Shown here in pieces: positions 1 to 64,000 of a stretch of 64,000 nucleotides of DNA. The notes beneath the pieces are model-generated. The model worked only from the letters and a program-made list of their open reading frames with translations. It searched no databases and was not told the origin of the DNA. The stretch covers positions 270,351 to 334,350 of the forward strand of contig NZ_SCHL01000002.1 in assembly GCF_004099695.1 (NCBI RefSeq). Direction: 5' to 3'. The position numbers were made by a program, and so were the translations under genes. The DNA is from Methanosarcina sp. MSH10X1. Its GTDB lineage: Archaea > Halobacteriota > Methanosarcinia > Methanosarcinales > Methanosarcinaceae. Position 1 is the first letter of the stretch; the number at the start of each line of letters is the position of its first letter.

Positions 1-345
1 TTATCAAAAACCACGCTTTATCGAAAACGTCACTATCGGCGTGATAAACCGGCGCAACGCAAGCCTTTTTAAAAAAGGCTTGAGCGAAAACTTTTTCAAA
101 AAAAGTTTTATCAAAAACTACGTTTTATCGAAAACGTCACTATCGCGTGATAAACCGGCGCAACGCAAGCTTTTTTAAAAAGGCTTGAGCGAAAACTAAT
201 GCTTTATCTATACCGGTGTAACCGGAGCGTGATCGACCGGCGAAACGCAAGCCTTTTCAAAAAAGGCTTGAGCGAAAACAACGTAGCGGCGTGATAAACC
301 GGCGCAACGGTTTCGGGTCAACGGTCGCGGGTCAAAGGTTGTGCT
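1..345. repeat. Hairpin-rich intergenic repeat array downstream of pyrH
   Basis: Non-coding. The module built from a 'gataaaccggcg' box, a CAAGCC(T/A-run)GGCTTG hairpin and 'gagcgaaaac' recurs at least three times, with hairpins near 60-83, 166-187 and 247-270 and a related AAAACTTTTT/AAAAAGTTTT hairpin near 88-110. The part from about 200 to 340 occurs again, reverse-complemented and nearly identical, at 38770-38905. The stems end in A/T runs on both sides, so they could act as bidirectional terminators for pyrH. That role is inferred. Confidence 0.8.
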
Positions 346-384
346 TGAGCAAAAAACTCTCTGAGCCTTAAAATGGTCCAGGTT

Positions 385-1086
385 TTAGGCTTTTGTCGTA
401 ACCCAGGTTCCGCAGGATATCGGGGATTTTTTGACGGCTTCTCCATCAAGGATTTCTCCGAGCAGGACAGGGTTCCGGGCATCCATAACGAGGGCATCGA
501 GCCTGCAGCGTTCGATTATTTTTGCGGCTACAGGATCAACAGGGGATTTGGAGCCTGCTTTCATCTCGATCGCCATGACAATGTTTATAAGTTTCTCAGG
601 GGAAATCCTGTCATATTTTACTGCCGAGGCATCGCAGTTAGGGTCCGCGGAATAAACTCCGTCAATAGAGGTTGCAATCGTAAGCAGGTCTGCCCGCAGG
701 AATTCCGCAAGGATTGCAGCGACTGCATCCGTGGTCTGGCCAGGGGTAACTCCGCCCATGACAACTACCTTTCCGGGACGGATAGCCTTCGCAGCTTCCA
801 GATAATTTGTGGGGATTTCCGGAGAGGCATCGGGTCCGAGAGCTGCGGCAAGCAGGCGTGCGTTCAGGCGAGTGATTTCAATTCCTATATAATCGCAGGT
901 CACTTCATCGGCACCGACTGCCCTTGCAGTTTCGATATAATTCCGTGCCGCTTCTCCCCCGCCGGCTACCACAAGCAGAGTATGCTTTTTCGAGAGCTTA
1001 CGCAGAACATCCGCATATTTTAAAAAACTATCCGGGTCAAGATTTTTTGCGAGAATTGAACCGCCTAATGAGAGTACTATGAGCAT
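385..1086 (-). CDS. pyrH: Uridylate (UMP) kinase, archaeal type
   Basis: This 233-aa protein phosphorylates UMP to UDP in pyrimidine nucleotide synthesis. It has the amino-acid-kinase fold. The N-terminal 'LSLGGSI' phosphate loop is at residues 5-11, a Gly-rich 'VVAGGGEAAR' segment is near 39-48, and the archaeal-type 'TSIDGVYSADP' motif is near 138-148. The length matches archaeal PyrH, which is shorter than many aspartokinase relatives. The ATG at 1086 places the kinase loop directly at the N-terminus, as expected. It is transcribed away from larB, and its 3' end runs into the hairpin array at 1-345. Assignment is by family motifs and is firm. Confidence 0.93.
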   Translation of the reverse strand: MLIVLSLGGSILAKNLDPDSFLKYADVLRKLSKKHTLLVVAGGGEAARNYIETARAVGADEVTCDYIGIEITRLNARLLAAALGPDASPEIPTNYLEAAKAIRPGKVVVMGGVTPGQTTDAVAAILAEFLRADLLTIATSIDGVYSADPNCDASAVKYDRISPEKLINIVMAIEMKAGSKSPVDPVAAKIIERCRLDALVMDARNPVLLGEILDGEAVKKSPISCGTWVTTKA

Positions 1087-1274
1087 GATGATCTCTACAC
1101 ATTAACAATTCGGATTTTTAAATGTATCGCTGAGTATTTTTTCCTTAAGTCACCAAAAATCCCATATAAAGAGAAGCCTTAAAGACCCCAAATCAATAAA
1201 TTCTTGCTTGACCACTTATTGGTTAAGATCATGATTCCTTAAAGCAAGTAAATCTTTTCAGTGCAGGGTGGTAT

Positions 1275-2087
1275 ATGGATCTCATTGATATACTTAGGAA
1301 TGTTAAGGAAGGAAAAATGGATCTTGAGACTGCGGAGCAGCAAGCACGTGGCCTGGGCTTTGTTTCCTATATGGATATAGCAAAACTTGATTCTCACAGG
1401 AAAAGCCGGACGGGAGTAATTGAAGCCGTCCTTGCCGATTGTAAGACCCCGGAAGATGTGGTTGAGATTGCCAGGGTCATGGTTGCAGAAAGCAAAAGAG
1501 CTCTGATTACGCGGGTCTCGCCGGCACATCTTAAAGTTCTGGAACAGGCTTTTGGCAAAGATAACCTTGAATGGAATAGCAGAGCTCGAACTGTTGTTAT
1601 CCATGACGGTACGCCTGCCCCCAGAACCGGTGGGGTCGTAGGGATCGTTTCGGCAGGCACGGCCGATATCCCGGCTGCGGAAGAAGCCAGGGTCGTAGCC
1701 TCGGAAATGGGATGTGAAATAGTTACGGTGTATGATGTGGGAGTTGCTGGAATCCACAGGCTGATTCCGGCACTGCATAAACTGAAAGCGATGAGGCCCG
1801 GAGCAATTGTAGTTGCAGCCGGAAGGGAAGGGACGCTTCCTACAATAGTTTCGGGATTAGTTGACGTACCTGTAATCGGGCTTCCGGTCTCAACAGGTTA
1901 TGGAGCGGGCGGTGGAGGAAAAGCTGCCTTGCTGGCCATGCTGCAATCCTGTTCCACGCTTGCAGTTGTAAACATCGATGCAGGATTTGTTGCGGGAGCG
2001 TACGCTGCCCGGATCGCAAACATGATTGCGGTCGCTTACACTCACGGCAAGGAAGACAGGGAAAACAGGGTCTCGGGAAGAGAGTAA
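1275..2087 (+). CDS. larB: LarB, pyridinium-3,5-biscarboxylate mononucleotide synthase
   Basis: This 270-aa protein belongs to the LarB/PurE-like family. LarB carboxylates and hydrolyses nicotinic acid adenine dinucleotide in the first step of nickel-pincer nucleotide (NPN) synthesis. The N-terminal third carries the family motif around 'GKMDLETAE' (13-21). The PurE-like half starts near residue 118 ('TGGVVGIVSAGTADIP') and includes 'DVGVAGIHR' and 'STGYGAGGGGKAALLAMLQSC'. Cys226 lies at the position of the conserved LarB cysteine. The start is ATG after 'agggtgg'. The next gene, larC, follows 45 nt later on the same strand, so the two probably form an operon. No LarE (sulfur donor) or LarA (racemase) is in the window. 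Confidence 0.93.
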   Translation: MDLIDILRNVKEGKMDLETAEQQARGLGFVSYMDIAKLDSHRKSRTGVIEAVLADCKTPEDVVEIARVMVAESKRALITRVSPAHLKVLEQAFGKDNLEWNSRARTVVIHDGTPAPRTGGVVGIVSAGTADIPAAEEARVVASEMGCEIVTVYDVGVAGIHRLIPALHKLKAMRPGAIVVAAGREGTLPTIVSGLVDVPVIGLPVSTGYGAGGGGKAALLAMLQSCSTLAVVNIDAGFVAGAYAARIANMIAVAYTHGKEDRENRVSGRE

Positions 2088-2132
2088 CAGGAGAATAATA
2101 AGGGAGTAAACTGAAATGGAGGGAGGAATCTT

Positions 2133-3323
2133 ATGAAAGCGCTTATATTCAATCCTTTTTCAGGGGCAGCAGGAGATATGATCCTCGGATGCACTCTCGA
2201 TCTCGGGGCTGACCGAAAAACGGTTAAGGAGCTGGTAGAAGCTTCTGTTGACGTATCAATGGATATAAGAGAAGTTGTAAAAAAGGGAATAAAAGCTCTG
2301 GATGTCCGGATAAATGTGCCTGAAAAAGAGCCGGTCCGCACATATCCTGAACTTGTGGACGTGGTAAAAGCTGCGGGACTGCCCCCCAGAGTGGAAGCAA
2401 GTGCTCTTGATATTTTTTTAAAGCTGGCTGAAGCCGAGGCTTCGGTTCACGGGCAGCCTGACCTTGAGAAACTCCATTTCCATGAGGTAGGGCAGAGTGA
2501 TGCCCTTGCCGACATAATCGGCTCTTCGGCAGCTATCCATTCCCTTAACTGTGATTCCATTTACTGTACTCCTATAAACGTGGGAAGCGGAACAATAATG
2601 TGCGCACATGGGGTTCTGCCAGTGCCAGCGCCTGCAACCCTTGAAATCCTGAGAAGAGGAAAATTCTATTTCATGGGAGGTACTGAGCAAAAAGAACTTC
2701 TTACTCCGACAGGAGCTGCCATTCTTGCCCATTTTGCAAGACCAGTTGAAACCTTCCCTCAAGGAAGGGTAACCTCGATAGGCTATGGGGCTGGGGATTC
2801 CGAGCTTGCCGGACCCAACGTGCTTCAGGGAGTACTGTCTGAACTTGATTCCTGCCTGATCCCTGATATTATTGAAGTGCTCGAAACGAATGCCGACGAT
2901 GTGAGTGGAGAAGTCCTGGGCAACCTGTTCGAGGAACTGCTTGCTATGGGGGCAAGGGATGTTGCAATTCTCCCGGCTACAATGAAAAAAGGTCGCCCGG
3001 CTCATGTTATCAAGGTCATTGCAAAACCCGAGGACACTGCAAAACTAGCCCGGAAAATCATTATCGAAACAGGATCTTTGGGAATAAGAGTTATCCCTAC
3101 CCGTCATAGATTGATGGCTGCCAGGCGGATAGAATCAGTTAGATTTGAGGTCGAAGGGCAGGTATATGAAGCTGCAGTCAAGATCGCCAGGGATTCCGAA
3201 GGCATCCTGCTCAATATATCTGCCGAGTTTGAGGATTGTAAAAAAATTGCAAAAGCTAGCGGAGTTCCTGTAAAAGAGGTTATGAGAAGGGCAGAAGAGG
3301 CCGCAAGAAAGCTTTTCTCCTGA
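2133..3323 (+). CDS. larC: LarC, nickel-pincer cofactor nickel insertase
   Basis: This 396-aa LarC-family protein inserts nickel into the sulfurated pyridinium mononucleotide in a CTP-dependent reaction, the last step of NPN cofactor synthesis. The N-terminus 'FNPFSGAAGDMILG' (6-19) is the family signature. A His-rich stretch 'KLHFHEVGQSDALADIIG' near 111-128 fits the metal-binding part, and the C-terminal domain contains 'ETNADDVSGE'. The start is ATG with a strong 'ggagggagg' site. Unlike lactobacilli, where larC is split by a programmed frameshift, this is one uninterrupted frame. The cofactor user in this organism is not visible here. Confidence 0.93.
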   Translation: MKALIFNPFSGAAGDMILGCTLDLGADRKTVKELVEASVDVSMDIREVVKKGIKALDVRINVPEKEPVRTYPELVDVVKAAGLPPRVEASALDIFLKLAEAEASVHGQPDLEKLHFHEVGQSDALADIIGSSAAIHSLNCDSIYCTPINVGSGTIMCAHGVLPVPAPATLEILRRGKFYFMGGTEQKELLTPTGAAILAHFARPVETFPQGRVTSIGYGAGDSELAGPNVLQGVLSELDSCLIPDIIEVLETNADDVSGEVLGNLFEELLAMGARDVAILPATMKKGRPAHVIKVIAKPEDTAKLARKIIIETGSLGIRVIPTRHRLMAARRIESVRFEVEGQVYEAAVKIARDSEGILLNISAEFEDCKKIAKASGVPVKEVMRRAEEAARKLFS

Positions 3324-3421
3324 GATTCTCGAAGGGATATAAGTAGAGCAAGGATAATTGGAAAGCAAAAGCCTGAATCTCCAGGGCTTTTACTTCTATT
3401 TTCTATTTTTCTCTGTTCTGG

Positions 3422-4450
3422 TCAGAGTTTACCCATTGAATGCAGGAGTTCCGCATTCAGCACACTTGCTCCGGCTGCCCCGCGAATGGTGTTATGTCCC
3501 ATTGCAATGTAGCGGATTCCTTCTCTTATACGTCCTACTGAGACACTCATGCCCTTTCCCATGTTACGGTCAAGGCGCGGCTGAGGTCTATCGATTTCAT
3601 CCCGTACTATCAGGGCTCTCCTGGGTTCGGAAGGAAGTTCTCCCAGCCTGGGATCGAATTTCATAAAGGCTTCCCTTACTTCTTCAGGCGTTGGCTTATC
3701 CCTCATTCCTGCCCAGATGGCTTCGGTGTGCCCATCAACAACAGGGACTCTGTGGCAGGAAGCACTTACACTCATGTCCGCAGGCACGATTTCAGAGCCG
3801 TTGAACTCCCCAAGGAGTTTTATAGTTTCGGTCTCCATCTTCTTTTCTTCGCTTCCTATGTACGGAATTACATTGTCATAGATTGCCATTGCGGCAACTC
3901 CGGAAAACCCTGCCCCTGAAATAGCCTGCATTGTGGCTACCTGTATGGTTTCGAGACCAAACTGCATAAGAGGCTTTAAGGTAAGGGTCATGACGATTGT
4001 GGAGCAATTGGGGTTTGTAATAATATATCCATCCCATCCCCTTGCATCCTGCTGGACTTCGAGAAGCCCGAGATGTTCTGGATTTACTTCTGGGATTACA
4101 AGAGGAATATCCTTTTCCATCCTGTAGGAGGAGGCATTGCTTGCCACTGCAAACCCTGTTTTTGCAAATTCGGGTTCTACTGTCTGAGCCAGGTCTGCAG
4201 GAAGTGCTGAGAAAACCACGTCTGCGTCTACGGATCTCGGGTCTACCGGGACAACTTCGATATTTTCGACGCTTTCCGGCATAGCTGTGTCTAACCTCCA
4301 GCCTGCGGCTTCTTTATATGTTTTGCCGGCGCTTCTCTCGGATGCTGCGAGGGCTGTAATCTCAAACCAGGGGTGGTTTGCAAGTGCTTCTACAAATCTC
4401 TGCCCGACAGCGCCTGTGGCGCCTAAAATACCCGCTTTAATTGCTACCAT
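3422..4450 (-). CDS. asd: Aspartate-semialdehyde dehydrogenase
   Basis: This 342-aa enzyme reduces aspartyl phosphate to L-aspartate 4-semialdehyde with NADPH, feeding lysine, threonine and methionine synthesis. The N-terminal Rossmann motif '[14 protein letters not shown]' spans 7-20. The catalytic cysteine is Cys149 in 'TNPNCSTIV', and a likely acid/base His lies in 'VDGHTEAI' (His241). The length and the '[11 protein letters not shown]' block match the archaeal/fungal-type Asd family. A 'ggaggt' site precedes the ATG. Ferredoxin lies 89 nt upstream on the same strand. In methanogens the product is also a substrate of ADH synthase (gene at 9680-10477), which starts the archaeal shikimate route. 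Confidence 0.95.
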
Positions 4451-4539
4451 CTAAAAAGCTACCTCCGGAAAGAAAAAAATGATTAATAAAAAGGAAAAAG
4501 AAAAGTGGAATAAAAAGATTATTCCAACTGAGTATCGTT

Positions 4540-4722
4540 TTACTCTTCTACCTTAATTGCCTGGTTCGGGCATGCCTCTTCACATGCGCCGCACTCTACA
4601 CATTCATCCTGGTCGACTACTGCAATTCCCTTTTCTTCATTAAGGGTGATTGCTTCAGAGGGGCATTCATCGACACAGCTTCCGCATCCTGAACATTCAT
4701 CTGCATTAACTAATGCTGGCAT
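4540..4722 (-). CDS. 2[4Fe-4S] ferredoxin
   Basis: This 60-aa electron carrier has two complete CxxCxxCxxxCP clusters, [12 protein letters not shown] and [12 protein letters not shown]. Each provides three ligands to one cubane and the remote Cys to the other. It is acidic with no signal peptide, so cytoplasmic. The ATG is preceded by 'aaggagtg'. It lies upstream of asd, but the 89-nt gap leaves co-transcription open. A paralogue of nearly identical layout is at 25076-25255. The redox partner cannot be read from the sequence. Confidence 0.95.
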
Positions 4723-4959
4723 ATTTTTTCACACTCCTTTTGATTGCTCGATATATACCTGGAAATTATATAGGGCGTTTTTGAAACTTCCATAGGTTAT
4801 CGAAAAGTTTGGTCATAACGCCATTGACAAGATTACCATAAAAACTTATCGCTTTTTAGCAAAAGGCAGCCTTCAAAAATCACGATGGAGTTAACTGGCC
4901 AGCAATTAAATACATATTATTAAATTTATAAATAAAAGGGAAAAAATGAAAACGCCTGT

Positions 4960-5268
4960 TCAACACACCGAATCGTGCATTGCAATTCCGGCATCAGTCA
5001 GTCGGTACATTCCTTCTTCAAACTTCAGGAAGCCTTCCTTTTGCAGAAAGTCCATATTGAACTTAAAGAAGAAATCGTTTAATCCGGATTCTTCCTTTAA
5101 TTGTTTTTCACTTTTTCCGAAGATTCCGACAATCCGGAGAAGCTTTCTTCTTGAAGGATTTACGGAAACCTTTTCCATCATCATATGTTCCAGTTTGACA
5201 GCTTCGCCTTCGCTAGGCTCTCCCATTTTCTTAAAATAAGCGTCAAGTTCATCAATTTCGTCTATCAT
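4960..5268 (-). CDS. Small winged-helix-like protein
   Basis: This 102-aa protein is of unrecognised family. Residues 40-95 look like a winged helix: basic helix 'SRRKLLRIVGIFGKSEKQL', then 'FLQKEGFLKFEEGMYRLTDAGI', which is the typical recognition-helix/wing/'LTDAG' ending of archaeal HTH proteins. The N-terminal 35 residues are acidic and probably helical. It sits 168 nt downstream of the CobW-family GTPase on the same strand, so the two may be co-transcribed. A DNA-binding or protein-interaction role is inferred from the fold only. Confidence 0.6.
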   Translation of the reverse strand: MIDEIDELDAYFKKMGEPSEGEAVKLEHMMMEKVSVNPSRRKLLRIVGIFGKSEKQLKEESGLNDFFFKFNMDFLQKEGFLKFEEGMYRLTDAGIAMHDSVC

Positions 5269-5436
5269 ATCGAAACTCCTTTATTTTTTTATTGGTTGGA
5301 ACCTGGTTTTTTAAAAAGTTCCGAAAAGGATAAGTGTGATTGCAACTCTCCAAGTTAAGTCTCAGGTTTTCAGCTTGCGTTTAAGCTGAATACACTGTTT
5401 AGGTTAAATACACTGTTTAAGTTCAATACACTATTC

Positions 5437-6525
5437 TCATTTCTCTTTCCTGTATATATTAACCCTGCATATTTGCTCGTTTTTGTATTCACCAGGGTTT
5501 CCAGTATCGTGCCTGTCAACTTCTTTTTCAAAAGCTATTCCTGATTTCCCGAGATTCTCTACAAGGGTACTCTCAATAACTTCTATAAGCTTGTTTTTCG
5601 GGGTCTTTGTAACTGCGGAAAGCAGCCTGAGTTCGGTTTTCTCACTTCCCCTCCCCGGAACAAACTCTATCTGAGGCACCTCTTTAGAAGAGGTTACACT
5701 GCCCTTGATCGTAAATTCTGGGAGTTTCATGGAAAGCTTCACATGCCCCACAAACTCAGGATTAATTTCCCGAACCTTATTCTGAATGGTCCGGAGACTT
5801 TTCTCTATAAAATGTTTGCTTTCTTCAGGATTTAGACCCTGCGGTCTGAGGGTATAAAGAGTTGAATAGGTCGAAACCTCGGAGAGTTCAATAGAATTTT
5901 TCTTCTCTTCGGAAGGCTTTTTAAATCCCGGCACAGCGAGATGCAGAAGCAGTTTTTCGAATTGCTCATCTTCATATTTTGCCGAAAATTTCAGGACACG
6001 GGCTTCAGGATTCATTTCACGGAGCATTTTCTCAGCGGCCAGGACGGTTTCGGCGGGCGTTATATCGATCTTGTTTATACAGAGAATTTCGGCTTCCCTG
6101 ATCTGGGTCTCAATAAACTTCGGGATCTCTTTTGCTTCGGTCCCGAAGCGTCCGGGATCTACAAGCGTTACTACCGGGGCGAAGGAGAGCTCGGTTAGCC
6201 CCATGGTTTCGATTTCTTCCCTTATCTGTCCCGGGAAAGCAATTCCTGTCGGTTCGATAATAACAATGTCAGGCGCGTACTCTTCCTCAAGGGTCTGAAG
6301 AGTATATTGCATACTTATCCTGAGTGTACAGCAGATACAGCCGCTTGTAAGTTCCTCAGTTACAATGCCGGGGCTTGTAAGAATATCCCCATCAAGCCCG
6401 ATTTCCCCTATCTCGTTTACAATAATTGCAGTCTTTTTCCCAGCACTGCTCAGTTGCCTGCTGATTCTCCGTATGGTAGTGGTTTTCCCGCTTCCGAGAA
6501 AACCTCCTATTATCATAAATTTCAT
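5437..6525 (-). CDS. CobW/COG0523-family GTP-binding metallochaperone
   Basis: This 362-aa protein belongs to the G3E GTPase group (CobW, HypB and UreG relatives). Walker A 'GGFLGSGKTT' is at residues 7-16, the COG0523 metal motif CxCC ('GCICC') is at 62-66, 'EPTGIA' is near 91-96, and the base-specificity motif NKID is at 151-154. The C-terminal 150 residues are the variable partner-recognition part and lack the His-rich tail of zinc chaperones. COG0523 proteins hand metals to enzymes; in methanogens some relatives lie near corrinoid methyltransferases. The client is not shown here. The gene has about 1 kb of non-coding DNA upstream, with a small hairpin at 6704-6735. Confidence 0.85.
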   Translation of the reverse strand: MKFMIIGGFLGSGKTTTIRRISRQLSSAGKKTAIIVNEIGEIGLDGDILTSPGIVTEELTSGCICCTLRISMQYTLQTLEEEYAPDIVIIEPTGIAFPGQIREEIETMGLTELSFAPVVTLVDPGRFGTEAKEIPKFIETQIREAEILCINKIDITPAETVLAAEKMLREMNPEARVLKFSAKYEDEQFEKLLLHLAVPGFKKPSEEKKNSIELSEVSTYSTLYTLRPQGLNPEESKHFIEKSLRTIQNKVREINPEFVGHVKLSMKLPEFTIKGSVTSSKEVPQIEFVPGRGSEKTELRLLSAVTKTPKNKLIEVIESTLVENLGKSGIAFEKEVDRHDTGNPGEYKNEQICRVNIYRKEK

Positions 6526-6703
6526 GTCTCTCTTCCTTTTTCGTACACAAGTTTGTCTGTTAGGTAGTTTGGGTGTATAATCTATTTAATAATATATATA
6601 AAATTGGCAGTCCCACCTGAGCTTCGCTTCCCTGGTTGTTTTTCGGAATCACAGAGAATCATAGATTTTCTGAGAGTTACGATTAAACCGCAACAGCCTG
6701 CTG

Positions 6704-6735
6704 TCCGTTTAGCTCACTTTGTTCGCTTAAACGGA
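6704..6735. repeat. Inverted repeat upstream of the CobW-family gene
   Basis: A perfect 8-bp inverted repeat, TCCGTTTA (6704-6711) and TAAACGGA (6728-6735), has a 16-nt loop. It lies about 180 nt upstream of the GTPase start, reading on the minus strand. It may be an operator or transcript hairpin. There is no T-run to make it a terminator. Confidence 0.4.
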
Positions 6736-6912
6736 GTAATTTTCAAAAAAATAGTGAAACTCGTCTCCTGACTATACAAGATTTAAAAATTTAAAATTTT
6801 GGTTAAAAATGGTACTGGACCAGACTCTTTTCAGCAGCAAGAGATGCCGGTCCGAGAAATCAGGTAATTCGAAGGGAGGGCCGGCGATACAATTTAATTT
6901 CATTGAAAATAG

Positions 6913-7095
6913 ATTGCGTTCTCATCCAAGAACCTGGAAGTTCCGAACGGCTTTAAGAGATTTTATTTTCTGGGAAGAGATACTGAGGTACAGGACTCAC
7001 GGGTTGCGAGTTTCGATTGATTCTCTTTCCGTTTTATCCCTTTTCTTGTGGAGTAGATATTAACTAGTGGGGTGTTAAAGGGATGAGAACGCAAT
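6913..7095. repeat. 183-bp segment bounded by 15-bp inverted repeats
   Basis: ATTGCGTTCTCATCC at 6913-6927 is repeated exactly as its reverse complement at 7081-7095. The enclosed DNA has no gene. The geometry resembles a small non-autonomous element (MITE), but I see no obvious target-site duplication flanking it. Confidence 0.45.
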
Positions 7096-7553
7096 TCATA
7101 CTACGCTTCAACTCTATATATTATTTTTAACACATAATCTTATTTTATTCCTAATGTATTAACTCCTCATTATAACATTAGCTCATTATTTTAACATTAT
7201 ACTATTGCTATAACATTGTCAGCCTGCATGAACTTAACTTTTGCACTGCTCTTTATCTGCTAAAATCGAGGTTTGATTGATATCCTGGTGCGAAGAATGT
7301 TTTCTTCAGGGCTATATTAAAAAAGATCGGTTTTACTGGAAGAACTGGAAGAGTAGAAATATCTATCGAGTCCGAGTTTTAGATTTGAGAGGATATATTC
7401 AAAACAAACAGGATTCTTTTCCGGTTCTGGTCTGGTCGGAAACAATCTAAATTATATCAAAAGAATAATTTATATATTTCCTGGTAAAGATGAGAGAAGA
7501 TTGAAGCCTTAAAATAATCATCTTGAATCTCTTTGTGGTTACATTAAAGTTAC

Positions 7554-7630
7554 TTATAATCTCATTATAATTTCAGTATAATTTCATTATAATCTCGTTA
7601 TAATCACATTAAAACCACTTTGTAATCACC
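7554..7630. repeat. Seven 11-bp tandem repeats upstream of the radical-SAM gene
   Basis: Seven consecutive units run TTATAATCTCA, TTATAATTTCA, GTATAATTTCA, TTATAATCTCG, TTATAATCACA, TTAAAACCACT, TTGTAATCACC. The last two are degenerate. They end 15 nt before the ATG at 7646. The 11-bp spacing is close to one helical turn, so each TTATAAT box faces the same side of the DNA. A regulator array or repeated TATA-like element is inferred. Confidence 0.75.
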
Positions 7631-7645
7631 CTCAGGAGCATTTGC

Positions 7646-8641
7646 ATGCAAAGCAAGTCAATTACGCCGGAAATGAAAGCTTTCCTTATTTCTATAGGTT
7701 CAGCTTCCGTGGATCCTTCACTTATCCCACAGGCTCGGGGTTCGACTGCGGGTCCCGGAGCAGGTACAGGTTCAATTTTCTTCAGGTCGGGAGATACGCG
7801 GATAAGGCTCAGCATAAAGGAAAACTCTTCGCTTTCCGTCCTGGAGGCTAAAGGCGAAGGGAATGTTGCACTTTTCTATGAGGGAGAAGAACTTCTGCGG
7901 GGTAGACTTGAGCCTGCGGCTGCCCATTGTCCTGACCAGGCTTTTATAACCCTTTGCGAGAAGTGCATATTTGACTGCAAATACTGCCCTGTGCCTAAAC
8001 TACAGGGGCATGTCAAAAATGAGGAGGAGGTTCTGGGCATAATCGATGATGTTTTGCAGGCTGGCAAGCTTAAAGCCATTTCCCTTACCTCAGGCGTTGA
8101 AACCTCTATCGAAGGAGAGGTGGAACGTGTGCTCAAATTGCTTCCTGCTCTCAGAAAGTATAATGTTCCTGTTGGAGTCTCGGTATATCCTACCGAAGGC
8201 TGCTCCAGAAAATTCTATGAGGCAGGCGTATCTGAAGTCAAGTATAATGTTGAAACTATGGACAGGGAGATCTTCAAAAAAGTTTGCGGAGACCTTTCTA
8301 TTGACGATATTCTGGATAGACTGAAGGAAGCAGTTGATGTCTTCGGAAAAAACAGGGTTTTCAGTAATTTTATAATCGGGCTTGGAGAAAGTGATGATTC
8401 TGTCAGGGAGGGGATCGAAACCCTCGCAAAAATGGGGGTAATTCCTGTCCTCCGGCCGGTAAACCCGCACCCTCTGAGGGCTGGAGATTGTTTTACGGAA
8501 CGTCCGACCCATGAACGCCTGTTGAAGCTTGCAAAACTTGAAGCCGAAATCCTCAAGAAGTACGGGCTCAATCCTGGACTTGCAAAGACCATGTGCCTTA
8601 AATGTACGGGATGTGACCTTGTTCCCGGCGTTGACCTCTAA
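7646..8641 (+). CDS. Radical SAM protein of unknown function
   Basis: This 331-aa protein has the canonical radical-SAM cluster motif CX3CX2C at Cys107, Cys111 and Cys114, with an extra Cys104 just before it. Downstream, the barrel reads 'ISLTSGVETS' and 'VGVSVYPTEG', with 'KYNVETMD' and 'NFIIGLGES' like biotin-synthase-type enzymes. A second cysteine set, Cys317-x2-Cys320-x2-Cys323, at the extreme C-terminus could hold an auxiliary cluster. Residues 1-90 form an unusual N-terminal domain. The ATG follows 'caggag'. It stands alone between long gaps, directly behind the 11-bp repeats. The substrate is unknown; the motif spacing differs from HcgA (CX5CX2C), so I do not call it that. Confidence 0.8.
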   Translation: MQSKSITPEMKAFLISIGSASVDPSLIPQARGSTAGPGAGTGSIFFRSGDTRIRLSIKENSSLSVLEAKGEGNVALFYEGEELLRGRLEPAAAHCPDQAFITLCEKCIFDCKYCPVPKLQGHVKNEEEVLGIIDDVLQAGKLKAISLTSGVETSIEGEVERVLKLLPALRKYNVPVGVSVYPTEGCSRKFYEAGVSEVKYNVETMDREIFKKVCGDLSIDDILDRLKEAVDVFGKNRVFSNFIIGLGESDDSVREGIETLAKMGVIPVLRPVNPHPLRAGDCFTERPTHERLLKLAKLEAEILKKYGLNPGLAKTMCLKCTGCDLVPGVDL

Positions 8642-9679
8642 TTCCTACCTCTCTTCTCATCCTTCATCTACTTAATCTCTTCAGTTTTTTCCTGTTTTTT
8701 ACACTCAGTCTTAATCTACTTTGATTTCATTTCGTTTTATTTCTTACAGGAGGGACCCCCTTGTTTCTACTGGAAACTTTTGCAAGTTAATTTTTTTTAC
8801 TATCATTATTTCCTTCATTTCTCTCTCTTTTTCTTCTTTTCTATATATTCCTCAATCTATCTCCAGTATTTTCATTTTTATGCTATAAAGTTTCTCTTTT
8901 CCTCTTTGATTTGATTGTTAAGAATTTTAAGGCATTTTTCTCTGGAAATTTGTCTCTCATAATTCTCTTAAGGTCTACAAAAATTTATTCTCTTAAATGG
9001 ATTCACTCTCATCTTTTTATCTACTTTCCTCAGTTCTCCAGCACCTCCTCATTTCTACTGGAATCTACAGGTTAACCTCCTCTTTCCTGTGAAATATACA
9101 TAAAACTCAGTTCAACTCAAGGGTTTTTAAGCAAACGTAGGAATTATCTAGAAAAAATTCCGATTGTTTAAAAAATACTCTTTCTTACTTTGTATTTCTT
9201 TCATCTTCTGTTCTATATACCGCACTTGAAGGGATTTGATTTTGAAATAATACTCCTGAAAACTACCGACTAAAATTTTAAATTTGAGAGTGATGATTTC
9301 AAAAAATGAATAAAAATAACTTTAAAGATTTCCAGTTCAGGAGGAAAACTAAATCAGGCAGATCTAACGGTAGGACTGGTAATTAAAAAAATAAAGAGGA
9401 TAAGTTCAGAAATACGAGTATGACCTTGAAAAAAGATAACTGAGGAGAGACGTTAAGTGGATTCAGGGTCTGAAACTGAAGGGGGTCTGAAACTTAGGAC
9501 CCGGATTTAAAGTTATTTCATCTCAGATCCTAAAAAAATTAGAACCCTTTCATTTCCACTGGAAAGAATTAAATCATTTCTCTCTTACCCTATTCTTCTA
9601 GCCAATATCAAATCCCGCTCTTTTCCGTCCTTTTTAAATCCCGATTCTGGTATCTGAATCAGGCTTTTAACCTTCAGGT
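8642..9679. other. 1-kb non-coding gap
   Basis: Long pyrimidine-rich stretch after the radical-SAM gene, with no credible ORF on either strand. A short motif 'tttctactggaa' occurs near 8764 and 9050, with a variant near 9550 ('tttccactggaa'). I see no RNA gene or terminator with confidence. Confidence 0.5.
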
Positions 9680-10477
9680 TTACCTTCCCAATTTCGACAA
9701 TTCTTCGGCACTCACGCCCTCATGGACAACTTTTGCAATTCTCCGGATAAGACCTGTGGGGTCCTGAGCCTGGAAGACATTTCTTCCAATGGCAACGCCT
9801 CGCCCTCCGGCTTCAAGAGAACCTTCGATCATTTCCAGCAGTTCCTGTTCTGAATTCATCTTCGGGCCGCCTGCGATAATTACAGGTACAGGGCATCCGT
9901 CAACAACTTCTTTGAAGGTCTCAGGGCTTCCGGTATAGTTTGTTTTGACTATATCTGCCCCAAGTTCGGCTCCGATCCGGGCTGCATGTTTTACGACATC
10001 CACATCATATTCAGAGCGAACCTTTTTTCCGCGAGGGTACATCATTGCAAGGAGCGGCATTCCCCATTCATCGCACTTGCCTGCTACATAGCCAAGCCCT
10101 TGCAGCATCTCGTACTCATCTTCAGCCCCTACGTTTATATGAACTGACACCGCATCGGCTCCAACTTTTAAAGCTTCTTCTACTTTTGTTACCAGAACTT
10201 TATGATTCGGATCAACGGAAAGGGAGGTTGAAGCTGATAGGTGAATTATAAGACCCACATCATGCCCGTACCCCCGATGTCCGTATTTGGCAAGGCCCAT
10301 GTGCCCGAGTACGGCATTTGCTCCTCCTTCCGCTACTCTGTTCACAGCTTCCTGAAGGTTCTTAAGTCCGTCAATCGGACCTGCACCAACTCCATGATCC
10401 ATAGGAATAATAATCGCATTACCGGTATTTCGATTGAAGATACGCTCCATCCTTATTGATTTACCTATAGTGTTCAT
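9680..10477 (-). CDS. 2-amino-3,7-dideoxy-D-threo-hept-6-ulosonate (ADH) synthase
   Basis: This 265-aa class I aldolase-family enzyme joins L-aspartate semialdehyde to a 6-deoxy-5-ketofructose 1-phosphate-derived unit, the first step of the archaeal dehydroquinate route to aromatic amino acids. The Schiff-base lysine is Lys178 in 'DIVKTNYTG'. Asp27 ('IPMDHGVG') and Tyr147 ('MMYPRGK') fall at the catalytic positions known from the Methanocaldococcus enzyme. 'GGPK' near 203-206 and '[10 protein letters not shown]' bind phosphate. The related fructose-bisphosphate aldolase Ia is the alternative, but Asp27/Tyr147/Lys178 and the overall length favour ADH synthase. It is monocistronic here; its aspartate-semialdehyde supplier asd is 5 kb away. 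Confidence 0.85.
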
Positions 10478-10638
10478 AAGCTGTCATATTACGAATTAGA
10501 TGATATATACTTTATCGGCATATCTCCTTGGGATCTGATCTGCTTATTATATCTTCCGAAAAAAACGGAATTTTCGTAAATAAGTAGCTACAAAGCTTAA
10601 ATAGAGTCTGGAAAACGCTTTAAAAAGTTTTTGAGAAT

Positions 10639-11154
10639 TCATTTTGTATTTTCGTTCTGGTAAACTCCTGAATATCCTTTTTCTACTTCCGTATCCAGGG
10701 TATAGAATAAAAGCTGCATAATTCGGGCATCCTTTTTCAGCCGGAAACCTGCAGTATTATAAACCACCAGCATTGACTCACTGCGCCCCCTGTATCCCGC
10801 GTCCCATACTGCAGTTTCAAGGGTAGCCCCGCAACGAATAAGTGTTGACCTGGGCTTTGCAATTGCAGCAAGGTTCATGGGAATATTTACAATCTCATTA
10901 AATAGTACCTTATAAATCCCTTCAGGCAGGTGAATCCAGCCGTCACTGCCGAATTCAATATTTCTTCCATCTGGAAGCTTTCTCCCAGAGTTATCAAAAT
11001 CTACAGCTCCACAGCCTTCTATTGTTTTTATTTCTTTCAGGGTAAGTTCAAGCCCGTTAGGCTGGATCTGGGTTTCGATGTCAACGGCATTTTCAAGCAA
11101 AGGGGGCTTTGCCTGTATAAGTTTTCTCAGTTCGTTGCTGGATAGAAGCGTCAT
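10639..11154 (-). CDS. dut: dUTPase/dCTP-deaminase-family protein
   Basis: This 171-aa protein belongs to the trimeric dUTPase/Dcd superfamily. The central motif 'AKPRSTLIRCGATLETAVWDAGYRGRS' contains the uridine-binding and catalytic region, with 'QPNGLELTL' (motif I) near 32-40 and a C-terminal 'GYSGVYQNENT' that fits the mobile phosphate-binding tail. The likely reaction is hydrolysis of dUTP to dUMP, which keeps uracil out of DNA. A deaminase activity is possible, since archaeal members can be bifunctional. It is one of three nucleotide or uracil-hygiene functions in the window, with pyrH and the family-6 glycosylase. Confidence 0.8.
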   Translation of the reverse strand: MTLLSSNELRKLIQAKPPLLENAVDIETQIQPNGLELTLKEIKTIEGCGAVDFDNSGRKLPDGRNIEFGSDGWIHLPEGIYKVLFNEIVNIPMNLAAIAKPRSTLIRCGATLETAVWDAGYRGRSESMLVVYNTAGFRLKKDARIMQLLFYTLDTEVEKGYSGVYQNENTK

Positions 11155-11375
11155 AGGGATTGTAATTGCAAAGATTCTTTATTATGGTTTCGGATTTCTT
11201 CCCCTGAAATTTATCATTTCTCAACTTTTTATCAAATTACTAATATCATTATCTTTATTATTTTAGACAAGTATTTATGAAAAGGTTTATTGTTTTCAGG
11301 CAAGAACCACTACATGTCAAGATTTTCATATTAATGCTCAATCGGCTTTAATAAAGGGTTTACGAGAGGCTTCTA

Positions 11376-13580
11376 ATGATGGCAAAAAGATCTACCTTAT
11401 GCGGAATTGTTTCGGTGTTTTTCATATTTTTGTTAACAGGCTGTGCCCTGGGTGTTACGGATAATGTGTGGAACCTATCTTCGGAAGAGGACTCATGGAA
11501 CTCCTTTCAGGAAATAGTTGTTACTGAGAACGCTGGCAAAACTCTGCAAGGATATCCTATCCCTGTTAATTTGAACTCCTCTAATTTCAATTTCTCAGAG
11601 GCAAAAAGTGACGGCTCAGATATTCGATTCTCTTCAGGAGATAGAACGCTCAATTACTGGATTGAAACCTGGGACCCTGAAAATGAAGAAGCTCTCATCT
11701 GGGTCAGGCTTCCATCTCTTCCTGCGAACAAGACCGGTAAAATCCTTCTGAGATATGGGAACCCTGACGCTGAAGCTGTGAGCAGTGGAGAAAAAACATT
11801 TGACTTTTTTGATGATTTCGAGGGCAGTAACCTTAACGAACTTTACTGGAGCGTTGAAAGTGCAGGAGGAGGTCTGGTTGAAGTTAAAAACGGGATCTGT
11901 AATGTTGCAGCTCCAAAGGTTCATGCTTATGACTCCTCCACTATCTACAGCAAAAAGAGTTTCGACATCAATTCTATGTTTGTAGTCAAAAGAATGAAAG
12001 TCACTACAGGTACGGATAACAGAGGACCTCTCCTGCGGCAGGGCTTCGTAGACCAGATAGACAGCAGAAAAAACGAAATCAAGCATGAGACCGAACTTGC
12101 CAATGAAAGCCGTGTGAACCTCGGAACGACTTACAGAAAGCAAAAGAATACTCTACGTGATATTACTGATGTCAATGTTCCTGAAGGAGAATGGTATGTC
12201 TCAGGAATTGCCTGGTATGAGGAAAACGATACTCGTAAAGTGTCCTGGTTTAAAAATGGTGTCAGAAACTTAAGAATGGACTTTGTGTCAAACGATTATA
12301 TCACCAATTTCCCAATGCATGTTTATCTGTATGCTGCTTCCTACCAGGATGCGTCGAAGAATACAGGCTATATGGCAGTTGATTATGTGCTGGTTCGGAA
12401 ATTTGTCGGAACTGAGCCCACGGTCAGGATTATTTCAGTTCAGGGTGAAGATAGAGTTTCTTCCGAAAGTATTTCTAAAAATAATTCCGAAATTCTTTCT
12501 AATGATAACTATGCAGGTCTCCCCGAAAATAGCCCCGAAAATAATTCTGAAAATGTTTCTGATAATAACTCTGAAGCCACTTCCGCGACTGGGGTTAGTT
12601 CTCAACCGGGAACTCTTTCTGAGCCTCAGGCCGCGCCAGGGTCCGGGATAAACTCCGAAGCCTCCGCTACCGAGAGAATCGCACAGACACAGGAAAACCT
12701 CAGCCAGAATGAAACCGGCGCCCAGGAGCTCCAATTTCCTGAGTACGATGTGGAAATTTCTGCAATCAGGCTCTCTTCCCCATACAGGTTCGATTTCTCT
12801 GATCTTGTAAAGAAGCTTGATTCCTCACACATAGATACAATTTTCCTCAGTGTGGACGGCAAGGATGTGTGGCAATATGAGCGCTTCGTAAAAATGGCCC
12901 ATGAAGCGGGGATTTCAGTACATGCCGTGCTCCTTGAAGACATAAACTGCACAGAAAGAGGAGCTGACGATGCCTGCCAGGATTCCCTGAATATGGTACT
13001 TGATTACAATGAAAAATCGCTCGCTCCTTTCGACGGGGTTAATATCTATGTAAACTCTTCTGCCGGAAGAGATTCCGAAGAAGACGTAATCGGCTACAGG
13101 ACACTATTTGAAACTGCCAGTAAAGAGGCCAAAGAAAACATATCTATCTCAGCAAGCCTTCCGCTTAATTATACCGCATCCAGGATTGAAGAAATCGCTC
13201 CTTTTGTCGATTCCTTCGTCATCAGGGCTTACCCCGCGGAAACTGGAGGGCTTAATTCCGTGCCAGGTATTGTTGACTCCATTGCCCTCGGAATGGGGGA
13301 GATAAGAGGTGCAGGTTCAAAAGGAATAATCGAAATCTCTGTAGAAGAAGGCTTTAAGGATGAGTTTTCAATACAGGAACTCTTTGCCGGTCTTGCAGAT
13401 TATTATTCAACCGATTCGGCTTTCCTGGGAGTTTCGATTTTTAACTACGACACCTATACAGCATTACCCCGAACAGAGCCAGATGAGAAAGGTTTTCCGA
13501 TTCCCGGATTCAAAGCCCTCCCGGTGCTTCTTGCAGGACTTGGAGCCTTTGCCCTTTTAAAGTTAAAGAGATTGGATTAA
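11376..13580 (+). CDS. Large surface protein: DUF2341 and LamG-like region plus predicted TIM-barrel region
   Basis: This 734-aa exported protein has an N-terminal hydrophobic segment (residues 9-28) that ends in 'LLTGC', which resembles a lipobox. A DUF2341 domain (about 40-130: 'YPIPVNLNSSNFNF...IRFSSGDRTLNYWIE') is followed by a concanavalin/LamG-like region to about 360. A low-complexity Asn/Ser/Glu linker (about 366-440, 'NNSE' repeats) leads to a C-terminal region (about 450-700) with alternating strands and helices resembling a glycosidase-type TIM barrel. The extreme C-terminus has 'IPGF', a transmembrane helix and 'LKRLD', the layout of a PGF/PEF-CTERM archaeosortase signal. The carbohydrate-related function is inferred. 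A Thr/Ser-rich S-layer-associated role is likely. Confidence 0.75.
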   Translation: MMAKRSTLCGIVSVFFIFLLTGCALGVTDNVWNLSSEEDSWNSFQEIVVTENAGKTLQGYPIPVNLNSSNFNFSEAKSDGSDIRFSSGDRTLNYWIETWDPENEEALIWVRLPSLPANKTGKILLRYGNPDAEAVSSGEKTFDFFDDFEGSNLNELYWSVESAGGGLVEVKNGICNVAAPKVHAYDSSTIYSKKSFDINSMFVVKRMKVTTGTDNRGPLLRQGFVDQIDSRKNEIKHETELANESRVNLGTTYRKQKNTLRDITDVNVPEGEWYVSGIAWYEENDTRKVSWFKNGVRNLRMDFVSNDYITNFPMHVYLYAASYQDASKNTGYMAVDYVLVRKFVGTEPTVRIISVQGEDRVSSESISKNNSEILSNDNYAGLPENSPENNSENVSDNNSEATSATGVSSQPGTLSEPQAAPGSGINSEASATERIAQTQENLSQNETGAQELQFPEYDVEISAIRLSSPYRFDFSDLVKKLDSSHIDTIFLSVDGKDVWQYERFVKMAHEAGISVHAVLLEDINCTERGADDACQDSLNMVLDYNEKSLAPFDGVNIYVNSSAGRDSEEDVIGYRTLFETASKEAKENISISASLPLNYTASRIEEIAPFVDSFVIRAYPAETGGLNSVPGIVDSIALGMGEIRGAGSKGIIEISVEEGFKDEFSIQELFAGLADYYSTDSAFLGVSIFNYDTYTALPRTEPDEKGFPIPGFKALPVLLAGLGAFALLKLKRLD

Positions 13581-13692
13581 AAAGATTGAGTCAAAGAGAT
13601 TAGATTAAAGAGATGAGTTAAAGAGATTGAGTTAAAGAGATTTAATTAAAGAGCAACTGAATTAAAATGAAATTGAACTAAAGAGAGTTAAG
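13557..13692. repeat. Degenerate 'ttaaagagatt' repeats after the surface-protein gene
   Basis: Starting inside the last codons of the surface-protein gene, 'gag/att-(t)taaagagatt' recurs about seven times with a 14-17 bp period before decaying near 13690. It looks like slippage-type expansion of the 3' coding end. It is followed by a long T-rich run to 13915. Confidence 0.6.
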
Positions 13693-14039
13693 TGAGAGCA
13701 GAGAATAAGAACAACAAAAAGCTAAAAAGGATAATTCTCTTCTTTACTATCTTTTTTATTTCTTTCCTTTCCTTTTTCTCTTATTCTTTTTTACTGGTGC
13801 TTTTTCTTCTTTTTTTCTCATTTACTTTTTTCTCTTCTTCTCTCGTCCTCTTTCTCTCTTTTCTTCTTCCCCTTTCCTCTTTTTCTCATTATCCCTTTAT
13901 CTCTTTCTACTGAATTTTCGGACTGAGCTTGCTTATTTTTTTAAACAGGAGAAACATTTTTATGCTGATTGCTCGTTTATACTTTTGTTCACTTCTGTTT
14001 AAAATTATAAGTTTTTAAACGTTTTACGGGGGTTCTAGC
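13693..14039. other. T-rich spacer and probable promoter of the flavoprotein gene
   Basis: A 73-codon frame at 13692-13913 encodes almost only Phe, Ser and Leu, because the DNA is a pyrimidine tract, so I do not call it a gene. A TATA-like 'cgtttatac' near 13974-13982 and a G5 run at 14028-14032 point to the start of the downstream gene. Confidence 0.5.
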
Positions 14040-14645
14040 ATTAAAATTCTTGGATTGGTGGGTAGTCCTAATATAAATGGAAATACTGCAAAGCTTGTAA
14101 ACGCAATTCTCGACGGAGCTGCCGAAAACGGTGCAGAAAAAGTAATTTACAACCTGGCTTCACTAGATATCAAATGCTGTGATGCTTGCTGTAAATGCCA
14201 GGAATCGGGCTGTTGTCTCATAGATGATGATATGAAAGAAATTTATCAGGAAATCCGGGATGCAGATACTGTTGTACTCGGCTCTCCGGTTTACATGTGG
14301 CAGATGACTGGCCAGACTAAACTTTTAATTGACCGCATGACAGCCTTCTTGAAACCGGATTTCTCGAGCAGGCTTGATAATAAAAAACTGGTTCTTGTGT
14401 TTTCCCAGGGCAGTTCGGACAGGGATGCTTTCAAACCATATTTTGAGTACACAGCCGGCCTTCTCTACTATCTCGGCTTTGATGTCCTGGAAACTGTTAT
14501 TGCTGCAGGCACGGATAAGCTTGAAGTTTCCTTCAGGCCCAGGCTGCTTGAAAAAACAAGAGAGCTCGGGAAACTGGTCTCGACACCTAATCTGTCTGGC
14601 TCCGGATTCAGGAGAGCCGAGTCAGAACTGATTTCGATTCTTTGA
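14040..14645 (+). CDS. Iron-sulfur flavoprotein / NADPH-dependent FMN reductase family
   Basis: This protein of about 201 aa has a flavodoxin-like fold. The first strand and FMN phosphate loop read 'KILGLVGSPNINGNTAKLV', and 'VLGSPVYMWQMTGQTKLLIDR' is the second FMN loop. A compact cysteine block 'CCDACCKCQESGCC' (about 56-69) is the cluster motif of Isf-type proteins, which carry electrons in methanogens. To include the first beta strand the protein must begin upstream of the TTG at 14055. The only fitting codon is ATT at 14040, seven nt after GGGGG (14028-14032). The frame upstream closes at a TAA (14016-14018) with no ATG, GTG or TTG. The start is therefore unusual and tentative; the family call is firm. 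Confidence 0.82.
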   Translation: MKILGLVGSPNINGNTAKLVNAILDGAAENGAEKVIYNLASLDIKCCDACCKCQESGCCLIDDDMKEIYQEIRDADTVVLGSPVYMWQMTGQTKLLIDRMTAFLKPDFSSRLDNKKLVLVFSQGSSDRDAFKPYFEYTAGLLYYLGFDVLETVIAAGTDKLEVSFRPRLLEKTRELGKLVSTPNLSGSGFRRAESELISIL

Positions 14646-14718
14646 TATTTTTCCTTTTAATCCCCTGCTTTCTTTCCTTAAACCTGCTCCTGCTCTTTTA
14701 AATTCTGTTTTACCTTTT

Positions 14719-14976
14719 TCAAACCTCAAGGAATTCGTCCGGGTATTTTACGATCCCGCCTGCACCTTTAAGCGCCCCTTCTTTTAGTTCCAGCGCCATA
14801 AACGCTTCAGCCGGCGCACCGAAGGGATCACTTATTACCCACATATTTGCCGGTTTAAACCCGAACCTCGGATAATATTCAGGATGACCCGGCACTATAA
14901 CGGAATCGTATCCAGGCCGCTGGCAGGCTTTGCAATAACAATGAAAGCCAATGAAATCTAAAGTAGAATCCCCTGA
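14719..14976 (-). pseudogene. C-terminal remnant of a GNAT acetyltransferase
   Basis: Reading the minus strand, an open frame ends at a TGA (14719-14721). It encodes 'YDSVIVPGHPEYYPRFGF', the acetyl-CoA/product motif of YhbS-type GNAT N-acetyltransferases, then 'MWVISDPFGAPAEAFMALEL' and 'VKYPDEFLEV'. About 70 residues resemble the family C-terminus. The N-terminal half, including the A-motif pyrophosphate loop, is missing, and no start codon or ribosome-binding site precedes it. This looks like a decayed gene. Confidence 0.7.
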
Positions 14977-15228
14977 TTGAGTTGAATAGAACTTTCAATG
15001 TAATCCGTAAATTTATGAAGAAGATTTTTAAGTTTATAGTTTTCAAGATTTGTCTTTTTATTTCCTTTGCTTCCGAAATCTTTGTCCACCATTTTGCTTC
15101 CCTCTCAGCAGAATTTATATGCTTGATGTATTCATTTAAAGAAAGTTTAAGAAAACTAGTTTCATCTAAGCTCTTAATTCCTCCTTCCCCAGCCTTTCCC
15201 TATAAAATCTTAAAACGGAGCCCCAGTT
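14977..15228. other. Upstream region of the permease gene
   Basis: AT-rich with no recognisable gene. A 97-codon plus-strand frame at 14982-15275 overlaps the permease start and has no family features. No ATP-binding-cassette gene precedes the permease here. Confidence 0.5.
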
Positions 15229-16440
15229 ATGATCCCCCTTTTCAGTGCAGGAAAAATTGCGCTCGGAAGCATTAAAAGTGCAAAGCTGCGTTCAACCCTT
15301 ACGGTGCTTGGAATTGTCATAGGAGTTGCAGCCGTAATTGCGAATGTGTCCCTCGGGGCAAGTTTCAACCAGCATTTTACGAATGAAGTGACCAATTTAG
15401 GGTCGAACTTTATCTATGTCCAGGGAATGCAGCCCAAGCTTTTCTACGACAATGAGCTCAAGATCGCTGAGAACACGCCCGGAGTCTCGGGAGTTTCGCC
15501 TTTAAAATCGCAGACGGCAGAAGTCACATACATGTCCGAAACCAAAAATATCATGGTTAGCGGCGTCGGAAAATCCTATGATGAGGTGGCGAATACAAAG
15601 CTTCAAAAGGGGGACTTTATCGATGATAACGACGGGTACGTGGCTGTTATCGGGCACAAGGTTGCAAACGAAAAATTCGACCGCAATATCTCGGCCCGGA
15701 GTTCCATAAACATAACTTTCACGGTGGGGGAAAATGAAAAAGTTACAAAGACCTTTAAAGTCAAGGCAATAATCCAGAATCCTGAAAATACTGTTGTCCA
15801 GGCATACGATGACAACGAGGCTGTTATTATCCCGATCGACGTCATGAACGAAATTCTTGGCGAAAAAGATTATGGCGGAATTTTTGCGATGGCTAAAGAT
15901 CCCACAACAATTCAGGAGACCTCGGATGAAGTAGACGAGCGCCTTGCCCGAAACTTCGGGATATCCGAGAGGGCACTTGCAGATAAAGAGGCTCGCCCTT
16001 ATCTTATCATCAATCAGGCTGAGATTTTAAAACAAACAGATATGATGGCGGCAGCCCTGAGTTCTTTCCTGACGACCTTAGCGCTGATTTCCCTGCTGGT
16101 TGGTTCGATAGGGATAATGAATATCATGCTCGTAAGCGTGACTGAAAGGACAAGGGAGATAGGAGTGCTCAAATCCCTTGGATTTACAGGCTTTGATATC
16201 CTTTTCCTTTTCATGGTCGAGTCAATCCTGCTAGGAGTTTTCGGAGGCGTTCTCGGAAGTGCAGTAGGAATCGCAGGTGCGTACAGCGTTGAAACTCTCC
16301 TCAAACTGCCTGTTGTATTTCCTTTCAGCCTCATAGGAGCCGGATTCTTTGTGGCCGTTTTCGTAGGCTTTGTATCAGGAGTCTACCCGGCAAGGAAAGC
16401 TGCAAAAATGAAACCTGTGGACTCACTCAGGCATGAGTAA
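15229..16440 (+). CDS. MacB/FtsX-type ABC transporter permease
   Basis: This 403-aa inner-membrane protein has the MacB permease plan. One N-terminal transmembrane helix (about 20-42, after 'KSAKLRSTLTVLGIVIG') is followed by a 230-residue extracellular MacB-PCD domain, then three C-terminal helices (about 285-310, 330-355, 370-392). It ends with 'YPARKAAKMKPVDSLRHE', the classical FtsX-family tail. Such proteins work with a separate ATPase to move peptides, lipoproteins or antibiotics, or as mechanotransmitters. The ATPase that normally precedes it is absent; only a GNAT remnant and non-coding DNA lie upstream. The 39-bp repeats begin right after the stop. Confidence 0.88.
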   Translation: MIPLFSAGKIALGSIKSAKLRSTLTVLGIVIGVAAVIANVSLGASFNQHFTNEVTNLGSNFIYVQGMQPKLFYDNELKIAENTPGVSGVSPLKSQTAEVTYMSETKNIMVSGVGKSYDEVANTKLQKGDFIDDNDGYVAVIGHKVANEKFDRNISARSSINITFTVGENEKVTKTFKVKAIIQNPENTVVQAYDDNEAVIIPIDVMNEILGEKDYGGIFAMAKDPTTIQETSDEVDERLARNFGISERALADKEARPYLIINQAEILKQTDMMAAALSSFLTTLALISLLVGSIGIMNIMLVSVTERTREIGVLKSLGFTGFDILFLFMVESILLGVFGGVLGSAVGIAGAYSVETLLKLPVVFPFSLIGAGFFVAVFVGFVSGVYPARKAAKMKPVDSLRHE

Positions 16441-16459
16441 CCGCCCGATTTCCTTCTCG

Positions 16460-16576
16460 CCCGAGTCCAGTCTCGGGAGGACGGAGCCCTTTTCGCTACC
16501 CGAGTCCCGTCTCGGGAGGACGGAGCCCTTTTCGCTACCCGAGTCCCGTCTCGGGAGGACGGAGCCCTTTTCGCTA
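16460..16576 (+). repeat. Three 39-bp tandem repeats with internal hairpins
   Basis: Units 16460-16498, 16499-16537 and 16538-16576 are identical except for one base in the first. Each starts CCCGAG-TCCCGT-CTCGGG (6-bp stem, 6-nt loop; the first unit has an A in the loop) and ends in 'gagcccttttcgct'. Because 39 is a multiple of three, a frame starting in the permease stop region (16433) stays open and encodes a repeated 13-residue unit, but it lacks a ribosome-binding site. A terminator-like or structural RNA role is more likely. A separate 'caagagggctgatt' duplication follows at about 16590 and 16631. Confidence 0.85.
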
Positions 16577-16678
16577 TGCTTCGCTTCGCTCAAGAGGGCT
16601 GATTATAATAAATAAGTTGAGCTGGGTTCAAGAGGGCTGATTTAGAGAGAAGAAAGCATTTCTCTTGCAACTGCGGCT

Positions 16679-17128
16679 TTACTGGAAGAACAGCTTAAAA
16701 ACTACGAAGATAAGGATAAATAGCCCGAATCCTATCTGGACGAGAACTTTTCCGCGTTCAATGGGCTCTTTTTTGGCTTTAACCGCTCCGTAGCAAATCT
16801 GTCCCAATCCTATACCTGCGGGAAAAACCAGAGGCCACATGTAAATCAGGCTTTGCAGGTTTTCTGTCAGGCGCTGATAAAAAAGAACGAAACCTAGCAT
16901 ATTAAAGGTCCATCCGATGGTAGCTAGCCACTCGCCTGCTCTGGTTTCGGATTCCATAGCGGTAGCGAAGAAAAACATTCCTATTACTATAAGATAAAAT
17001 GGAAGCGTAAATTTCCCAAGGTTAATCTGCCTGGAAATGATAACCCCAAAGACTGCCGCAAGAAGTAAGAAGATAAGTGCAGCGATAACTATACTGTGGT
17101 CCTTTTCCTTTTCCAGGTTTTCTTCCAT
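16679..17128 (-). CDS. Four-helix membrane protein, unknown
   Basis: This 149-aa protein has a short charged N-terminus ('MEENLEKEKDH') followed by four predicted transmembrane helices (about 12-31, 42-61, 68-86, 92-115), with a final hydrophobic helix near 128-147. 'EPIERGKVL' forms a charged loop. I do not recognise the family. It is convergent with the permease and repeat block, and divergent from MsrB. Confidence 0.6.
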   Translation of the reverse strand: MEENLEKEKDHSIVIAALIFLLLAAVFGVIISRQINLGKFTLPFYLIVIGMFFFATAMESETRAGEWLATIGWTFNMLGFVLFYQRLTENLQSLIYMWPLVFPAGIGLGQICYGAVKAKKEPIERGKVLVQIGFGLFILIFVVFKLFFQ

Positions 17129-17305
17129 ACTGCCCCAGACTAATATGTCTTATGCCGAAACATTATTTATATTAAATATTATATAATTCTTTATAATTTA
17201 TCCTTTGTTTGACTACCTGCTTGTAATGTAATTTATCAATAAATTTCCAATTTCAAAAAAGTATTATTCCCGGAAAATTAACTTAAATGCATAGGGGGTT
17301 TATAA

Positions 17306-17737
17306 CTGGCACAGAAAACAATCGAAAAATCCGAAGAAGAATGGAAAAAAGTACTCACGCCTGAACAATATCGCGTCCTGCGGGAGAAAGGTACTGAAAG
17401 GCCCTTTTCTGGCAACCTGTATTATAACAAGGAAAAAGGAGTTTATACATGTGCTGCCTGCGGACAGGAACTTTTTTCCTCGGATACCAAATTCGAGTCC
17501 GGAAGCGGCTGGCCAAGTTTCTATGATATGATTTCGAGTGACAGGGTAAAACTCAAAGAGGATACCAGTTACTTCATGAACAGGATTGAGGTAGTCTGTT
17601 CCCGCTGCGGAAGCCATCTGGGTCACGTCTTTGAAGACGGACCTGCACCAACCGGGAAACGCTTCTGCATTAACTCAGTTTCTCTTAATTTCAAGAAAGA
17701 AGGGGAAGAAGGCAAGCCGGGGAAAGAAGGAAAGTAA
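17306..17737 (+). CDS. msrB: Peptide-methionine (R)-S-oxide reductase
   Basis: This 143-aa MsrB repairs methionine-R-sulfoxide. Structural zinc is held by CAAC (about 50-53) and CSRC (about 96-99). The catalytic Cys lies in '[11 protein letters not shown]', with 'GSGWPSF' and '[11 protein letters not shown]' as the substrate-binding blocks. Simple calling from ATG would start at 17528 and lose the N-terminal half with one zinc pair. Homology extends to '[30 protein letters not shown]'. The only plausible start is CTG at 17306. It follows a TAA directly and sits 7 nt after GGGGG (17294-17298), with no ATG, GTG or TTG in between. The C-terminal tail is Gly/Lys/Glu-rich. The enzyme assignment is firm; the CTG start is inferred. 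Confidence 0.88.
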
Positions 17738-17818
17738 GAAGAGTAAAAGCAAAATCGGATAAGTTGATTTTTCAGGGTTTACAGATCTCAAGGTTTTGGA
17801 GAGGGGGTCAGATAAAAC

Positions 17819-18007
17819 TTGAAACCGGGAAAGAAATTTGTAGAAATAATAGGTTTTTTAACATTTCTGATCTCTTACTTCTTATTTTTCAACCTCTTGC
17901 TCCCGCTCCGGGGATTGGATTCTCCGGTCTATGCTCCAGGCACGCTCATTTTTGCCTTTTTCGGGTACTGGCTTGGGGGTTACCTGTACGAGAGATATCT
18001 AAAATGA
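17819..18007 (+). CDS. Small two-helix membrane protein
   Basis: This 62-aa protein has a basic start ('MKPGKKFVE') and two hydrophobic helices (about 9-29 and 38-54) joined by 'PLRGLDSPVYAPG'. It starts at TTG 17819, 11 nt after a GGGGG run. It lies 81 nt after msrB on the same strand, so it may share a transcript. Family unknown. Confidence 0.5.
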   Translation: MKPGKKFVEIIGFLTFLISYFLFFNLLLPLRGLDSPVYAPGTLIFAFFGYWLGGYLYERYLK

Positions 18008-18138
18008 AAAGCCTGCTCGAAAGTTAATCTGGCTATCAAAACCTGATATGATTACAACCTGATATAAACTATATAGAGATTTTACTGAACTTTAATTTTC
18101 ATAATATTTATTATAGATTATAACAATCTATTTAATTG

Positions 18139-18783
18139 ATGTTAAAAGCAATAATTTTTGATGTGGATGGAGTTCTTGTAGATTCCATGATTTACCAGGC
18201 CGATGCCTGGGTTAAAACCTTCAAGGAAGTTGGTATTAGCATTACCAGGGAAGACATTTACGAACTCGAAGGCTCAAACAACCAGAGATTAATTAAATCG
18301 ATCTTCGAAAAAGCCGGAAAGGAGCCTGAACCCTGGCATTTAGAACAACTACCTGAAAAGAAACGTGAGGCTCTTGAGTTTGATAAAATAAAACCTTTTG
18401 AAGGGATTCTGGATTGTCTTAAGGAGCTGAAACAGCACTTCAAGCTCGCCATGGTTTCTGGATCACATGTCGACACGGTAACTCAGGTTGTAAACAAATA
18501 TTTTTCTAACTGCTTTGATGTAGTAATTACCGGGAGCGACCTCGAGCGCGGGAAACCCGACCCCGACCCTTACCTCAAAGCTCTGGAAATGCTTGACCTG
18601 ACAAAAAACGAGTGCATAGTAATCGAAAATGCGCCTCTGGGCATAACTGCCGCCAGAAGGGCAGGGCTTTACTGCGTTGCAGTTGCAAGTATGCTTGAGC
18701 CTGAGAAAGTAGAGCATGCGGATTTTGTGCTCAAAGATCATAATGACCTTCTCGAATATCTGAAGAGCCTCATTCCAGAGTGA
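18139..18783 (+). CDS. HAD-superfamily phosphatase (phosphoglycolate phosphatase / beta-phosphoglucomutase-like)
   Basis: This 214-aa haloacid-dehalogenase-type hydrolase has all four motifs. The nucleophile motif I 'DVDGVLVDS' is near 8-16, motif II Ser is in 'AMVSGS', motif III Lys is in 'GSDLERGKPDPDPYL', and motif IV 'ECIVIENAPLGI' has an 'ENA' in place of the common 'EDS'. The helical cap (about 17-85) is C1-type. The substrate is a small phosphate ester, not definable from sequence. I chose ATG 18139 over the TTG one codon earlier. An 8-bp inverted repeat overlaps its stop. Confidence 0.82.
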   Translation: MLKAIIFDVDGVLVDSMIYQADAWVKTFKEVGISITREDIYELEGSNNQRLIKSIFEKAGKEPEPWHLEQLPEKKREALEFDKIKPFEGILDCLKELKQHFKLAMVSGSHVDTVTQVVNKYFSNCFDVVITGSDLERGKPDPDPYLKALEMLDLTKNECIVIENAPLGITAARRAGLYCVAVASMLEPEKVEHADFVLKDHNDLLEYLKSLIPE

Positions 18784-18804
18784 TCACAATTTCTCCTGAT
18801 CACT
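18779..18804 (+). terminator. Hairpin over the HAD gene stop
   Basis: AGTGATCA (18779-18786) and TGATCACT (18797-18804) form a perfect 8-bp stem with a 10-nt loop that includes the stop codon. The following T content is weak, so terminator function is only likely. Confidence 0.4.
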
Positions 18805-19467
18805 TCTTGAATCAGCCCAGGCTTACGAAAGCATTAAGTACGGAGACTGATAAAGTTTTTCAGAACGCTTTCTCTCTGAGTTCTTTTTCAAGCATCTCTC
18901 ACAGCACCGGGTCTGTCCAGTTCTCGGGCAAGCTTTTGTAATCGGGTCTTTAAGAACTATAAGGAAAGCGTTAAAACAGCGTCTAATCTATATAAAAAGA
19001 TTCATTAACCTTTAAAAACGGGTCACTCTAATGATTCCAAAATAAAAGGAAAAGAAGTAACATGGGGGAGTTGTATACACTCCTTACTGATGGCACGGTT
19101 TTTGGTCTGTTCGTATATTTTTTTTGTCCCACGCTACTATTTATCGATATACTTCCCAGGTATATATATTTTTCTTTTCTTCTATGTAATTATTAAATAA
19201 AGTATTGTTCTTGTGCTCATGGAATATATTTTATTCCTCTAATGTAATTCTACAAATTTTCTCTCTAGTCTACTTGGTTTCTGCTCTTTATATTATTTTC
19301 TTTTTTAATCAATCTGTTAACTGAGTGAATAATGAAAGGGCAGAGAGGAGTAATAAAATGATAAAAGCCATGCAAAAACTATGCAAAAATAAAGCCTGAT
19401 AAAATGAAAAATATGACGAAATTGTGGTTTCAGACGTATCTTAAAAAAGAAAAAGAGAACAGAAGGC
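18784..19467. other. Gap between the HAD gene and mtaB
   Basis: No intact gene. On the minus strand, 18860-18953 reads 'PDYKSLPENWTDPVL', one in-frame stop, then 'EMLEKELREKAF' and a stop, which could be a decayed C-terminus. A 44-codon plus-strand frame at 19062-19196 has no support. The T-rich stretch (minus strand) just beyond mtaB, about 19435-19455, may terminate the mtaCB transcript. Confidence 0.45.
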
Positions 19468-20853
19468 TTATAAGCCGTAGTTCTCTGGAAGGAAGACTTT
19501 AACTTCGCTCTTGTATTTTGTAAGGCAGTTGTCCATGAAGGTGTCCATGTCATCTGGAAGAGCTTCGAGAGCTGCCTTTGCGTCTGCGAGGGCTTTGGCT
19601 TCGAACCTGGAGAGCTCGAGTTTGCCGGCTGCACCTTCGTTGACGATGTTGCAGCATTCGATTGCGGCGTTCTTTGCCCTGAGGTAGATGTTGTCTCCGT
19701 CCTTGACGATTGATTCACCGACTCTGTATGCGTTGTCATATGCAAGCACATATGCCTGTGGGTCTCTGTATCTGTCGGAGAGCATAAAAAGGTCCCTGAG
19801 AACTTTATCGTTCTTGGTTTCAAGAGCGGTGTTCATGAGGGCGCAGTCGTATGCAAGGGATTCGGACCAGCACTGAACAGTTGTACCGCCGAATTCACCG
19901 TGGTACTCAACAGACTCGTTGGACCAGCAGTCACAGCACTGCATAATGAGGTTACCCATAACGTCAGAGTGGGCGCAGGTGGAGGTCTTACCTTCCTGGG
20001 TCATCGGCATACCGGTGATGGCTTTGACGATAACATTCTCATATCCGCAGTCCTTACCAGGGCCCTGTGCACCGGCTTCGTATGCAACGAGGGACCTTGG
20101 AGCGGAGATTGCCCTTGCGATAATTGCGAGGGTGTGAGCGAGGTTCTTGTCAAGCAGCCCGCCGCCAATGAACATTGCGGTGTTTGCCTGGGCGCAGTCG
20201 GTGTCACCAGCTGCAACAGTGCCGGTCTTCTTTGCAATGTCTGCAATGTCGGACCAGATGAGTTCCATGTCAATGGAGCCAAGACAGCCGATTGAGTAGA
20301 GGATACCTGCGATGTCGTTCCTGAGAACTGCATAGTCGAAAACTTCCTTACCACCCATGCTCTCTACGGAAAGCAAGTCAGCACCGGCTTTGGCGCATTC
20401 TTCGAAAGCTTCGAGGAAGACAGAGTACTTGTCGCCTCTGAGCTGGAGGAAGTCCCTGTTCTCACGGATGTCACCGATTGTGTGGCGGAGTGCGCACTTT
20501 ATGCCGTATTCATCGTGGTATTCTTCCATGATGGTCTTCTGGGCATGTGCAACTTCTGCTCCCCATGAGGGGTTGTTGGACATCTGCTGAACGTGTTCGG
20601 TTTCGAGAATGACTGCCGGAAAACCGACCTGGACCATTCTTGACATAATGTCGGTGGTGATCCTCTCATATTCCCTTATGAGTTTTTCTTTGGATGCACC
20701 GGCTTCTGGTCTTGGGGCATAGTTAATTTCAGGAATTGTATAGCCTGCACCGATCTCGAGACCGAGGCCTGCCTTTACCGGGTACTTGGATACGCCGAAG
20801 GTCATTTCGTCTGCGTTTGCGTATGCCATTGAAGTGTATCTTTTTGCTGCCAT
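19468..20853 (-). CDS. mtaB: Methanol:corrinoid methyltransferase subunit MtaB
   Basis: This 461-aa zinc enzyme cleaves the C-O bond of methanol and methylates Co(I) on MtaC, the entry step of methylotrophic methanogenesis. The three zinc ligands known from Methanosarcina barkeri are all in place at identical numbers: Glu164 ('LLSVESMGG'), Cys220 ('GDTDC') and Cys269 ('GKDCGYENV'). The TIM-barrel length is standard. It starts 10 nt after mtaC with a 'gaggtgag' site, so the pair is one operon and is translated as the MtaBC complex. Highly biased codons fit strong expression. Regulation is likely through the divergent Msr proteins. Confidence 0.98.
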   Translation of the reverse strand: MAAKRYTSMAYANADEMTFGVSKYPVKAGLGLEIGAGYTIPEINYAPRPEAGASKEKLIREYERITTDIMSRMVQVGFPAVILETEHVQQMSNNPSWGAEVAHAQKTIMEEYHDEYGIKCALRHTIGDIRENRDFLQLRGDKYSVFLEAFEECAKAGADLLSVESMGGKEVFDYAVLRNDIAGILYSIGCLGSIDMELIWSDIADIAKKTGTVAAGDTDCAQANTAMFIGGGLLDKNLAHTLAIIARAISAPRSLVAYEAGAQGPGKDCGYENVIVKAITGMPMTQEGKTSTCAHSDVMGNLIMQCCDCWSNESVEYHGEFGGTTVQCWSESLAYDCALMNTALETKNDKVLRDLFMLSDRYRDPQAYVLAYDNAYRVGESIVKDGDNIYLRAKNAAIECCNIVNEGAAGKLELSRFEAKALADAKAALEALPDDMDTFMDNCLTKYKSEVKVFLPENYGL

Positions 20854-20863
20854 TTAACTCACC

Positions 20864-21640
20864 TCAGTGCTTGTGGAATTTCTCTCTTAATGCTGCGATA
20901 TCTGTGGTACCTGCAACGATTGCGTCAGCGATCTTGGGGGCGTCAGCGGCTTCTTCACCGTAAATACCGAGTGCGTACTGGGACACGAAGTCCTGGTTAA
21001 CTGCACCGCCACCGCATGCGAATGGAATCTTGTATCCTTTCTCGAGGAGTTTGTCGTTAACTTCCTTGAATGCATACATGGTGGTGGTCATGAGTGCAGT
21101 ACCTGTGACCATGATTGGGTTGTTCTCAGCAACTGCTGTAAGGACTTCGTCCACAGGGACGTCCCTTCCAAGGTCAACTACATTGTAGCCGTTTGCCCTG
21201 AGGAGAGCGGTAACGATGTTCTTTCCAATGTCGTGAACGTCACCTTCTGCGACGTGGCAGACAATGGTTCCCTTTGTTACAGGAGCAGTTTCGGAGTTTT
21301 CCTTACAGAATTCGATACCATCAAGCATGGCGTCAGCGGACATCATGACATTTGGAAGGAAAATGATACCTTCATCATAGAGTCTTGTGACAACGCCCAT
21401 ACCTACCATGAGAGCGTCATCGATAAGTGCAATGGGGTCCTTGCCTGCGTCGATTGCTGCCTGGAGACCCTCGATAACGTCATCTTCTTCTCCTTCGAAG
21501 ATGGCCTTTGCGATCGGGTAGATTAATTCGTCCTTAGGATAAATCTCTTCTGCGGCTTCTTCAGGCGTCATTGCCTTTTCCAGAGCCACATTGTATCTGG
21601 TTAATACCTTTTTCAGACTTGCTTCTGTAAAGTCCAACAT
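20864..21640 (-). CDS. mtaC: Methanol corrinoid protein MtaC
   Basis: This 258-aa B12-binding protein carries the methyl group from MtaB to MtaA and coenzyme M. The N-terminal helical cap domain (about 1-120) is followed by the Rossmann-like B12 domain, with 'EGDVHDIGKNIV' containing the lower-ligand His136 exactly as in M. barkeri. 'GTALMTTTM' and 'ACGGGAVNQDF' complete the corrinoid pocket. It is the first gene of the mtaCB transcript, preceded by nearly 900 bp of non-coding DNA that must hold the promoter and a leader. Confidence 0.98.
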   Translation of the reverse strand: MLDFTEASLKKVLTRYNVALEKAMTPEEAAEEIYPKDELIYPIAKAIFEGEEDDVIEGLQAAIDAGKDPIALIDDALMVGMGVVTRLYDEGIIFLPNVMMSADAMLDGIEFCKENSETAPVTKGTIVCHVAEGDVHDIGKNIVTALLRANGYNVVDLGRDVPVDEVLTAVAENNPIMVTGTALMTTTMYAFKEVNDKLLEKGYKIPFACGGGAVNQDFVSQYALGIYGEEAADAPKIADAIVAGTTDIAALREKFHKH

Positions 21641-22532
21641 ATTTCTAAACCTCCGTTTTAGTTTTTAGCAAAAAGGTCGCTACCTTTCCCGGGTCTGCAG
21701 TCCCGGAGATGTTCGGCATCGTGAAGTTCCGGCTTTTCCTCCGTGGAGTTCTTTCAGTGGTACTTAGCTGTGGAATATCTGAAATTTGTCCGTGCCACAG
21801 GACTCTATCTCTAGATTTTTCTCAGCAACCTTCCAGCGAAAAAATTTTCTCCTTTTCACCAGAACTTTACCTTTTTGAGTGATTCGCTTGTCTGTAATGC
21901 TAACAAGCGTATACAGCATAATTAGGGGAAATCATCCCATATACCATAACCGATGGAAATTTTTTCCTGGTTTTTACAGGGCAACAAGAGGTCTAAAATT
22001 TTGAGCCGATTACATGACTTCATATCTCTAAATTTTTTGCTAGCTTCTTTCCTGATAATTAAGCCTTAAATTTTTGAGGGGAATTTGCCGGGTTTCTTAA
22101 CTTCATACAGACTTGTGAATCCAAACTTGTCAATTTTCTTTGAACAATGTAATTATTCAGATAATAGCTATCAAAAATTTCAATGTTCGTGTTGAACTCC
22201 CTCAATTTTACACAATTTGATTATTCAGCCAGTCAGGGTGCAGAATATTTTAATTCTACCCAATGATGCCGTTTTTAAGGAAACTGAGAATTTTCCTGAA
22301 CTCCTGAAATTACGTTCTCTGGATTCCCTTACGTTTGAAATTATTCATCCAAATCCTTTTATATAAATGAATATATCGAATACCCTCTAGACATGGCGTA
22401 TACGCTTCTTCCTATTCAGGTCGTACAGGACCGAACTGGAAATCAAATTTTCATCCGTGTTTGCGCGGAGACTTTAGTGTTACGTGATACAGATATTTTA
22501 TACTTACAAAAAACGCGATAGAAGTGGTTTGA
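21641..22532 (-). promoter_or_regulatory. Divergent mtaCB / regulator control region with probable long leader
   Basis: About 890 bp separate mtaC from the Msr gene, with no ORF. A near-symmetric TATA ('tttatataaa', about 22358-22367) could serve either direction. If it drives mtaC, the leader exceeds 600 nt. Long 5' leaders are known for methanosarcinal mtaCB transcripts. A perfect palindrome GCGTATACGC (22396-22405) has its half-site repeated in the sense AAGCGTATAC at 21905-21914, which are candidate operator sites. Confidence 0.5.
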
Positions 22533-23387
22533 ATGCAACAGGAGTTAATAGATGTCGTATTTCGTTCCCAGAAAAGAAAAGATCTCCTTTTACTCTTGGG
22601 AGAGGAACCAAGAACAATGGAAGAAATTAAAACCCTGCTTGATGTTTCTCCCACAGCTATCTTACCCCAGATCAAAAGGCTTACAGACAGTGACCTGGTT
22701 ATTCAAAAAAATGGCAGCTATGAATTGACAGATATGGGAGAACAGGTGTTTAAAAAAGTTCAATCCCTTGTCAATGTCCTTACTTTGCTCGAACGAGACA
22801 ATTACTGGATAGAGCACGACCTCAGCGGAATTCCTCAGTATCTTCTCGATAAAATAGGAGACCTTAAGGATTGTAAACTGGTTGAAGCCGATCCGAGCCA
22901 GATTTTTGAGCCAAGCACGGAACTTTTGAATTTCTTCTCTTCTTCAAGTTATCTTATGGTGTTTTCGTCCTTCTACAGGCCTGAATTCCTGCCCATCTAT
23001 ACAAAGCTCGGAAGGATGGAGTCTGAGGTTACCCTTATTTTCACAGAGTCGGTACTCGAAAAAATTCTGCATAATTATGAGAGGAAAATAAGGAAACTAG
23101 CTACAATGAAAAACGCCGAACTTTTTGTCTGTAATGATGGGGTCAAGCTTGCCGAGCTTATGGTCTCGGACCGTGGGATGATGATTTCTCTCTTTGACAG
23201 TAACGGAAGGTTTTACCACAATTATATGTCCTGCTCCGAGCCTGAAGCCCTAAACTGGGCAAGGGAGCTTTTTGAATTCTATAAATCAAGAGCCTGGCAG
23301 ATCGAGAGTGAAAAATGCATTGATAATTTTGTCTGTACAGTCGAAAGCGGAGCTTTTCCGGAATCCATGGTGTTAAGCCTGCATTGA
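22533..23387 (+). CDS. Msr-family methanol regulator (winged helix + methanogen regulatory domain), copy 1
   Basis: This 284-aa archaeal regulator has an N-terminal winged helix (about 8-75: 'RKDLLLLLGEEPRTMEEIKTLL', 'ILPQIKRLTDSDLVIQ', 'YELTDMGEQVF'). It is followed by the C-terminal methanogen regulatory domain (DUF1724-type) with 'SSFYRPEF', 'AELFVCNDGVKLAELMVSDRGMMISLFDSNGRFY' and 'WARELFEFYKSRA'. Proteins of this family (MsrA-F in M. acetivorans) sit beside mtaCB operons and activate or repress them. It is divergent from mtaCB. Its last codons are duplicated in the spacer (23446-23481). I cannot say which Msr it matches. Confidence 0.88.
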   Translation: MQQELIDVVFRSQKRKDLLLLLGEEPRTMEEIKTLLDVSPTAILPQIKRLTDSDLVIQKNGSYELTDMGEQVFKKVQSLVNVLTLLERDNYWIEHDLSGIPQYLLDKIGDLKDCKLVEADPSQIFEPSTELLNFFSSSSYLMVFSSFYRPEFLPIYTKLGRMESEVTLIFTESVLEKILHNYERKIRKLATMKNAELFVCNDGVKLAELMVSDRGMMISLFDSNGRFYHNYMSCSEPEALNWARELFEFYKSRAWQIESEKCIDNFVCTVESGAFPESMVLSLH

Positions 23388-23481
23388 GGTATGAAGGCAG
23401 TTACACAGAGCCTACAAAGTGCTCTGCTTCAAAAAATAACTCTTTTTAAGCCTGCATTGTGGTATGAAGGCAGTTACGCAG
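23373..23481 (+). repeat. 36-bp direct repeat overlapping the regulator stop
   Basis: 23373-23408, which includes the last codons and stop of the first regulator, is repeated at 23446-23481 with two mismatches (core 'ttaagcctgcattg'). The copies start 73 bp apart, both ahead of the second regulator. They may be protein-binding sites or a scar of duplication. Confidence 0.8.
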
Positions 23482-23555
23482 GTTTAACTTTAGAGTCAGG
23501 TTCCCAACTAAATTCCGGGTATCACTCCGTAGCCACTTTCCGGAGGTTATATTAA

Positions 23556-24356
23556 ATGAGTATGGAACTGCAGTTAATAGACATAATTTTTTTTTCGGAC
23601 AAGAGGAAAAATTTGCTTCTGCTCCTGAAGGAAGGGCCAAAGACAATTGAGGAAATCAAAATCGGGCTTGACGTTAGTTCCAGTCCTATAATGGCTCAGA
23701 TCCGAATTTTACTCAAAGAAGGGTTGCTGGTGCAGAAGGGAGATAGCTATGAGCTCTCAATAAAAGGAAAGCTTATTGTTCCCAAAATGGAGCCTCTTCT
23801 CTCGACTTTTCAGGTTTTTGACGAGAACCATGATTACTGGGCAAGACAGGATTTGAGGACCCTTCCTCCCCATCTGCTGGACCGGATTGGAGAACTTGGC
23901 AGTTGTAAGGAACTGTTGCCAGATAGAACCCATATTTTTGATTATCCTCCTGAGATCATGGACCCTTTATATCGTTCAAGGACAGTTATGGAGGTTTCCT
24001 CATTTTTCCGTCCTGGATACCCGAGCCTCTATCTGGACCTTGCAAAGAGAGGTATTGACGTCTCGCTCGTTCTGGAAAGGCCGATCTATGAAAAATTGGT
24101 TTCTGACTACAGGGCAGATACGGAAGAATTTTTAAATCTGGAAAACACACGCCTTTTTGTCTGTGACCATAAAATCGAGCTTGCCTCCAGCATCGTTACC
24201 GATCGCTTTATTTCCCTGTCCTTGATTTCTAAAGAGGGAAGATATTATAATCATGAGATGGTGAGCTTTGAGGAACGTGCCCTTGTCTGGGGACAGGAGC
24301 TTTTTAACTATTACGAAGATCTGTCTGAACAGGTAATCGAGTTAAAATCTAACTGA
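23556..24356 (+). CDS. Msr-family methanol regulator, copy 2
   Basis: This 266-aa paralogue of the preceding gene has the same plan. The winged helix spans about 8-72 ('RKNLLLLLKEGPKTIEEIKIGLDVS', 'YELSIKGKLIV') and the C-terminal regulatory domain has 'SSFFRPGYPSLYLDLAKRGIDVSLVLE', 'TRLFVCDHKIELASSIVTDRFISLSLISKEGRYY' and 'WGQELFNYYEDLS'. Pairs of such regulators acting together on one mtaCB operon are known in M. acetivorans. It lies 168 nt after copy 1, with a possible promoter or operator in the repeat-bearing spacer. The gene ends in 21-bp tandem repeats. Confidence 0.88.
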   Translation: MSMELQLIDIIFFSDKRKNLLLLLKEGPKTIEEIKIGLDVSSSPIMAQIRILLKEGLLVQKGDSYELSIKGKLIVPKMEPLLSTFQVFDENHDYWARQDLRTLPPHLLDRIGELGSCKELLPDRTHIFDYPPEIMDPLYRSRTVMEVSSFFRPGYPSLYLDLAKRGIDVSLVLERPIYEKLVSDYRADTEEFLNLENTRLFVCDHKIELASSIVTDRFISLSLISKEGRYYNHEMVSFEERALVWGQELFNYYEDLSEQVIELKSN

Positions 24357-24429
24357 GGTTATCTGAAATCTAACTGAGGTTAACTGAAATCTAACTGAGG
24401 TTAACAGAAATCCAACTCAGGTTTAACAG
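24345..24429 (+). repeat. 21-bp tandem repeats spanning the second regulator stop
   Basis: Four head-to-tail units of AAATCTAACTGAGGTTAACTG type run 24345-24365, 24366-24386, 24387-24407 and 24408-24429 (last one 22 bp and more diverged). The first contains the final codons and TGA of the gene. They end about 60 bp before the next start. Confidence 0.88.
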
Positions 24430-24487
24430 AAATTTAATTTTTTATCCCCAAAGTTTAAAATAGTTTTGAGTTCCAGCTTCCGAATCG

Positions 24488-24964
24488 ATGAAAAAGCAGG
24501 GTTTTCCAGCAGTTATTGATGAAAATACCGAAATCCTGATTCTCGGCTCCCTTCCAGGTGACGTTTCTATCAAAAAGCATCAGTATTACGGGCATCCGGG
24601 AAATGATTTCTGGAGGCTTCTCGGCAATATTATCGGAGAAGATCTTCAGGGTATGAGTTATCAAAACCGGCTTGAAACCCTGAAACGTAATAAAATCGGA
24701 CTCTGGGACGTGTTTAAAGCCGGGAAAAGAGAAGGAAGCGAGGACGCAAAGATAACGGACGAAGAAATTAACCTGTTTTCAATGCTGAAAGTTATGGCTC
24801 CGAACCTGAAACTGGTTCTTTTTAATGGCAAGAAGTCCGGAGAATATGAACCGACCCTGAGAGCAATGGGATATGAAACAAAAGTCCTTCCCTCGTCAAG
24901 CGGAGCTAACAGGCGATTTCTGAAAAATAGGAAGTCAGAATGGGAAGCAGCTTTCAGGCGTTGA
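24488..24964 (+). CDS. Family 6 uracil-DNA-glycosylase-superfamily enzyme (hypoxanthine-DNA glycosylase)
   Basis: This 158-aa base-excision enzyme of the UDG superfamily has motif 1 'ILILGSLPGD' (about 17-26) and motif 2 'LPSSSGANRRF', with 'YYGHPGNDFWRLLG' in between as in MUG/TDG relatives. The combination matches family 6, first described from Methanosarcina as acting on hypoxanthine (deaminated adenine), not uracil. It is cytoplasmic. It lies 131 nt downstream of the regulator and is probably independent. Confidence 0.82.
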   Translation: MKKQGFPAVIDENTEILILGSLPGDVSIKKHQYYGHPGNDFWRLLGNIIGEDLQGMSYQNRLETLKRNKIGLWDVFKAGKREGSEDAKITDEEINLFSMLKVMAPNLKLVLFNGKKSGEYEPTLRAMGYETKVLPSSSGANRRFLKNRKSEWEAAFRR

Positions 24965-25075
24965 TAGCTCTTTCTGGCTACCACTCTCTTCCCACTCTTC
25001 TGAATAACTGGATTTTGTTCGTATTATTTAAGACATATAATTCCTGTCTTTTCGGGTTATCTGAATTCTTTCAGG

Positions 25076-25255
25076 TTATCTTACTTCTATAGCGTGTATG
25101 GGACAGGTTTCTTCACAGGCTCCGCAATCTACACATTCTTCTTCGTCTACAACTGCGCAACCCTCGTCCTCATCAATAATGATTGCCTCTACAGGACACT
25201 CTTCTACGCAGGTTCCACAGCCTGTACATTCTTCTTTGTTGACTTTTGCTGGCAT
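25076..25255 (-). CDS. 2[4Fe-4S] ferredoxin, second copy
   Basis: This 59-aa protein is easily missed because of its size. The minus strand reads '[21 protein letters not shown]', an acidic linker, then '[19 protein letters not shown]' and TAA. Both CxxCxxCxxxCP cluster motifs are intact. An 'aaggag' site precedes the ATG. It is a paralogue of the ferredoxin at 4540-4722 (same MPA start and spacing) but has an additional Cys in the linker ('EGCAVV'). Isolated between the glycosylase and the kinase. Confidence 0.93.
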
Positions 25256-25457
25256 ATCTTATAACTCCTTTCTTGCGTTTTTCCATACCTTTTTCTGTGC
25301 TCCTTATGCTTACTGCTCATATCAGTATTTTCAAAGCACAACCGGGATTTAGAATCTAAATTAGTCTGAAATCTAAGTTAGTCTGACCCCATTTTTATCT
25401 ATGGTATTTTATATATATAAACTTGATCTTATAGATCTGTAACGGTTTTGCCGACAA

Positions 25458-27926
25458 TCAGGCTGTTTCAGAATTTTCTGCTATATTGAGCCGTACCGCG
25501 AATTCCGTCCCGCCGTCGGTCTTAAGTTCAAGTTCTCCGTCAAGCTGGTCTACCAGTGCATTTACCAGCTGCAAGCCAAGCGTATCAGGGTTTTCGATAT
25601 CAACATTTTCAGGAAAACCTGCCCCCGTATCAGAAACTGTTAGCACAAGTTCTGTGATCCCACAACCCTGCTTATATTCTTTATCTTCATACTTTTTATC
25701 TTCAAGTTTCTTGCCTTCAGACTCTTTATCTTCATCTGTCCAGGATTTACTTTCACTCTTTTCTTCTTTACTGAGCCGGATTTCAATTTCCCCTCTTCTT
25801 CTTCCCGGAAATGCATGTTTTAATGAATTAGAAACGAGCTCATTGACAACAATCCCCAGGGGAATTGCTATCTCAACATTGAGGAAAACTTCCTCTTTGA
25901 AATAGGTTTGCAGGTTTACTCCGGGATGACCTACGCTGTAAGTCTGGAAAAGATTCTCAACCAGCTTCCTTAGGTATGCTGCAAAATTAAGGGTCTCGGT
26001 ATTCCTTTCCTGGTAAAGCTCCTCATGGATAAGGGCCATGGAAACGATACGGTTCTGGCTCTCCCTGAAAGCTTCTCTAACCTTCTCATCTTCAAATTTT
26101 TCAGCCTGCAGATCCAGCAGGGACGAGATAACCTGCAAATTATTCTTTATCCTGTGATGGATCTCCTTTATGCGGGCTTCCTTTATTTCGTTCAGGGCTT
26201 CCTCTGCCTCTTTTTTCTCTGTAATATCGTAAACCGCTCCCTGGTACTTATCCGACTTTTCCCCTCTTCCCTGAATTTTCTGATACAGCTCCTTTATCCA
26301 TTTTATTTTTCCATCCTTACGTATTATCCTGTACTCAAATTCGGTATCATGGGTACGGGCAGAATTCTTGATTCTCATTACCTGCTTAAGGATTGCAGGT
26401 CGGTCTTCCGGATAAATTATATCCATCCACATAACCTGCTTAGACATGAAATCCTCTTCAGTATATCCGGTGATCTCTTCGACAGTCCCGTGAGTAAACT
26501 CAGGAATAAGATTCTCATCTAGCTGGAAAGCAACCCCTTTGAAGTTATGTATAAATGAACGGTATTTTTCCTCACTCTTCTCCAGCTTCTCCTGGGTAAG
26601 TTTCCTTTCAGTAATATTTTTAATTATTCCGAGAATCCTGTCTACTTTACCTTCTTTATCTTTCAGGCAGGCCCCGATATCTTCAATAAAAATGTAATTT
26701 CCATCTTTTCTCCTGCACCTGTATTCTAAACGGTAAGTCCCTCCATCTGTAATACACCGTCTGTAATTTTTCTCTATATTATTCCGGTCTTCAGGGTGAA
26801 TCTGCCCCAACCAGAATTGTATGCCCATGTCCCTGAAGTTTTTAGATGTAAAACCTGTAAGTTCCTCAGTATTTCCTGCCCATTCAGCGTAATCCTGTTC
26901 TACATCATAATCGTATACAATCTGCCCTGTCTGTTCAGCGACTATGCGGTATCTTTCTTCCCCTTTCTCGATTTGCTTGCGGGCAAGTTTCTCTTCTGTA
27001 ATATCCTTAACGACCCCAAGAACTCTGTAAGTATTGCCGTCCTTGTTAACGAGATATGTGCCTGTATCTTCAACATAAATATAGGTCCCGTCTTTTTTCC
27101 TTAGCCGGTACTCTATACGCTCTCTTCCTCCGGTCTTCCTGGCTTGCATGAAATTTTCAACCACGTAATTCCGGTCTTCAGGATAGATATGCTCAAGCCA
27201 GTTCTCCAGAGTAAAATTTTTAACCTCTTCTAAACTGTACCCGAAAACCTCTTCAACAGCACCTGCCCAGGAGAGCCTGTTATTCCGGATATCGTTATCA
27301 TATACGAGCTGCCCTGTCTGTTCGGTAACGATTCCGTACCTCTCTTCGATTTCTTCAAGGATTTTCTCGGATTCTCGGAGTTTAGTGATATCCTGGAAAA
27401 TCGTAGCAAGCCCGGAGATATTCCCCTTTTCATCCCTGAAAGCAAATTTATTTATAAAAAAAGTTCTTCTTGTTCCGTCCGCGAGTATTATCTCCTGCTC
27501 ATAAATTTCGCTTCCTCCGGATTTCAGAAGTTTTGTATCAATCTGATTGTATTCGTTACAAACTTCTGCAAGCTTCCTCCCGCTCACTGTATCTCTTTCG
27601 GGAAATTTTTCTACTAATTTTCTGCAGACCTCAGGTAGGGTGAATCCTATAATTTCTTCCTCAGGGAGACCGATTATCTGTCTGGCAAATGCCTTATTGA
27701 CCCCCAGATACACCCCATTCCTATTTTTATAATAAATAGGATTGAGTATTGTATCAAGCATACTTTTAAGAAAATGAAAATCGCTATGAAAATGAAAATC
27801 ACTTTGAATTACAGTCTCCTTTCTATTATTGGCTGGAGTCTGGTTGCGGAATACCCTGCCTGCAGTACTTAGTTTCTCGGTGTCCTCATCCTCCGATTTG
27901 GCAGGTTTGTGCTCCCTATTTTTCAT
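25458..27926 (-). CDS. Multi-PAS sensor histidine kinase (HisKA_2 / HATPase_c)
   Basis: This 822-aa protein has four PAS/PAC units (about 56-185, 192-318, 322-445, 452-578) with typical 'EYRxRRKDGxYIFIEDxG' PAC ends. A HisKA_2 dimerisation helix follows, with the phospho-acceptor in 'EIHHRIKNNLQVISSLL' (His590/591). The HATPase domain has N box 'NELVSNSLKHAF' (about 695-706) and G1 'SDTGAGF' (about 765). A 35-residue stretch of Lys/Glu/Asp/Ser is inserted in the ATPase domain near 720-752. No transmembrane helix is present, so it is cytosolic and senses redox, light or a small ligand. No response regulator lies nearby; this orphan state is common in Methanosarcina. Confidence 0.92.
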   Translation of the reverse strand: MKNREHKPAKSEDEDTEKLSTAGRVFRNQTPANNRKETVIQSDFHFHSDFHFLKSMLDTILNPIYYKNRNGVYLGVNKAFARQIIGLPEEEIIGFTLPEVCRKLVEKFPERDTVSGRKLAEVCNEYNQIDTKLLKSGGSEIYEQEIILADGTRRTFFINKFAFRDEKGNISGLATIFQDITKLRESEKILEEIEERYGIVTEQTGQLVYDNDIRNNRLSWAGAVEEVFGYSLEEVKNFTLENWLEHIYPEDRNYVVENFMQARKTGGRERIEYRLRKKDGTYIYVEDTGTYLVNKDGNTYRVLGVVKDITEEKLARKQIEKGEERYRIVAEQTGQIVYDYDVEQDYAEWAGNTEELTGFTSKNFRDMGIQFWLGQIHPEDRNNIEKNYRRCITDGGTYRLEYRCRRKDGNYIFIEDIGACLKDKEGKVDRILGIIKNITERKLTQEKLEKSEEKYRSFIHNFKGVAFQLDENLIPEFTHGTVEEITGYTEEDFMSKQVMWMDIIYPEDRPAILKQVMRIKNSARTHDTEFEYRIIRKDGKIKWIKELYQKIQGRGEKSDKYQGAVYDITEKKEAEEALNEIKEARIKEIHHRIKNNLQVISSLLDLQAEKFEDEKVREAFRESQNRIVSMALIHEELYQERNTETLNFAAYLRKLVENLFQTYSVGHPGVNLQTYFKEEVFLNVEIAIPLGIVVNELVSNSLKHAFPGRRRGEIEIRLSKEEKSESKSWTDEDKESEGKKLEDKKYEDKEYKQGCGITELVLTVSDTGAGFPENVDIENPDTLGLQLVNALVDQLDGELELKTDGGTEFAVRLNIAENSETA

Positions 27927-28505
27927 TTGCCTTGCTCCTTTTCCTGATTTTTTTAAATCTCTGCCGCTGCATTAAATTGAAAAATCCCAATTTTTCCGGG
28001 CACGCTCAGTCCGTTTGAGCGCGGGATTTTTTTCAGCAAAATAGCCTTTTCAAGTTTTTACCCGCATCATGCGATATTCTCATAAACTATTCTATGGGTT
28101 TTATAAATTTATACATATACATTGAATAAAAGCTGGGTAAAATTAATCGTATAAGTCCAGTTGCAGTCCACCTGTGAACCGGACCAGGCAAAGCATCTGA
28201 AATCAGAATAATACAGTTTTTTCTGTCATGTCAGGTTTGTTAAATCATAGCGGGCTAATCGTGCTAATCCTATTCCAGTTCCTCTAAAAAGATACCTCAA
28301 ATTTTTAACCATCGGAAATCCGGACTGAGCAACGTTTACGGGTTCAGTACTCAAAAAGGAGTTAGAAAGAAGCTTTTGAGAAGTATGAACCCGCTAGCAG
28401 GCAGATATTTTAATTTTACCAATTTTAAATCCATGTGGATTTTTTAATAGCGTCGCTGTCAAACCGGCACTTTCTCTTGATTCTCATAGAAAGACTCAGA
28501 ATATT
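27927..28505. other. Non-coding gap
   Basis: About 580 bp with no gene signature on either strand. AT-rich, containing the likely promoter for the kinase on its left side and the 3' end of the protease cluster on its right. No hairpin stands out. Confidence 0.5.
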
Positions 28506-29756
28506 TTACAAATCCTCGATCTCAAGCAATTTCGAAGCCGCAGCGAGGTTCATCCGGATAATTTCCAGTGCGAGCCCGTAATCTATGTGATCAAGCGTAT
28601 CATTAACAGTATGGATATTGCTATTTGAACTGTCAGTTCCTTCTATAGTGAGAACCGCAGGGATGAGCTTATCAATGAATGGGACGTGGTCGCTGTTGAA
28701 TGGGCTCTCTGAGGTCTGGACTATGAGTGATGTATATGTGGCTGCTGCTTGAGCAAGTTCCTTCATCAGAGCCCTGGAAATCGGTGCCCCCTCAAGCAGG
28801 ACAGCCGGGGACTCGGTATTCAGGGTCGCAACCATATCCATGTTTATAACGGCACAAATTCGGTCACATTCGTTTTTCGACAAGCTACTTACATACTGTT
28901 TGCTCCCGTAAAGTCCCTGCTCCTCCCCTCCAAAGAGGATAAACCGTAAATCATGTTTTGACGGATATTCTGCAAGCACGCGTGCGATTTCCAGGACCCC
29001 TGCAGCCCCGCTTGCGTTGTCATCCGCACCGGGGGCGGGTACATCTCTTCCCCCCCTTACGTTAATCGAATCAAGATGGGCAGTAATAAGCAGAAGTTTA
29101 CGGTTTTCACTCCCTCTGCCCGGGCGGTCTGCCACGACATTAGCGCTGCTGTCGCTCCGAATATTTACTGGCTGCTGTCCTACCTGATAACCAAAATTTT
29201 GAAACTGATTGGCCGCCCAAAGTGCAGCGCTGATAAATTGAGAACTGAAGGAATGGCGCGTCTGGAAATCAACAAGTAAGCTCATGTAAGTACTGTATGT
29301 GGTCTGTGATACAGCCGCAACACTTGCCTTCAGGCCGGGCAGGACAGGCTGGGCTTCAGGTCTTGCTATATCCATGATCACACTGCCCATTGCCAGCGGG
29401 CGCACTGTCCACCAATCTTCTTTACTTTCAGCGAGGCGGCTTGCTTCTTCAGGAAGAAGGTCGGCTACAAGGTAACGGCCTTTCTCCAAAACTATCCGGG
29501 CGTCAGGATACATATTCTGGAATTCCCTTCCTGTCTGGATAACGAGATAAAGCCGACCTTCCAGTTCGTGACTTTCGGCGTGTTCGGGACTTATGCCTGC
29601 CTGTCCGGCTTTACTGGTAAATTCAACCCATTCTTCCGTAGCTGTCCAGACTATAGTCTTATCCCCCAGGCGGGCCCAATGCGCCCCGAAATCTTCTGCC
29701 GATTTCTCAACAATGTGTTCTTCGCTTGAATCCGAGAGTACTGCATATTTCCCCAT
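28506..29756 (-). CDS. M28-family zinc aminopeptidase
   Basis: This 416-aa protein carries a complete M28 catalytic domain in its C-terminal half: 'LLITAHLDS' (His ligand, about 225), 'GADDNASG' (bridging Asp), 'FGGEEQGLYGS' (catalytic Glu and Glu ligand), 'VINMDMV' (Asp ligand) and 'NSNIHTVNDT' (last His). Residues 1-190 form a separate region without known motif, possibly a prodomain. There is no signal peptide. The ATG follows a G6 run by 4 nt. It lies 19 nt after the 109-aa gene, so it is the last gene of the five-gene protease cluster. It probably trims peptides produced by the upstream endoproteases. Confidence 0.88.
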   Translation of the reverse strand: MGKYAVLSDSSEEHIVEKSAEDFGAHWARLGDKTIVWTATEEWVEFTSKAGQAGISPEHAESHELEGRLYLVIQTGREFQNMYPDARIVLEKGRYLVADLLPEEASRLAESKEDWWTVRPLAMGSVIMDIARPEAQPVLPGLKASVAAVSQTTYSTYMSLLVDFQTRHSFSSQFISAALWAANQFQNFGYQVGQQPVNIRSDSSANVVADRPGRGSENRKLLLITAHLDSINVRGGRDVPAPGADDNASGAAGVLEIARVLAEYPSKHDLRFILFGGEEQGLYGSKQYVSSLSKNECDRICAVINMDMVATLNTESPAVLLEGAPISRALMKELAQAAATYTSLIVQTSESPFNSDHVPFIDKLIPAVLTIEGTDSSNSNIHTVNDTLDHIDYGLALEIIRMNLAAASKLLEIEDL

Positions 29757-29775
29757 AACTCCCCCCGCACACGGA

Positions 29776-30105
29776 TCAAGAAGATGCTGGCAGCTCCCGC
29801 ACCTTCAATATCTTTTCATCACAATGAAGGATTTCAATGATTCCAGGCGGTTGAACGTTCCCCTCAAAAGATATACGCACACGTCTGGAAGTTTCCGCTT
29901 CCCAGTGTCCATTAATTCCATCAAGGGCATCAGTACGACCGATTCCCCAATCGATGAACACCCCATCTTGCCTGAACTCGATACCATCCCTGCCTCGAGC
30001 TGGGGGAAATTCGTATTCCTCCGGCCTATATACAGTTACTCCATTCTGGTCTTCTTCAAAGGAGTGTATCCATTTTCTAAAGATCTCATCAGGTAATTCG
30101 GTCAT
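29776..30105 (-). CDS. 109-aa unknown protein between two proteases
   Basis: This small acidic protein has no recognised family and no signal peptide. It reads as mainly beta: 'VYRPEEYEFPPARGRDGIEFRQDGVFIDWGIG' followed by 'GHWEAETSRRVRISFEG' and 'IIEILHCDEKILKVREL', a pattern of short strands like a small lipocalin-like or beta-barrel fold. A single Cys is near residue 95. It sits between the ulilysin homologue and the M28 peptidase in a tight minus-strand cluster, where the other small gene is an emfourin-type inhibitor. By analogy it may inhibit or chaperone one of the proteases; this is inference only. Confidence 0.6.
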   Translation of the reverse strand: MTELPDEIFRKWIHSFEEDQNGVTVYRPEEYEFPPARGRDGIEFRQDGVFIDWGIGRTDALDGINGHWEAETSRRVRISFEGNVQPPGIIEILHCDEKILKVRELPASS

Positions 30106-30315
30106 AGTTTGTCCCTTTACTCAATCATATTTTGCCCTTCGTATTTGCCTGTACCAGATCAGGATTTACCCTTACTCCGTCCATCTATTCATAATCCGTT
30201 ACTGATTTAGCCCATTTCAGTTATACCTTTATTTATGGTACAGGCCAGGTTCGGTATAGTGAACGAGATGGCAGGACTCTCCGTTTCCAGGCAATGCTGT
30301 CTCTGCCTTTCGGTC

Positions 30316-31329
30316 TCACTTTGGCATAGGCATTTTACGTTCAGATGATGCCCCTTCTCTCCCTCTGCTTTCCACTCCGGCAAGGAACGATGACCGCGGC
30401 CCTTCAAGGCAGGCATTTACCCGGATCGCCTGACCTTGAGTAAACATAACCATGCATTTGTCATCAACGTAGTCCATGTAATTCATGAACATATCACCGT
30501 CTGGTCCGTTGCCACAACTAATATGTGGAAATGACGGAACCCCATAGTTAGGGTGGCCCTGATTTGGAGTATCATCAACCTCATCCGAGAGTGAACACGG
30601 GTCTTCAAAACGTAGTTCATCACCCCATATATGGTAAAGATTTAACCAGTGACCTATCTCATGGGTGGCAGTCCGTCCCTGATCAAATGGCGGTCTGGCA
30701 GTTCCAAGGGTACCGAATCCTGTGTAAGTAACGACAACGCCATCTGTTTCAGCTGGCCCTCCTGGAAATTGTGCGTAACCCAGTAGACCTCCTCCAAGCT
30801 TACAGACCCAAATATTCAGATAATGGTCAGTCGGCCATGCATCCTTGCCGCCGGTAGCTTCGAATTTAACTTTATCATCCGTACGAAAAGAGGTCACTAA
30901 GCTACGGGTGCGAGTAATTCCTGTAGTCGGAGTCCCATCCGGGGCTCTCGTTGCAAGGAAAAATTCAATTCCGATGTCTGCTGTAAGACCACTCCAGACA
31001 GGAGGCACCTGCGATACGTCTGAATTCAGCTTACGGAAGTCTTTATTAAGGACATCGATCTGGCTCATGATCTGGGCATCAGAAATATTCTCCTCTTCTT
31101 TACTCCATACAACATGAACGACCACAGGAATCTGGATTATTCCTGTCCTGGATATTGCTCGAAATCCTTTTTTATATTCAAGTGCAAGAGTTTCAATTTG
31201 ATCACGCGCTTTCATATACGACTCATTCGCCAGTAACCTGTGATGAACTTCCATCGCTCCGCATTTACGCTGAGTTGGCACTTCAGAAGGCTCTTCCCCT
31301 ATCTCCTTATTCTCAGATTTTTCTTCCAT
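30316..31329 (-). CDS. Ulilysin-like M43 (pappalysin-family) metalloprotease
   Basis: This 337-aa zinc endopeptidase closely resembles ulilysin, the archaeal pappalysin from Methanosarcina acetivorans that cleaves before Arg and needs calcium. The extended zinc motif '[14 protein letters not shown]' holds the three ligands and catalytic Glu, and the Met-turn is in '[11 protein letters not shown]'. Cys-containing segments '[12 protein letters not shown]' and '[11 protein letters not shown]' match the disulfide and calcium sites. About 60 N-terminal residues form the autolytically removed prosegment, and the C-terminal tail after 'GPRSSFLAG' is also removed in the homologue. No signal peptide. 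The ATG follows a G6 run. Third gene of the cluster. Confidence 0.93.
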
Positions 31330-31464
31330 GTGTACATCCCCCCGTTACTTATTCTAGATTGCAAATCTCAAAATTTAATTTAACTATCTGCCGAAAGTTT
31401 GCCTTTTCCGGACGGCTTTCTTTTCTAAGCTGCCTTCCTCCAGAATACCGGTCTTTTCTATCCA

Positions 31465-31782
31465 TCAGTCCTTTCTAAGCCGCTCCCACGCAAGCTCCTG
31501 CAAAAACTCTAATAGCGGTTTCAATTGATCTGGTACCGTAGCATCATTAAAAGATAATGATTTTTTCTGACCCCCTTCATAAATTATGAGTTTATAATAA
31601 AACACATCAGGAGGGCCAGCAGTACCGGGAGCGATCTCACTTTGTTGAAGTTCAAGTACTCTGGAGCTTTCTATAAGCCCCAGGAGCTTATTTGCAGTTT
31701 CCGGAGGAAGTTTATCAGTGTCTCCACGATATGTCAGGTCAATATTGGCGTATCCGCCTGAGATCTCAAACTCGATGTGCAT
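31465..31782 (-). CDS. Emfourin-like inhibitor of M4 protease
   Basis: This 105-aa protein is similar in layout to emfourin, the protealysin inhibitor of Serratia. It begins 'MHIEFEISGGYANIDLTYRGDTDKLPP', continues 'FYYKLIIYEGGQKKSLSFNDATVP' and ends 'LLEFLQELAW'. These N- and C-terminal patterns are family features as I recall them; no alignment was run. It lies 66 nt downstream of a protealysin-like M4 protease on the same strand, the usual arrangement for emfourin genes. The expected role is a tight cytoplasmic block of the M4 enzyme. Reported members are mainly bacterial, so an archaeal copy is notable. Confidence 0.8.
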   Translation of the reverse strand: MHIEFEISGGYANIDLTYRGDTDKLPPETANKLLGLIESSRVLELQQSEIAPGTAGPPDVFYYKLIIYEGGQKKSLSFNDATVPDQLKPLLEFLQELAWERLRKD

Positions 31783-31848
31783 ATAACCAGCGGTTCCTGT
31801 TTCTTTGTGAATAGCCCTGTACTTCTAAAATATAGTGGGGCAAAAAAA

Positions 31849-32955
31849 TTAAAACTGCGTTATCTTGGCGGTAGGAGTGTTAGGGATACTGGTTTCATCT
31901 TTCGCTGGTAGCCCGACTTCTTTGAATGCTGCTCTCACCTTTTGTGTGGATCCGCTTCTTACCCTTTCACGTTTTATCAGAAGCTGCGTTGCTTTGACGA
32001 TCTGTGCTACTGCGTCGTTAAAAGTTGCTGTAGGCCAGAGATTCTGCAATGCAGTATACCAGATAAGTGCTGCATTTTCGGTTTCCAGTTCCCTTGCTGC
32101 AAGGTAAAACGCCTTGTTCATGATCCCGCTGTTGATATGTACACCGCCGTTATCGTTAGGACCTCTGTAAATATCCCTCATATGGTCAGGCTGGGGATCT
32201 TTACCCATAAGCTCATTATCATATGCAGTGCCTGGAGAAGCCATGCAGCGAAGGGCTTCTCCATACAATTTCGGTCCCATAACCTCATCACCGATAAGCC
32301 AGTCGGCATCGTCTGCAGCCGATTTTTCAACATATTGCGTAATTACGGTCCCGAACACATCTGCGAAATGCTCATTCAATGCACCCGATTGGTTACGGTA
32401 TTCAAAGTTGGAAGTCCATTGCACAACACCATGACCAAGTTCGTGAGCTATCACATCAAGCGATCTGGCAAAGCTGGAGAATATCGCTCCATCCCCATCC
32501 CCAAGAGTAATCTCCTTGCCATTAAAAAAAGCATTATTATATTTTGTGCCAAAGTGAACATTACATATTATATCCATGCCGTTGTTATCAATGGAATCGC
32601 GGCCCAGTTTAGCCTTAAAGTAATCGCGGAAATTTCCTATATGGTCGTAAGCATTGCTCACGGCATCATCTTCTACAACGGGTCCTCCTTCACTTATTAT
32701 TAATTTTAACCGATACTCCATCGTGTTTTGAGAATCATATATATGCCTGGCGGCCTTCCCTGCGGCTGCAGCAACTCCCATAAGCGCCCCTATATCCGGG
32801 ACTTCAGATGCTCTATTCTTGCGGCTGCTCCTGTCCTGGTGAAGTGTTAAGGTTGCATCCTCAACTCCTGCCTTTGCCAGGTTTTCGAGAATAAAAGGCG
32901 GAACAAACGTGCAGAAACATTTATTGTCAGTTCGTGGATTCGTAAAATAATTCAG
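31849..32955 (-). CDS. Protealysin-like M4 metalloprotease
   Basis: Thermolysin-family protease of about 368 aa with a short protealysin-type propeptide. Zinc motif 'HELGH' is at 171-175, with Gly where HELTH is usual. The third ligand is Glu195 in 'GALNEHFADVFG', and the catalytic His is in 'DNGGVHINSG'. Calling from ATG 32781 drops 58 residues. The open frame upstream encodes 'KCFCTFVPPFILENLAKAG', the conserved PPxxL prosegment start of protealysins. No ATG, GTG or TTG exists in that part; CTG at 32955 follows a GGGGGG run (32962-32967) by 6 nt. No signal peptide. It heads the cluster with the emfourin-like gene next. Enzyme class firm, start inferred. Confidence 0.88.
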   Translation of the reverse strand: MNYFTNPRTDNKCFCTFVPPFILENLAKAGVEDATLTLHQDRSSRKNRASEVPDIGALMGVAAAAGKAARHIYDSQNTMEYRLKLIISEGGPVVEDDAVSNAYDHIGNFRDYFKAKLGRDSIDNNGMDIICNVHFGTKYNNAFFNGKEITLGDGDGAIFSSFARSLDVIAHELGHGVVQWTSNFEYRNQSGALNEHFADVFGTVITQYVEKSAADDADWLIGDEVMGPKLYGEALRCMASPGTAYDNELMGKDPQPDHMRDIYRGPNDNGGVHINSGIMNKAFYLAARELETENAALIWYTALQNLWPTATFNDAVAQIVKATQLLIKRERVRSGSTQKVRAAFKEVGLPAKDETSIPNTPTAKITQF

Positions 32956-33294
32956 GCTTTACCCCCCTGATTTATTGCTTAATCTCCCTGTTAGAGCATA
33001 GTTTGTAGACTTATAAGATAACTTTGATAAAAAGAAAAATTGTCTATAATTTTAAAAGTCTTATAATTTAATATGCTCTCTGAAGGTTATATCTTAAGGA
33101 AATAAATATTTAACGTGATTATAATTTAAAAGCATATTACTGTGATATAATACACAAGTCTGAACTGCTGTATAAGTTTTTATTCTAAGTTACTTTTATT
33201 TTAGCTGTCAGGAATCAAATCCGGAATTGGGAAAGAATTTATGGATTATTTCCAGCCCTCAGGGCAATTTGCAATCCTTCAGAATTCCAGACTT
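32956..33294. other. Promoter region of the protease cluster
   Basis: About 340 bp, very AT-rich, no gene. It contains the G6 ribosome-binding run of the M4 gene (32962-32967) and several possible minus-strand TATA boxes around 33060-33140. The 3' remnant of the EEP nuclease begins at 33295. Confidence 0.5.
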
Positions 33295-34016
33295 TTAAGG
33301 CAATTCCAGTTCTGCAACTACCGGCGCATGGTCCGACTCCGGGAATTCGGTATCCGTTGCAAAGGCTACAGTCTCATCATGAAGCAGTTCGTTGTGTACC
33401 TCGGAATGCTTAAAGTATTCAAACGGGTTTCTTGAGATCAGCAGGTATAGGTATCGAATTTCTGGCCTTTGATGTCTGTGGGCATCCGAAATTTTAAATG
33501 GAGATTGATAACGTCCGGTATCCGGTTTCCAACGCCTATCCTGGCGTGAAAGATCGGCCTCTTCCAGCTGATTCTTTCTGCCTTCGGTTCTTCGCCTGGT
33601 ATTGCTACCGCTGTTACAATCTTGTAAAACGTATCAGGGGTAAAATGGTGTTTGTACTGGTGGGACTCCAGGATTCCGTATCGGCTTAAAATTACAAGGG
33701 TGTGTTCATTATAAACTCCAGTCCCGTCCCCATTCTTTGTGGATATCCGGTGAAAGCCGGCGTACTGCGTTTCCTGAATCGGGGCGTCAAGCGCCAGCAG
33801 GCGGCGAGGAAATCCTGCCGCTTCCTTTCCATTGACCTCCTGAAGGCAGAAAATATCGGTATTGAGCCTGAGTAGCTGCAGCTGCATTAGAGGGATGTGT
33901 TCTTTTAATGCTGGTCTCTCATTGGTTTTGCCATCAAAGTTTTCAAGATTGAAGGTTGCTATGCGTAATTTGCTCGTACTATCCCTCATAAAAAACTTCA
34001 GCTCGGATCCTTGCAA
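33295..34016 (-). pseudogene. Endonuclease/exonuclease/phosphatase-family gene with internal deletion
   Basis: The N-terminal part (34016 to 33438) encodes 192 aa with the EEP start 'LRIATFNLENFDG' and the Mg-binding Glu in 'IFCLQEVNG', then stops at 'KFDTYTC'. Immediately after, in another frame, the DNA encodes 'LLISRNPFEYFKHSEVHNELLHDE' and the family's last motif 'ESDHAPVVAELELP', ending at 33295. The middle, normally about 100 residues with catalytic His and Asp, is missing. The simplest reading is a deletion plus frameshift that killed a DNase-I-like nuclease. The first part could still be translated as a truncated protein. Confidence 0.8.
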
Positions 34017-34229
34017 GCCTGGAATTCTTAAGATAATTGAGCCTTTTAAAACTCGTTCCGCAGACTCAGACTCAGGTAATGTAAAAAATAAAAATTACTA
34101 TATTTATATGATGTATCGTAAATGATAGTTATTTTGAATCAATCATGAATAGTAATATTCTGAAATTAACTTTCTACAATGGTTAACAATAATATCTGAA
34201 CTGGTCGAGTTATCAGGAGGTTCGGGAAA

Positions 34230-35561
34230 ATGAAAAAAAGCTTGTTTCACAGAAATTCCTATCCGGCGTATGCCACTCTCAACGACTGGATTCTACACGA
34301 AGCAATTCCTTTCTCTATCGATTCGCCTGAAAACCTCAACGCTGCCATTGACAGGCTTATTGATTCACTTGATGGCTCGGTGGAGTTGCTCGGCTTCGGA
34401 GAAGCACTTCACGGCGGCGAAGATATTCTTATACTCCGTAATCGGCTCTTCCAGCGCCTGGTTGAGGTGCATGGCTACAGTGCAATTGCTATCGAGAGCA
34501 GTTTCCCCAGGGCACATCTGGTGAATGAGTATATAGCTGGTCGTGGTCCTGCATCGTATGAGGCTGTGCAGGACTCCGGGTTTAGCCACGGTTTTGGCAG
34601 GCTCGATGCAAACTGGGAACTGGTGGAGTGGATGAGGTGGTACAATGCAGATCCTTCCCATCGAGTCAAACTCCGGTTCTACGGTTTCGATAGTCCTACA
34701 GAAATGACTTTTAGCGATAGTCCAAGGCAAGTTTTGTACTTTGTTCTCGATTACCTCGCCTCGGTCGATATTGCTAGCAGCCAGGAGCATAGGGAACGTA
34801 TCGATGCATTTCTTGGCCAGGACTCCGATTGGGAGAATCCCGATGCAATGATGGACCCGGCTAAGTTTATAGGCTTATCACCGGCTGCAACGACACTTCG
34901 GATTGAGGTGGAGGATCTCATTATGGAACTGCGCATACGCCGTCCCGAACTTGTGGCTAAAAGTGATAAAAGTTGCTATCTGGAAGCCATGCATTATGCG
35001 AATGTTGCACGGCAGTTATTGAACTATCATGCCGGGCTGGCGCGAAAATCGGATTCTGGCGAAAGGCTTGTAAGAGGGCTCGGTATTCGTGACCTGATGA
35101 TGGCGGATAATCTGGCATACATAGTATCCCGTGAGTGTGATCGGGGAAAAGTGCTGGTCTTTGCTCACAGCAGCCATCTGCAGCGCGGAAAGGCACAGTG
35201 GCAGTTGGGTACTGATTTACTCATATGGTGGCCAGCGGGAGCGCAGCTCAATGAAATCTTCGGCCCGCGCTATGTCGTCATTGGTTCGGGAATAGGTGTC
35301 TCTGAGGCGAATGGCATCGCGCAGCCCGAAAACAGCACTCTTGAGGCTCGACTGACTAATGCGCCGGGATCGGTACGGTTCGTTCCAACTCATAAAGGTC
35401 AGGGGCTACCAACCCCGGAAATTGTAGCTCTTCCTACTCGTTCGGGCAGTATGAAAAACTCAAGCTACTTTGCACTAACTCCCCAAAGCTTAACCGATTT
35501 TGACTGGCTGGTTGTCCTGGACTCGACAGCATACGCGCGCGGTGGGCCTCCGCTCCAATAA
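34230..35561 (+). CDS. Erythromycin-esterase-family protein
   Basis: This 443-aa protein belongs to the EreA/EreB superfamily. The first active-site block 'ELLGFGEALHGGEDILILRNRLF' is near 53-75, the Glu-containing 'AIAIESSFPRAHLVNEYI' near 85-102, 'GFDSPTE' near 151-157 and the distal His in 'KVLVFAHSSHLQRG'. True members open macrolide lactones, but most homologues have unknown esters or amides as substrates, and Archaea are naturally insensitive to macrolides. No signal peptide. A clear 'aggaggt' site precedes the ATG. It is divergent from the nuclease pseudogene and probably acquired by transfer. Confidence 0.85.
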   Translation: MKKSLFHRNSYPAYATLNDWILHEAIPFSIDSPENLNAAIDRLIDSLDGSVELLGFGEALHGGEDILILRNRLFQRLVEVHGYSAIAIESSFPRAHLVNEYIAGRGPASYEAVQDSGFSHGFGRLDANWELVEWMRWYNADPSHRVKLRFYGFDSPTEMTFSDSPRQVLYFVLDYLASVDIASSQEHRERIDAFLGQDSDWENPDAMMDPAKFIGLSPAATTLRIEVEDLIMELRIRRPELVAKSDKSCYLEAMHYANVARQLLNYHAGLARKSDSGERLVRGLGIRDLMMADNLAYIVSRECDRGKVLVFAHSSHLQRGKAQWQLGTDLLIWWPAGAQLNEIFGPRYVVIGSGIGVSEANGIAQPENSTLEARLTNAPGSVRFVPTHKGQGLPTPEIVALPTRSGSMKNSSYFALTPQSLTDFDWLVVLDSTAYARGGPPLQ

Positions 35562-35583
35562 TGGGACGTTCCTCCCAGGCAGT

Positions 35584-35733
35584 AAAACTCTTCGATATTT
35601 TAGGATATCTAGAATTGAAAGTATTATGAATTTGCTACTCCTTGATTTCTTTAATAAATATCTCCGGGGTAAGGATTCTCAAGTAATAGACACAGATGAT
35701 TTGCCTTATGATGTGATTTTGTTCAGAAAATAG
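35584..35733 (+). pseudogene. C-terminal remnant of an alpha/beta-hydrolase (dienelactone-hydrolase-like)
   Basis: The last about 49 codons of a frame overlapping the esterase end read 'LRYFRISRIESIMNLLLLDFFNKYLRGKDSQ', which resembles the final helix ('LxFFxKYLKGK') of secreted or cytosolic predicted dienelactone hydrolases. Nothing of the catalytic part remains and there is no start site of its own. Likely debris from an insertion or deletion event at the island edge. Confidence 0.5.
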
Positions 35734-35793
35734 TCAGAGTAGGTGAATTAAGGAAAATATTCAAAGTCGCTAAGATCACTCAAAACTAACGAG

Positions 35794-35865
35794 AGCCGCC
35801 GGAGGGACTCGAACCCTCGGCCTGCTGATTACGAATCAGCCGCTATACCGCTAAGCCACGACGGC
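35794..35865 (-). tRNA. tRNA-Thr (CGT anticodon)
   Basis: Minus-strand cloverleaf of 72 nt. The acceptor stem is GCCGTCG with CGGCGGC (one G-U pair). The anticodon loop TTCGTAA (anticodon CGT, reads ACG) sits on a GCTGA/TCAGC stem, and the T arm is GAGGG-TTCGAGT-CCCTC. The discriminator is U73, usual for archaeal threonine tRNAs. CCA is not encoded and no intron is present. Its 3' end faces the accessory genes. Confidence 0.95.
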
Positions 35866-36012
35866 ACATGCACAGGAAATAATAAGCAGACTTAAAATAG
35901 CGATCAAGAATTTAATTATTTCGCTCGGGCGGAGCTGTTTGCTTTTGCAGAGCCTGGATAATTCTAATATTTGTTAAATAATTCTGGCATCTCTTTGATA
36001 ATTCTGGCTTCT

Positions 36013-37023
36013 TTAAATAATCCTGGCTTCTATGCAGACATTATACTGGTGAGGGGCATAGGAACGGACTACCCTTTTATCCAGAACCTCAATTTTCCTG
36101 CCTGCTTTTTCCGCAGCTGCCCTTATATGTTCTATGGAGCTTTCGAAAAGGTCGTTTTCAGGAGTTATCCCATAATAGTGAATTATTCCGCCGGGTTTAG
36201 TCAGGAGAACGGCAGAATCCAGAAACTCAAAGGCGTTATGAGGAAGGTTCATAATCACATGGTCTGCAGTCCCTGCAAACTTTCTTGCTACTTCCCTGGC
36301 GTCGCCTTCGATTGCTTCAATGTTTTTTACAGAATTAAGTATTATATTTTCCATGAGGTAATGCACGGCGTCGGGATTTTTATCAATTGCAAGTACCTTT
36401 GAATGTTTTTTACTTTTCGCGATCAGGATGCTGTAAGGGCCGACACCTGCAAACATATCGACAACGACATCCCCTTCTTTGACCCAGGAGAGGATTCTTG
36501 AACGCTCGGTTGAAAGGCGGGGCGTGAAATAAGCCCGCGCAAGGTCAACTTTATAGCGGCAGCCGTATTCCCGGTGAATGGTTTCTGTTCTCGGTTCGCC
36601 TGCAACAACCTCAAATTCCCTGACCCGGAATTCCCCGATTACAGGCGTAAGGGGCTTGAGAACGGTTCTTACATTTGGCTGGGTTCGGAGGAGGGCATCG
36701 GCAATTCTTGAGGCTTTCTGCGCATCAAGATCAGGATCTTCCAGCAGGGCGATATCCCCTATAATCTCATAGGCAGGGCTGAAACCAAGCAGATCCTCAG
36801 GAACAGGTTTCTTTTCCTGGAGCTCGAAATCGCATTCATTGAGTTCGATTCCTTCAGGGAAACTACTCAGTTCTTCAGGGGCAGGCTCTCTGGTAAGGGG
36901 AAGATAGAGAAACATCTCATCTCCGCTTATTTTCACGGAATTGTCAAGCATCTCAAGCTCAAGGAGTATTCTTCTTACAGGCTCTCCTATTTTTTTAGGG
37001 ACTTTTATGCACTGCCGCTTCAT
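36013..37023 (-). CDS. trm5: tRNA (guanine-37-N1)-methyltransferase Trm5
   Basis: This 336-aa archaeal Trm5 makes m1G37 next to the anticodon, preventing +1 frameshifts. The Rossmann methyltransferase domain has the SAM motif 'VDMFAGVGPYSILIA' (about 187-201), 'VLAIDKNPDAV' and the catalytic 'NLPHNAFEFLD'. Upstream, 'GEFRVREFEVVAGEPRTETIHREYGCRYKVD' is the D2 RNA-recognition domain. The first 100 residues form the D1 tRNA-elbow-binding domain. Single gene, 150 nt from tRNA-Thr, with a start ATG at 37023. Confidence 0.92.
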   Translation of the reverse strand: MKRQCIKVPKKIGEPVRRILLELEMLDNSVKISGDEMFLYLPLTREPAPEELSSFPEGIELNECDFELQEKKPVPEDLLGFSPAYEIIGDIALLEDPDLDAQKASRIADALLRTQPNVRTVLKPLTPVIGEFRVREFEVVAGEPRTETIHREYGCRYKVDLARAYFTPRLSTERSRILSWVKEGDVVVDMFAGVGPYSILIAKSKKHSKVLAIDKNPDAVHYLMENIILNSVKNIEAIEGDAREVARKFAGTADHVIMNLPHNAFEFLDSAVLLTKPGGIIHYYGITPENDLFESSIEHIRAAAEKAGRKIEVLDKRVVRSYAPHQYNVCIEARII

Positions 37024-37086
37024 GGATAATCGACCTTTCGGAAGCCTAAGGTTATCCTTCTATTAATAGGCTCTCCCAAAATTTGT

Positions 37087-37180
37087 CCGGCTACTTATGC
37101 GGTTATTTATCCGGCTACCTATCCTGCGATTTTTCCGGTTATTTGTTGCGTACTTATCCGGCTATTTTCTCTGAACATCA
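37087..37180. repeat. Degenerate 24-bp tandem repeats
   Basis: Units starting CCGG at 37087, 37111, 37135 (23 bp) and 37158 share 'ccggctactta' and 'ttattt' blocks. They lie between the divergent trm5 and the small membrane-protein gene. Confidence 0.55.
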
Positions 37181-37319
37181 GGTTTTTGAGAAAGCCTGAG
37201 TGAATTTTCCATTGACGAACGATTCCTCAGAAACTTTGCTTCCAAAGGGATCATTAAGCGTGGACCTTATTTTCAAATAAGGCAAAAAACATAGCTAAAA
37301 CATAGCTTAACTTTAAGGG

Positions 37320-37787
37320 GTGCTAAAATTGGTAATGGGAGTGGGCATTAACCAGCTCAGGAAAATCTCGCTTGGTTTGCAGGTCTCTACCCTGCTAACT
37401 TATATGATTGGATTTGTTGCACTGAAGCGAAGCGATTTTAAGAAGGATGGAATCCCGAAGCACGGGAAGATAAACACTTTCGGATATATCCTTGGAGCCT
37501 TATCTTTATTGTTTATGTTATACTCCGGACTGAGACATATAATTGCCAGGGCAGCTCCTCTAATCCTGTATATTCATGGTCTCTTCGGGCTTATGACGCT
37601 GGCTCTTAGTTCCTTATTCGTAGCTAACAGGTGGAGCTGGAAAACTGTAAAGAATATGAGAATTCTTGTAATCCTGTTCCTGTCTACTTTCAGTGGGGGA
37701 GTCTACATGTTCTCACGGTTCTCTAAAAAGGAGGCTGCAAAAAAACGACCGATAAAAAGGAGAATTACAATTAAAAGGTGCTTATAA
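37320..37787 (+). CDS. Four-helix membrane protein (DUF420-like)
   Basis: This 155-aa membrane protein has four transmembrane helices (about 18-35, 52-72, 80-102, 113-130) and a basic C-terminal tail ('KKEAAKKRPIKRR'). His residues in 'KHGKINTFGY', 'GLRHII' and 'YIHGLFGL' within or next to the helices resemble DUF420/cytochrome-b561-like small proteins, hinting at metal or haem binding. The start could be GTG 37320, TTG 37329 or ATG 37335; 'aagggg' is at 37315-37319, so the TTG has the best spacing. Confidence 0.65.
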   Translation: MLKLVMGVGINQLRKISLGLQVSTLLTYMIGFVALKRSDFKKDGIPKHGKINTFGYILGALSLLFMLYSGLRHIIARAAPLILYIHGLFGLMTLALSSLFVANRWSWKTVKNMRILVILFLSTFSGGVYMFSRFSKKEAAKKRPIKRRITIKRCL

Positions 37788-37918
37788 AACCATGAATAAA
37801 TGGTCTCATAGATAGGAAAACGGAAGTAAATTTCAGGATAATCGATTACCCTGATGATAATTCCTTAACTGCGGCGGAATTCAGGGCAGCCCGGTCTGAC
37901 TTCGGGAAAGCCGAACTC

Positions 37919-38575
37919 TTAGAGCATTTGCATTGAATTATTGTAATTAAGCATGAAATAGAACCCAAAAATTACCAGAAATATTCCGCAGGTATAGAGA
38001 ATATACCTGTGCGTTTTTTGTGAGAGCAGAGCTTTCCCACGGCTGAATGATCCGGATATGACAGTAAACCAGCTCAGGTCTGCTGTCCAGTGCCCGAGCA
38101 TGTAAGCCATTGCAAATATAATTCCCAGTTCATATTCCTTAAGTACGAGGGCTCCGCCCGCGGTTAGCCACCAGATCCAGAAATAAGGGTTCGAGACTGA
38201 AGTAACCAGACCTATCAGAACAGGGTTGGAAGTCAATCTCAAGCCTGACGAATCCTGAGAGGTGCTTGAAGAAGAAGCTGCGGCTCTGGCATCTTTTAAG
38301 GTGAAAAGCCCGAAGACCAGAAGTGAAAGCCCTCCTATAAGAAAAATTGCGGAAATAACGCCGCTGCCGACGAGCGAAGCAGCCCCGAGAAGAATCAGGA
38401 TATAGAGCGCGACTTCTACAATTATGTGCCCGAATACAACTTGCGGACCTGCAAGCCAGCCTTTTTTCAGAGATAGCTCTATAGTTGCAAAAAGCATAGG
38501 ACCTGGAACGAGTGCGCCTGTAAGCCCTACTGAGAAACCTAGAAGAAGAGCTTTCAGAATTTCAACTGTTGGCAT
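37919..38575 (-). CDS. LysE/RhtB-family exporter
   Basis: This 218-aa membrane protein has six predicted helices. The family N-terminus is 'LLLGFSVGLTGALVPGPMLFATI' (about 9-31), with a second conserved block 'SNPYFWIWWLTAGGALV' after a Ser-rich cytoplasmic loop (about 98-112). LysE proteins export amino acids or other small metabolites. Single gene with no neighbouring amino-acid operon. The end overlaps by a few bases a plus-strand open stretch that I do not count as a gene. Confidence 0.85.
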   Translation of the reverse strand: MPTVEILKALLLGFSVGLTGALVPGPMLFATIELSLKKGWLAGPQVVFGHIIVEVALYILILLGAASLVGSGVISAIFLIGGLSLLVFGLFTLKDARAAASSSSTSQDSSGLRLTSNPVLIGLVTSVSNPYFWIWWLTAGGALVLKEYELGIIFAMAYMLGHWTADLSWFTVISGSFSRGKALLSQKTHRYILYTCGIFLVIFGFYFMLNYNNSMQML

Positions 38576-38764
38576 TATAAATCAAAAACTTGAAACTTTT
38601 AAATTTCGTTTTAAAAATAAACCTCCGTGTGGCAGGAAGCTCCGGTTACTAAAACCAATGCAAAAATAGAACGTTTCTCTATATAATAATAGAGAAAACC
38701 CACAGCTAAAAGATAAAATAGAAAAATTTAGAGGACACTTTCAGTATCCTACAACCCATTGTAT

Positions 38765-38999
38765 TGCAAGCGTTGACCCGCGACCGTTGATCCGAAACCG
38801 TTGCGCCGGTTTATCACGCCGCTACGTTGTTTTCGCTCAAGCCTTTTTTGAAAAGGCTTGCGTTTCGCCGGTCGATCACGCTCCGGTTACACCGGTTTAG
38901 ATAAGCATGAGTTTTTGATCAAACTTTTTTTGAAAAAGTTTTCGCTCAAGCCTTTTTTGAAAAGGCTTGCGGTCAAGGATTTTTTGCAAAAGGCTTGAC
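38765..38999. repeat. Second, inverted copy of the hairpin repeat array, next to tfb
   Basis: 38770-38905 matches the reverse complement of about 200-340 almost base for base (for example 'gttgcgccggtttatcacgc'). More CAAGCC/GGCTTG hairpins with T-runs follow at 38838-38860, 38947-38969 and near 38990. The array ends at the tfb stop codon. It probably gives bidirectional termination between the exporter and tfb; also a potential inversion partner of the array at 1-345. Confidence 0.85.
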
Positions 39000-40013
39000 T
39001 TAAAGGATAATTTCTATATCCAGCTCTTCTGCAAGCTCTTTGTACCTGTTTCGGATAGTAACTTCGGTTACCCCGGCAACGTCTGCGACTTCACGCTGGG
39101 TTCTCCGCTCGCCACAGAGGATGGATGCAATATAAATTGCAGCTGCAGCAACTCCTGTGGGGCCCCTTCCGCTTGTGAGTTCCTTTTCGGAAGCCTGCCT
39201 CAGAATCTCAACGCTCTTGGACTGGACTTCTCCTTTAAGGTTAAGACCGGAACAGAACCTCGGGACATAGTCGATTGGGGAGGTGGGCATAAGTTTCAAT
39301 GCCAGTTCTCTGGAAATAAAGCGGTAGGTTCTTCCGATTTCTTTCCGGCTGACCCTGGACACCTCTTCAATTTCGTCAAGGGTTCTCGGGACACTGCACT
39401 GGCGGCAGGCAGCATAAAGAGCGGCTGCGGCAACACCTTCAATGCTTCTTCCGCGGATAAGGTTCTTGTCCACGGCTTTTCTGTAGACGACTGCTGCGGT
39501 TTCTCTGACCGTTCTCGGGAGACCCAGAGCAGAAGCCATCCTGTCCAGTTCGGATAATGCAAATGCGAGGTTTCTTTCAGTTGCGTTACTTACACGAATT
39601 CTACGCTGCCATTTTCTTAAACGATAGAGCTGAGCACGATTTTTGGAAGAAATTGATTTTCCGTAGGAATCACGGTTTCTCCAGTCAATCATTGTGGAAA
39701 GCCCTTTGTCGTGGATTGTGTATGTCATGGGCGCACCCACACGGGAACGCTTCATACGCTGATCATGATCGAAAGCTCGCCATTCAGGGCCTTCATCCAC
39801 AAAATCGGCATCAATGACAAGTCCGCAGTCCCCACACACGAGCTCGGCTCGCTCGTAGTCGTGAACGAGGTTCCTGCTACCGCATTCTGGACACACGGCC
39901 TTTTCGGTCTCAAAATTTTGCTCCTTTTGCTTCTCTTTGCGAGCTTTGATCATGGCACGTATTTTTTCCCTTTCAAGAGTGTCCGAATAGCGAACCCTTT
40001 CGACTTCTACCAT
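39000..40013 (-). CDS. tfb: Transcription initiation factor TFB
   Basis: This 337-aa archaeal TFIIB recruits RNA polymerase to TBP-bound promoters. The N-terminal zinc ribbon is held by Cys41, Cys44, Cys60 and Cys63, followed by the B-reader region ('[23 protein letters not shown]'). The two cyclin folds occupy about 130-225 and 235-325, with a recognition helix '[21 protein letters not shown]' for the BRE. A 35-residue Lys/Glu-rich N-terminal extension precedes the ribbon. gar1 lies upstream on the same strand, an arrangement conserved in many euryarchaea. Confidence 0.96.
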
Positions 40014-40202
40014 ATCATATCACCTTACAAATTAAAATGACCATATGTTTATGTTTCCCGGTACTTTGGCTGCACCACTTAAATTACAGTATATATAAAA
40101 GGACGGAGAAGAAAAATCACGCTATAACCAGCAAAAAATATATAAACCAGTTAATGTTAAACCATAATAAAGAATTCAAACGCGCATTCAATGTCAGAGA
40201 TC

Positions 40203-40472
40203 TCACCGAATATAGACTCTTTCATTAACGAGAGCCCGAAAATCTGAATCAGGAGTTCGTTTAAAACCCTTCACTAAAAAATATGGATGGTTTACAGGTC
40301 CGAAAACGCTGACTATAGTACCAATCCGATTCAGGGCCTTATCTACAACGACAGAATTCAATTTAGGAAGACTACCTGAGACATTCTCGGGTTTTACCTC
40401 ATCCCCTCTAATTATCAGGTTTCTAACGCCTGACCTGTGCAGCACTTTACCGAGTCGTTTCATATCAGCCAC
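40203..40472 (-). CDS. gar1: H/ACA ribonucleoprotein subunit Gar1
   Basis: This 89-aa protein is a component of the H/ACA guide RNP that, with Cbf5, Nop10 and L7Ae, converts uridine to pseudouridine in rRNA. The Gar1 beta-barrel is visible in 'LPKLNSVVVDKALNRIGTIVSVFGPVNHPYFLVKGF', the conserved 'G-x-V-x-D...G-x-I-x-D/S-V-F-G-P-V' core. Archaeal Gar1 lacks the GAR tails of eukaryotes, and this one does too. It sits 190 nt upstream of tfb. MADMK or the internal Met4 may be the start. Confidence 0.9.
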   Translation of the reverse strand: MADMKRLGKVLHRSGVRNLIIRGDEVKPENVSGSLPKLNSVVVDKALNRIGTIVSVFGPVNHPYFLVKGFKRTPDSDFRALVNERVYIR

Positions 40473-40684
40473 GAATAGTTAATAGCTATTTCTCCAGCTC
40501 AGGGCAAAAATCTCCTGGCTTTGAGCATGTTATTCTGTCAGTCACAAATAAGAATATATATTATAGACTGAAAAGCATATGTAGTCTACGTTCATTATAT
40601 ATAAAGATATCGCAAGACCTATATTGTACGTTAGTCTTAACTAATTTAGGATAGTTAAGTATAAAATAGAGGAGAGGGCAACCA

Positions 40685-40700
40685 CAACCTTATATATTAA
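40685..40700 (+). promoter_or_regulatory. TATA promoter of ppdK
   Basis: 'aaccttatatattaaatg' has a consensus archaeal TATA box centred near 40695 with a purine-rich BRE position ahead. Transcription would begin near 40722, giving a leader of about 65 nt to the TTG start. Confidence 0.6.
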
Positions 40701-40789
40701 ATGGACATTGTTGGCAGCAATTCAGACCATAAATGTGGTCATATTCACACTAACTCCGATTAATGATCTCGTTCCAGGGAGGAGACTCA

Positions 40790-43441
40790 TTGTCCAAATT
40801 CGTATATTTTTTTGGAAAGGATGTAACTGATGGCAAAGGTAGCATGAAAGACTTACTTGGAGGTAAGGGCTCAGGCCTTGCAGAGATGGCAAATCTCGGG
40901 GTCCCTGTACCACCAGGTTTTACAATAACGACCGAGGTTTGCGTACTTTATTTAAAAGATCAGATTTATTCTGAAGAAGTACTCAAACAGATAGAAGAAG
41001 CAATCGATAAGCTCGAAACCTTAAACAACAAAAAATTGGGGGACCCAAAAGATCCACTACTTGTTTCTGTAAGGTCCGGAGCCAGGGTGTCCATGCCGGG
41101 GATGATGGATACCGTCCTTAACCTCGGGCTCACGGATAAATCCGTCATTGGATTAGCTAATAAGGTTAACGATGAAAGATTCGCTTACGATTGCTACCGC
41201 AGATTTATCTCCATGTTTGGAGATGTGGTTCTGGGAATTGACTCTGACAAGTTCGAATCCCTCATCGAGGATAAGAAAAAAGAACTTAAAGTTGAATCCG
41301 ATACCGATCTTGATGCAAAAGCCCTGAAAGAACTGGCCGAGAGGTTCAAAGGAGTAATTAAACTAGAAAAAGGGTTTGAGTTCCCCCAGGATCCCAAAGT
41401 TCAGCTTCAGATGGCAATTAATGCTGTTTTTGAATCTTGGAATAATCCGAGAGCCATCACTTACAGGAAACTTAATGAGATTGATGACAGCTGGGGCACA
41501 GCCGTCAATGTACAGACCATGGTTTACGGGAACAGAGGAAACACCTCAGGTACAGGAGTTGCTTTTACAAGAAACCCGTCTACTGGAGAAAAGAAGTTTT
41601 TCGGGGAGTACCTTATCAACGCACAGGGCGAAGATGTTGTTGCAGGCATCCGGACTCCTGATTATATTGACACTCTTGGAAATAAGATCCCAGATGCCTA
41701 TAAACAGCTTGTTGATATCTGTCAGAGGCTCGAATCTCACTTCAGGGATATGCAGGATATAGAGTTTACTATTCAGGAAGGAAACCTCTACATGCTGCAG
41801 ACCAGGACAGGGAAGCGCACTGCTGCTGCAGCTGTGAAAATAGCAACGGATATGGTAGCAGAAGGGCTGATTGATAAGGAAACCGCAGTCACAAGGGTTA
41901 AAGCCGAACATATCGACCTTCTCCTTCACCCGAGAATCGATCCTAAAGCAAAACTGGAAGTAATTGCAAGAGGGCTTCCGGCTTCACCCGGAGCCGCTGT
42001 AGGAAAGGTTGTATTTACTGCCGAAGACGCCGAAGGGATGGCCGAGATCGGAGAAAAGACAATTCTCGTCAGAACTGAAACCTCCCCTGAAGATATCGGA
42101 GGAATGGCAGCTGCCCAGGGCGTGCTTACCGTGCGCGGAGGAATGACATCTCACGCTGCAGTCGTTGGAAGAGGTATGGGTAAGCCCTGTGTTGTAGGTT
42201 GCGGAGAAATCTCAATCGATACAAAGAGCAACATCTTCATGGTAAATGGTCATACTATCAAAGAGCACGATTATATTACCATCGACGGAAGTGCGGGCAG
42301 TGTAATTATCGGGAAAGTGGACCTGATTGATGCCGAGATAAATGATGACCTGAAACAGATCCTTGTCTGGGCTGATAATATCAGGACTCTCGGAGTGAGG
42401 ACAAATGCGGACAACCCGGCAGATGCAGGTCTTGCCCGTGAACTCGGGGCTGAAGGCATAGGACTTTGCAGAACCGAACACATGTTCTTCGGAGAAGACA
42501 GGATCCCCGCAGTAAGGGAAATGATCATGGCCGAAGACGAGAAATCCAGGAAAAAAGCCCTCAAGAGATTACTCCCCATGCAGAAGGAAGACTTCCTTGG
42601 GATTTTCCGCAGCATGGAAGGCCTGCCTGTAACTATCAGGCTGCTTGACCCACCTCTCCATGAGTTCCTTCCTGACAAGGAAGAACTGGACACAAAGCTC
42701 AGGGAACTTGAAACTTCAGGAGACTGTGGAAAGATTGACGAGGTAAAAAAAGTCATCCAGCGTGTGATTTCCCTCAAAGAACTCAATCCTATGCTCGGTC
42801 ACAGGGGTTGCAGACTCGGAATAACCTATCCGGAAATCTATGACATGCAGGTGCGTGCAATCATGGAAGCAGCCTGTGAACTTGCAAACGAGGGTATGCA
42901 GATTGTTCCTGAAATCATGATTCCTCTCGTAGGTCTTGTAAAAGAGCTTTCCGTTACCAGGGAAGAAGTCTGCAAGATGGCAGAAACGGTCATGGCTGAA
43001 AAAGGTGTGAGAATCGACTACAAAGTAGGAACAATGATCGAGCTGCCCAGAGCTGCAATTATTGCAGACAAAATTGCACAGGAAGCCGATTTCTTTTCCT
43101 TCGGGACAAACGACCTGACTCAGACAACCTTCGGGTTCAGCCGTGACGACGTGTCCAAATTCGTGCCCATCTACCAGAAGGCAGGAATTCTCGAGCACGA
43201 CCCGTTCGCAGTCCTGGACCAGGAAGGCGTTGGCGAGATCATGAAGATCGGCATAGAGAAAGGCCGCTCCACCAAACCCGATCTCAAAATGGGAATTTGC
43301 GGAGAACACGGCGGAGAGCCCAAGTCCATTCACTTCGCCCACCAGATAGGCCTCGACTATGTAAGCTGCTCTCCTTACAGAGTTCCGATTGCAAGACTCG
43401 TAGCTGCCCAGAGCACAATCGAGATGAGAAACGCAAAATAA
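40790..43441 (+). CDS. ppdK: Pyruvate, phosphate dikinase
   Basis: This 883-aa enzyme interconverts pyruvate + ATP + Pi and PEP + AMP + PPi, the gluconeogenic link from acetyl-CoA/pyruvate in methanogens. An ATP-grasp domain occupies about 1-340. The swivelling phosphohistidine domain contains 'GGMTSHAAVVGRGMGKPCVVG' with the catalytic His. The C-terminal TIM barrel carries 'GLCRTEHMFF' and the catalytic Cys in 'KMGICGEHGG'. I moved the start from ATG 40763 to TTG 40790. It follows 'gggaggag' (40778-40785) by 4-5 nt and gives the normal N-terminus 'SKFVYFFG'. Followed by a strong terminator hairpin. Confidence 0.96.
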   Translation: MSKFVYFFGKDVTDGKGSMKDLLGGKGSGLAEMANLGVPVPPGFTITTEVCVLYLKDQIYSEEVLKQIEEAIDKLETLNNKKLGDPKDPLLVSVRSGARVSMPGMMDTVLNLGLTDKSVIGLANKVNDERFAYDCYRRFISMFGDVVLGIDSDKFESLIEDKKKELKVESDTDLDAKALKELAERFKGVIKLEKGFEFPQDPKVQLQMAINAVFESWNNPRAITYRKLNEIDDSWGTAVNVQTMVYGNRGNTSGTGVAFTRNPSTGEKKFFGEYLINAQGEDVVAGIRTPDYIDTLGNKIPDAYKQLVDICQRLESHFRDMQDIEFTIQEGNLYMLQTRTGKRTAAAAVKIATDMVAEGLIDKETAVTRVKAEHIDLLLHPRIDPKAKLEVIARGLPASPGAAVGKVVFTAEDAEGMAEIGEKTILVRTETSPEDIGGMAAAQGVLTVRGGMTSHAAVVGRGMGKPCVVGCGEISIDTKSNIFMVNGHTIKEHDYITIDGSAGSVIIGKVDLIDAEINDDLKQILVWADNIRTLGVRTNADNPADAGLARELGAEGIGLCRTEHMFFGEDRIPAVREMIMAEDEKSRKKALKRLLPMQKEDFLGIFRSMEGLPVTIRLLDPPLHEFLPDKEELDTKLRELETSGDCGKIDEVKKVIQRVISLKELNPMLGHRGCRLGITYPEIYDMQVRAIMEAACELANEGMQIVPEIMIPLVGLVKELSVTREEVCKMAETVMAEKGVRIDYKVGTMIELPRAAIIADKIAQEADFFSFGTNDLTQTTFGFSRDDVSKFVPIYQKAGILEHDPFAVLDQEGVGEIMKIGIEKGRSTKPDLKMGICGEHGGEPKSIHFAHQIGLDYVSCSPYRVPIARLVAAQSTIEMRNAK

Positions 43442-43469
43442 GGTCCTGAAAATCGAATCCAATTCAAGC

Positions 43470-43505
43470 AGGCAGGTTTCTCATCCTGCCTCTATTACTT
43501 TTTTT
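43470..43505 (+). terminator. Terminator hairpin after ppdK
   Basis: AGGCAGG (43470-43476) pairs with CCTGCCT (43485-43491) across an 8-nt loop, followed by a T-run at 43498-43505. Confidence 0.75.
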
Positions 43506-43734
43506 GAAACTCTTATCTGCGTCCGCAATTTTGAAAATCTTGATATAGATCATATTGTTCAAAATAGTAATTCTTTTTAAAAATAATAATTCTTTCCAAA
43601 TATACTAATCACTTTTTCTAAATAGTAATATTTTTAAAATAATAAGTTGAAAATATCAGCTCTTATAAATACATAATATTACTTTTACAGGGTTGATACT
43701 ATTATTCTATAAAAGTAAAAACAGATTTGTTAAA

Positions 43735-43843
43735 AGATTTGTTAAGTTTAATATGAATCAAAAAAAGATTTGTTAAGTTTAATATGAATCAAAAAAAGAT
43801 TTGTTAAGTTTAATATGAATCAAAAAAAGATTTGTTAAAAACG
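43735..43843. repeat. 31-bp tandem repeats between ppdK and idsA
   Basis: Three identical 31-bp units (43735-43765, 43766-43796, 43797-43827) begin 'agatttgttaagtttaat' and end in A-runs, with a partial fourth at 43828-43843. The surrounding 43506-44014 is AT-rich and non-coding, between convergent genes. Confidence 0.9.
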
Positions 43844-44014
43844 ATTTTTTAAGTATAAATGTAAACTCAGCATAAATTTCGTATAACTTGTATAGATCCA
43901 AATGTAAACTATTAAGCAAGGTTATTGCGGCTCCGATTAGCCGCAGTTTCCCTGAAGCCTTAGTTATTTCTGGGCTTCTTTAGCTAGTAATCATTCGGTT
44001 ATCCGGTACTTTAT

Positions 44015-44989
44015 TCAGTACTTCCTTGAGATCATGTAATCGGCGATCTGAAGGAGAAGTTCCTTTTCCGGACAGTCTTCCAGGGCGTCCAGCTTTGCTT
44101 TGCCTTCGTTGATATACGAAATTGCAAGGTTCTTCACATAATCAATTGATCCGCACTCGGTTAGAATCCGGACGGCTTCGTCGGTTTCTTCCTGAGTAGC
44201 TTCCCCCTTGCCGAAAATGTCCAGTTTCACACCCTTCTCGAAAGCATCGATTACGATAAGAGTGTGTTTCCCTTCCATAAGATCGCTACCTCTGACTTTT
44301 CCGAGCACTTCTTCAGGTGTGACCATATCCAGAACATCGTCATACATCTGGAAGCCAATCCCTATAAGGCGTCCGTACTCGGATAAGGCTTCAGCAGTTT
44401 CATCAGAGGCTCCTCCAAGAAGGGCTCCGATCTTGGCTGCAGCGGCATAGAGGACCGAGGTCTTCTTTTCCACCATTTCAATGTATTCGGATTTAGAAAC
44501 CTTCTCCCTCTTCTCAAAATCCATATCGAGCCACTGCCCTTCGCAAATCTCGGTACAGGTCTTTGAGAGGACATCCATGCATTTCAAAATCCTTACAGGT
44601 TCATTTTCGACTTTTGACAGGATCTCAAAAGCTTTGGAGTAAAGCGTGTCGCCTGCAAGAATTGCTCCGGCTTCACCCCATATTTTATGGACTGCAGGTC
44701 TCCCTCTGCGAATATCATCTCTATCCATTATATCATCATGGATCAGAGTGAAATTATGTACAAGTTCCACGGCTACTGCTGCAGGCAACACCGATTTTAG
44801 ATTTGAGCCTACAGCTTCGGCTGCCAGAATAAGAACTGCGGGACGGAGGCGTTTTCCTCCTGCATCTACCAGGTAGCGAGAAGCTTTGTACAGTTCCTCG
44901 GGACGGGCTACCGGCAGCAGTTCATTAATTGCGGCATCAACATGGACACTTCTTTTTTTGATCTCATCAATCAGCATCATAAACATCAC
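44015..44989 (-). CDS. idsA: Short-chain isoprenyl diphosphate synthase (GGPP/FPP synthase)
   Basis: This 324-aa trans-prenyltransferase builds farnesyl and geranylgeranyl diphosphate for archaeal ether lipids. The first Asp-rich motif is 'LIHDDIMDRDDIRRG' (about 91-105) and the second is 'QMYDDVLDMV'. The substrate 'GGKRLRP' motif is near 44-50. Residues ahead of the first motif are small, which fits a GGPP-length product. Start is uncertain among GTG 44989 and ATGs at 44986, 44980 and 44977. It follows rnj by 26 nt on the same strand, a conserved euryarchaeal pairing at the end of the mevalonate block. Confidence 0.93.
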   Translation of the reverse strand: MMFMMLIDEIKKRSVHVDAAINELLPVARPEELYKASRYLVDAGGKRLRPAVLILAAEAVGSNLKSVLPAAVAVELVHNFTLIHDDIMDRDDIRRGRPAVHKIWGEAGAILAGDTLYSKAFEILSKVENEPVRILKCMDVLSKTCTEICEGQWLDMDFEKREKVSKSEYIEMVEKKTSVLYAAAAKIGALLGGASDETAEALSEYGRLIGIGFQMYDDVLDMVTPEEVLGKVRGSDLMEGKHTLIVIDAFEKGVKLDIFGKGEATQEETDEAVRILTECGSIDYVKNLAISYINEGKAKLDALEDCPEKELLLQIADYMISRKY

Positions 44990-45015
44990 GAGACACGGAA
45001 TATATTCCTATACAA

Positions 45016-46359
45016 TTATTCTTCTATATATAACACTTCACCGTTTCTGAGAAGGTGCACTGTATCTCCGAGTACATACCCGGCATCTTCCGCCATCTCG
45101 ATGTAGTGCCCGTGCATTTCCATATCCCCATGAGCAGGGATTACATGTTCAGGATTCACCATACGCAGAAGTTCCCAGTGGTCTTCTCTGTATGCATGTC
45201 CTGAAACGTGCACATTATCGTAAATTCTGGCGCCCCGCATCTTGAGCTTGGTCTCAAGAGCATAACGGTTAGCCTGAGTCATGGGGCTCGGGATCACATT
45301 TGCAGAGAAAATAACCCTGTCTCCCGGTTCAACTGTAAAGGGAGTCTCCCCGTTTGCGATTCGTGTAAGTATGGAACCCGGCTCCCCCTGATGTCCGGTG
45401 ACGATTGGGAGGTACTTGTTCTTCCCTTCCTGAATAATGCGTTTGAAGGCCCTATCAACATCTTTTCTCTGGCCGTACATCTCGACATTGGAAGGCAGCT
45501 CCAGATATCCAGTGTCTCTCGCAGCCCCGACATAGCGTTCCATTGAGCGGCCCATAAGCACAGGAATCCTGCCCATTTCCCCGGCCGCTTCAATAATTGC
45601 TTTTAGCCTGGGTATGTGGGAGGCAAAGGTTGTAATGATCATCCCAACTTCGGATTCTTCGGTTCCGAGCAGTACATCCCTGACCATATCTTTTGCAATC
45701 TGTTCGGAAGGAGTTTTTCCCGAGCGTCCGGCGTTCGTACTCTCGACAATCATTGCGATAACCCCTTCTTTTCCGAGGGCTTTCAGGCGATCGAAGTCCG
45801 GAGCTTCTCCCATTGTAGGAGTGCGGTCCAGCTTAAAATCACAGGCATAAAGAACCGCTCCAACTGGAGTGTGAACCGCTGCAAGCACACAGTCAATTAT
45901 GCTGTGCTGGACGTTGATGAACTCGACGGAAATATCTTCCGTAACCTGATAAGTCCCACCTGCATTCAACGGAATAACCCTGTTGCAAACCTCAAACTTG
46001 CGCTCGGCCTCTATCTGCTGTTTGATAAGGGCTGCTGTATATGGTGTAGAGATGATCGGGGCGTTGTACCTGTGGGCAAGTTTCGGAATTGCACCGATGT
46101 GGTCAAGGTGCCCGTGAGTGCAGACAATTGCCCGGACAGTCCCGTTGATTTCCTTCATAATAGTATCATCAGGAATTGCCCCCATCTCGATAAGTTCGAG
46201 TGAATGCATTTTGTCAATTTCGACATCTTCATGAATCTGGACCCTGTCAAGCCGAAGCCCCATGTCCAGAATAATAATATCTTCACCTATAATGATAGCA
46301 GTCATATTGCGGCCCATTTCATTGTAACCGCCGACTGCAACAATTCCTATTTCAGTCAT
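45016..46359 (-). CDS. rnj: Archaeal RNase J
   Basis: This 447-aa metallo-beta-lactamase/beta-CASP ribonuclease is a 5'-3' exonuclease in archaeal RNA decay. The metal motif 'HGHLDHIG' starts at His82. 'YACDFKLD' gives the Asp ligand, and beta-CASP motif B/C are in 'TGHQGEPGS' and 'VHVSGHAYREDHWEL', with 'VIPAHGDMEMHG' near the end. It lacks the KH domains of aCPSF1. The gene heads the rnj-idsA pair, and a minus-strand TATA-rich stretch lies near 46586-46606. RNA processing and lipid synthesis genes share this transcript. Confidence 0.93.
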   Translation of the reverse strand: MTEIGIVAVGGYNEMGRNMTAIIIGEDIIILDMGLRLDRVQIHEDVEIDKMHSLELIEMGAIPDDTIMKEINGTVRAIVCTHGHLDHIGAIPKLAHRYNAPIISTPYTAALIKQQIEAERKFEVCNRVIPLNAGGTYQVTEDISVEFINVQHSIIDCVLAAVHTPVGAVLYACDFKLDRTPTMGEAPDFDRLKALGKEGVIAMIVESTNAGRSGKTPSEQIAKDMVRDVLLGTEESEVGMIITTFASHIPRLKAIIEAAGEMGRIPVLMGRSMERYVGAARDTGYLELPSNVEMYGQRKDVDRAFKRIIQEGKNKYLPIVTGHQGEPGSILTRIANGETPFTVEPGDRVIFSANVIPSPMTQANRYALETKLKMRGARIYDNVHVSGHAYREDHWELLRMVNPEHVIPAHGDMEMHGHYIEMAEDAGYVLGDTVHLLRNGEVLYIEE

Positions 46360-47330
46360 ATTTTTACCTCTTATTTGTTTTTTTATCCGTGTGAACCCTG
46401 ATCCTCAGAAAACGGATCAGGTGATAACCTTAAAGTTATAACAATGATGTCAATGGAATACATAATTTGAATTAATACAGAATCAGAGTTTTAAAGCAGT
46501 CACTACTCAGACCTGCTCGCAGGAAGAACTCTACCCCCGGATGAGACAATTGAGGTTACATCTCTTACAGAAGAATCCCACTTCAAATATACACTTCATA
46601 TATATATTTGTTTCAGTATACAAATACTAATATGCCTTATAGATGCTCAAGAATTTTCCAGATATCTTCCTTCAAAGGATCTACCTGTTAGACTGAACGG
46701 ATTCTGGCTATGAATTTGATTAGCAGAAGCCTTTACTTACACTTCCTTTACTGGCCAGTAATCCTCACGAACCTTATATCCAATCAGTCCAGAGATCCCG
46801 CTCTTTTAAAGCGTTTTGAAAATATATAGTCCTCTATTTCAGCGATTTTTCGAGAGCTTATCCAGTAACCTTCTTTGTTATAACTGGGTTTATTTTTGTT
46901 CTGTTCCTGCTGATTCTTACTAACCTATTCTTACCTGGATTATTGAATTATCCCTACCATGATAACTCTCACCAGTTAATTCCTGTTCTGGAAGTTATCA
47001 TGAATTATTCCTATTCCTGTAACGAAATAACTTCATACTGAGTAATTTCAGCCTGGGTAAGTGTGAAATTAATTCTTAGTTTAATCGATTTTGCCAGTAA
47101 TTCTATGAGATTAAACCCTTAGTTTATCGATCTCAGGTAATTCTATGAGATTTCGTGAATACGAACCATTATGATATGTTAACGATTTATTTCGAACATT
47201 ACTTCCGTATCATGTATAAATATTGTTATGGAACGAACTTTTAAATGAACGCATCTGCTATTAGACTTTACCGGTGTCATCTACTTTTTGATGGATTACT
47301 GGTAAAAGTAACATATATCTCTGCTATGCT
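46360..47330. other. 970-bp gap between fni and rnj with repeats and a hairpin
   Basis: No gene. It contains a strong inverted repeat, CATGATAACT (46958-46967) with AGTTATCATG (46993-47002), extended inside by CCAG/CTGG. It also holds an imperfect direct repeat 'cttagttta(a)tcgat...taattctatgagatt' at 47075-47112 and 47118-47152. This is unusually long for the middle of a conserved gene block. Confidence 0.6.
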
Positions 47331-48428
47331 TTAAAAAGCATCTCCTGCTACGGCATAGTCTTTTACGTTAAAGCCGCGCTGTCCCAGATACTCAAGGGTC
47401 CAGCCGGTGACAACAACAGGTGCGTTATGCAGGTCGCGTATATTCTTACAGCCGCAGAGAAACATTGCAACCCTGAATTCTTCCAGCATGCGGGAAAGAA
47501 CCCTGACAACCGATTCTTTTCCTTCAAGAGCGGGGCCCACAAAAGGCAGGGCAGCACTTGCCGCACTGGCTCCGAGAGCAATGGATTTAGCGATATCAAT
47601 CCCTGTCCTGATCCCGCCGGTTGCAATAATTGGAAGGGAAACTCTGGATTCTACAATACTGGCAACAGTGGGAATCCCAAAGTCCCAGAAAAGCTCCCCA
47701 AGATGTTCCGAGGCTGAATCTCCACTTTCCTTTGCCCTGTATACCTCAACGCCTGCCCAGCTCGTGCCTCCTGCGCCTCCTACATCAATTGCAGACACGC
47801 CTGCCTTCTGGAGGAGAAGGGCGTCTTCCCGTGAGATCCCGGCTCCCGTTTCTTTAATAATTACTGGCGTACCCAGTACGGAGCAGATTTCTTTTATCAT
47901 ATCAAGGCAGCCAGTGGCATCTCTGTCCCCTTCTGGCTGGATGGCTTCCTGTAAGAAGTTGAGGTGGATGGCTAGGGCGTCGGCATCAATCATTTCGATA
48001 AGCTTTTCGACTCCGTCAACCCCATATTCGCGAATCTGAGCAGCGCCCACATTCCCATACACAAAGGCATTGGGAGCTTTTTCCCTGACAATCCTGAATG
48101 ACTCCTCCTGGGCAGGGTCGTCAATCGCAGCTCTCTGGCTGCCAACTCCTATTCCCACTCCCAGCTCTTCGGCTGCAGTGGCAAGGGCAGCGTTTACAGG
48201 GATAGTATCTGGGTGTCCTCCAGTGATCGAAGCGAACAGAAAGGGCGCTTGAAGGCGCTTTCCCAGAAAGTCTATCGACAGGTCGAGTTTATCCATATCG
48301 AGTTCCGGAAGCGCCCTGTGGATCAGGGTCACATCCTCAAAGCCCGCCCTTACTTTTCGGGATTCAACCGGGCTTTCAGCACATAATTTCAGGTGTTCGA
48401 TCTTTCGCTTCGAGGTCGTATTGATCAT
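47331..48428 (-). CDS. fni: Type 2 isopentenyl-diphosphate delta-isomerase
   Basis: This 365-aa FMN/NADPH-dependent enzyme interconverts IPP and DMAPP, the starter for chain elongation by IdsA. The family blocks are visible: 'KIEHLKLCAE' N-terminus, 'ASITGGHPDT' (FMN phosphate and first loop), 'GNVGAAQI', 'HLNFLQEAIQPEGDRDATG' (substrate pocket with the Mg-binding Glu), 'VIIKETGAGIS' and 'ATGGIRTGIDIAKSIALGA'. Its ATG overlaps the stop of the kinase gene by 4 nt, which marks translational coupling. Highly likely. Confidence 0.95.
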   Translation of the reverse strand: MINTTSKRKIEHLKLCAESPVESRKVRAGFEDVTLIHRALPELDMDKLDLSIDFLGKRLQAPFLFASITGGHPDTIPVNAALATAAEELGVGIGVGSQRAAIDDPAQEESFRIVREKAPNAFVYGNVGAAQIREYGVDGVEKLIEMIDADALAIHLNFLQEAIQPEGDRDATGCLDMIKEICSVLGTPVIIKETGAGISREDALLLQKAGVSAIDVGGAGGTSWAGVEVYRAKESGDSASEHLGELFWDFGIPTVASIVESRVSLPIIATGGIRTGIDIAKSIALGASAASAALPFVGPALEGKESVVRVLSRMLEEFRVAMFLCGCKNIRDLHNAPVVVTGWTLEYLGQRGFNVKDYAVAGDAF

Positions 48429-49213
48429 ACTTCTACCCTTTTATCCGGACTGATTCTCGTTCCTATGGATTCCCCATTTAAGAACCGATATACGTTATTC
48501 TCTTTTCCGGCATTGAATATATGTGACGTTATACAAGATGTTTTGCTAAGTTCCAGAAGTTCCTGCACCTTCCCCAGCATGCCGCCCGTAACATCGGTAC
48601 TTTCCGAACCTTTTATGTAATGCTTGAAACTTTCAAAGGTTCCCGGGGTGATCTCAGGTAAGGCTTTCCCATCCTTATCAAGTACACCATCTTCGGCTGA
48701 GCCCAGCCCGAGCCGGGTAATTCTGAGTTCTTTTGCTAGATAGGGAACAATCTGGTCTCCCGAGAGCACGCACGTTCCGAGCTCAAGATCCATAACAACA
48801 TCGCCGTGCAGTACCGGAACAAAACCTCTCTCTAGCATGAGTTTTATGTTTTCAAGGTAAATGCTCTCGATACGCCCATTCCTGCAAACCGTACAGCCCA
48901 TAGGATGTACGGCTACAGCCCGGGCTCCATAATGGTTCAGCGTGTCTACAACCATGGATGCAAGCTTTTTGACAGATTCATGTGTTATAATAGCACCTTC
49001 AGGATCAAAACCCCTGTCAAGCCCGTACTTTTTGGCATAGGTATGTCCAAAGGAACCTGCACCGTGTACCACAATCAGTTTTCCCCGGTATTCGGAAATT
49101 TCCTTTGCAATCCTGAGGAGGTCAGCTTCTCTCACAACCCCTTGATCCGCAGCTTTGTCAGTAATGACGCTGCCTCCAAGTTTCAGGATAACAGGTTCGG
49201 TTGAGACTTTCAT
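48425..49213 (-). CDS. ipk: Isopentenyl phosphate kinase
   Basis: This 262-aa amino-acid-kinase-fold enzyme phosphorylates isopentenyl phosphate to IPP, the last step of the archaeal mevalonate variant. 'ILKLGGSVITDK' (about 9-20) binds phosphate. 'VVHGAGSFGHTYAKKYGL' (about 48-65) contains the hallmark His that contacts isopentenyl phosphate, and 'GLGSAEDGVLDKDGK' and 'DVTGGMLGKV' complete the nucleotide site. It lies between mvk and fni in biosynthetic order. Confidence 0.95.
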   Translation of the reverse strand: MKVSTEPVILKLGGSVITDKAADQGVVREADLLRIAKEISEYRGKLIVVHGAGSFGHTYAKKYGLDRGFDPEGAIITHESVKKLASMVVDTLNHYGARAVAVHPMGCTVCRNGRIESIYLENIKLMLERGFVPVLHGDVVMDLELGTCVLSGDQIVPYLAKELRITRLGLGSAEDGVLDKDGKALPEITPGTFESFKHYIKGSESTDVTGGMLGKVQELLELSKTSCITSHIFNAGKENNVYRFLNGESIGTRISPDKRVEV

Positions 49214-49292
49214 GTCATATCACTAATATCCTTTTTTATAGTTCCTTTACTGATAATCATGAATAATGAATAAGTTTAAAGAGGTTGGATGC

Positions 49293-50198
49293 TTAATCTG
49301 ACCTCAAGCCCTGCTCAGTGGGTCTTGTTATGGTTACTTTGCCTCCGGCTTTTGCAATAGCTTCTGCAACCTGCGTGGATTTATCAGGCGCAGTAAGGGC
49401 AACCATGCACCCCCCTCCGCCTGCTCCTGTAATTTTCGCCCCTAAAGCTCCTGCTCCCCTGGCTGAATATATTAGTTTAGAGAGTTCGAGAATATTTACT
49501 CCAAGGGCGTCCAGAAGTCCCTGGTTTACATTCATAAGCCTGCCAATAGAAGGATAGTCCCCTGCAAGGACAAGTGATTCCCCGATTTTAGAAATCCTGC
49601 CGATAGAAACCATAAGGAGCTCGATAAGTTCGGGGTAACTTTCACGGAGCTTCCTGACATTTGCTACAAGCTCCTTTGTGGAGGAAAAGACACCTGTGTC
49701 CCCTATCACAATTCCGCAGTCCGGCGTCTTCAACTTCCTGCGGTCAGGGATGGTAACAACCCCTCCGAAAGTAGAAACATAAGTATCGGTAGGGCTTGCC
49801 GCTCCCTGGACCTTAATTTCTATCTCGTGGCCGAGTTTTGCAATCTCGTTAAGAGAAAGCCCGCAGCCGAACAGTTCATTGAGGGCGCCTATACTCGCAA
49901 TCGTCACAGCTGCTGACGATCCTAATCCGGAACCTACAGGAATTTCGGAGTCAACGTCCAGAAAAACGCCTTTTATCGGGACAATTTCTGCCATTTTTTC
50001 TACAACTGAGGAGATATAGGGATGCTTCTCAAAATCAATCCCTGTTTTGCCAATCTGTGACTGAATTACTATAGAATCGTTAATTTCTGCCCTGATGCGG
50101 GTTCTTAACTCAACAGCACATGCTATTGCAGTTTCTCCGTAAACAACGGCATGCTCTCCGAAGAGATAGATTTTCCCGGGTGCAGAATATGAAATCAT
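49293..50198 (-). CDS. mvk: Mevalonate kinase
   Basis: This 301-aa GHMP kinase converts mevalonate to 5-phosphomevalonate. Motif 1 'APGKIYLFGEHAVVYGETA' is near residues 5-23, motif 2 is 'DVDSEIPVGSGLGSSAAVTIA' (ATP loop) and motif 3 'KITGAGGGGCMVAL' is near the end. I chose ATG 50198 with its 'gaggag' site over the TTG 45 nt upstream, because it gives the normal 'MISYSAPGK' N-terminus. In Methanosarcina the next steps go through phosphomevalonate dehydratase; those genes are not here. Confidence 0.95.
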   Translation of the reverse strand: MISYSAPGKIYLFGEHAVVYGETAIACAVELRTRIRAEINDSIVIQSQIGKTGIDFEKHPYISSVVEKMAEIVPIKGVFLDVDSEIPVGSGLGSSAAVTIASIGALNELFGCGLSLNEIAKLGHEIEIKVQGAASPTDTYVSTFGGVVTIPDRRKLKTPDCGIVIGDTGVFSSTKELVANVRKLRESYPELIELLMVSIGRISKIGESLVLAGDYPSIGRLMNVNQGLLDALGVNILELSKLIYSARGAGALGAKITGAGGGGCMVALTAPDKSTQVAEAIAKAGGKVTITRPTEQGLRSD

Positions 50199-50501
50199 AC
50201 TACTCCTCTGAAAGTCCAGATTTAATTGAAGTATATAAAGCAATGAGTTTATGATTAAATGTGAAAGCGGATTTTTTGAGTATCAATGTGAATTTTTTTA
50301 GTATGGCAGTGAATTTATTTATACTGCATTTTAAGTTTATTTCAGAATGTTAAGTTGATTTATTTCTGGATGTTTACCTTATTTACATATCCATATTAAG
50401 TAAATAGCGGTGAAAATCATAAAAAATTTACTCGGGTATAAGCGGGTATCCCGGAACTTTCAATTAAAAACAAGTATGCTCCATTTTCCGCAGATCTTCT
50501 C

Positions 50502-51311
50502 TTATTCCACAATAATTGCGGCATATCCTACAACTGCGCTGGTGTCTCCGGAGACATCTCCACTGTTTGAATAATTAAGCAATTCAGCCCGGTTCGCACC
50601 AAGCTCCTGTGCAGCTGTCAACATCGCAGCAATCGGTCCATATCCGCATACAGATGCGTTTCTCCTGTAAAGCCTTTCATATATTCCAGAAACATCCAGC
50701 TTAAGGATAGCTTCTATAACTTCATTATCGATTTCTCTTGCAAGGTTTGCAGGCTGGTAATGAGTAAAATCGCTGGATGCAATGAACGCAACTTTTTTCC
50801 CGCTTTCGGAAGCGAGGCTGGCAACAAGCTCTCCCACTTCAGTTGCGGTTTCTTCATCCTGCATACCCAGGCAGATAGGAAGAATCCTGAAATCCTGATC
50901 GAAGCGGTATTGAAGGAAAGGAAGCTGAACTTCGATAGAATGTTCGTATCGGTGTCCGAGCTCGTCTATATCAATAATACTACCTGATAGCCCGTCTGCA
51001 AGTTCACGATCAACCTCGAGAGTTCCCAGGGGAGTTTTCCAGGTGTCCGTGGATACTGATACAGGTGAGCCATATCCCGTATGATTGGGACCGAAAATAA
51101 CATATGTGTCGGCTTTAGGGAGGGCTGCATAGACATGTGCAGCGACCTTCCCTGAATAGACATACCCGGCATGCGGGCAAACAGCCCCGAGAATCTTTCG
51201 TTCCCGGATCTCCAGACCTTCAAAACACTGCTTGAGTTCTTTCTCCAGATTTTCAGGACGCAGGGGATAGAACTGCCCTGCAACTGCTGGCTGTCTCATT
51301 TGTATCACCAT
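50502..51311 (-). CDS. MEMO1-family protein (AmmeMemoRadiSam protein B)
   Basis: This 269-aa protein is related to human MEMO1 and extradiol dioxygenases. It starts 'MRQPAVAGQFYP' and carries 'GAVCPHAGYVYSGKVAAHVY' and 'IFGPNHTGYG', with metal-type His residues, then 'SSDFTHYQP'. The archaeal function is unsettled; partner genes in other species are an AMMECR1 protein and a radical-SAM protein, not seen next to it here. Located between rps2 and mvk, a position conserved across euryarchaea that suggests a link to translation or isoprenoids. Confidence 0.9.
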   Translation of the reverse strand: MVIQMRQPAVAGQFYPLRPENLEKELKQCFEGLEIRERKILGAVCPHAGYVYSGKVAAHVYAALPKADTYVIFGPNHTGYGSPVSVSTDTWKTPLGTLEVDRELADGLSGSIIDIDELGHRYEHSIEVQLPFLQYRFDQDFRILPICLGMQDEETATEVGELVASLASESGKKVAFIASSDFTHYQPANLAREIDNEVIEAILKLDVSGIYERLYRRNASVCGYGPIAAMLTAAQELGANRAELLNYSNSGDVSGDTSAVVGYAAIIVE

Positions 51312-51367
51312 ATAAGATATGGATCATTTTTATATAGCCTTGCAGTATGCAGGACTGCCTTTCGAAA

Positions 51368-52117
<750 letters not shown>

Positions 52118-52178
52118 TCATAATATAGAATCAACAATAAAACACATTCGATATCTGAAAATGTATCCCACTGCGTTT

Positions 52179-52412
<234 letters not shown>

Positions 52413-52473
52413 TCATGATAAGTTTGATATTTTACAGTACATGCCTTAAACCAGCACCCTGGAAATAGGGAAA

Positions 52474-52548
52474 TGGGACCGCTGAGATTCGAACTCAGGT
52501 TCCGGCGTCCCGAACGCCGAAGGATGGACCAAGCTACCCTACGGTCCC
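52474..52548 (-). tRNA. tRNA-Pro (CGG anticodon)
   Basis: Cloverleaf on the minus strand. The acceptor GGGACCG pairs with CGGTCCC, the anticodon loop TTCGGGA (anticodon CGG, reads CCG) sits on a CGGCG/CGCCG stem, and the T arm has 'GGTTCGAATC'-type sequence, with discriminator A. No intron. Its 5' end (52548) directly follows the rpoN stop codon (52549-52551) with no spacer, so the tRNA lies inside the ribosomal/RNA-polymerase operon. Confidence 0.95.
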
Positions 52549-52737
52549 TTACTGGTACGGCGAAAGCACATCAACGAGCTCAACATGGCTTAGTATCATT
52601 CTGCGGCAGCAGTAGCGGGTGATCCCGAGATCATCCAGCACCGCAGCAGCATCTTCGCCATCACCGACACGTCTTTTATACTCATCCCAATAGTTTGAGA
52701 TTACTTTTCCACATGAGAAACATCGGACTGGGATCAT
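52549..52737 (-). CDS. rpoN: RNA polymerase subunit N
   Basis: This 62-aa zinc-bundle subunit is homologous to Rpb10. '[13 protein letters not shown]' and '[18 protein letters not shown]' supply the four Cys ligands. A longer frame from 52788 would add 17 residues not found in the family, so the ATG at 52737 is the start, just after the rps9 stop. The stop codon abuts the tRNA-Pro gene. Confidence 0.96.
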
Positions 52738-52741
52738 AGTC

Positions 52742-53152
<411 letters not shown>

Positions 53153-53159
53153 TCACCCT

Positions 53160-53997
<838 letters not shown>

Positions 53998-54044
53998 TCA
54001 ATCTCACTCACGCGGAAAAAAATTCCCTATCGCGTTCGAACATC

Positions 54045-54075
54045 GCTATAAATGCCTCTGCGGGAATTACTCCCG
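54045..54075 (-). promoter_or_regulatory. Probable promoter of the rpl18e-rps2 block
   Basis: On the minus strand a TATA-like 'atttatag' (54045-54053) lies about 72 nt before the rpl18e start, with an adjacent inverted repeat CGGGA/TCCCG (54061-54075). The rest of 53974-54579 holds no gene. Confidence 0.45.
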
Positions 54076-54579
54076 AAAACGGCAAATTAAAGAACAAGCG
54101 ATTAGTCGGAATTGGTATGATGTGAATAACATTTCTAGTACATAAAGATTATGTGCATCCGTAGTTTTCAACTAGCTAAAATCCATATACTAAAAATATT
54201 TATTTCTTCTCCATCTACTCGTACTTCGTAATGCTCCGGAATTAAAGCTATGATGGCATGTGTCCCATTACAAACAGCAAGTGCACTTGTACAGGTCCGG
54301 TGTAATCTGCTTACTGAAAACCAGTATTTTTGTTTATTATTTATTAGAGGGCAAATCCCGGAAGAGATTGATATAATGAGGACATATTAAGAAAGAAGTC
54401 CTATTTTTATAATATTAAACGAATTACCCCACCAGGGGAATGATCAATTAGGGGAGCAGGCGATCTCGCGCTGAGCCTGCATTTTATGCGCGAACAGGCA
54501 GTAACTAGACTCTCAAAACTGATGACGATCGGGCCTGATCGATGTAGTGAGTAAGTAAACTCAACCAGGTGGTGCTACT

Positions 54580-56208
54580 ATGCCGACAGTTATTCAATAT
54601 CTTCTTGATAGATTAAAGCAGCTGGGTATAAGAGACATTTTCGGCGTGCCAGGAGACTTTGCGTTTCCTATAAACAATGCCATATGTGATGATAAGGAAC
54701 TTCGCTGGATAGGTTGCTGCAACGAGCTGAATGCCGCATATGCTGCTGACGGCTACGCTCGTATTAACCGTATGTCAGCACTGTGCACTACTTTCGGAGT
54801 AGGTGAACTCTCCACACTATGCGGTATGGCTGGCTCTTACGCAGAACACAATCCGGTATTCCATATTGTCGGAATGCCGAAGATGCAGGTACAGAAGAAA
54901 CATGCCATACTGCACCACTCACTGGGCGACGGAGAAGCCAGCATATTTATGGAAATGGCTACCTTAGTTGTATGCGCGAGCACAATGCTTACTCCGGAAA
55001 ACTGCGTTGAAGAAGTCGAGCGTGTCATTGACGCAGCACTGGAGAACCGCCAGCCTGTTTACATTGCAATACCTCATGACTACGTGCATGCAAACATTTC
55101 ATCCCTTGCGGCACCGGCAAGAATGCCTTTAAAAAGTGACCCTGCGACTCTTGAGGAGGTGGTCTCAATTATTTCAGGCAAGCTCTCAAATGCAAAACAA
55201 GCCTGTATTATGCCGGGTTTTCTTGTTGACCGTTTTGGCCTCAAGGATCTGACTCTGGCTGTTATTAATGCTTCGGGCTTGCCTTATGCTACTATGGCGC
55301 TGGATAAGTCAATTCTTGATGAAACCAATCCGTCCTACATGGGGTTATACATGGGACAGCTTATCAACCCTGAAATTAAGGAATTTGTGGAGTCCTGCGA
55401 CTGCATACTTGCCATAGGCACTATCCTGTCCGATATTAATATGGGCATGTTCACTGCAAACCTGGATAAGTCCCGGATTATCAATATTATGCCTTTCAGT
55501 GTCCATATAGGAAACACTGATTATATCAATGTAAGAATGCTTGATGTACTGGATGAACTTGCCAGAAGGCTCAATAAGCGCACAGATATCAAGGGACCTG
55601 TAGCAAAGCGTCCCGTAGCTCCGGAGGTAAATGCCGGAGACCCGATAACAGCTGACTATTTATACGCGAAATACGCCGAATTTTTTAAGCCCGATGACAT
55701 AGTCGTAGTTGACTCAACCTCATCCTTCTACGGGTTACTGCCTTTACCTTTACCGAATGGAGTTAAGTTCCAGATCCAGATGCTCTGGGGAGCTATAGGC
55801 TGGGCTACCCCGGCTTCTTTTGGCACCGCACTGGCTGCACCTGACCGGCGAGTAATCCTCATAACAGGCGAAGGGTCACACCAGATGACAGCTCAGGAGA
55901 TCAGCCAGTTTTACCGATACGATCTAAAGCCTATTATTTTCGTGCTGAATAATCACGGCTACCTGATAGAAAAAATGCTATCTAAAAAATTAGATTACTG
56001 CTACAATGACATTCCGGAATGGAAATACCATAAGTTACCAGAGGTACTTGGTTGTAATAACTGGATTACAAGAAAAGCCACTACCTGCGGTGACCTTGAT
56101 AAGGTTATGAGAGAGCTGGATACTGCCAAAACCGGTGCATATATAGAAATAGTTACGCCAGAACTCTCGGCTCCCCAGCTTATGGAGGCAGCTCATAAAA
56201 ACCTGTAA
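54580..56208 (+). CDS. Pyruvate/2-oxoacid decarboxylase-family ThDP enzyme
   Basis: This 542-aa enzyme is of the PDC/indolepyruvate decarboxylase type, which converts 2-oxo acids to aldehydes and CO2. Catalytic features are present: Glu in 'CCNELNAAYAADGYAR' (about 49), the diagnostic His-His in 'AILHHSLGDG' (about 113-114), and the ThDP motif 'GEGSHQMTAQEISQ...FVLNNHGYLIE' (about 428-470). The first motif residue is Glu, where GDG is the rule (the Asp binds Mg). No signal peptide. It stands alone, divergent from the ribosomal block. The product could feed aldehyde oxidoreductases; ethanol-type fermentation is not expected in this genus. Probably acquired by transfer. Confidence 0.85.
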   Translation: MPTVIQYLLDRLKQLGIRDIFGVPGDFAFPINNAICDDKELRWIGCCNELNAAYAADGYARINRMSALCTTFGVGELSTLCGMAGSYAEHNPVFHIVGMPKMQVQKKHAILHHSLGDGEASIFMEMATLVVCASTMLTPENCVEEVERVIDAALENRQPVYIAIPHDYVHANISSLAAPARMPLKSDPATLEEVVSIISGKLSNAKQACIMPGFLVDRFGLKDLTLAVINASGLPYATMALDKSILDETNPSYMGLYMGQLINPEIKEFVESCDCILAIGTILSDINMGMFTANLDKSRIINIMPFSVHIGNTDYINVRMLDVLDELARRLNKRTDIKGPVAKRPVAPEVNAGDPITADYLYAKYAEFFKPDDIVVVDSTSSFYGLLPLPLPNGVKFQIQMLWGAIGWATPASFGTALAAPDRRVILITGEGSHQMTAQEISQFYRYDLKPIIFVLNNHGYLIEKMLSKKLDYCYNDIPEWKYHKLPEVLGCNNWITRKATTCGDLDKVMRELDTAKTGAYIEIVTPELSAPQLMEAAHKNL

Positions 56209-56370
56209 AGGCTGTAAATCAAACCATTATTTGGTAAATTAATAATTAAGGGGATTATAAGAATGTTGTCCGGCAGGGCAACTTTAATCTTTACTTTCTC
56301 TTACTTTATCCTGGATGCTTAAAAAGCTGCGATCTCACTCCCATCTTATTTATTCATCTAAAGAATTTTA

Positions 56371-56874
56371 TTAAATAGAGATGCCGAGAACAGACCTGGC
56401 AACCTTCCCGAAAACCGCCTCGATATCGCATCCGTATTTTTTTGCTACAATAAGTGCTACTATTCGGATATCCACAAGATAGGATAGCCTGTCCTGCATG
56501 GAATTAATCTCGGAGACGAGTCTCTGCCGGTTTACCCCGGTATCTGCGGAGATATATTCGAGAACTTGCTCAAAAGAAATCTCTTCTTTCACTGACTTTT
56601 TTCCTCTGGAACTTTTCTGGTTTTCAAGAAAATCTTCCGATGGCTTGAAAGCATGTGGAAGCCGGATACTTTCCACATCGAAGCATGGCACAAGAATTCC
56701 GGCTTTAAGGGAGAGAACGCCTGCTTCAAGAGCTTTTTCCTTTACCTTTGAGGCAATTTTCGGGGAAAACCATTTCAGGTCAAAAGCCAGGGAATACTCA
56801 AAATCTTTTTCTGAAAGGGAAGATGCAAGTGTTTTTTTAAACGGAACGGAAACTACTCGTTTAAGTTCTTCCAT
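56371..56874 (-). CDS. DUF2240-family protein
   Basis: This 167-aa cytosolic protein belongs to a family seen mainly in euryarchaea. The N-terminal half ('FKKTLASSLSEKDFEYSLAFDLKWFSP') and the C-terminal half ('VLEYISADTGVNRQRLVSEINSMQDRLSYLVDIRIVALIVAKKYG') are both mainly helical. The function is unknown. Convergent with the decarboxylase gene. Confidence 0.7.
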   Translation of the reverse strand: MEELKRVVSVPFKKTLASSLSEKDFEYSLAFDLKWFSPKIASKVKEKALEAGVLSLKAGILVPCFDVESIRLPHAFKPSEDFLENQKSSRGKKSVKEEISFEQVLEYISADTGVNRQRLVSEINSMQDRLSYLVDIRIVALIVAKKYGCDIEAVFGKVARSVLGISI

Positions 56875-57300
56875 TAACTAACCCCTTAAAATTGATATTG
56901 GTAAGAAGTTGTTTTATCCTGAAATAATTTCGCTTCGAAACTCTTTTCCTCTTGTCCATATTTTCACAACACAAAAAGCCTTATCCCAATTCTGAATTTC
57001 GCTTCTATTAGCAATCTGTTCCAGATATGCTCATATAAAATAATTCCGGCTAAATCATCTAACTGTCAGAGATAAAGTAATAATTTCAAACTCAAAATTA
57101 GTTAAAATCGAATTGTTTAAAAGATTACAAAAAACTTTTAAAGAATTAATTAAAATAGTTTATAGGGTTTGGAAGTAATTTTCCCAATACACCCTAAACT
57201 CTATAAATCTACCCAAGATGCATGGATTATGTTAGCTTTGCTTTTATTTAAGCTTGCCTGATTCTGCCTCCTGGGGTTAAAATCATTAGGAGTGAAACAG
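56875..57300. other. Promoter-containing gap
   Basis: AT-rich and non-coding. A possible TATA ('tttataggg' region near 57160) and a clear AGGAGTG ribosome-binding site at 57288-57294 serve the next gene. Confidence 0.5.
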
Positions 57301-58404
57301 ATGATTAAGATCAAAATTACAATAAGCATACTTTTTTTGGCAATGCTAGTTAGTATGGCGTTGATACCATCAGCAATGGCCTCCACAGAAGAACAGCAAA
57401 CCAGCCTAACTAAAGATGCTGCTCAGTTAAAAATTGAGGCTTTAGAGGCCAAACTGGGAGAAGAAGGAATGGAGGAAGTTGCAGATTACTTAGAACTGCA
57501 AACCTCTTTGCCGGATGTCGTTAAGGCGATGCCTTATAGAGCGCTTGCTTTTGCTGGCACTCAGGAGGAAAGTAGGTCTATCACCTTCAAGTACATTGAT
57601 GGTTTTAATGTCTCTGAGGAGGAGAAAGACAGATATAAAGCTGGTATCAAAGATATCTGGGATAGGTATCCAGATAAGATCACCAAAGACGACTATGAAT
57701 TTATGAGTGAGATTGGTCCTATGCTAGTCAATGAGTCTTTGAAAAGTTATAAGCTTGTCTCCGTGATGTGGCTTTCTACCCCACATCAGGACTATGCTTA
57801 CTATGCTTGCGATGGATCTTCCTATAGGAATTATGCTAAAAATGCAGCCGACGACCCAGATAATGGTGTGATGGACCCGGAACCATTCTATAGATATTAT
57901 AATCACTATGAAGATGGGTTGCTACATATTGGAGGAGCACCTGGTAGGTGCGATGAGTTTGCGGATTCTGCCATTTCTGCAGTGAATAATGGAGATTGGG
58001 CTACTGCACATCAGAGATTTGGTTACTCAAGTCATTATCTAACTGATCCAGGTATCCCGTTCCATAGCGCTGGAGTAATCCGACAGGGTGATCAGTACAT
58101 TTGGGATTCTTATGAAAACACATACCATAGCATCTATGAGAATTATGTGAAAAGCAATTGGACTTCAGGATATAAGTTTAAAGATTATGTGCAATATAAT
58201 ACTCAGTCAATAACTGTGAATGATCCTGAAGAAGCGGTTGAAGACAACGCTGAGCATAGTAGCCAGTATTTTGACTATATCTGGACCGAGATGTACGAAG
58301 ACCCTCAAAATTTTGGCTCAGATATCTACGTAGCTTACTATACTGCCCAGTGTGTCCAAATGTGCGCAAGATATACCCATGGATTATATGATTATATAAT
58401 GTGA
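57301..58404 (+). CDS. Secreted zinc-dependent phospholipase-C/P1-nuclease-like protein
   Basis: This 367-aa protein has a signal peptide (basic 'MIKIKITIS', hydrophobic 10-24, cleavage near 'AMAST'). In the middle, 'HYEDGLLHIGG' and 'SSHYLTDPGIPFHSAG' resemble the His/Asp zinc-site motifs of the bacterial phospholipase C / S1-P1 nuclease fold, and the whole is helical as that fold requires. The mature N-terminal Trp ligand of true PLC is absent, so activity is uncertain. Codons are more AT-rich than neighbours. The start is ATG 57301 (AGGAGTG 7 nt before) in place of the GTG at 57292. A membrane-protein gene follows 16 nt later. Confidence 0.65.
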   Translation: MIKIKITISILFLAMLVSMALIPSAMASTEEQQTSLTKDAAQLKIEALEAKLGEEGMEEVADYLELQTSLPDVVKAMPYRALAFAGTQEESRSITFKYIDGFNVSEEEKDRYKAGIKDIWDRYPDKITKDDYEFMSEIGPMLVNESLKSYKLVSVMWLSTPHQDYAYYACDGSSYRNYAKNAADDPDNGVMDPEPFYRYYNHYEDGLLHIGGAPGRCDEFADSAISAVNNGDWATAHQRFGYSSHYLTDPGIPFHSAGVIRQGDQYIWDSYENTYHSIYENYVKSNWTSGYKFKDYVQYNTQSITVNDPEEAVEDNAEHSSQYFDYIWTEMYEDPQNFGSDIYVAYYTAQCVQMCARYTHGLYDYIM

Positions 58405-58420
58405 GGAAAAGGTAATTTAA

Positions 58421-58996
58421 ATGAAGTTTAGATTTAAGGAGGTGCCATGGGAGGCATCTCTTTTCTTTATTGGTTGGATTTGGCTTGGTTTGTCAATGTT
58501 TGGAATGACTTTAGTTAACATGTTTGTACCAGAGCTGAATTTATATCATCTTGTTGTAGGTATGATATATCTGTTTCCAATGACAGTTATTGGATTTAAG
58601 ACTATAAAGAACAGGAATATCACTGGTCTGCCTTTGTTTATTTGTTCTGGAATAGTCGGAGTTTGGGCAATTCTCTTGCACATGAAAATGAATTTAGGAC
58701 GTGATTACGAGTTTTTTCATGGTCAGATTCAAGAAACAGTTATGTTGATATTATTATTGGTAGCTGTACCATTAAGTTACTATATATTTGCTCGCTCAGT
58801 AGGATGCAAAGACACACGAAACATGAAAGTTCTTAAAATATTCCCTGTAGTAGCTTTTTTCATAATAATTATTATTGAGTTATTAGGGATTAGCTACTAC
58901 GGCATGGTCAATTCTGTTTTGTTGTTTTCTTTCTTATTATTAATAGGGCCTTTATTGGGGGGATTGTACATATCGGAGATTGTGCCGAGCATCTAA
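58421..58996 (+). CDS. Six-helix membrane protein paired with the phospholipase-like gene
   Basis: This 191-aa integral membrane protein has about six helices (15-34, 43-60, 68-88, 105-122, 143-162, 166-187). A Phe-rich N-terminus 'MKFRFKEVPWEASLFFIGWIW' comes first. No family recognised. It follows the secreted phospholipase-like gene by 16 nt and shares its AT-rich codon use, so they are likely an operon acquired together. Confidence 0.6.
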   Translation: MKFRFKEVPWEASLFFIGWIWLGLSMFGMTLVNMFVPELNLYHLVVGMIYLFPMTVIGFKTIKNRNITGLPLFICSGIVGVWAILLHMKMNLGRDYEFFHGQIQETVMLILLLVAVPLSYYIFARSVGCKDTRNMKVLKIFPVVAFFIIIIIELLGISYYGMVNSVLLFSFLLLIGPLLGGLYISEIVPSI

Positions 58997-59368
58997 TTTG
59001 TTATATCCTGAAGTGATTCCTCAGTTTAAAAATTATTGCATTGTTTGATGTATAATACACTATCGGATGACTCAAAAGTTTAATCATTGAGGGAAATTCA
59101 TTTCTATCTAGAGATGTGAAACGACCACATAGCATGAAATAAATTTGAAGTAGAAGTAAAAATAGTGAGTTCCCTGTATTCGATTTACACCATATATAAA
59201 AAATTAAAAAAAGTGAAATAATTTTGGGATAAAACAAAATCTAAGATAATAGAATTTAAGATAAATGAAAATAAAGAAATTTAAAGTAAAGACTACAAAA
59301 TTAGAATCTCCGGCGCGGAATACTCACCTTAAACTTTCGCCGGAGTAAAGCCTTCCTGAAATTGGAAA
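58997..59368. other. Gap with serA terminator
   Basis: No gene. It holds the hairpin at 59308-59345 and A-rich DNA beyond it that would give a U-run on the minus strand. Confidence 0.5.
59308..59345 (-). terminator. Terminator hairpin after serA
   Basis: CTCCGGCG (59308-59315) pairs perfectly with CGCCGGAG (59338-59345). The transcript then runs into U-rich sequence past 59300 on the minus strand. Confidence 0.65.
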
Positions 59369-60940
59369 TTAGAGAGTTACAAGTCTGGCATCGAGTATTC
59401 CATCAACTTTCCGGACTTCCTCAAGGATCGGGTCAGAAACTTCAGTGTCTACGTTAAGAACCATCATGGTCACGCCTCCGATTTCTGCCCTGCCTACCTG
59501 CATGCCTGAAATATTGATATCGTTTTTACCAAGCACGAGGCAGCATGGTCCGATAACATTGGGCCTGTTAATGTGCTTGGCAAATATCATATGGCCTGCA
59601 GGGAAGATATCTACCCTGTCGTCATCGACTGCAACGATCTTTGGTTCGTCCCCGACAACAGTGCCTGCAACCAGTTTAGCCTGCCCGTTGCTGCTAAGCC
59701 TGATACTGATAGTTGAAGAGTATTCCTCGGAAGATTCGGATTTGCTCTCCACGACTGCAATCTTTCTGGATTTTGCAAGGGTAGGGGCATTGACATAGTT
59801 CACTCCGGAACCGAGAGCCATTTCAAGCAGCCCTTTAAGTGCAGAAACTGTAAGGGGTCTTGTATCCTTTCCGGAAATCTCCCCGTTATATCCGATTTCT
59901 ACCTTTTCGTAATTTCCGTTTACGAGTTGCCCTGCAATCTTGCCCATAATCTCAGCAAGCCTGATGTAAGGGGCAAGAATTGCCATAGCTTCCGGCTTTA
60001 CCGAGGGAATATTGATTGCGTTCTTTGCAAGCCCGCCTGTAAGGACGGATACTACTTCCTTTGCAATGTCGATTGCCACATTAACCTGGGCTTCCTGAGT
60101 GGAGGCTCCAAGATGAGGAGTAACTACGACGTTGTCATAGTTCAGAATAGGGCTGTTAAATGGAGGTTCCTCGACGAAAACATCTATTGCTGCGCCGCCC
60201 ACTCTTCCGCTTTCAAGAGCTTTCGCCAGGGCATCTTCGCTAATAATGCCGCCGCGGGCGCAGTTGATAATTCTGACGCCGGGTTTCATCAGGGCAAACT
60301 GTTCCTCATCAAGAATATTTCTGGTTTCTTTGATGAGGGGAGTGTGCACTGTAATATAGTCGGCTTCTTTAGCGATTTCGTTAACTGTAGCCAGCTTAAC
60401 TCCAAGCTCTACAGCCCGTTTTTCGGAAATAAAAGGATCATACCCCATGAGGTTCATTTCAAGCCCTGAAGCTCTTTTTGCAACTTCGGAACCGATTCTT
60501 CCGAGCCCTATAACTCCCAGGGTCTTGCCTTTGACCTCAACGCCCGTGAATTTACTGCGTTTCCATTCTCTGGCTTTCAGGGAAGCATTTGCCTGCGGGA
60601 TGTTCCTGGACATTGCCATCATCATGGCAATTGTGTGCTCTGCTGCCGAAATCATATTGCCTTCGGGAGCGTTCGTCACAATAATGCCTTTTTTAGTAGC
60701 TGCATCCACATCAACGTTGTCAACTCCGACCCCGGCTCTCCCGATAACTTTCAGGTTGTCGGCAGCCTCGATAATCTTCTGAGTGACCTGGGTGCCGCTG
60801 CGTATTACAAGAGCATCGTAATCCTTGATTTTTTTCACCAGCTCATCTTCCGAAAGCCCGGTGGAAACGTCAACCATAAAGTGTTCTTTTAGAATCTCCA
60901 ATCCTTCATTGGAGAGTGAGTCGCTGACCAATACTTTCAT
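59369..60940 (-). CDS. serA: D-3-phosphoglycerate dehydrogenase
   Basis: This 523-aa SerA catalyses the first step of serine synthesis, oxidising 3-phosphoglycerate. The NAD-binding motif 'LGVIGLGRIGSEVAKRA' is near 144-160. Catalytic residues Arg ('NCARGGIISEDAL'), Glu and His ('VVTPHLGASTQEA') are present. An intervening (ASB-type) domain and a C-terminal ACT domain ('GVTMMVLNVDTEVSDPILEEVRKVDGIL') follow, the long form found in many archaea. I chose ATG 60940 (ggag site) over a frame start 30 codons upstream, which adds unrelated residues. Confidence 0.95.
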   Translation of the reverse strand: MKVLVSDSLSNEGLEILKEHFMVDVSTGLSEDELVKKIKDYDALVIRSGTQVTQKIIEAADNLKVIGRAGVGVDNVDVDAATKKGIIVTNAPEGNMISAAEHTIAMMMAMSRNIPQANASLKAREWKRSKFTGVEVKGKTLGVIGLGRIGSEVAKRASGLEMNLMGYDPFISEKRAVELGVKLATVNEIAKEADYITVHTPLIKETRNILDEEQFALMKPGVRIINCARGGIISEDALAKALESGRVGGAAIDVFVEEPPFNSPILNYDNVVVTPHLGASTQEAQVNVAIDIAKEVVSVLTGGLAKNAINIPSVKPEAMAILAPYIRLAEIMGKIAGQLVNGNYEKVEIGYNGEISGKDTRPLTVSALKGLLEMALGSGVNYVNAPTLAKSRKIAVVESKSESSEEYSSTISIRLSSNGQAKLVAGTVVGDEPKIVAVDDDRVDIFPAGHMIFAKHINRPNVIGPCCLVLGKNDINISGMQVGRAEIGGVTMMVLNVDTEVSDPILEEVRKVDGILDARLVTL

Positions 60941-61088
60941 GTCAATTTCTCCAGATAAATACGATAAGCATGAGATTTTAAATTTTAATAGAGAATACCA
61001 ATCAACCTGATTACACTTAAGCATTATCACACATATTCTGAGGCAAACCTGCTCGTTTTGTTCCTATTAAGGTTCCTTTCCCGTACGA

Positions 61089-62006
61089 TTATCCTACCAG
61101 CCTTATTATTCCTATCTTAGGTTCGTAACATTGTCCGCCTGCAAGCAGCGCATGGATGACCTCTTCTACAACCTGCTCAGGAATTCCCCTGGAAACTGCG
61201 GCGTCCATAAAAGCTGCGTAATCGACTCCTTTGTTACCACCCATTTCCCTGAGCAATTCGAGCACAAATTCCTTCTGGTCAGTTTTGGCGCCTGTACCTC
61301 CGTCTAAATCCAGAGATTTGAGCCCTTCCTTTATGGAATCCCTAAGTAGTTTTACGAACTCCTGAGGAGCACGCTCCCTTTCAAGCGCTATGGAGATCCC
61401 TTCAGCAAGCTCGGAAGAAATGCCTTTATCGACAAGGTATTCCCGAACTTCTTCTCCATGATACCCGCTGGCAAGAGCATCCGAAAAGGCTTCAAGCCTT
61501 TCAACGGTCTGTTCTGCGGTATCCACAACCCATCTGTTGCGGATTTCCTCATCCACAACATTTGCCTCTTCAGCGCGAATAGAAACAAAAACCGAATCAG
61601 GCTCGGGTTCGTAGATTCTGGCTTTTCCTGTAAGAGCGATGAAGGCAGGAACCTGCACCGTTGAAAAGAAAATCGAAGCGTCAGGCTGGTACTGCCCTGC
61701 GTATACTGTAAAAGCCCCGGTCGGATCAACTATCCTGGCTTTCCACATCTCGCCCTGCGTTCCGATATTGTCAAGTTCCGTAACTACTCCAACCACGAAA
61801 ACACGATTAAGAATGAGCCCAAGCGGGCTAATAAGCAGGTTCGGAACTTTCGAATCCGCAGCTTCCGGGTCAGACCGGGCGGATTTTTCTAGTTCTCTGC
61901 AGGCTTCGAATTCTTTTGCAAAAATCCGCTTCGCAATCTCTCGTTTAAGCAAGATTGATTCCCCCATTGGAAATCTCTGAACACGCGTCATGTCCATTCT
62001 CTTCAT
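61089..62006 (-). CDS. RPA-associated protein (COG3390)
   Basis: This 305-aa protein is a single-OB-fold partner of archaeal RPA. The OB region is around 'GVVTELDNIGTQGEMWKARIVDPTGAFTVYAGQYQPDA' (about 75-112), and the C-terminal half is helical, ending in a winged-helix-like segment 'QKEFVLELLREMGGNKGVDYAAFMDAAVSRGIPEQVVEEVIHALLAGGQCYEPKIGIIRLV'. The start lies inside the RPA gene (62-bp overlap). Several internal ATGs (61997, 61991, 61967) make the exact start uncertain. Confidence 0.88.
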   Translation of the reverse strand: MKRMDMTRVQRFPMGESILLKREIAKRIFAKEFEACRELEKSARSDPEAADSKVPNLLISPLGLILNRVFVVGVVTELDNIGTQGEMWKARIVDPTGAFTVYAGQYQPDASIFFSTVQVPAFIALTGKARIYEPEPDSVFVSIRAEEANVVDEEIRNRWVVDTAEQTVERLEAFSDALASGYHGEEVREYLVDKGISSELAEGISIALERERAPQEFVKLLRDSIKEGLKSLDLDGGTGAKTDQKEFVLELLREMGGNKGVDYAAFMDAAVSRGIPEQVVEEVIHALLAGGQCYEPKIGIIRLVG

Positions 62007-63315
62007 CCGGTCCGAGCCTGCGAAGCAGTTCTACTACCCTGACTGCAAGGTCATCTTCAGGTACCCAGGCTTTTTCAGCTACAAAAGAAATCCCGTATTC
62101 GCCTTTTGAAGCGTTGCCGCGTACTGCAAGATAACGACCTGTAAGAAAGCGCCTTAAATCTTCATAAACTGCATCTTTAGAGACATCAGAGAACATCAGC
62201 TGTTCAGCTTCCTCAAGGGTTTTTCCATAGATAATTTCGGCAAGCTCCCTTGGAAACATAACTGACATGGAACCTGTTCCGTCATCCAGTATGGCTTTGA
62301 TCCGCATATCTCTTATGCCTTCGACCTTGCCATGCACCCGGCAATTTCCTCTCTGGATTACACGGCCGCATTCGGGGCAGCGGGATATAATGCCTGAGCC
62401 TGGCCTGACTGAAACAACATTGCCTGCCGCAGCCACGTCAAACATGCTCTCTCTTGATCCGATTTTCTCTATTCGGATGGGCACAGGATCCCTTGCTGCG
62501 GACTCGAAGGTAAATGCAAGTTTTGCGGCATCTTCAGGCTCGACTGAAGAAACTTTTGTGCTGCTCAGGACATTGACCGACGGCATTCCTCTGAACATCC
62601 GGACCTGAGCTCCCTCAATTCGGATTATACTTCCTATGTCAATCCCGGGCAGTTCAATCCAGGCTGTAAATGGCAGCCTGCCGGTCTCATCCGCAAGTAC
62701 GCCTGAGATCACTCTGGACTGGCGTCCTTTTGCAAGCACTTCCCTGTGAGAGAGCTGAAGTACGCAGGCAACGATATCTATGGAAAAATCTGCAGCTCCT
62801 ATTTCTATTAACTTTTTTGCCTGGCTTCCTGAAAGTTCGGAGATAGGAGGTAGCGCAGAATCAGAAACTTTTGACACAAGAGTCTGTTCCCCTATAGAAA
62901 GCCTGATCCTGTTCTGCCAGATGCGGGTATAGGCGTTTTTAATATTGATCACATCCCCGATCGAACCTGGCAGTTCTTTCCAGGAAGAAAAAAGGACGGA
63001 TCCGGTCTCATCCGCAAGAACTCCTGTGTAAAGCCTGGAAGGACCTTCCTTACCCCCTTCCGGCGGGCGGATTGATTTCTCCCCAAGGTCCAGGATCCTG
63101 CCTGTGAGTTCGAAATTCTTAAGGTTAGCAGACAGATCTTTTATTTTTAGAACTTTCCTTTTCCCTCCGAACTTGCGGAGAATACTCTCTTTTGCAACAT
63201 CAGGCGGCACGCGAAAAGCAATGAGTTTCTCAAACTCTGCCCGGATGCCAGTATTTTCAATGTCTCCAAGCGCCCTGGTTAACTCTTCAAGGTGGGGCGC
63301 AAACTTCTCATCCAT
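61945..63315 (-). CDS. Replication protein A homologue with zinc finger
   Basis: This 456-aa single-stranded-DNA-binding protein has OB folds at about 60-150 and 175-255, each with 'GVLADETG' signatures, and a third C-terminal OB at about 295-425 carrying a zinc finger C313-x2-C316-x8-C325-x2-H328. This matches the zinc-finger RPA class (RPA2/RPA3 type) of Methanosarcina. The C-terminal tail is acidic. It is co-transcribed and overlapping with the RPA-associated gene, the usual euryarchaeal pair. Confidence 0.92.
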   Translation of the reverse strand: MDEKFAPHLEELTRALGDIENTGIRAEFEKLIAFRVPPDVAKESILRKFGGKRKVLKIKDLSANLKNFELTGRILDLGEKSIRPPEGGKEGPSRLYTGVLADETGSVLFSSWKELPGSIGDVINIKNAYTRIWQNRIRLSIGEQTLVSKVSDSALPPISELSGSQAKKLIEIGAADFSIDIVACVLQLSHREVLAKGRQSRVISGVLADETGRLPFTAWIELPGIDIGSIIRIEGAQVRMFRGMPSVNVLSSTKVSSVEPEDAAKLAFTFESAARDPVPIRIEKIGSRESMFDVAAAGNVVSVRPGSGIISRCPECGRVIQRGNCRVHGKVEGIRDMRIKAILDDGTGSMSVMFPRELAEIIYGKTLEEAEQLMFSDVSKDAVYEDLRRFLTGRYLAVRGNASKGEYGISFVAEKAWVPEDDLAVRVVELLRRLGPDEENGHDACSEISNGGINLA

Positions 63316-63631
63316 TTTTAGGCCTCCATTCGAGAAATAACAATACGATAAAATTTGGAGTATATCGGATTCTACAGTATTTAAGCTTTAACTGAAAATT
63401 AATTTCCTTTATCGTAGAGGATAGTGAACTATTATTTAAGGATAGCTGTTTAGAATTTTTGATTTCCAAAAGTATATTAGTTTCGGGAGAAAATCTCTTT
63501 CCTGACAAAGTATTGAGGAAATTTTTACTAAATATCAATAATAAGCCTCATAAAGAGAGATTTTGTTTTTCTAAAAAATTAAGACCTGATTAAAGGTAAT
63601 GGGAACTTAAAAAAGCTAAGGGAGAACTAAT
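63316..63631. other. Intergenic region before the last gene
   Basis: AT-rich. Divergent promoters for RPA and the surface protein are expected here; no element stands out beyond 'aagggagaac' as the ribosome-binding site of the latter. Confidence 0.5.
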
Positions 63632-64000
63632 ATGAGAGGAACAGAAGGAAAGTATTCGAGAGTTTTTGAGCTGACAGCACTTGCGATTATTCTTGCAGTT
63701 CTCTTCACCTGCACGGCTGTCTCTGCCTCCAATTTGAAAGTAAGTTCAGCTCTAGAAGGGGATTATATCTCTATCCAGGCTGCAGTAGATGCCGCAGAAG
63801 CCGGAGACACGATTTTTGTAAGCCCCGGAACGTATGTTGAGAACCTTAAAATAAATAAAGAGGTTCGGATCTGGTCAGACTCAAGAAAGCCAGAAGAAAC
63901 AGTCATAAAAGCAGCCAATCCTTTGGAAAGCACTGTTGAAATCAGCGTGGACCGGGCATCTTTCAGCGGATTTAGCATCGAAGGTTCGGAGAAAGCAGGA
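63632..64000 (+). CDS. Exported parallel beta-helix (NosD-like) surface protein, cut by window end
   Basis: Only the first 123 codons are inside the window. The signal peptide (residues about 14-32, 'LTALAIILAVLFTCTAVSAS') is followed by 'DYISIQAAVDAAEAGDTIFVSPGTYVENLKINKEVRIWSD', the classical first coil of right-handed beta-helix/NosD repeats found in many Methanosarcina S-layer-associated proteins. The frame is open to the edge. Length, downstream domains and the C-terminal anchor are not visible. Confidence 0.85.
   Translation, partial: MRGTEGKYSRVFELTALAIILAVLFTCTAVSASNLKVSSALEGDYISIQAAVDAAEAGDTIFVSPGTYVENLKINKEVRIWSDSRKPEETVIKAANPLESTVEISVDRASFSGFSIEGSEKAG

What the first reader, a model, noticed from the sequence alone, without database searches (positions are those of the whole stretch)
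29776..30105. 109-aa protein as a possible new protease inhibitor or chaperone
It is small, acidic, predicted beta-rich and lies between the ulilysin homologue and the M28 gene, 19 nt from the latter. In the same cluster the other small gene encodes an inhibitor of its upstream protease. The repeated protease / small protein pattern suggests an analogous role for ulilysin or M28.
Basis: inference. Interest (0 to 1): 0.62.

Follow-up and report, generated by a model that had tools for sequence, protein, structure and literature searches.

The report
Barrel-protein partner of ulilysin-type protease
This small methanogen gene belongs to a large unnamed family of predicted barrel-shaped proteins that almost always sit next to, or are fused to, ulilysin-type proteases, and it is most likely the protease's own built-in restraint (inhibitor), which can be tested directly because ulilysin is an established laboratory enzyme.

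Summary
Window 29776-30105 (-) is a real 109-aa gene (pI 4.7) between an M43 pappalysin (ulilysin orthologue) and an M28 peptidase, 19 nt from the latter. It matches no Pfam, NCBIfam or PDB sequence. AlphaFold2 gives an 8-stranded lipocalin-like barrel (pLDDT 87).

A motif scan gave 121 loci, all encoding this family. Of 80 non-lipoprotein members, 78 adjoin a ulilysin-type pappalysin, across ten bacterial phyla, Methanosarcina and a (pro)phage. Three are natural fusions, one pappalysin-barrel-M28. In Methanosarcinaceae the same 6 of 112 genomes hold both genes. Conversely, 16 of 16 ulilysin-like genes in Oxalobacteraceae have the barrel; 0 of 2 distant pappalysins do. M28 is present in a minority of loci, so the main partner is the pappalysin. 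A mostly Bacteroidota lipoprotein branch usually lacks that neighbour.

Best explanation: a cognate inhibitor or latency factor of the pappalysin. The functional link is near certain (0.95); inhibition is inferred (0.55). It is a new family of a known kind (inhibitor encoded beside its protease: emfourin, potempins), unrelated in sequence to emfourin.

The parts
29776..30105 (-). 109-aa lipocalin-like barrel protein: proposed cognate inhibitor/partner of the pappalysin
   Evidence: ORF and orthologues; AF2 8-strand barrel; adjacency in 81 of 121 loci
29989..30018 (-). codons 30-39 (EYEFPPARGR): Pro-rich beta2-beta3 loop; R37 and R39 are invariant in the 81-sequence alignment and lie outside the search motif; proposed reactive loop (inference)
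30316..31329 (-). M43 pappalysin, ulilysin (LysargiNase) orthologue; no signal peptide visible; cysteine-switch motif RKCG; proposed target
   Evidence: PF05572; 594 bits to ulilysin in the PDB
28506..29756 (-). M28 peptidase, third member of the module, fused to the other two in Rhodococcoides trifolii
   Evidence: PF04389; triple fusion L047
31465..31782 (-). emfourin (M4 protease inhibitor family); context only
   Evidence: PF20242, 57 bits, cut-off 27; no similarity to the 109-aa protein
31849..32781 (-). M4 (protealysin-like) peptidase; context only, absent beside the module in 4 of 5 other Methanosarcina loci
   Evidence: PF02868/PF01447

Best explanation
The gene encodes a small leaderless lipocalin-like beta-barrel that binds the neighbouring ulilysin-type pappalysin and holds it inactive in the producing cell. 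It is a second lock on top of the enzyme's cysteine-switch zymogen. The protease would act only after it leaves the cell, is diluted, or reaches a cell or compartment without the barrel; M28 would then trim the peptides. Shown here: the gene, the tight genetic link and fusions to the pappalysin, and co-occurrence. Predicted: the fold. Inferred: direct binding, and that binding inhibits. Speculative: that the invariant PP[AS]RxR loop offers an arginine to the pappalysin S1' pocket, which prefers basic residues.
For: Of 121 loci found by a motif that says nothing about neighbours, 81 adjoin a pappalysin; 78 of 80 non-lipoprotein members do. A sample by profile instead of motif agrees: 3 of 4 new Actinomycetota hits lie beside a pappalysin, the fourth beside M28. 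Three single-ORF fusions: L131, L134 (pappalysin-barrel), L047 (pappalysin-barrel-M28, 711 aa). The same 6 of 112 Methanosarcinaceae genomes carry both genes. Converse: 16 of 16 ulilysin-like genes in Oxalobacteraceae have it, 0 of 2 distant pappalysins; Streptomycetaceae 3 of 6 versus 0 of 21 distant ones. Compartments match: leaderless enzyme with leaderless barrel; in L093 (signal peptide) and L130 (T9SS tail) the barrel is a lipoprotein. Precedents: emfourin inhibits the adjacent protealysin 1:1 at the active-site region (PMC9505478); lipoprotein potempins precede and inhibit KLIKK proteases (PMC7296668), a group that includes the pappalysin mirolysin (PMC6949598). Basic S1' preference is said to be family-wide (PMC6949598). 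Distance matrices of barrel and pappalysin correlate, Mantel r 0.64, 0 of 2000 permutations as high, though shared ancestry inflates this.
Against: No binding or inhibition was tested. Natural fusion of an inhibitor to its own protease is unusual and fits a targeting, folding or binding domain as well. The PP[AS]RxR loop is equally conserved in Bacteroidota lipoproteins with no adjacent pappalysin, so it may be structural. Five Hymenobacter genomes have the lipoprotein but no detectable pappalysin. Two Streptomyces members are unlinked from their genomes' pappalysins. In L048 the barrel looks like a lipoprotein while the enzyme looks leaderless. Foldseek matches to lipocalin-like proteins are weak by E-value (best 0.06, probability 0.98), and no known inhibitor is in the top 50.
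Confidence: 0.55

Rival explanations
1. The barrel is a positive partner of the pappalysin: a folding chaperone, targeting or substrate/ligand-binding subunit, sometimes fused as a C-terminal domain, that works with M43 and M28 as one peptide-degrading module.
For: Fusions place it as a C-terminal domain of an apparently intact pappalysin and between pappalysin and M28. Lipocalin-like folds often bind ligands; the best Foldseek hits are Bacteroides lipocalin-like proteins. Ulilysin would leave peptides with N-terminal Lys/Arg that an M28 aminopeptidase could trim (inference).
Against: Recombinant ulilysin self-activates without any partner (Tallant et al. 2006, as cited in PMC6949598), so a chaperone is not required. 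Several barrel genes are separate and divergently transcribed (Streptomyces), which suits a regulator at least as well as a subunit.
Confidence: 0.27
2. Immunity protein (a special case of the inhibitor reading): the pappalysin, with M28, is a toxin delivered into competitors or released on lysis, and the barrel protects the producer and its kin. Inhibition is the mechanism, competition the purpose.
For: The protealysin-emfourin pair, present in the same cluster, has been proposed to be such a system (PMC9505478). A PAAR-metalloprotease T6SS effector with a potempin-A-like immunity protein is reported in PMC13340143. A complete M28-M43-barrel cassette sits between terminase and portal genes of a (pro)phage (L137), as morons do. 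Patchy distribution; the tree groups the archaeal clade with actinobacterial members.
Against: No delivery gene recurs near the module. Orphan barrels without protease, expected for immunity genes, are confined almost wholly to the lipoprotein branch.
Confidence: 0.2
3. The barrel serves the M28 peptidase, not the pappalysin.
For: It is 19 nt from M28 in the window and fused to it in L047; in L221 M28 is the only protease seen beside it.
Against: M28 was detected in only 13 of the genome tiles plus the phage locus, whereas a pappalysin adjoins 78 of 80 non-lipoprotein members; two fusions are pappalysin-barrel.
Confidence: 0.05
4. A general lipocalin-like domain with no protease role; the neighbourhood is hitch-hiking.
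For: The Bacteroidota lipoprotein branch sits mostly beside other genes (PolX-like, EVE-domain-like by eye), not proteases.
Against: Adjacency in ten bacterial phyla and archaea with varied gene order and orientation, three fusions and a phage cassette are hard to explain by hitch-hiking.
Confidence: 0.03

Closest known systems
Potempins (Tannerella forsythia inhibitors of KLIKK proteases, a group that includes mirolysin, a pappalysin)
   Same: Small proteins encoded beside a metalloprotease and specific for it; lipoproteins there, as the barrel is in L093 and L130; mirolysin is about 50% identical to ulilysin (PMC7296668, PMC6949598).
   Different: The window protein is leaderless and archaeal; no sequence match to any PDB chain, a set that should include potempin A (8B2Q, named in PMC13340143); no potempin among the 50 best fold matches.
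Emfourin (PF20242), protealysin inhibitor
   Same: Small leaderless protein beside a leaderless metalloprotease, in the very same window cluster; emfourin acts 1:1 on the active-site region (PMC9505478).
   Different: No sequence relation (hhalign probability 0.2%); its target is M4, not M43.
Lipocalin-like families of Pfam (Lipocalin_4 PF13648; PDB 4gzv, 4iab, 4i95, 4qrl)
   Same: Predicted 8-strand barrel; 5 of 81 members touch PF13648, best 1.4e-6; Foldseek probability 0.85-0.98.
   Different: The window protein itself gets no Pfam hit; no protease link of those proteins is known to me.
Inh/APRin (PF02974) and staphostatins (from general knowledge, not tested structurally)
   Same: 8-strand barrels encoded beside the protease they inhibit.
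   Different: Inh inserts its N-terminus into the active site; here the N-terminus before W12 is variable in length and sequence.

Membership tests
Emfourin (PF20242) | Profile match above the curated cut-off | tested here: not met
   0 Pfam hits at E<=1 for the protein; hhalign probability 0.2%
Potempin-type cognate inhibitors | Gene beside a cognate metalloprotease | tested here: met
   81 of 121 loci; 78 of 80 non-lipoprotein
Potempin-type cognate inhibitors | Sequence similarity to a potempin of known structure | tested here: not met
   No PDB chain matched by phmmer or by profile at E<=10
Potempin-type cognate inhibitors | Inhibits the adjacent protease | not testable with these tools
   needs an enzyme assay
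Lipocalin-like domain (PF13648 and relatives) | 8-stranded barrel | tested here: met
   AF2 model, 8 strands, pLDDT 86.7; barrel part of the L134 fusion mostly 93-96; predicted, not solved
Lipocalin-like domain (PF13648 and relatives) | Profile match | tested here: inconclusive
   none for the window protein; 5 of 81 homologues, best 1.4e-6
Inh/APRin (PF02974) | Profile match and a conserved N-terminal trunk that inserts into the active site | tested here: not met
   N-terminus variable; no PF02974 hit
Ulilysin-type pappalysin (the neighbour) | HExxHxxNxxH-type zinc site, Met-turn, Cys-switch, homology to ulilysin | tested here: met
   594 bits to ulilysin over full length; [19 protein letters not shown] and RKCG present

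The most novel reading that the evidence does not exclude
A previously unnamed family of lipocalin-like barrels is the dedicated inhibitor/immunity protein of ulilysin-type pappalysins in archaea and bacteria, and travels with M43 and M28 as a mobile module, also in a phage. It would block the protease with an arginine-presenting loop matched to the enzyme's basic S1' preference, while a lipoprotein branch guards secreted pappalysins in Bacteroidota.
Probability: 0.25. Interest if true: 0.75.

Novelty: new variant of a known kind. Interest (0 to 1): 0.6.

Why it matters
Ulilysin (LysargiNase) is a structural prototype and a widely used proteomics enzyme; I know of no established biological role or natural regulator for it. 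A dedicated partner would give its first endogenous regulator and a handle on its function. The family has no Pfam or NCBIfam model although it spans ten bacterial phyla and Methanosarcina. An orthologue 76% identical lies directly beside the ulilysin gene in G075, whose single 5,751,492-base contig has, from memory, the size of the M. acetivorans C2A chromosome, the source of laboratory ulilysin; so the claim can be tested in one assay.

Tried and rejected
A single-protein scan of genome contigs found nothing, and the divergent alignment A2 had no stretch conserved enough for a scan; the degenerate motif W.H..EED.....V[YF]RP worked. Its residues are therefore invariant by selection and are not used as conservation evidence; R37, R39, D59, W68 and L100 lie outside it.

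An Inh-like N-terminal-trunk mechanism was considered and disfavoured, because the N-terminus is variable. A search for a delivery system among recurring neighbours gave only antisense artefacts and lineage-specific clusters. No Rfam element lies in the cluster. The phage collection has no homologue. Papers on a pappalysin inhibitor operon were searched for; none was found in the held library.

Full report
1. Observation. The ORF at 30105->29776 on the minus strand exists as described: 109 aa, ATG, AAAGGGA upstream, pI 4.74, 210 nt after the pappalysin gene and 19 nt before the M28 gene. Five Methanosarcina genomes hold orthologues at 71-78% identity, with differences concentrated at third codon positions. 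Cluster identities on the minus strand, 5' to 3': M4 peptidase, emfourin, M43 pappalysin (ulilysin orthologue), the 109-aa protein, M28 peptidase. No Pfam hit at E<=1 and no PDB chain at E<=10 match the protein.

2. Family. tblastn on plasmids found 26-33% homologues in Rhizobium, Burkholderia and Azospirillum, all beside a pappalysin; Rhizobium also keeps M28 remnants and, in one plasmid, an M4 gene. 120 of the 121 carry an ORF with the motif, and the remaining one (L085) also encodes the family. The motif carries no information about neighbours, so adjacency is a fair test within this sample, though sampling is uneven across genera (many Streptomyces, Janthinobacterium, Hymenobacter).

3. 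Neighbours. 81 of 121 adjoin or are fused to a ulilysin-type pappalysin; 38 of the 40 others are Bacteroidota lipoproteins, and the other two are Streptomyces. These totals are my tally over those calls. One search gives 74 members called non-lipoprotein with a pappalysin and 3 called lipoprotein with one. Two of the latter (L047, L131) are fusions misread by the lipobox test; L044, L107 and L118 are lipoproteins it missed; L091, L119 and L121 were cut by tile ends and confirmed; L085 was added; L048, L093 and L130 are lipoproteins with a pappalysin. So 78 of 80 non-lipoprotein members adjoin a pappalysin. Order varies (mostly downstream on the same strand, divergent in Streptomyces, sometimes upstream), so it is not one inherited block. 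M28 was found in 13 tiles. The ten phyla are Actinomycetota, Pseudomonadota, Acidobacteriota, Planctomycetota, Verrucomicrobiota, Cyanobacteriota, Myxococcota, Methylomirabilota, Bipolaricaulota and Bacteroidota.

4. Fusions. L131 (Rhodococcus wratislaviensis) and L134 (Geodermatophilus) are pappalysin-barrel single ORFs; L047 (Rhodococcoides trifolii) is pappalysin (5-300), barrel (307-400), M28 (417-708), the same order as the genes in the window.

5. Co-occurrence and converse. In 112 Methanosarcinaceae genomes the same six have both genes. In Oxalobacteraceae all 16 ulilysin-like genes have the barrel and the two distant pappalysins do not. In Streptomycetaceae 3 of 6 ulilysin-like genes have it within 1.5 kb, and none of the 21 distant ones. 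Profile-based samples, free of the motif's bias: Actinomycetota, 4 new hits, three beside a pappalysin and one beside M28; Bacteroidota, 12 new genomes, one beside a pappalysin and the rest mostly lipoprotein-like without it in 1.5 kb. The family is rare, about 1% of Actinomycetota and 4% of Bacteroidota genomes sampled. Barrel and pappalysin distance matrices correlate (r 0.64), which species descent alone could partly produce.

6. Fold. AF2 with 81 homologues: 8 strands, pLDDT 86.7, pTM 0.81. Foldseek/PDB: Bacteroides lipocalin-like proteins, probability up to 0.98 but E only 0.06 and TM about 0.5. In the L134 fusion model the barrel domain scores mostly 93-96 and again hits lipocalin-like proteins (probability up to 1.00, E 0.008), while the enzyme part hits pro-ulilysin 8cdb at E 7e-33. 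Five of 81 homologues weakly match Pfam Lipocalin_4.

7. Mechanism. The ulilysin-type enzymes in most of these loci have no visible signal peptide, keep the cysteine-switch motif, and sit with a barrel that also lacks one; when the enzyme has a signal peptide (L093) or a T9SS tail (L130), the barrel is a lipoprotein. That compartment matching favours direct contact, though only two loci show it and L048 may be an exception. Pappalysins prefer a basic P1' residue through a conserved Asp in S1' (PMC6949598). The barrel has an invariant PP[AS]RxR-type segment in a long loop between strands 2 and 3, a candidate for a substrate-like reactive loop. It is also present in the lipoprotein branch, so it may be a fold hallmark; this step is speculation.

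8. What is known. Emfourin inhibits protealysin 1:1 from the same operon, and the pair has been proposed as effector/immunity (PMC9505478). Potempins are small lipoproteins encoded directly before the KLIKK proteases they inhibit (PMC7296668). The window family works, by hypothesis, like these, but it is not a member of emfourin (tested, not met) and shows no sequence relation to any PDB chain.

9. Mobility. L137, an IMG/VR contig, carries M28-M43-barrel between terminase and portal genes. The archaeal clade is single and groups with actinobacterial sequences (support 83/86), suggesting acquisition by transfer.

10. Verdict. Partner of the pappalysin: 0.95. Inhibitor or latency factor: 0.55.

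Noticed in passing
31465-31782 and 31849-32781 (-): An emfourin next to a protealysin-like M4 peptidase in an archaeon; among five other Methanosarcina barrel loci only L016 also has this pair nearby, so it is a separate module.
   Followed up: partly
L137:5639-7900: Complete M28-pappalysin-barrel cassette inserted between terminase large subunit and portal genes of a (pro)phage contig.
   Followed up: partly
L008:6179-6859: Rhizobium leguminosarum plasmid keeps M28 only as three fragments in different frames beside an intact pappalysin and barrel gene: M28 seems dispensable.
   Followed up: no
L018, L032, L041, L112, L113, L224: Hymenobacter genomes carry a tandem second, more divergent copy of the lipoprotein barrel next to the first.
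   Followed up: no
L025, L120: Pappalysins without visible signal peptide, with a Gly-rich N-terminal stretch and C-terminal DUF346 repeats; how they leave the cell is unclear.
   Followed up: no
33438-34016 (-): 192-aa ORF with only a partial Exo_endo_phos match, perhaps a truncated gene.
   Followed up: no
34230-35561 (+): Erythromycin-esterase-like protein (PF05139) beside the protease cluster.
   Followed up: no
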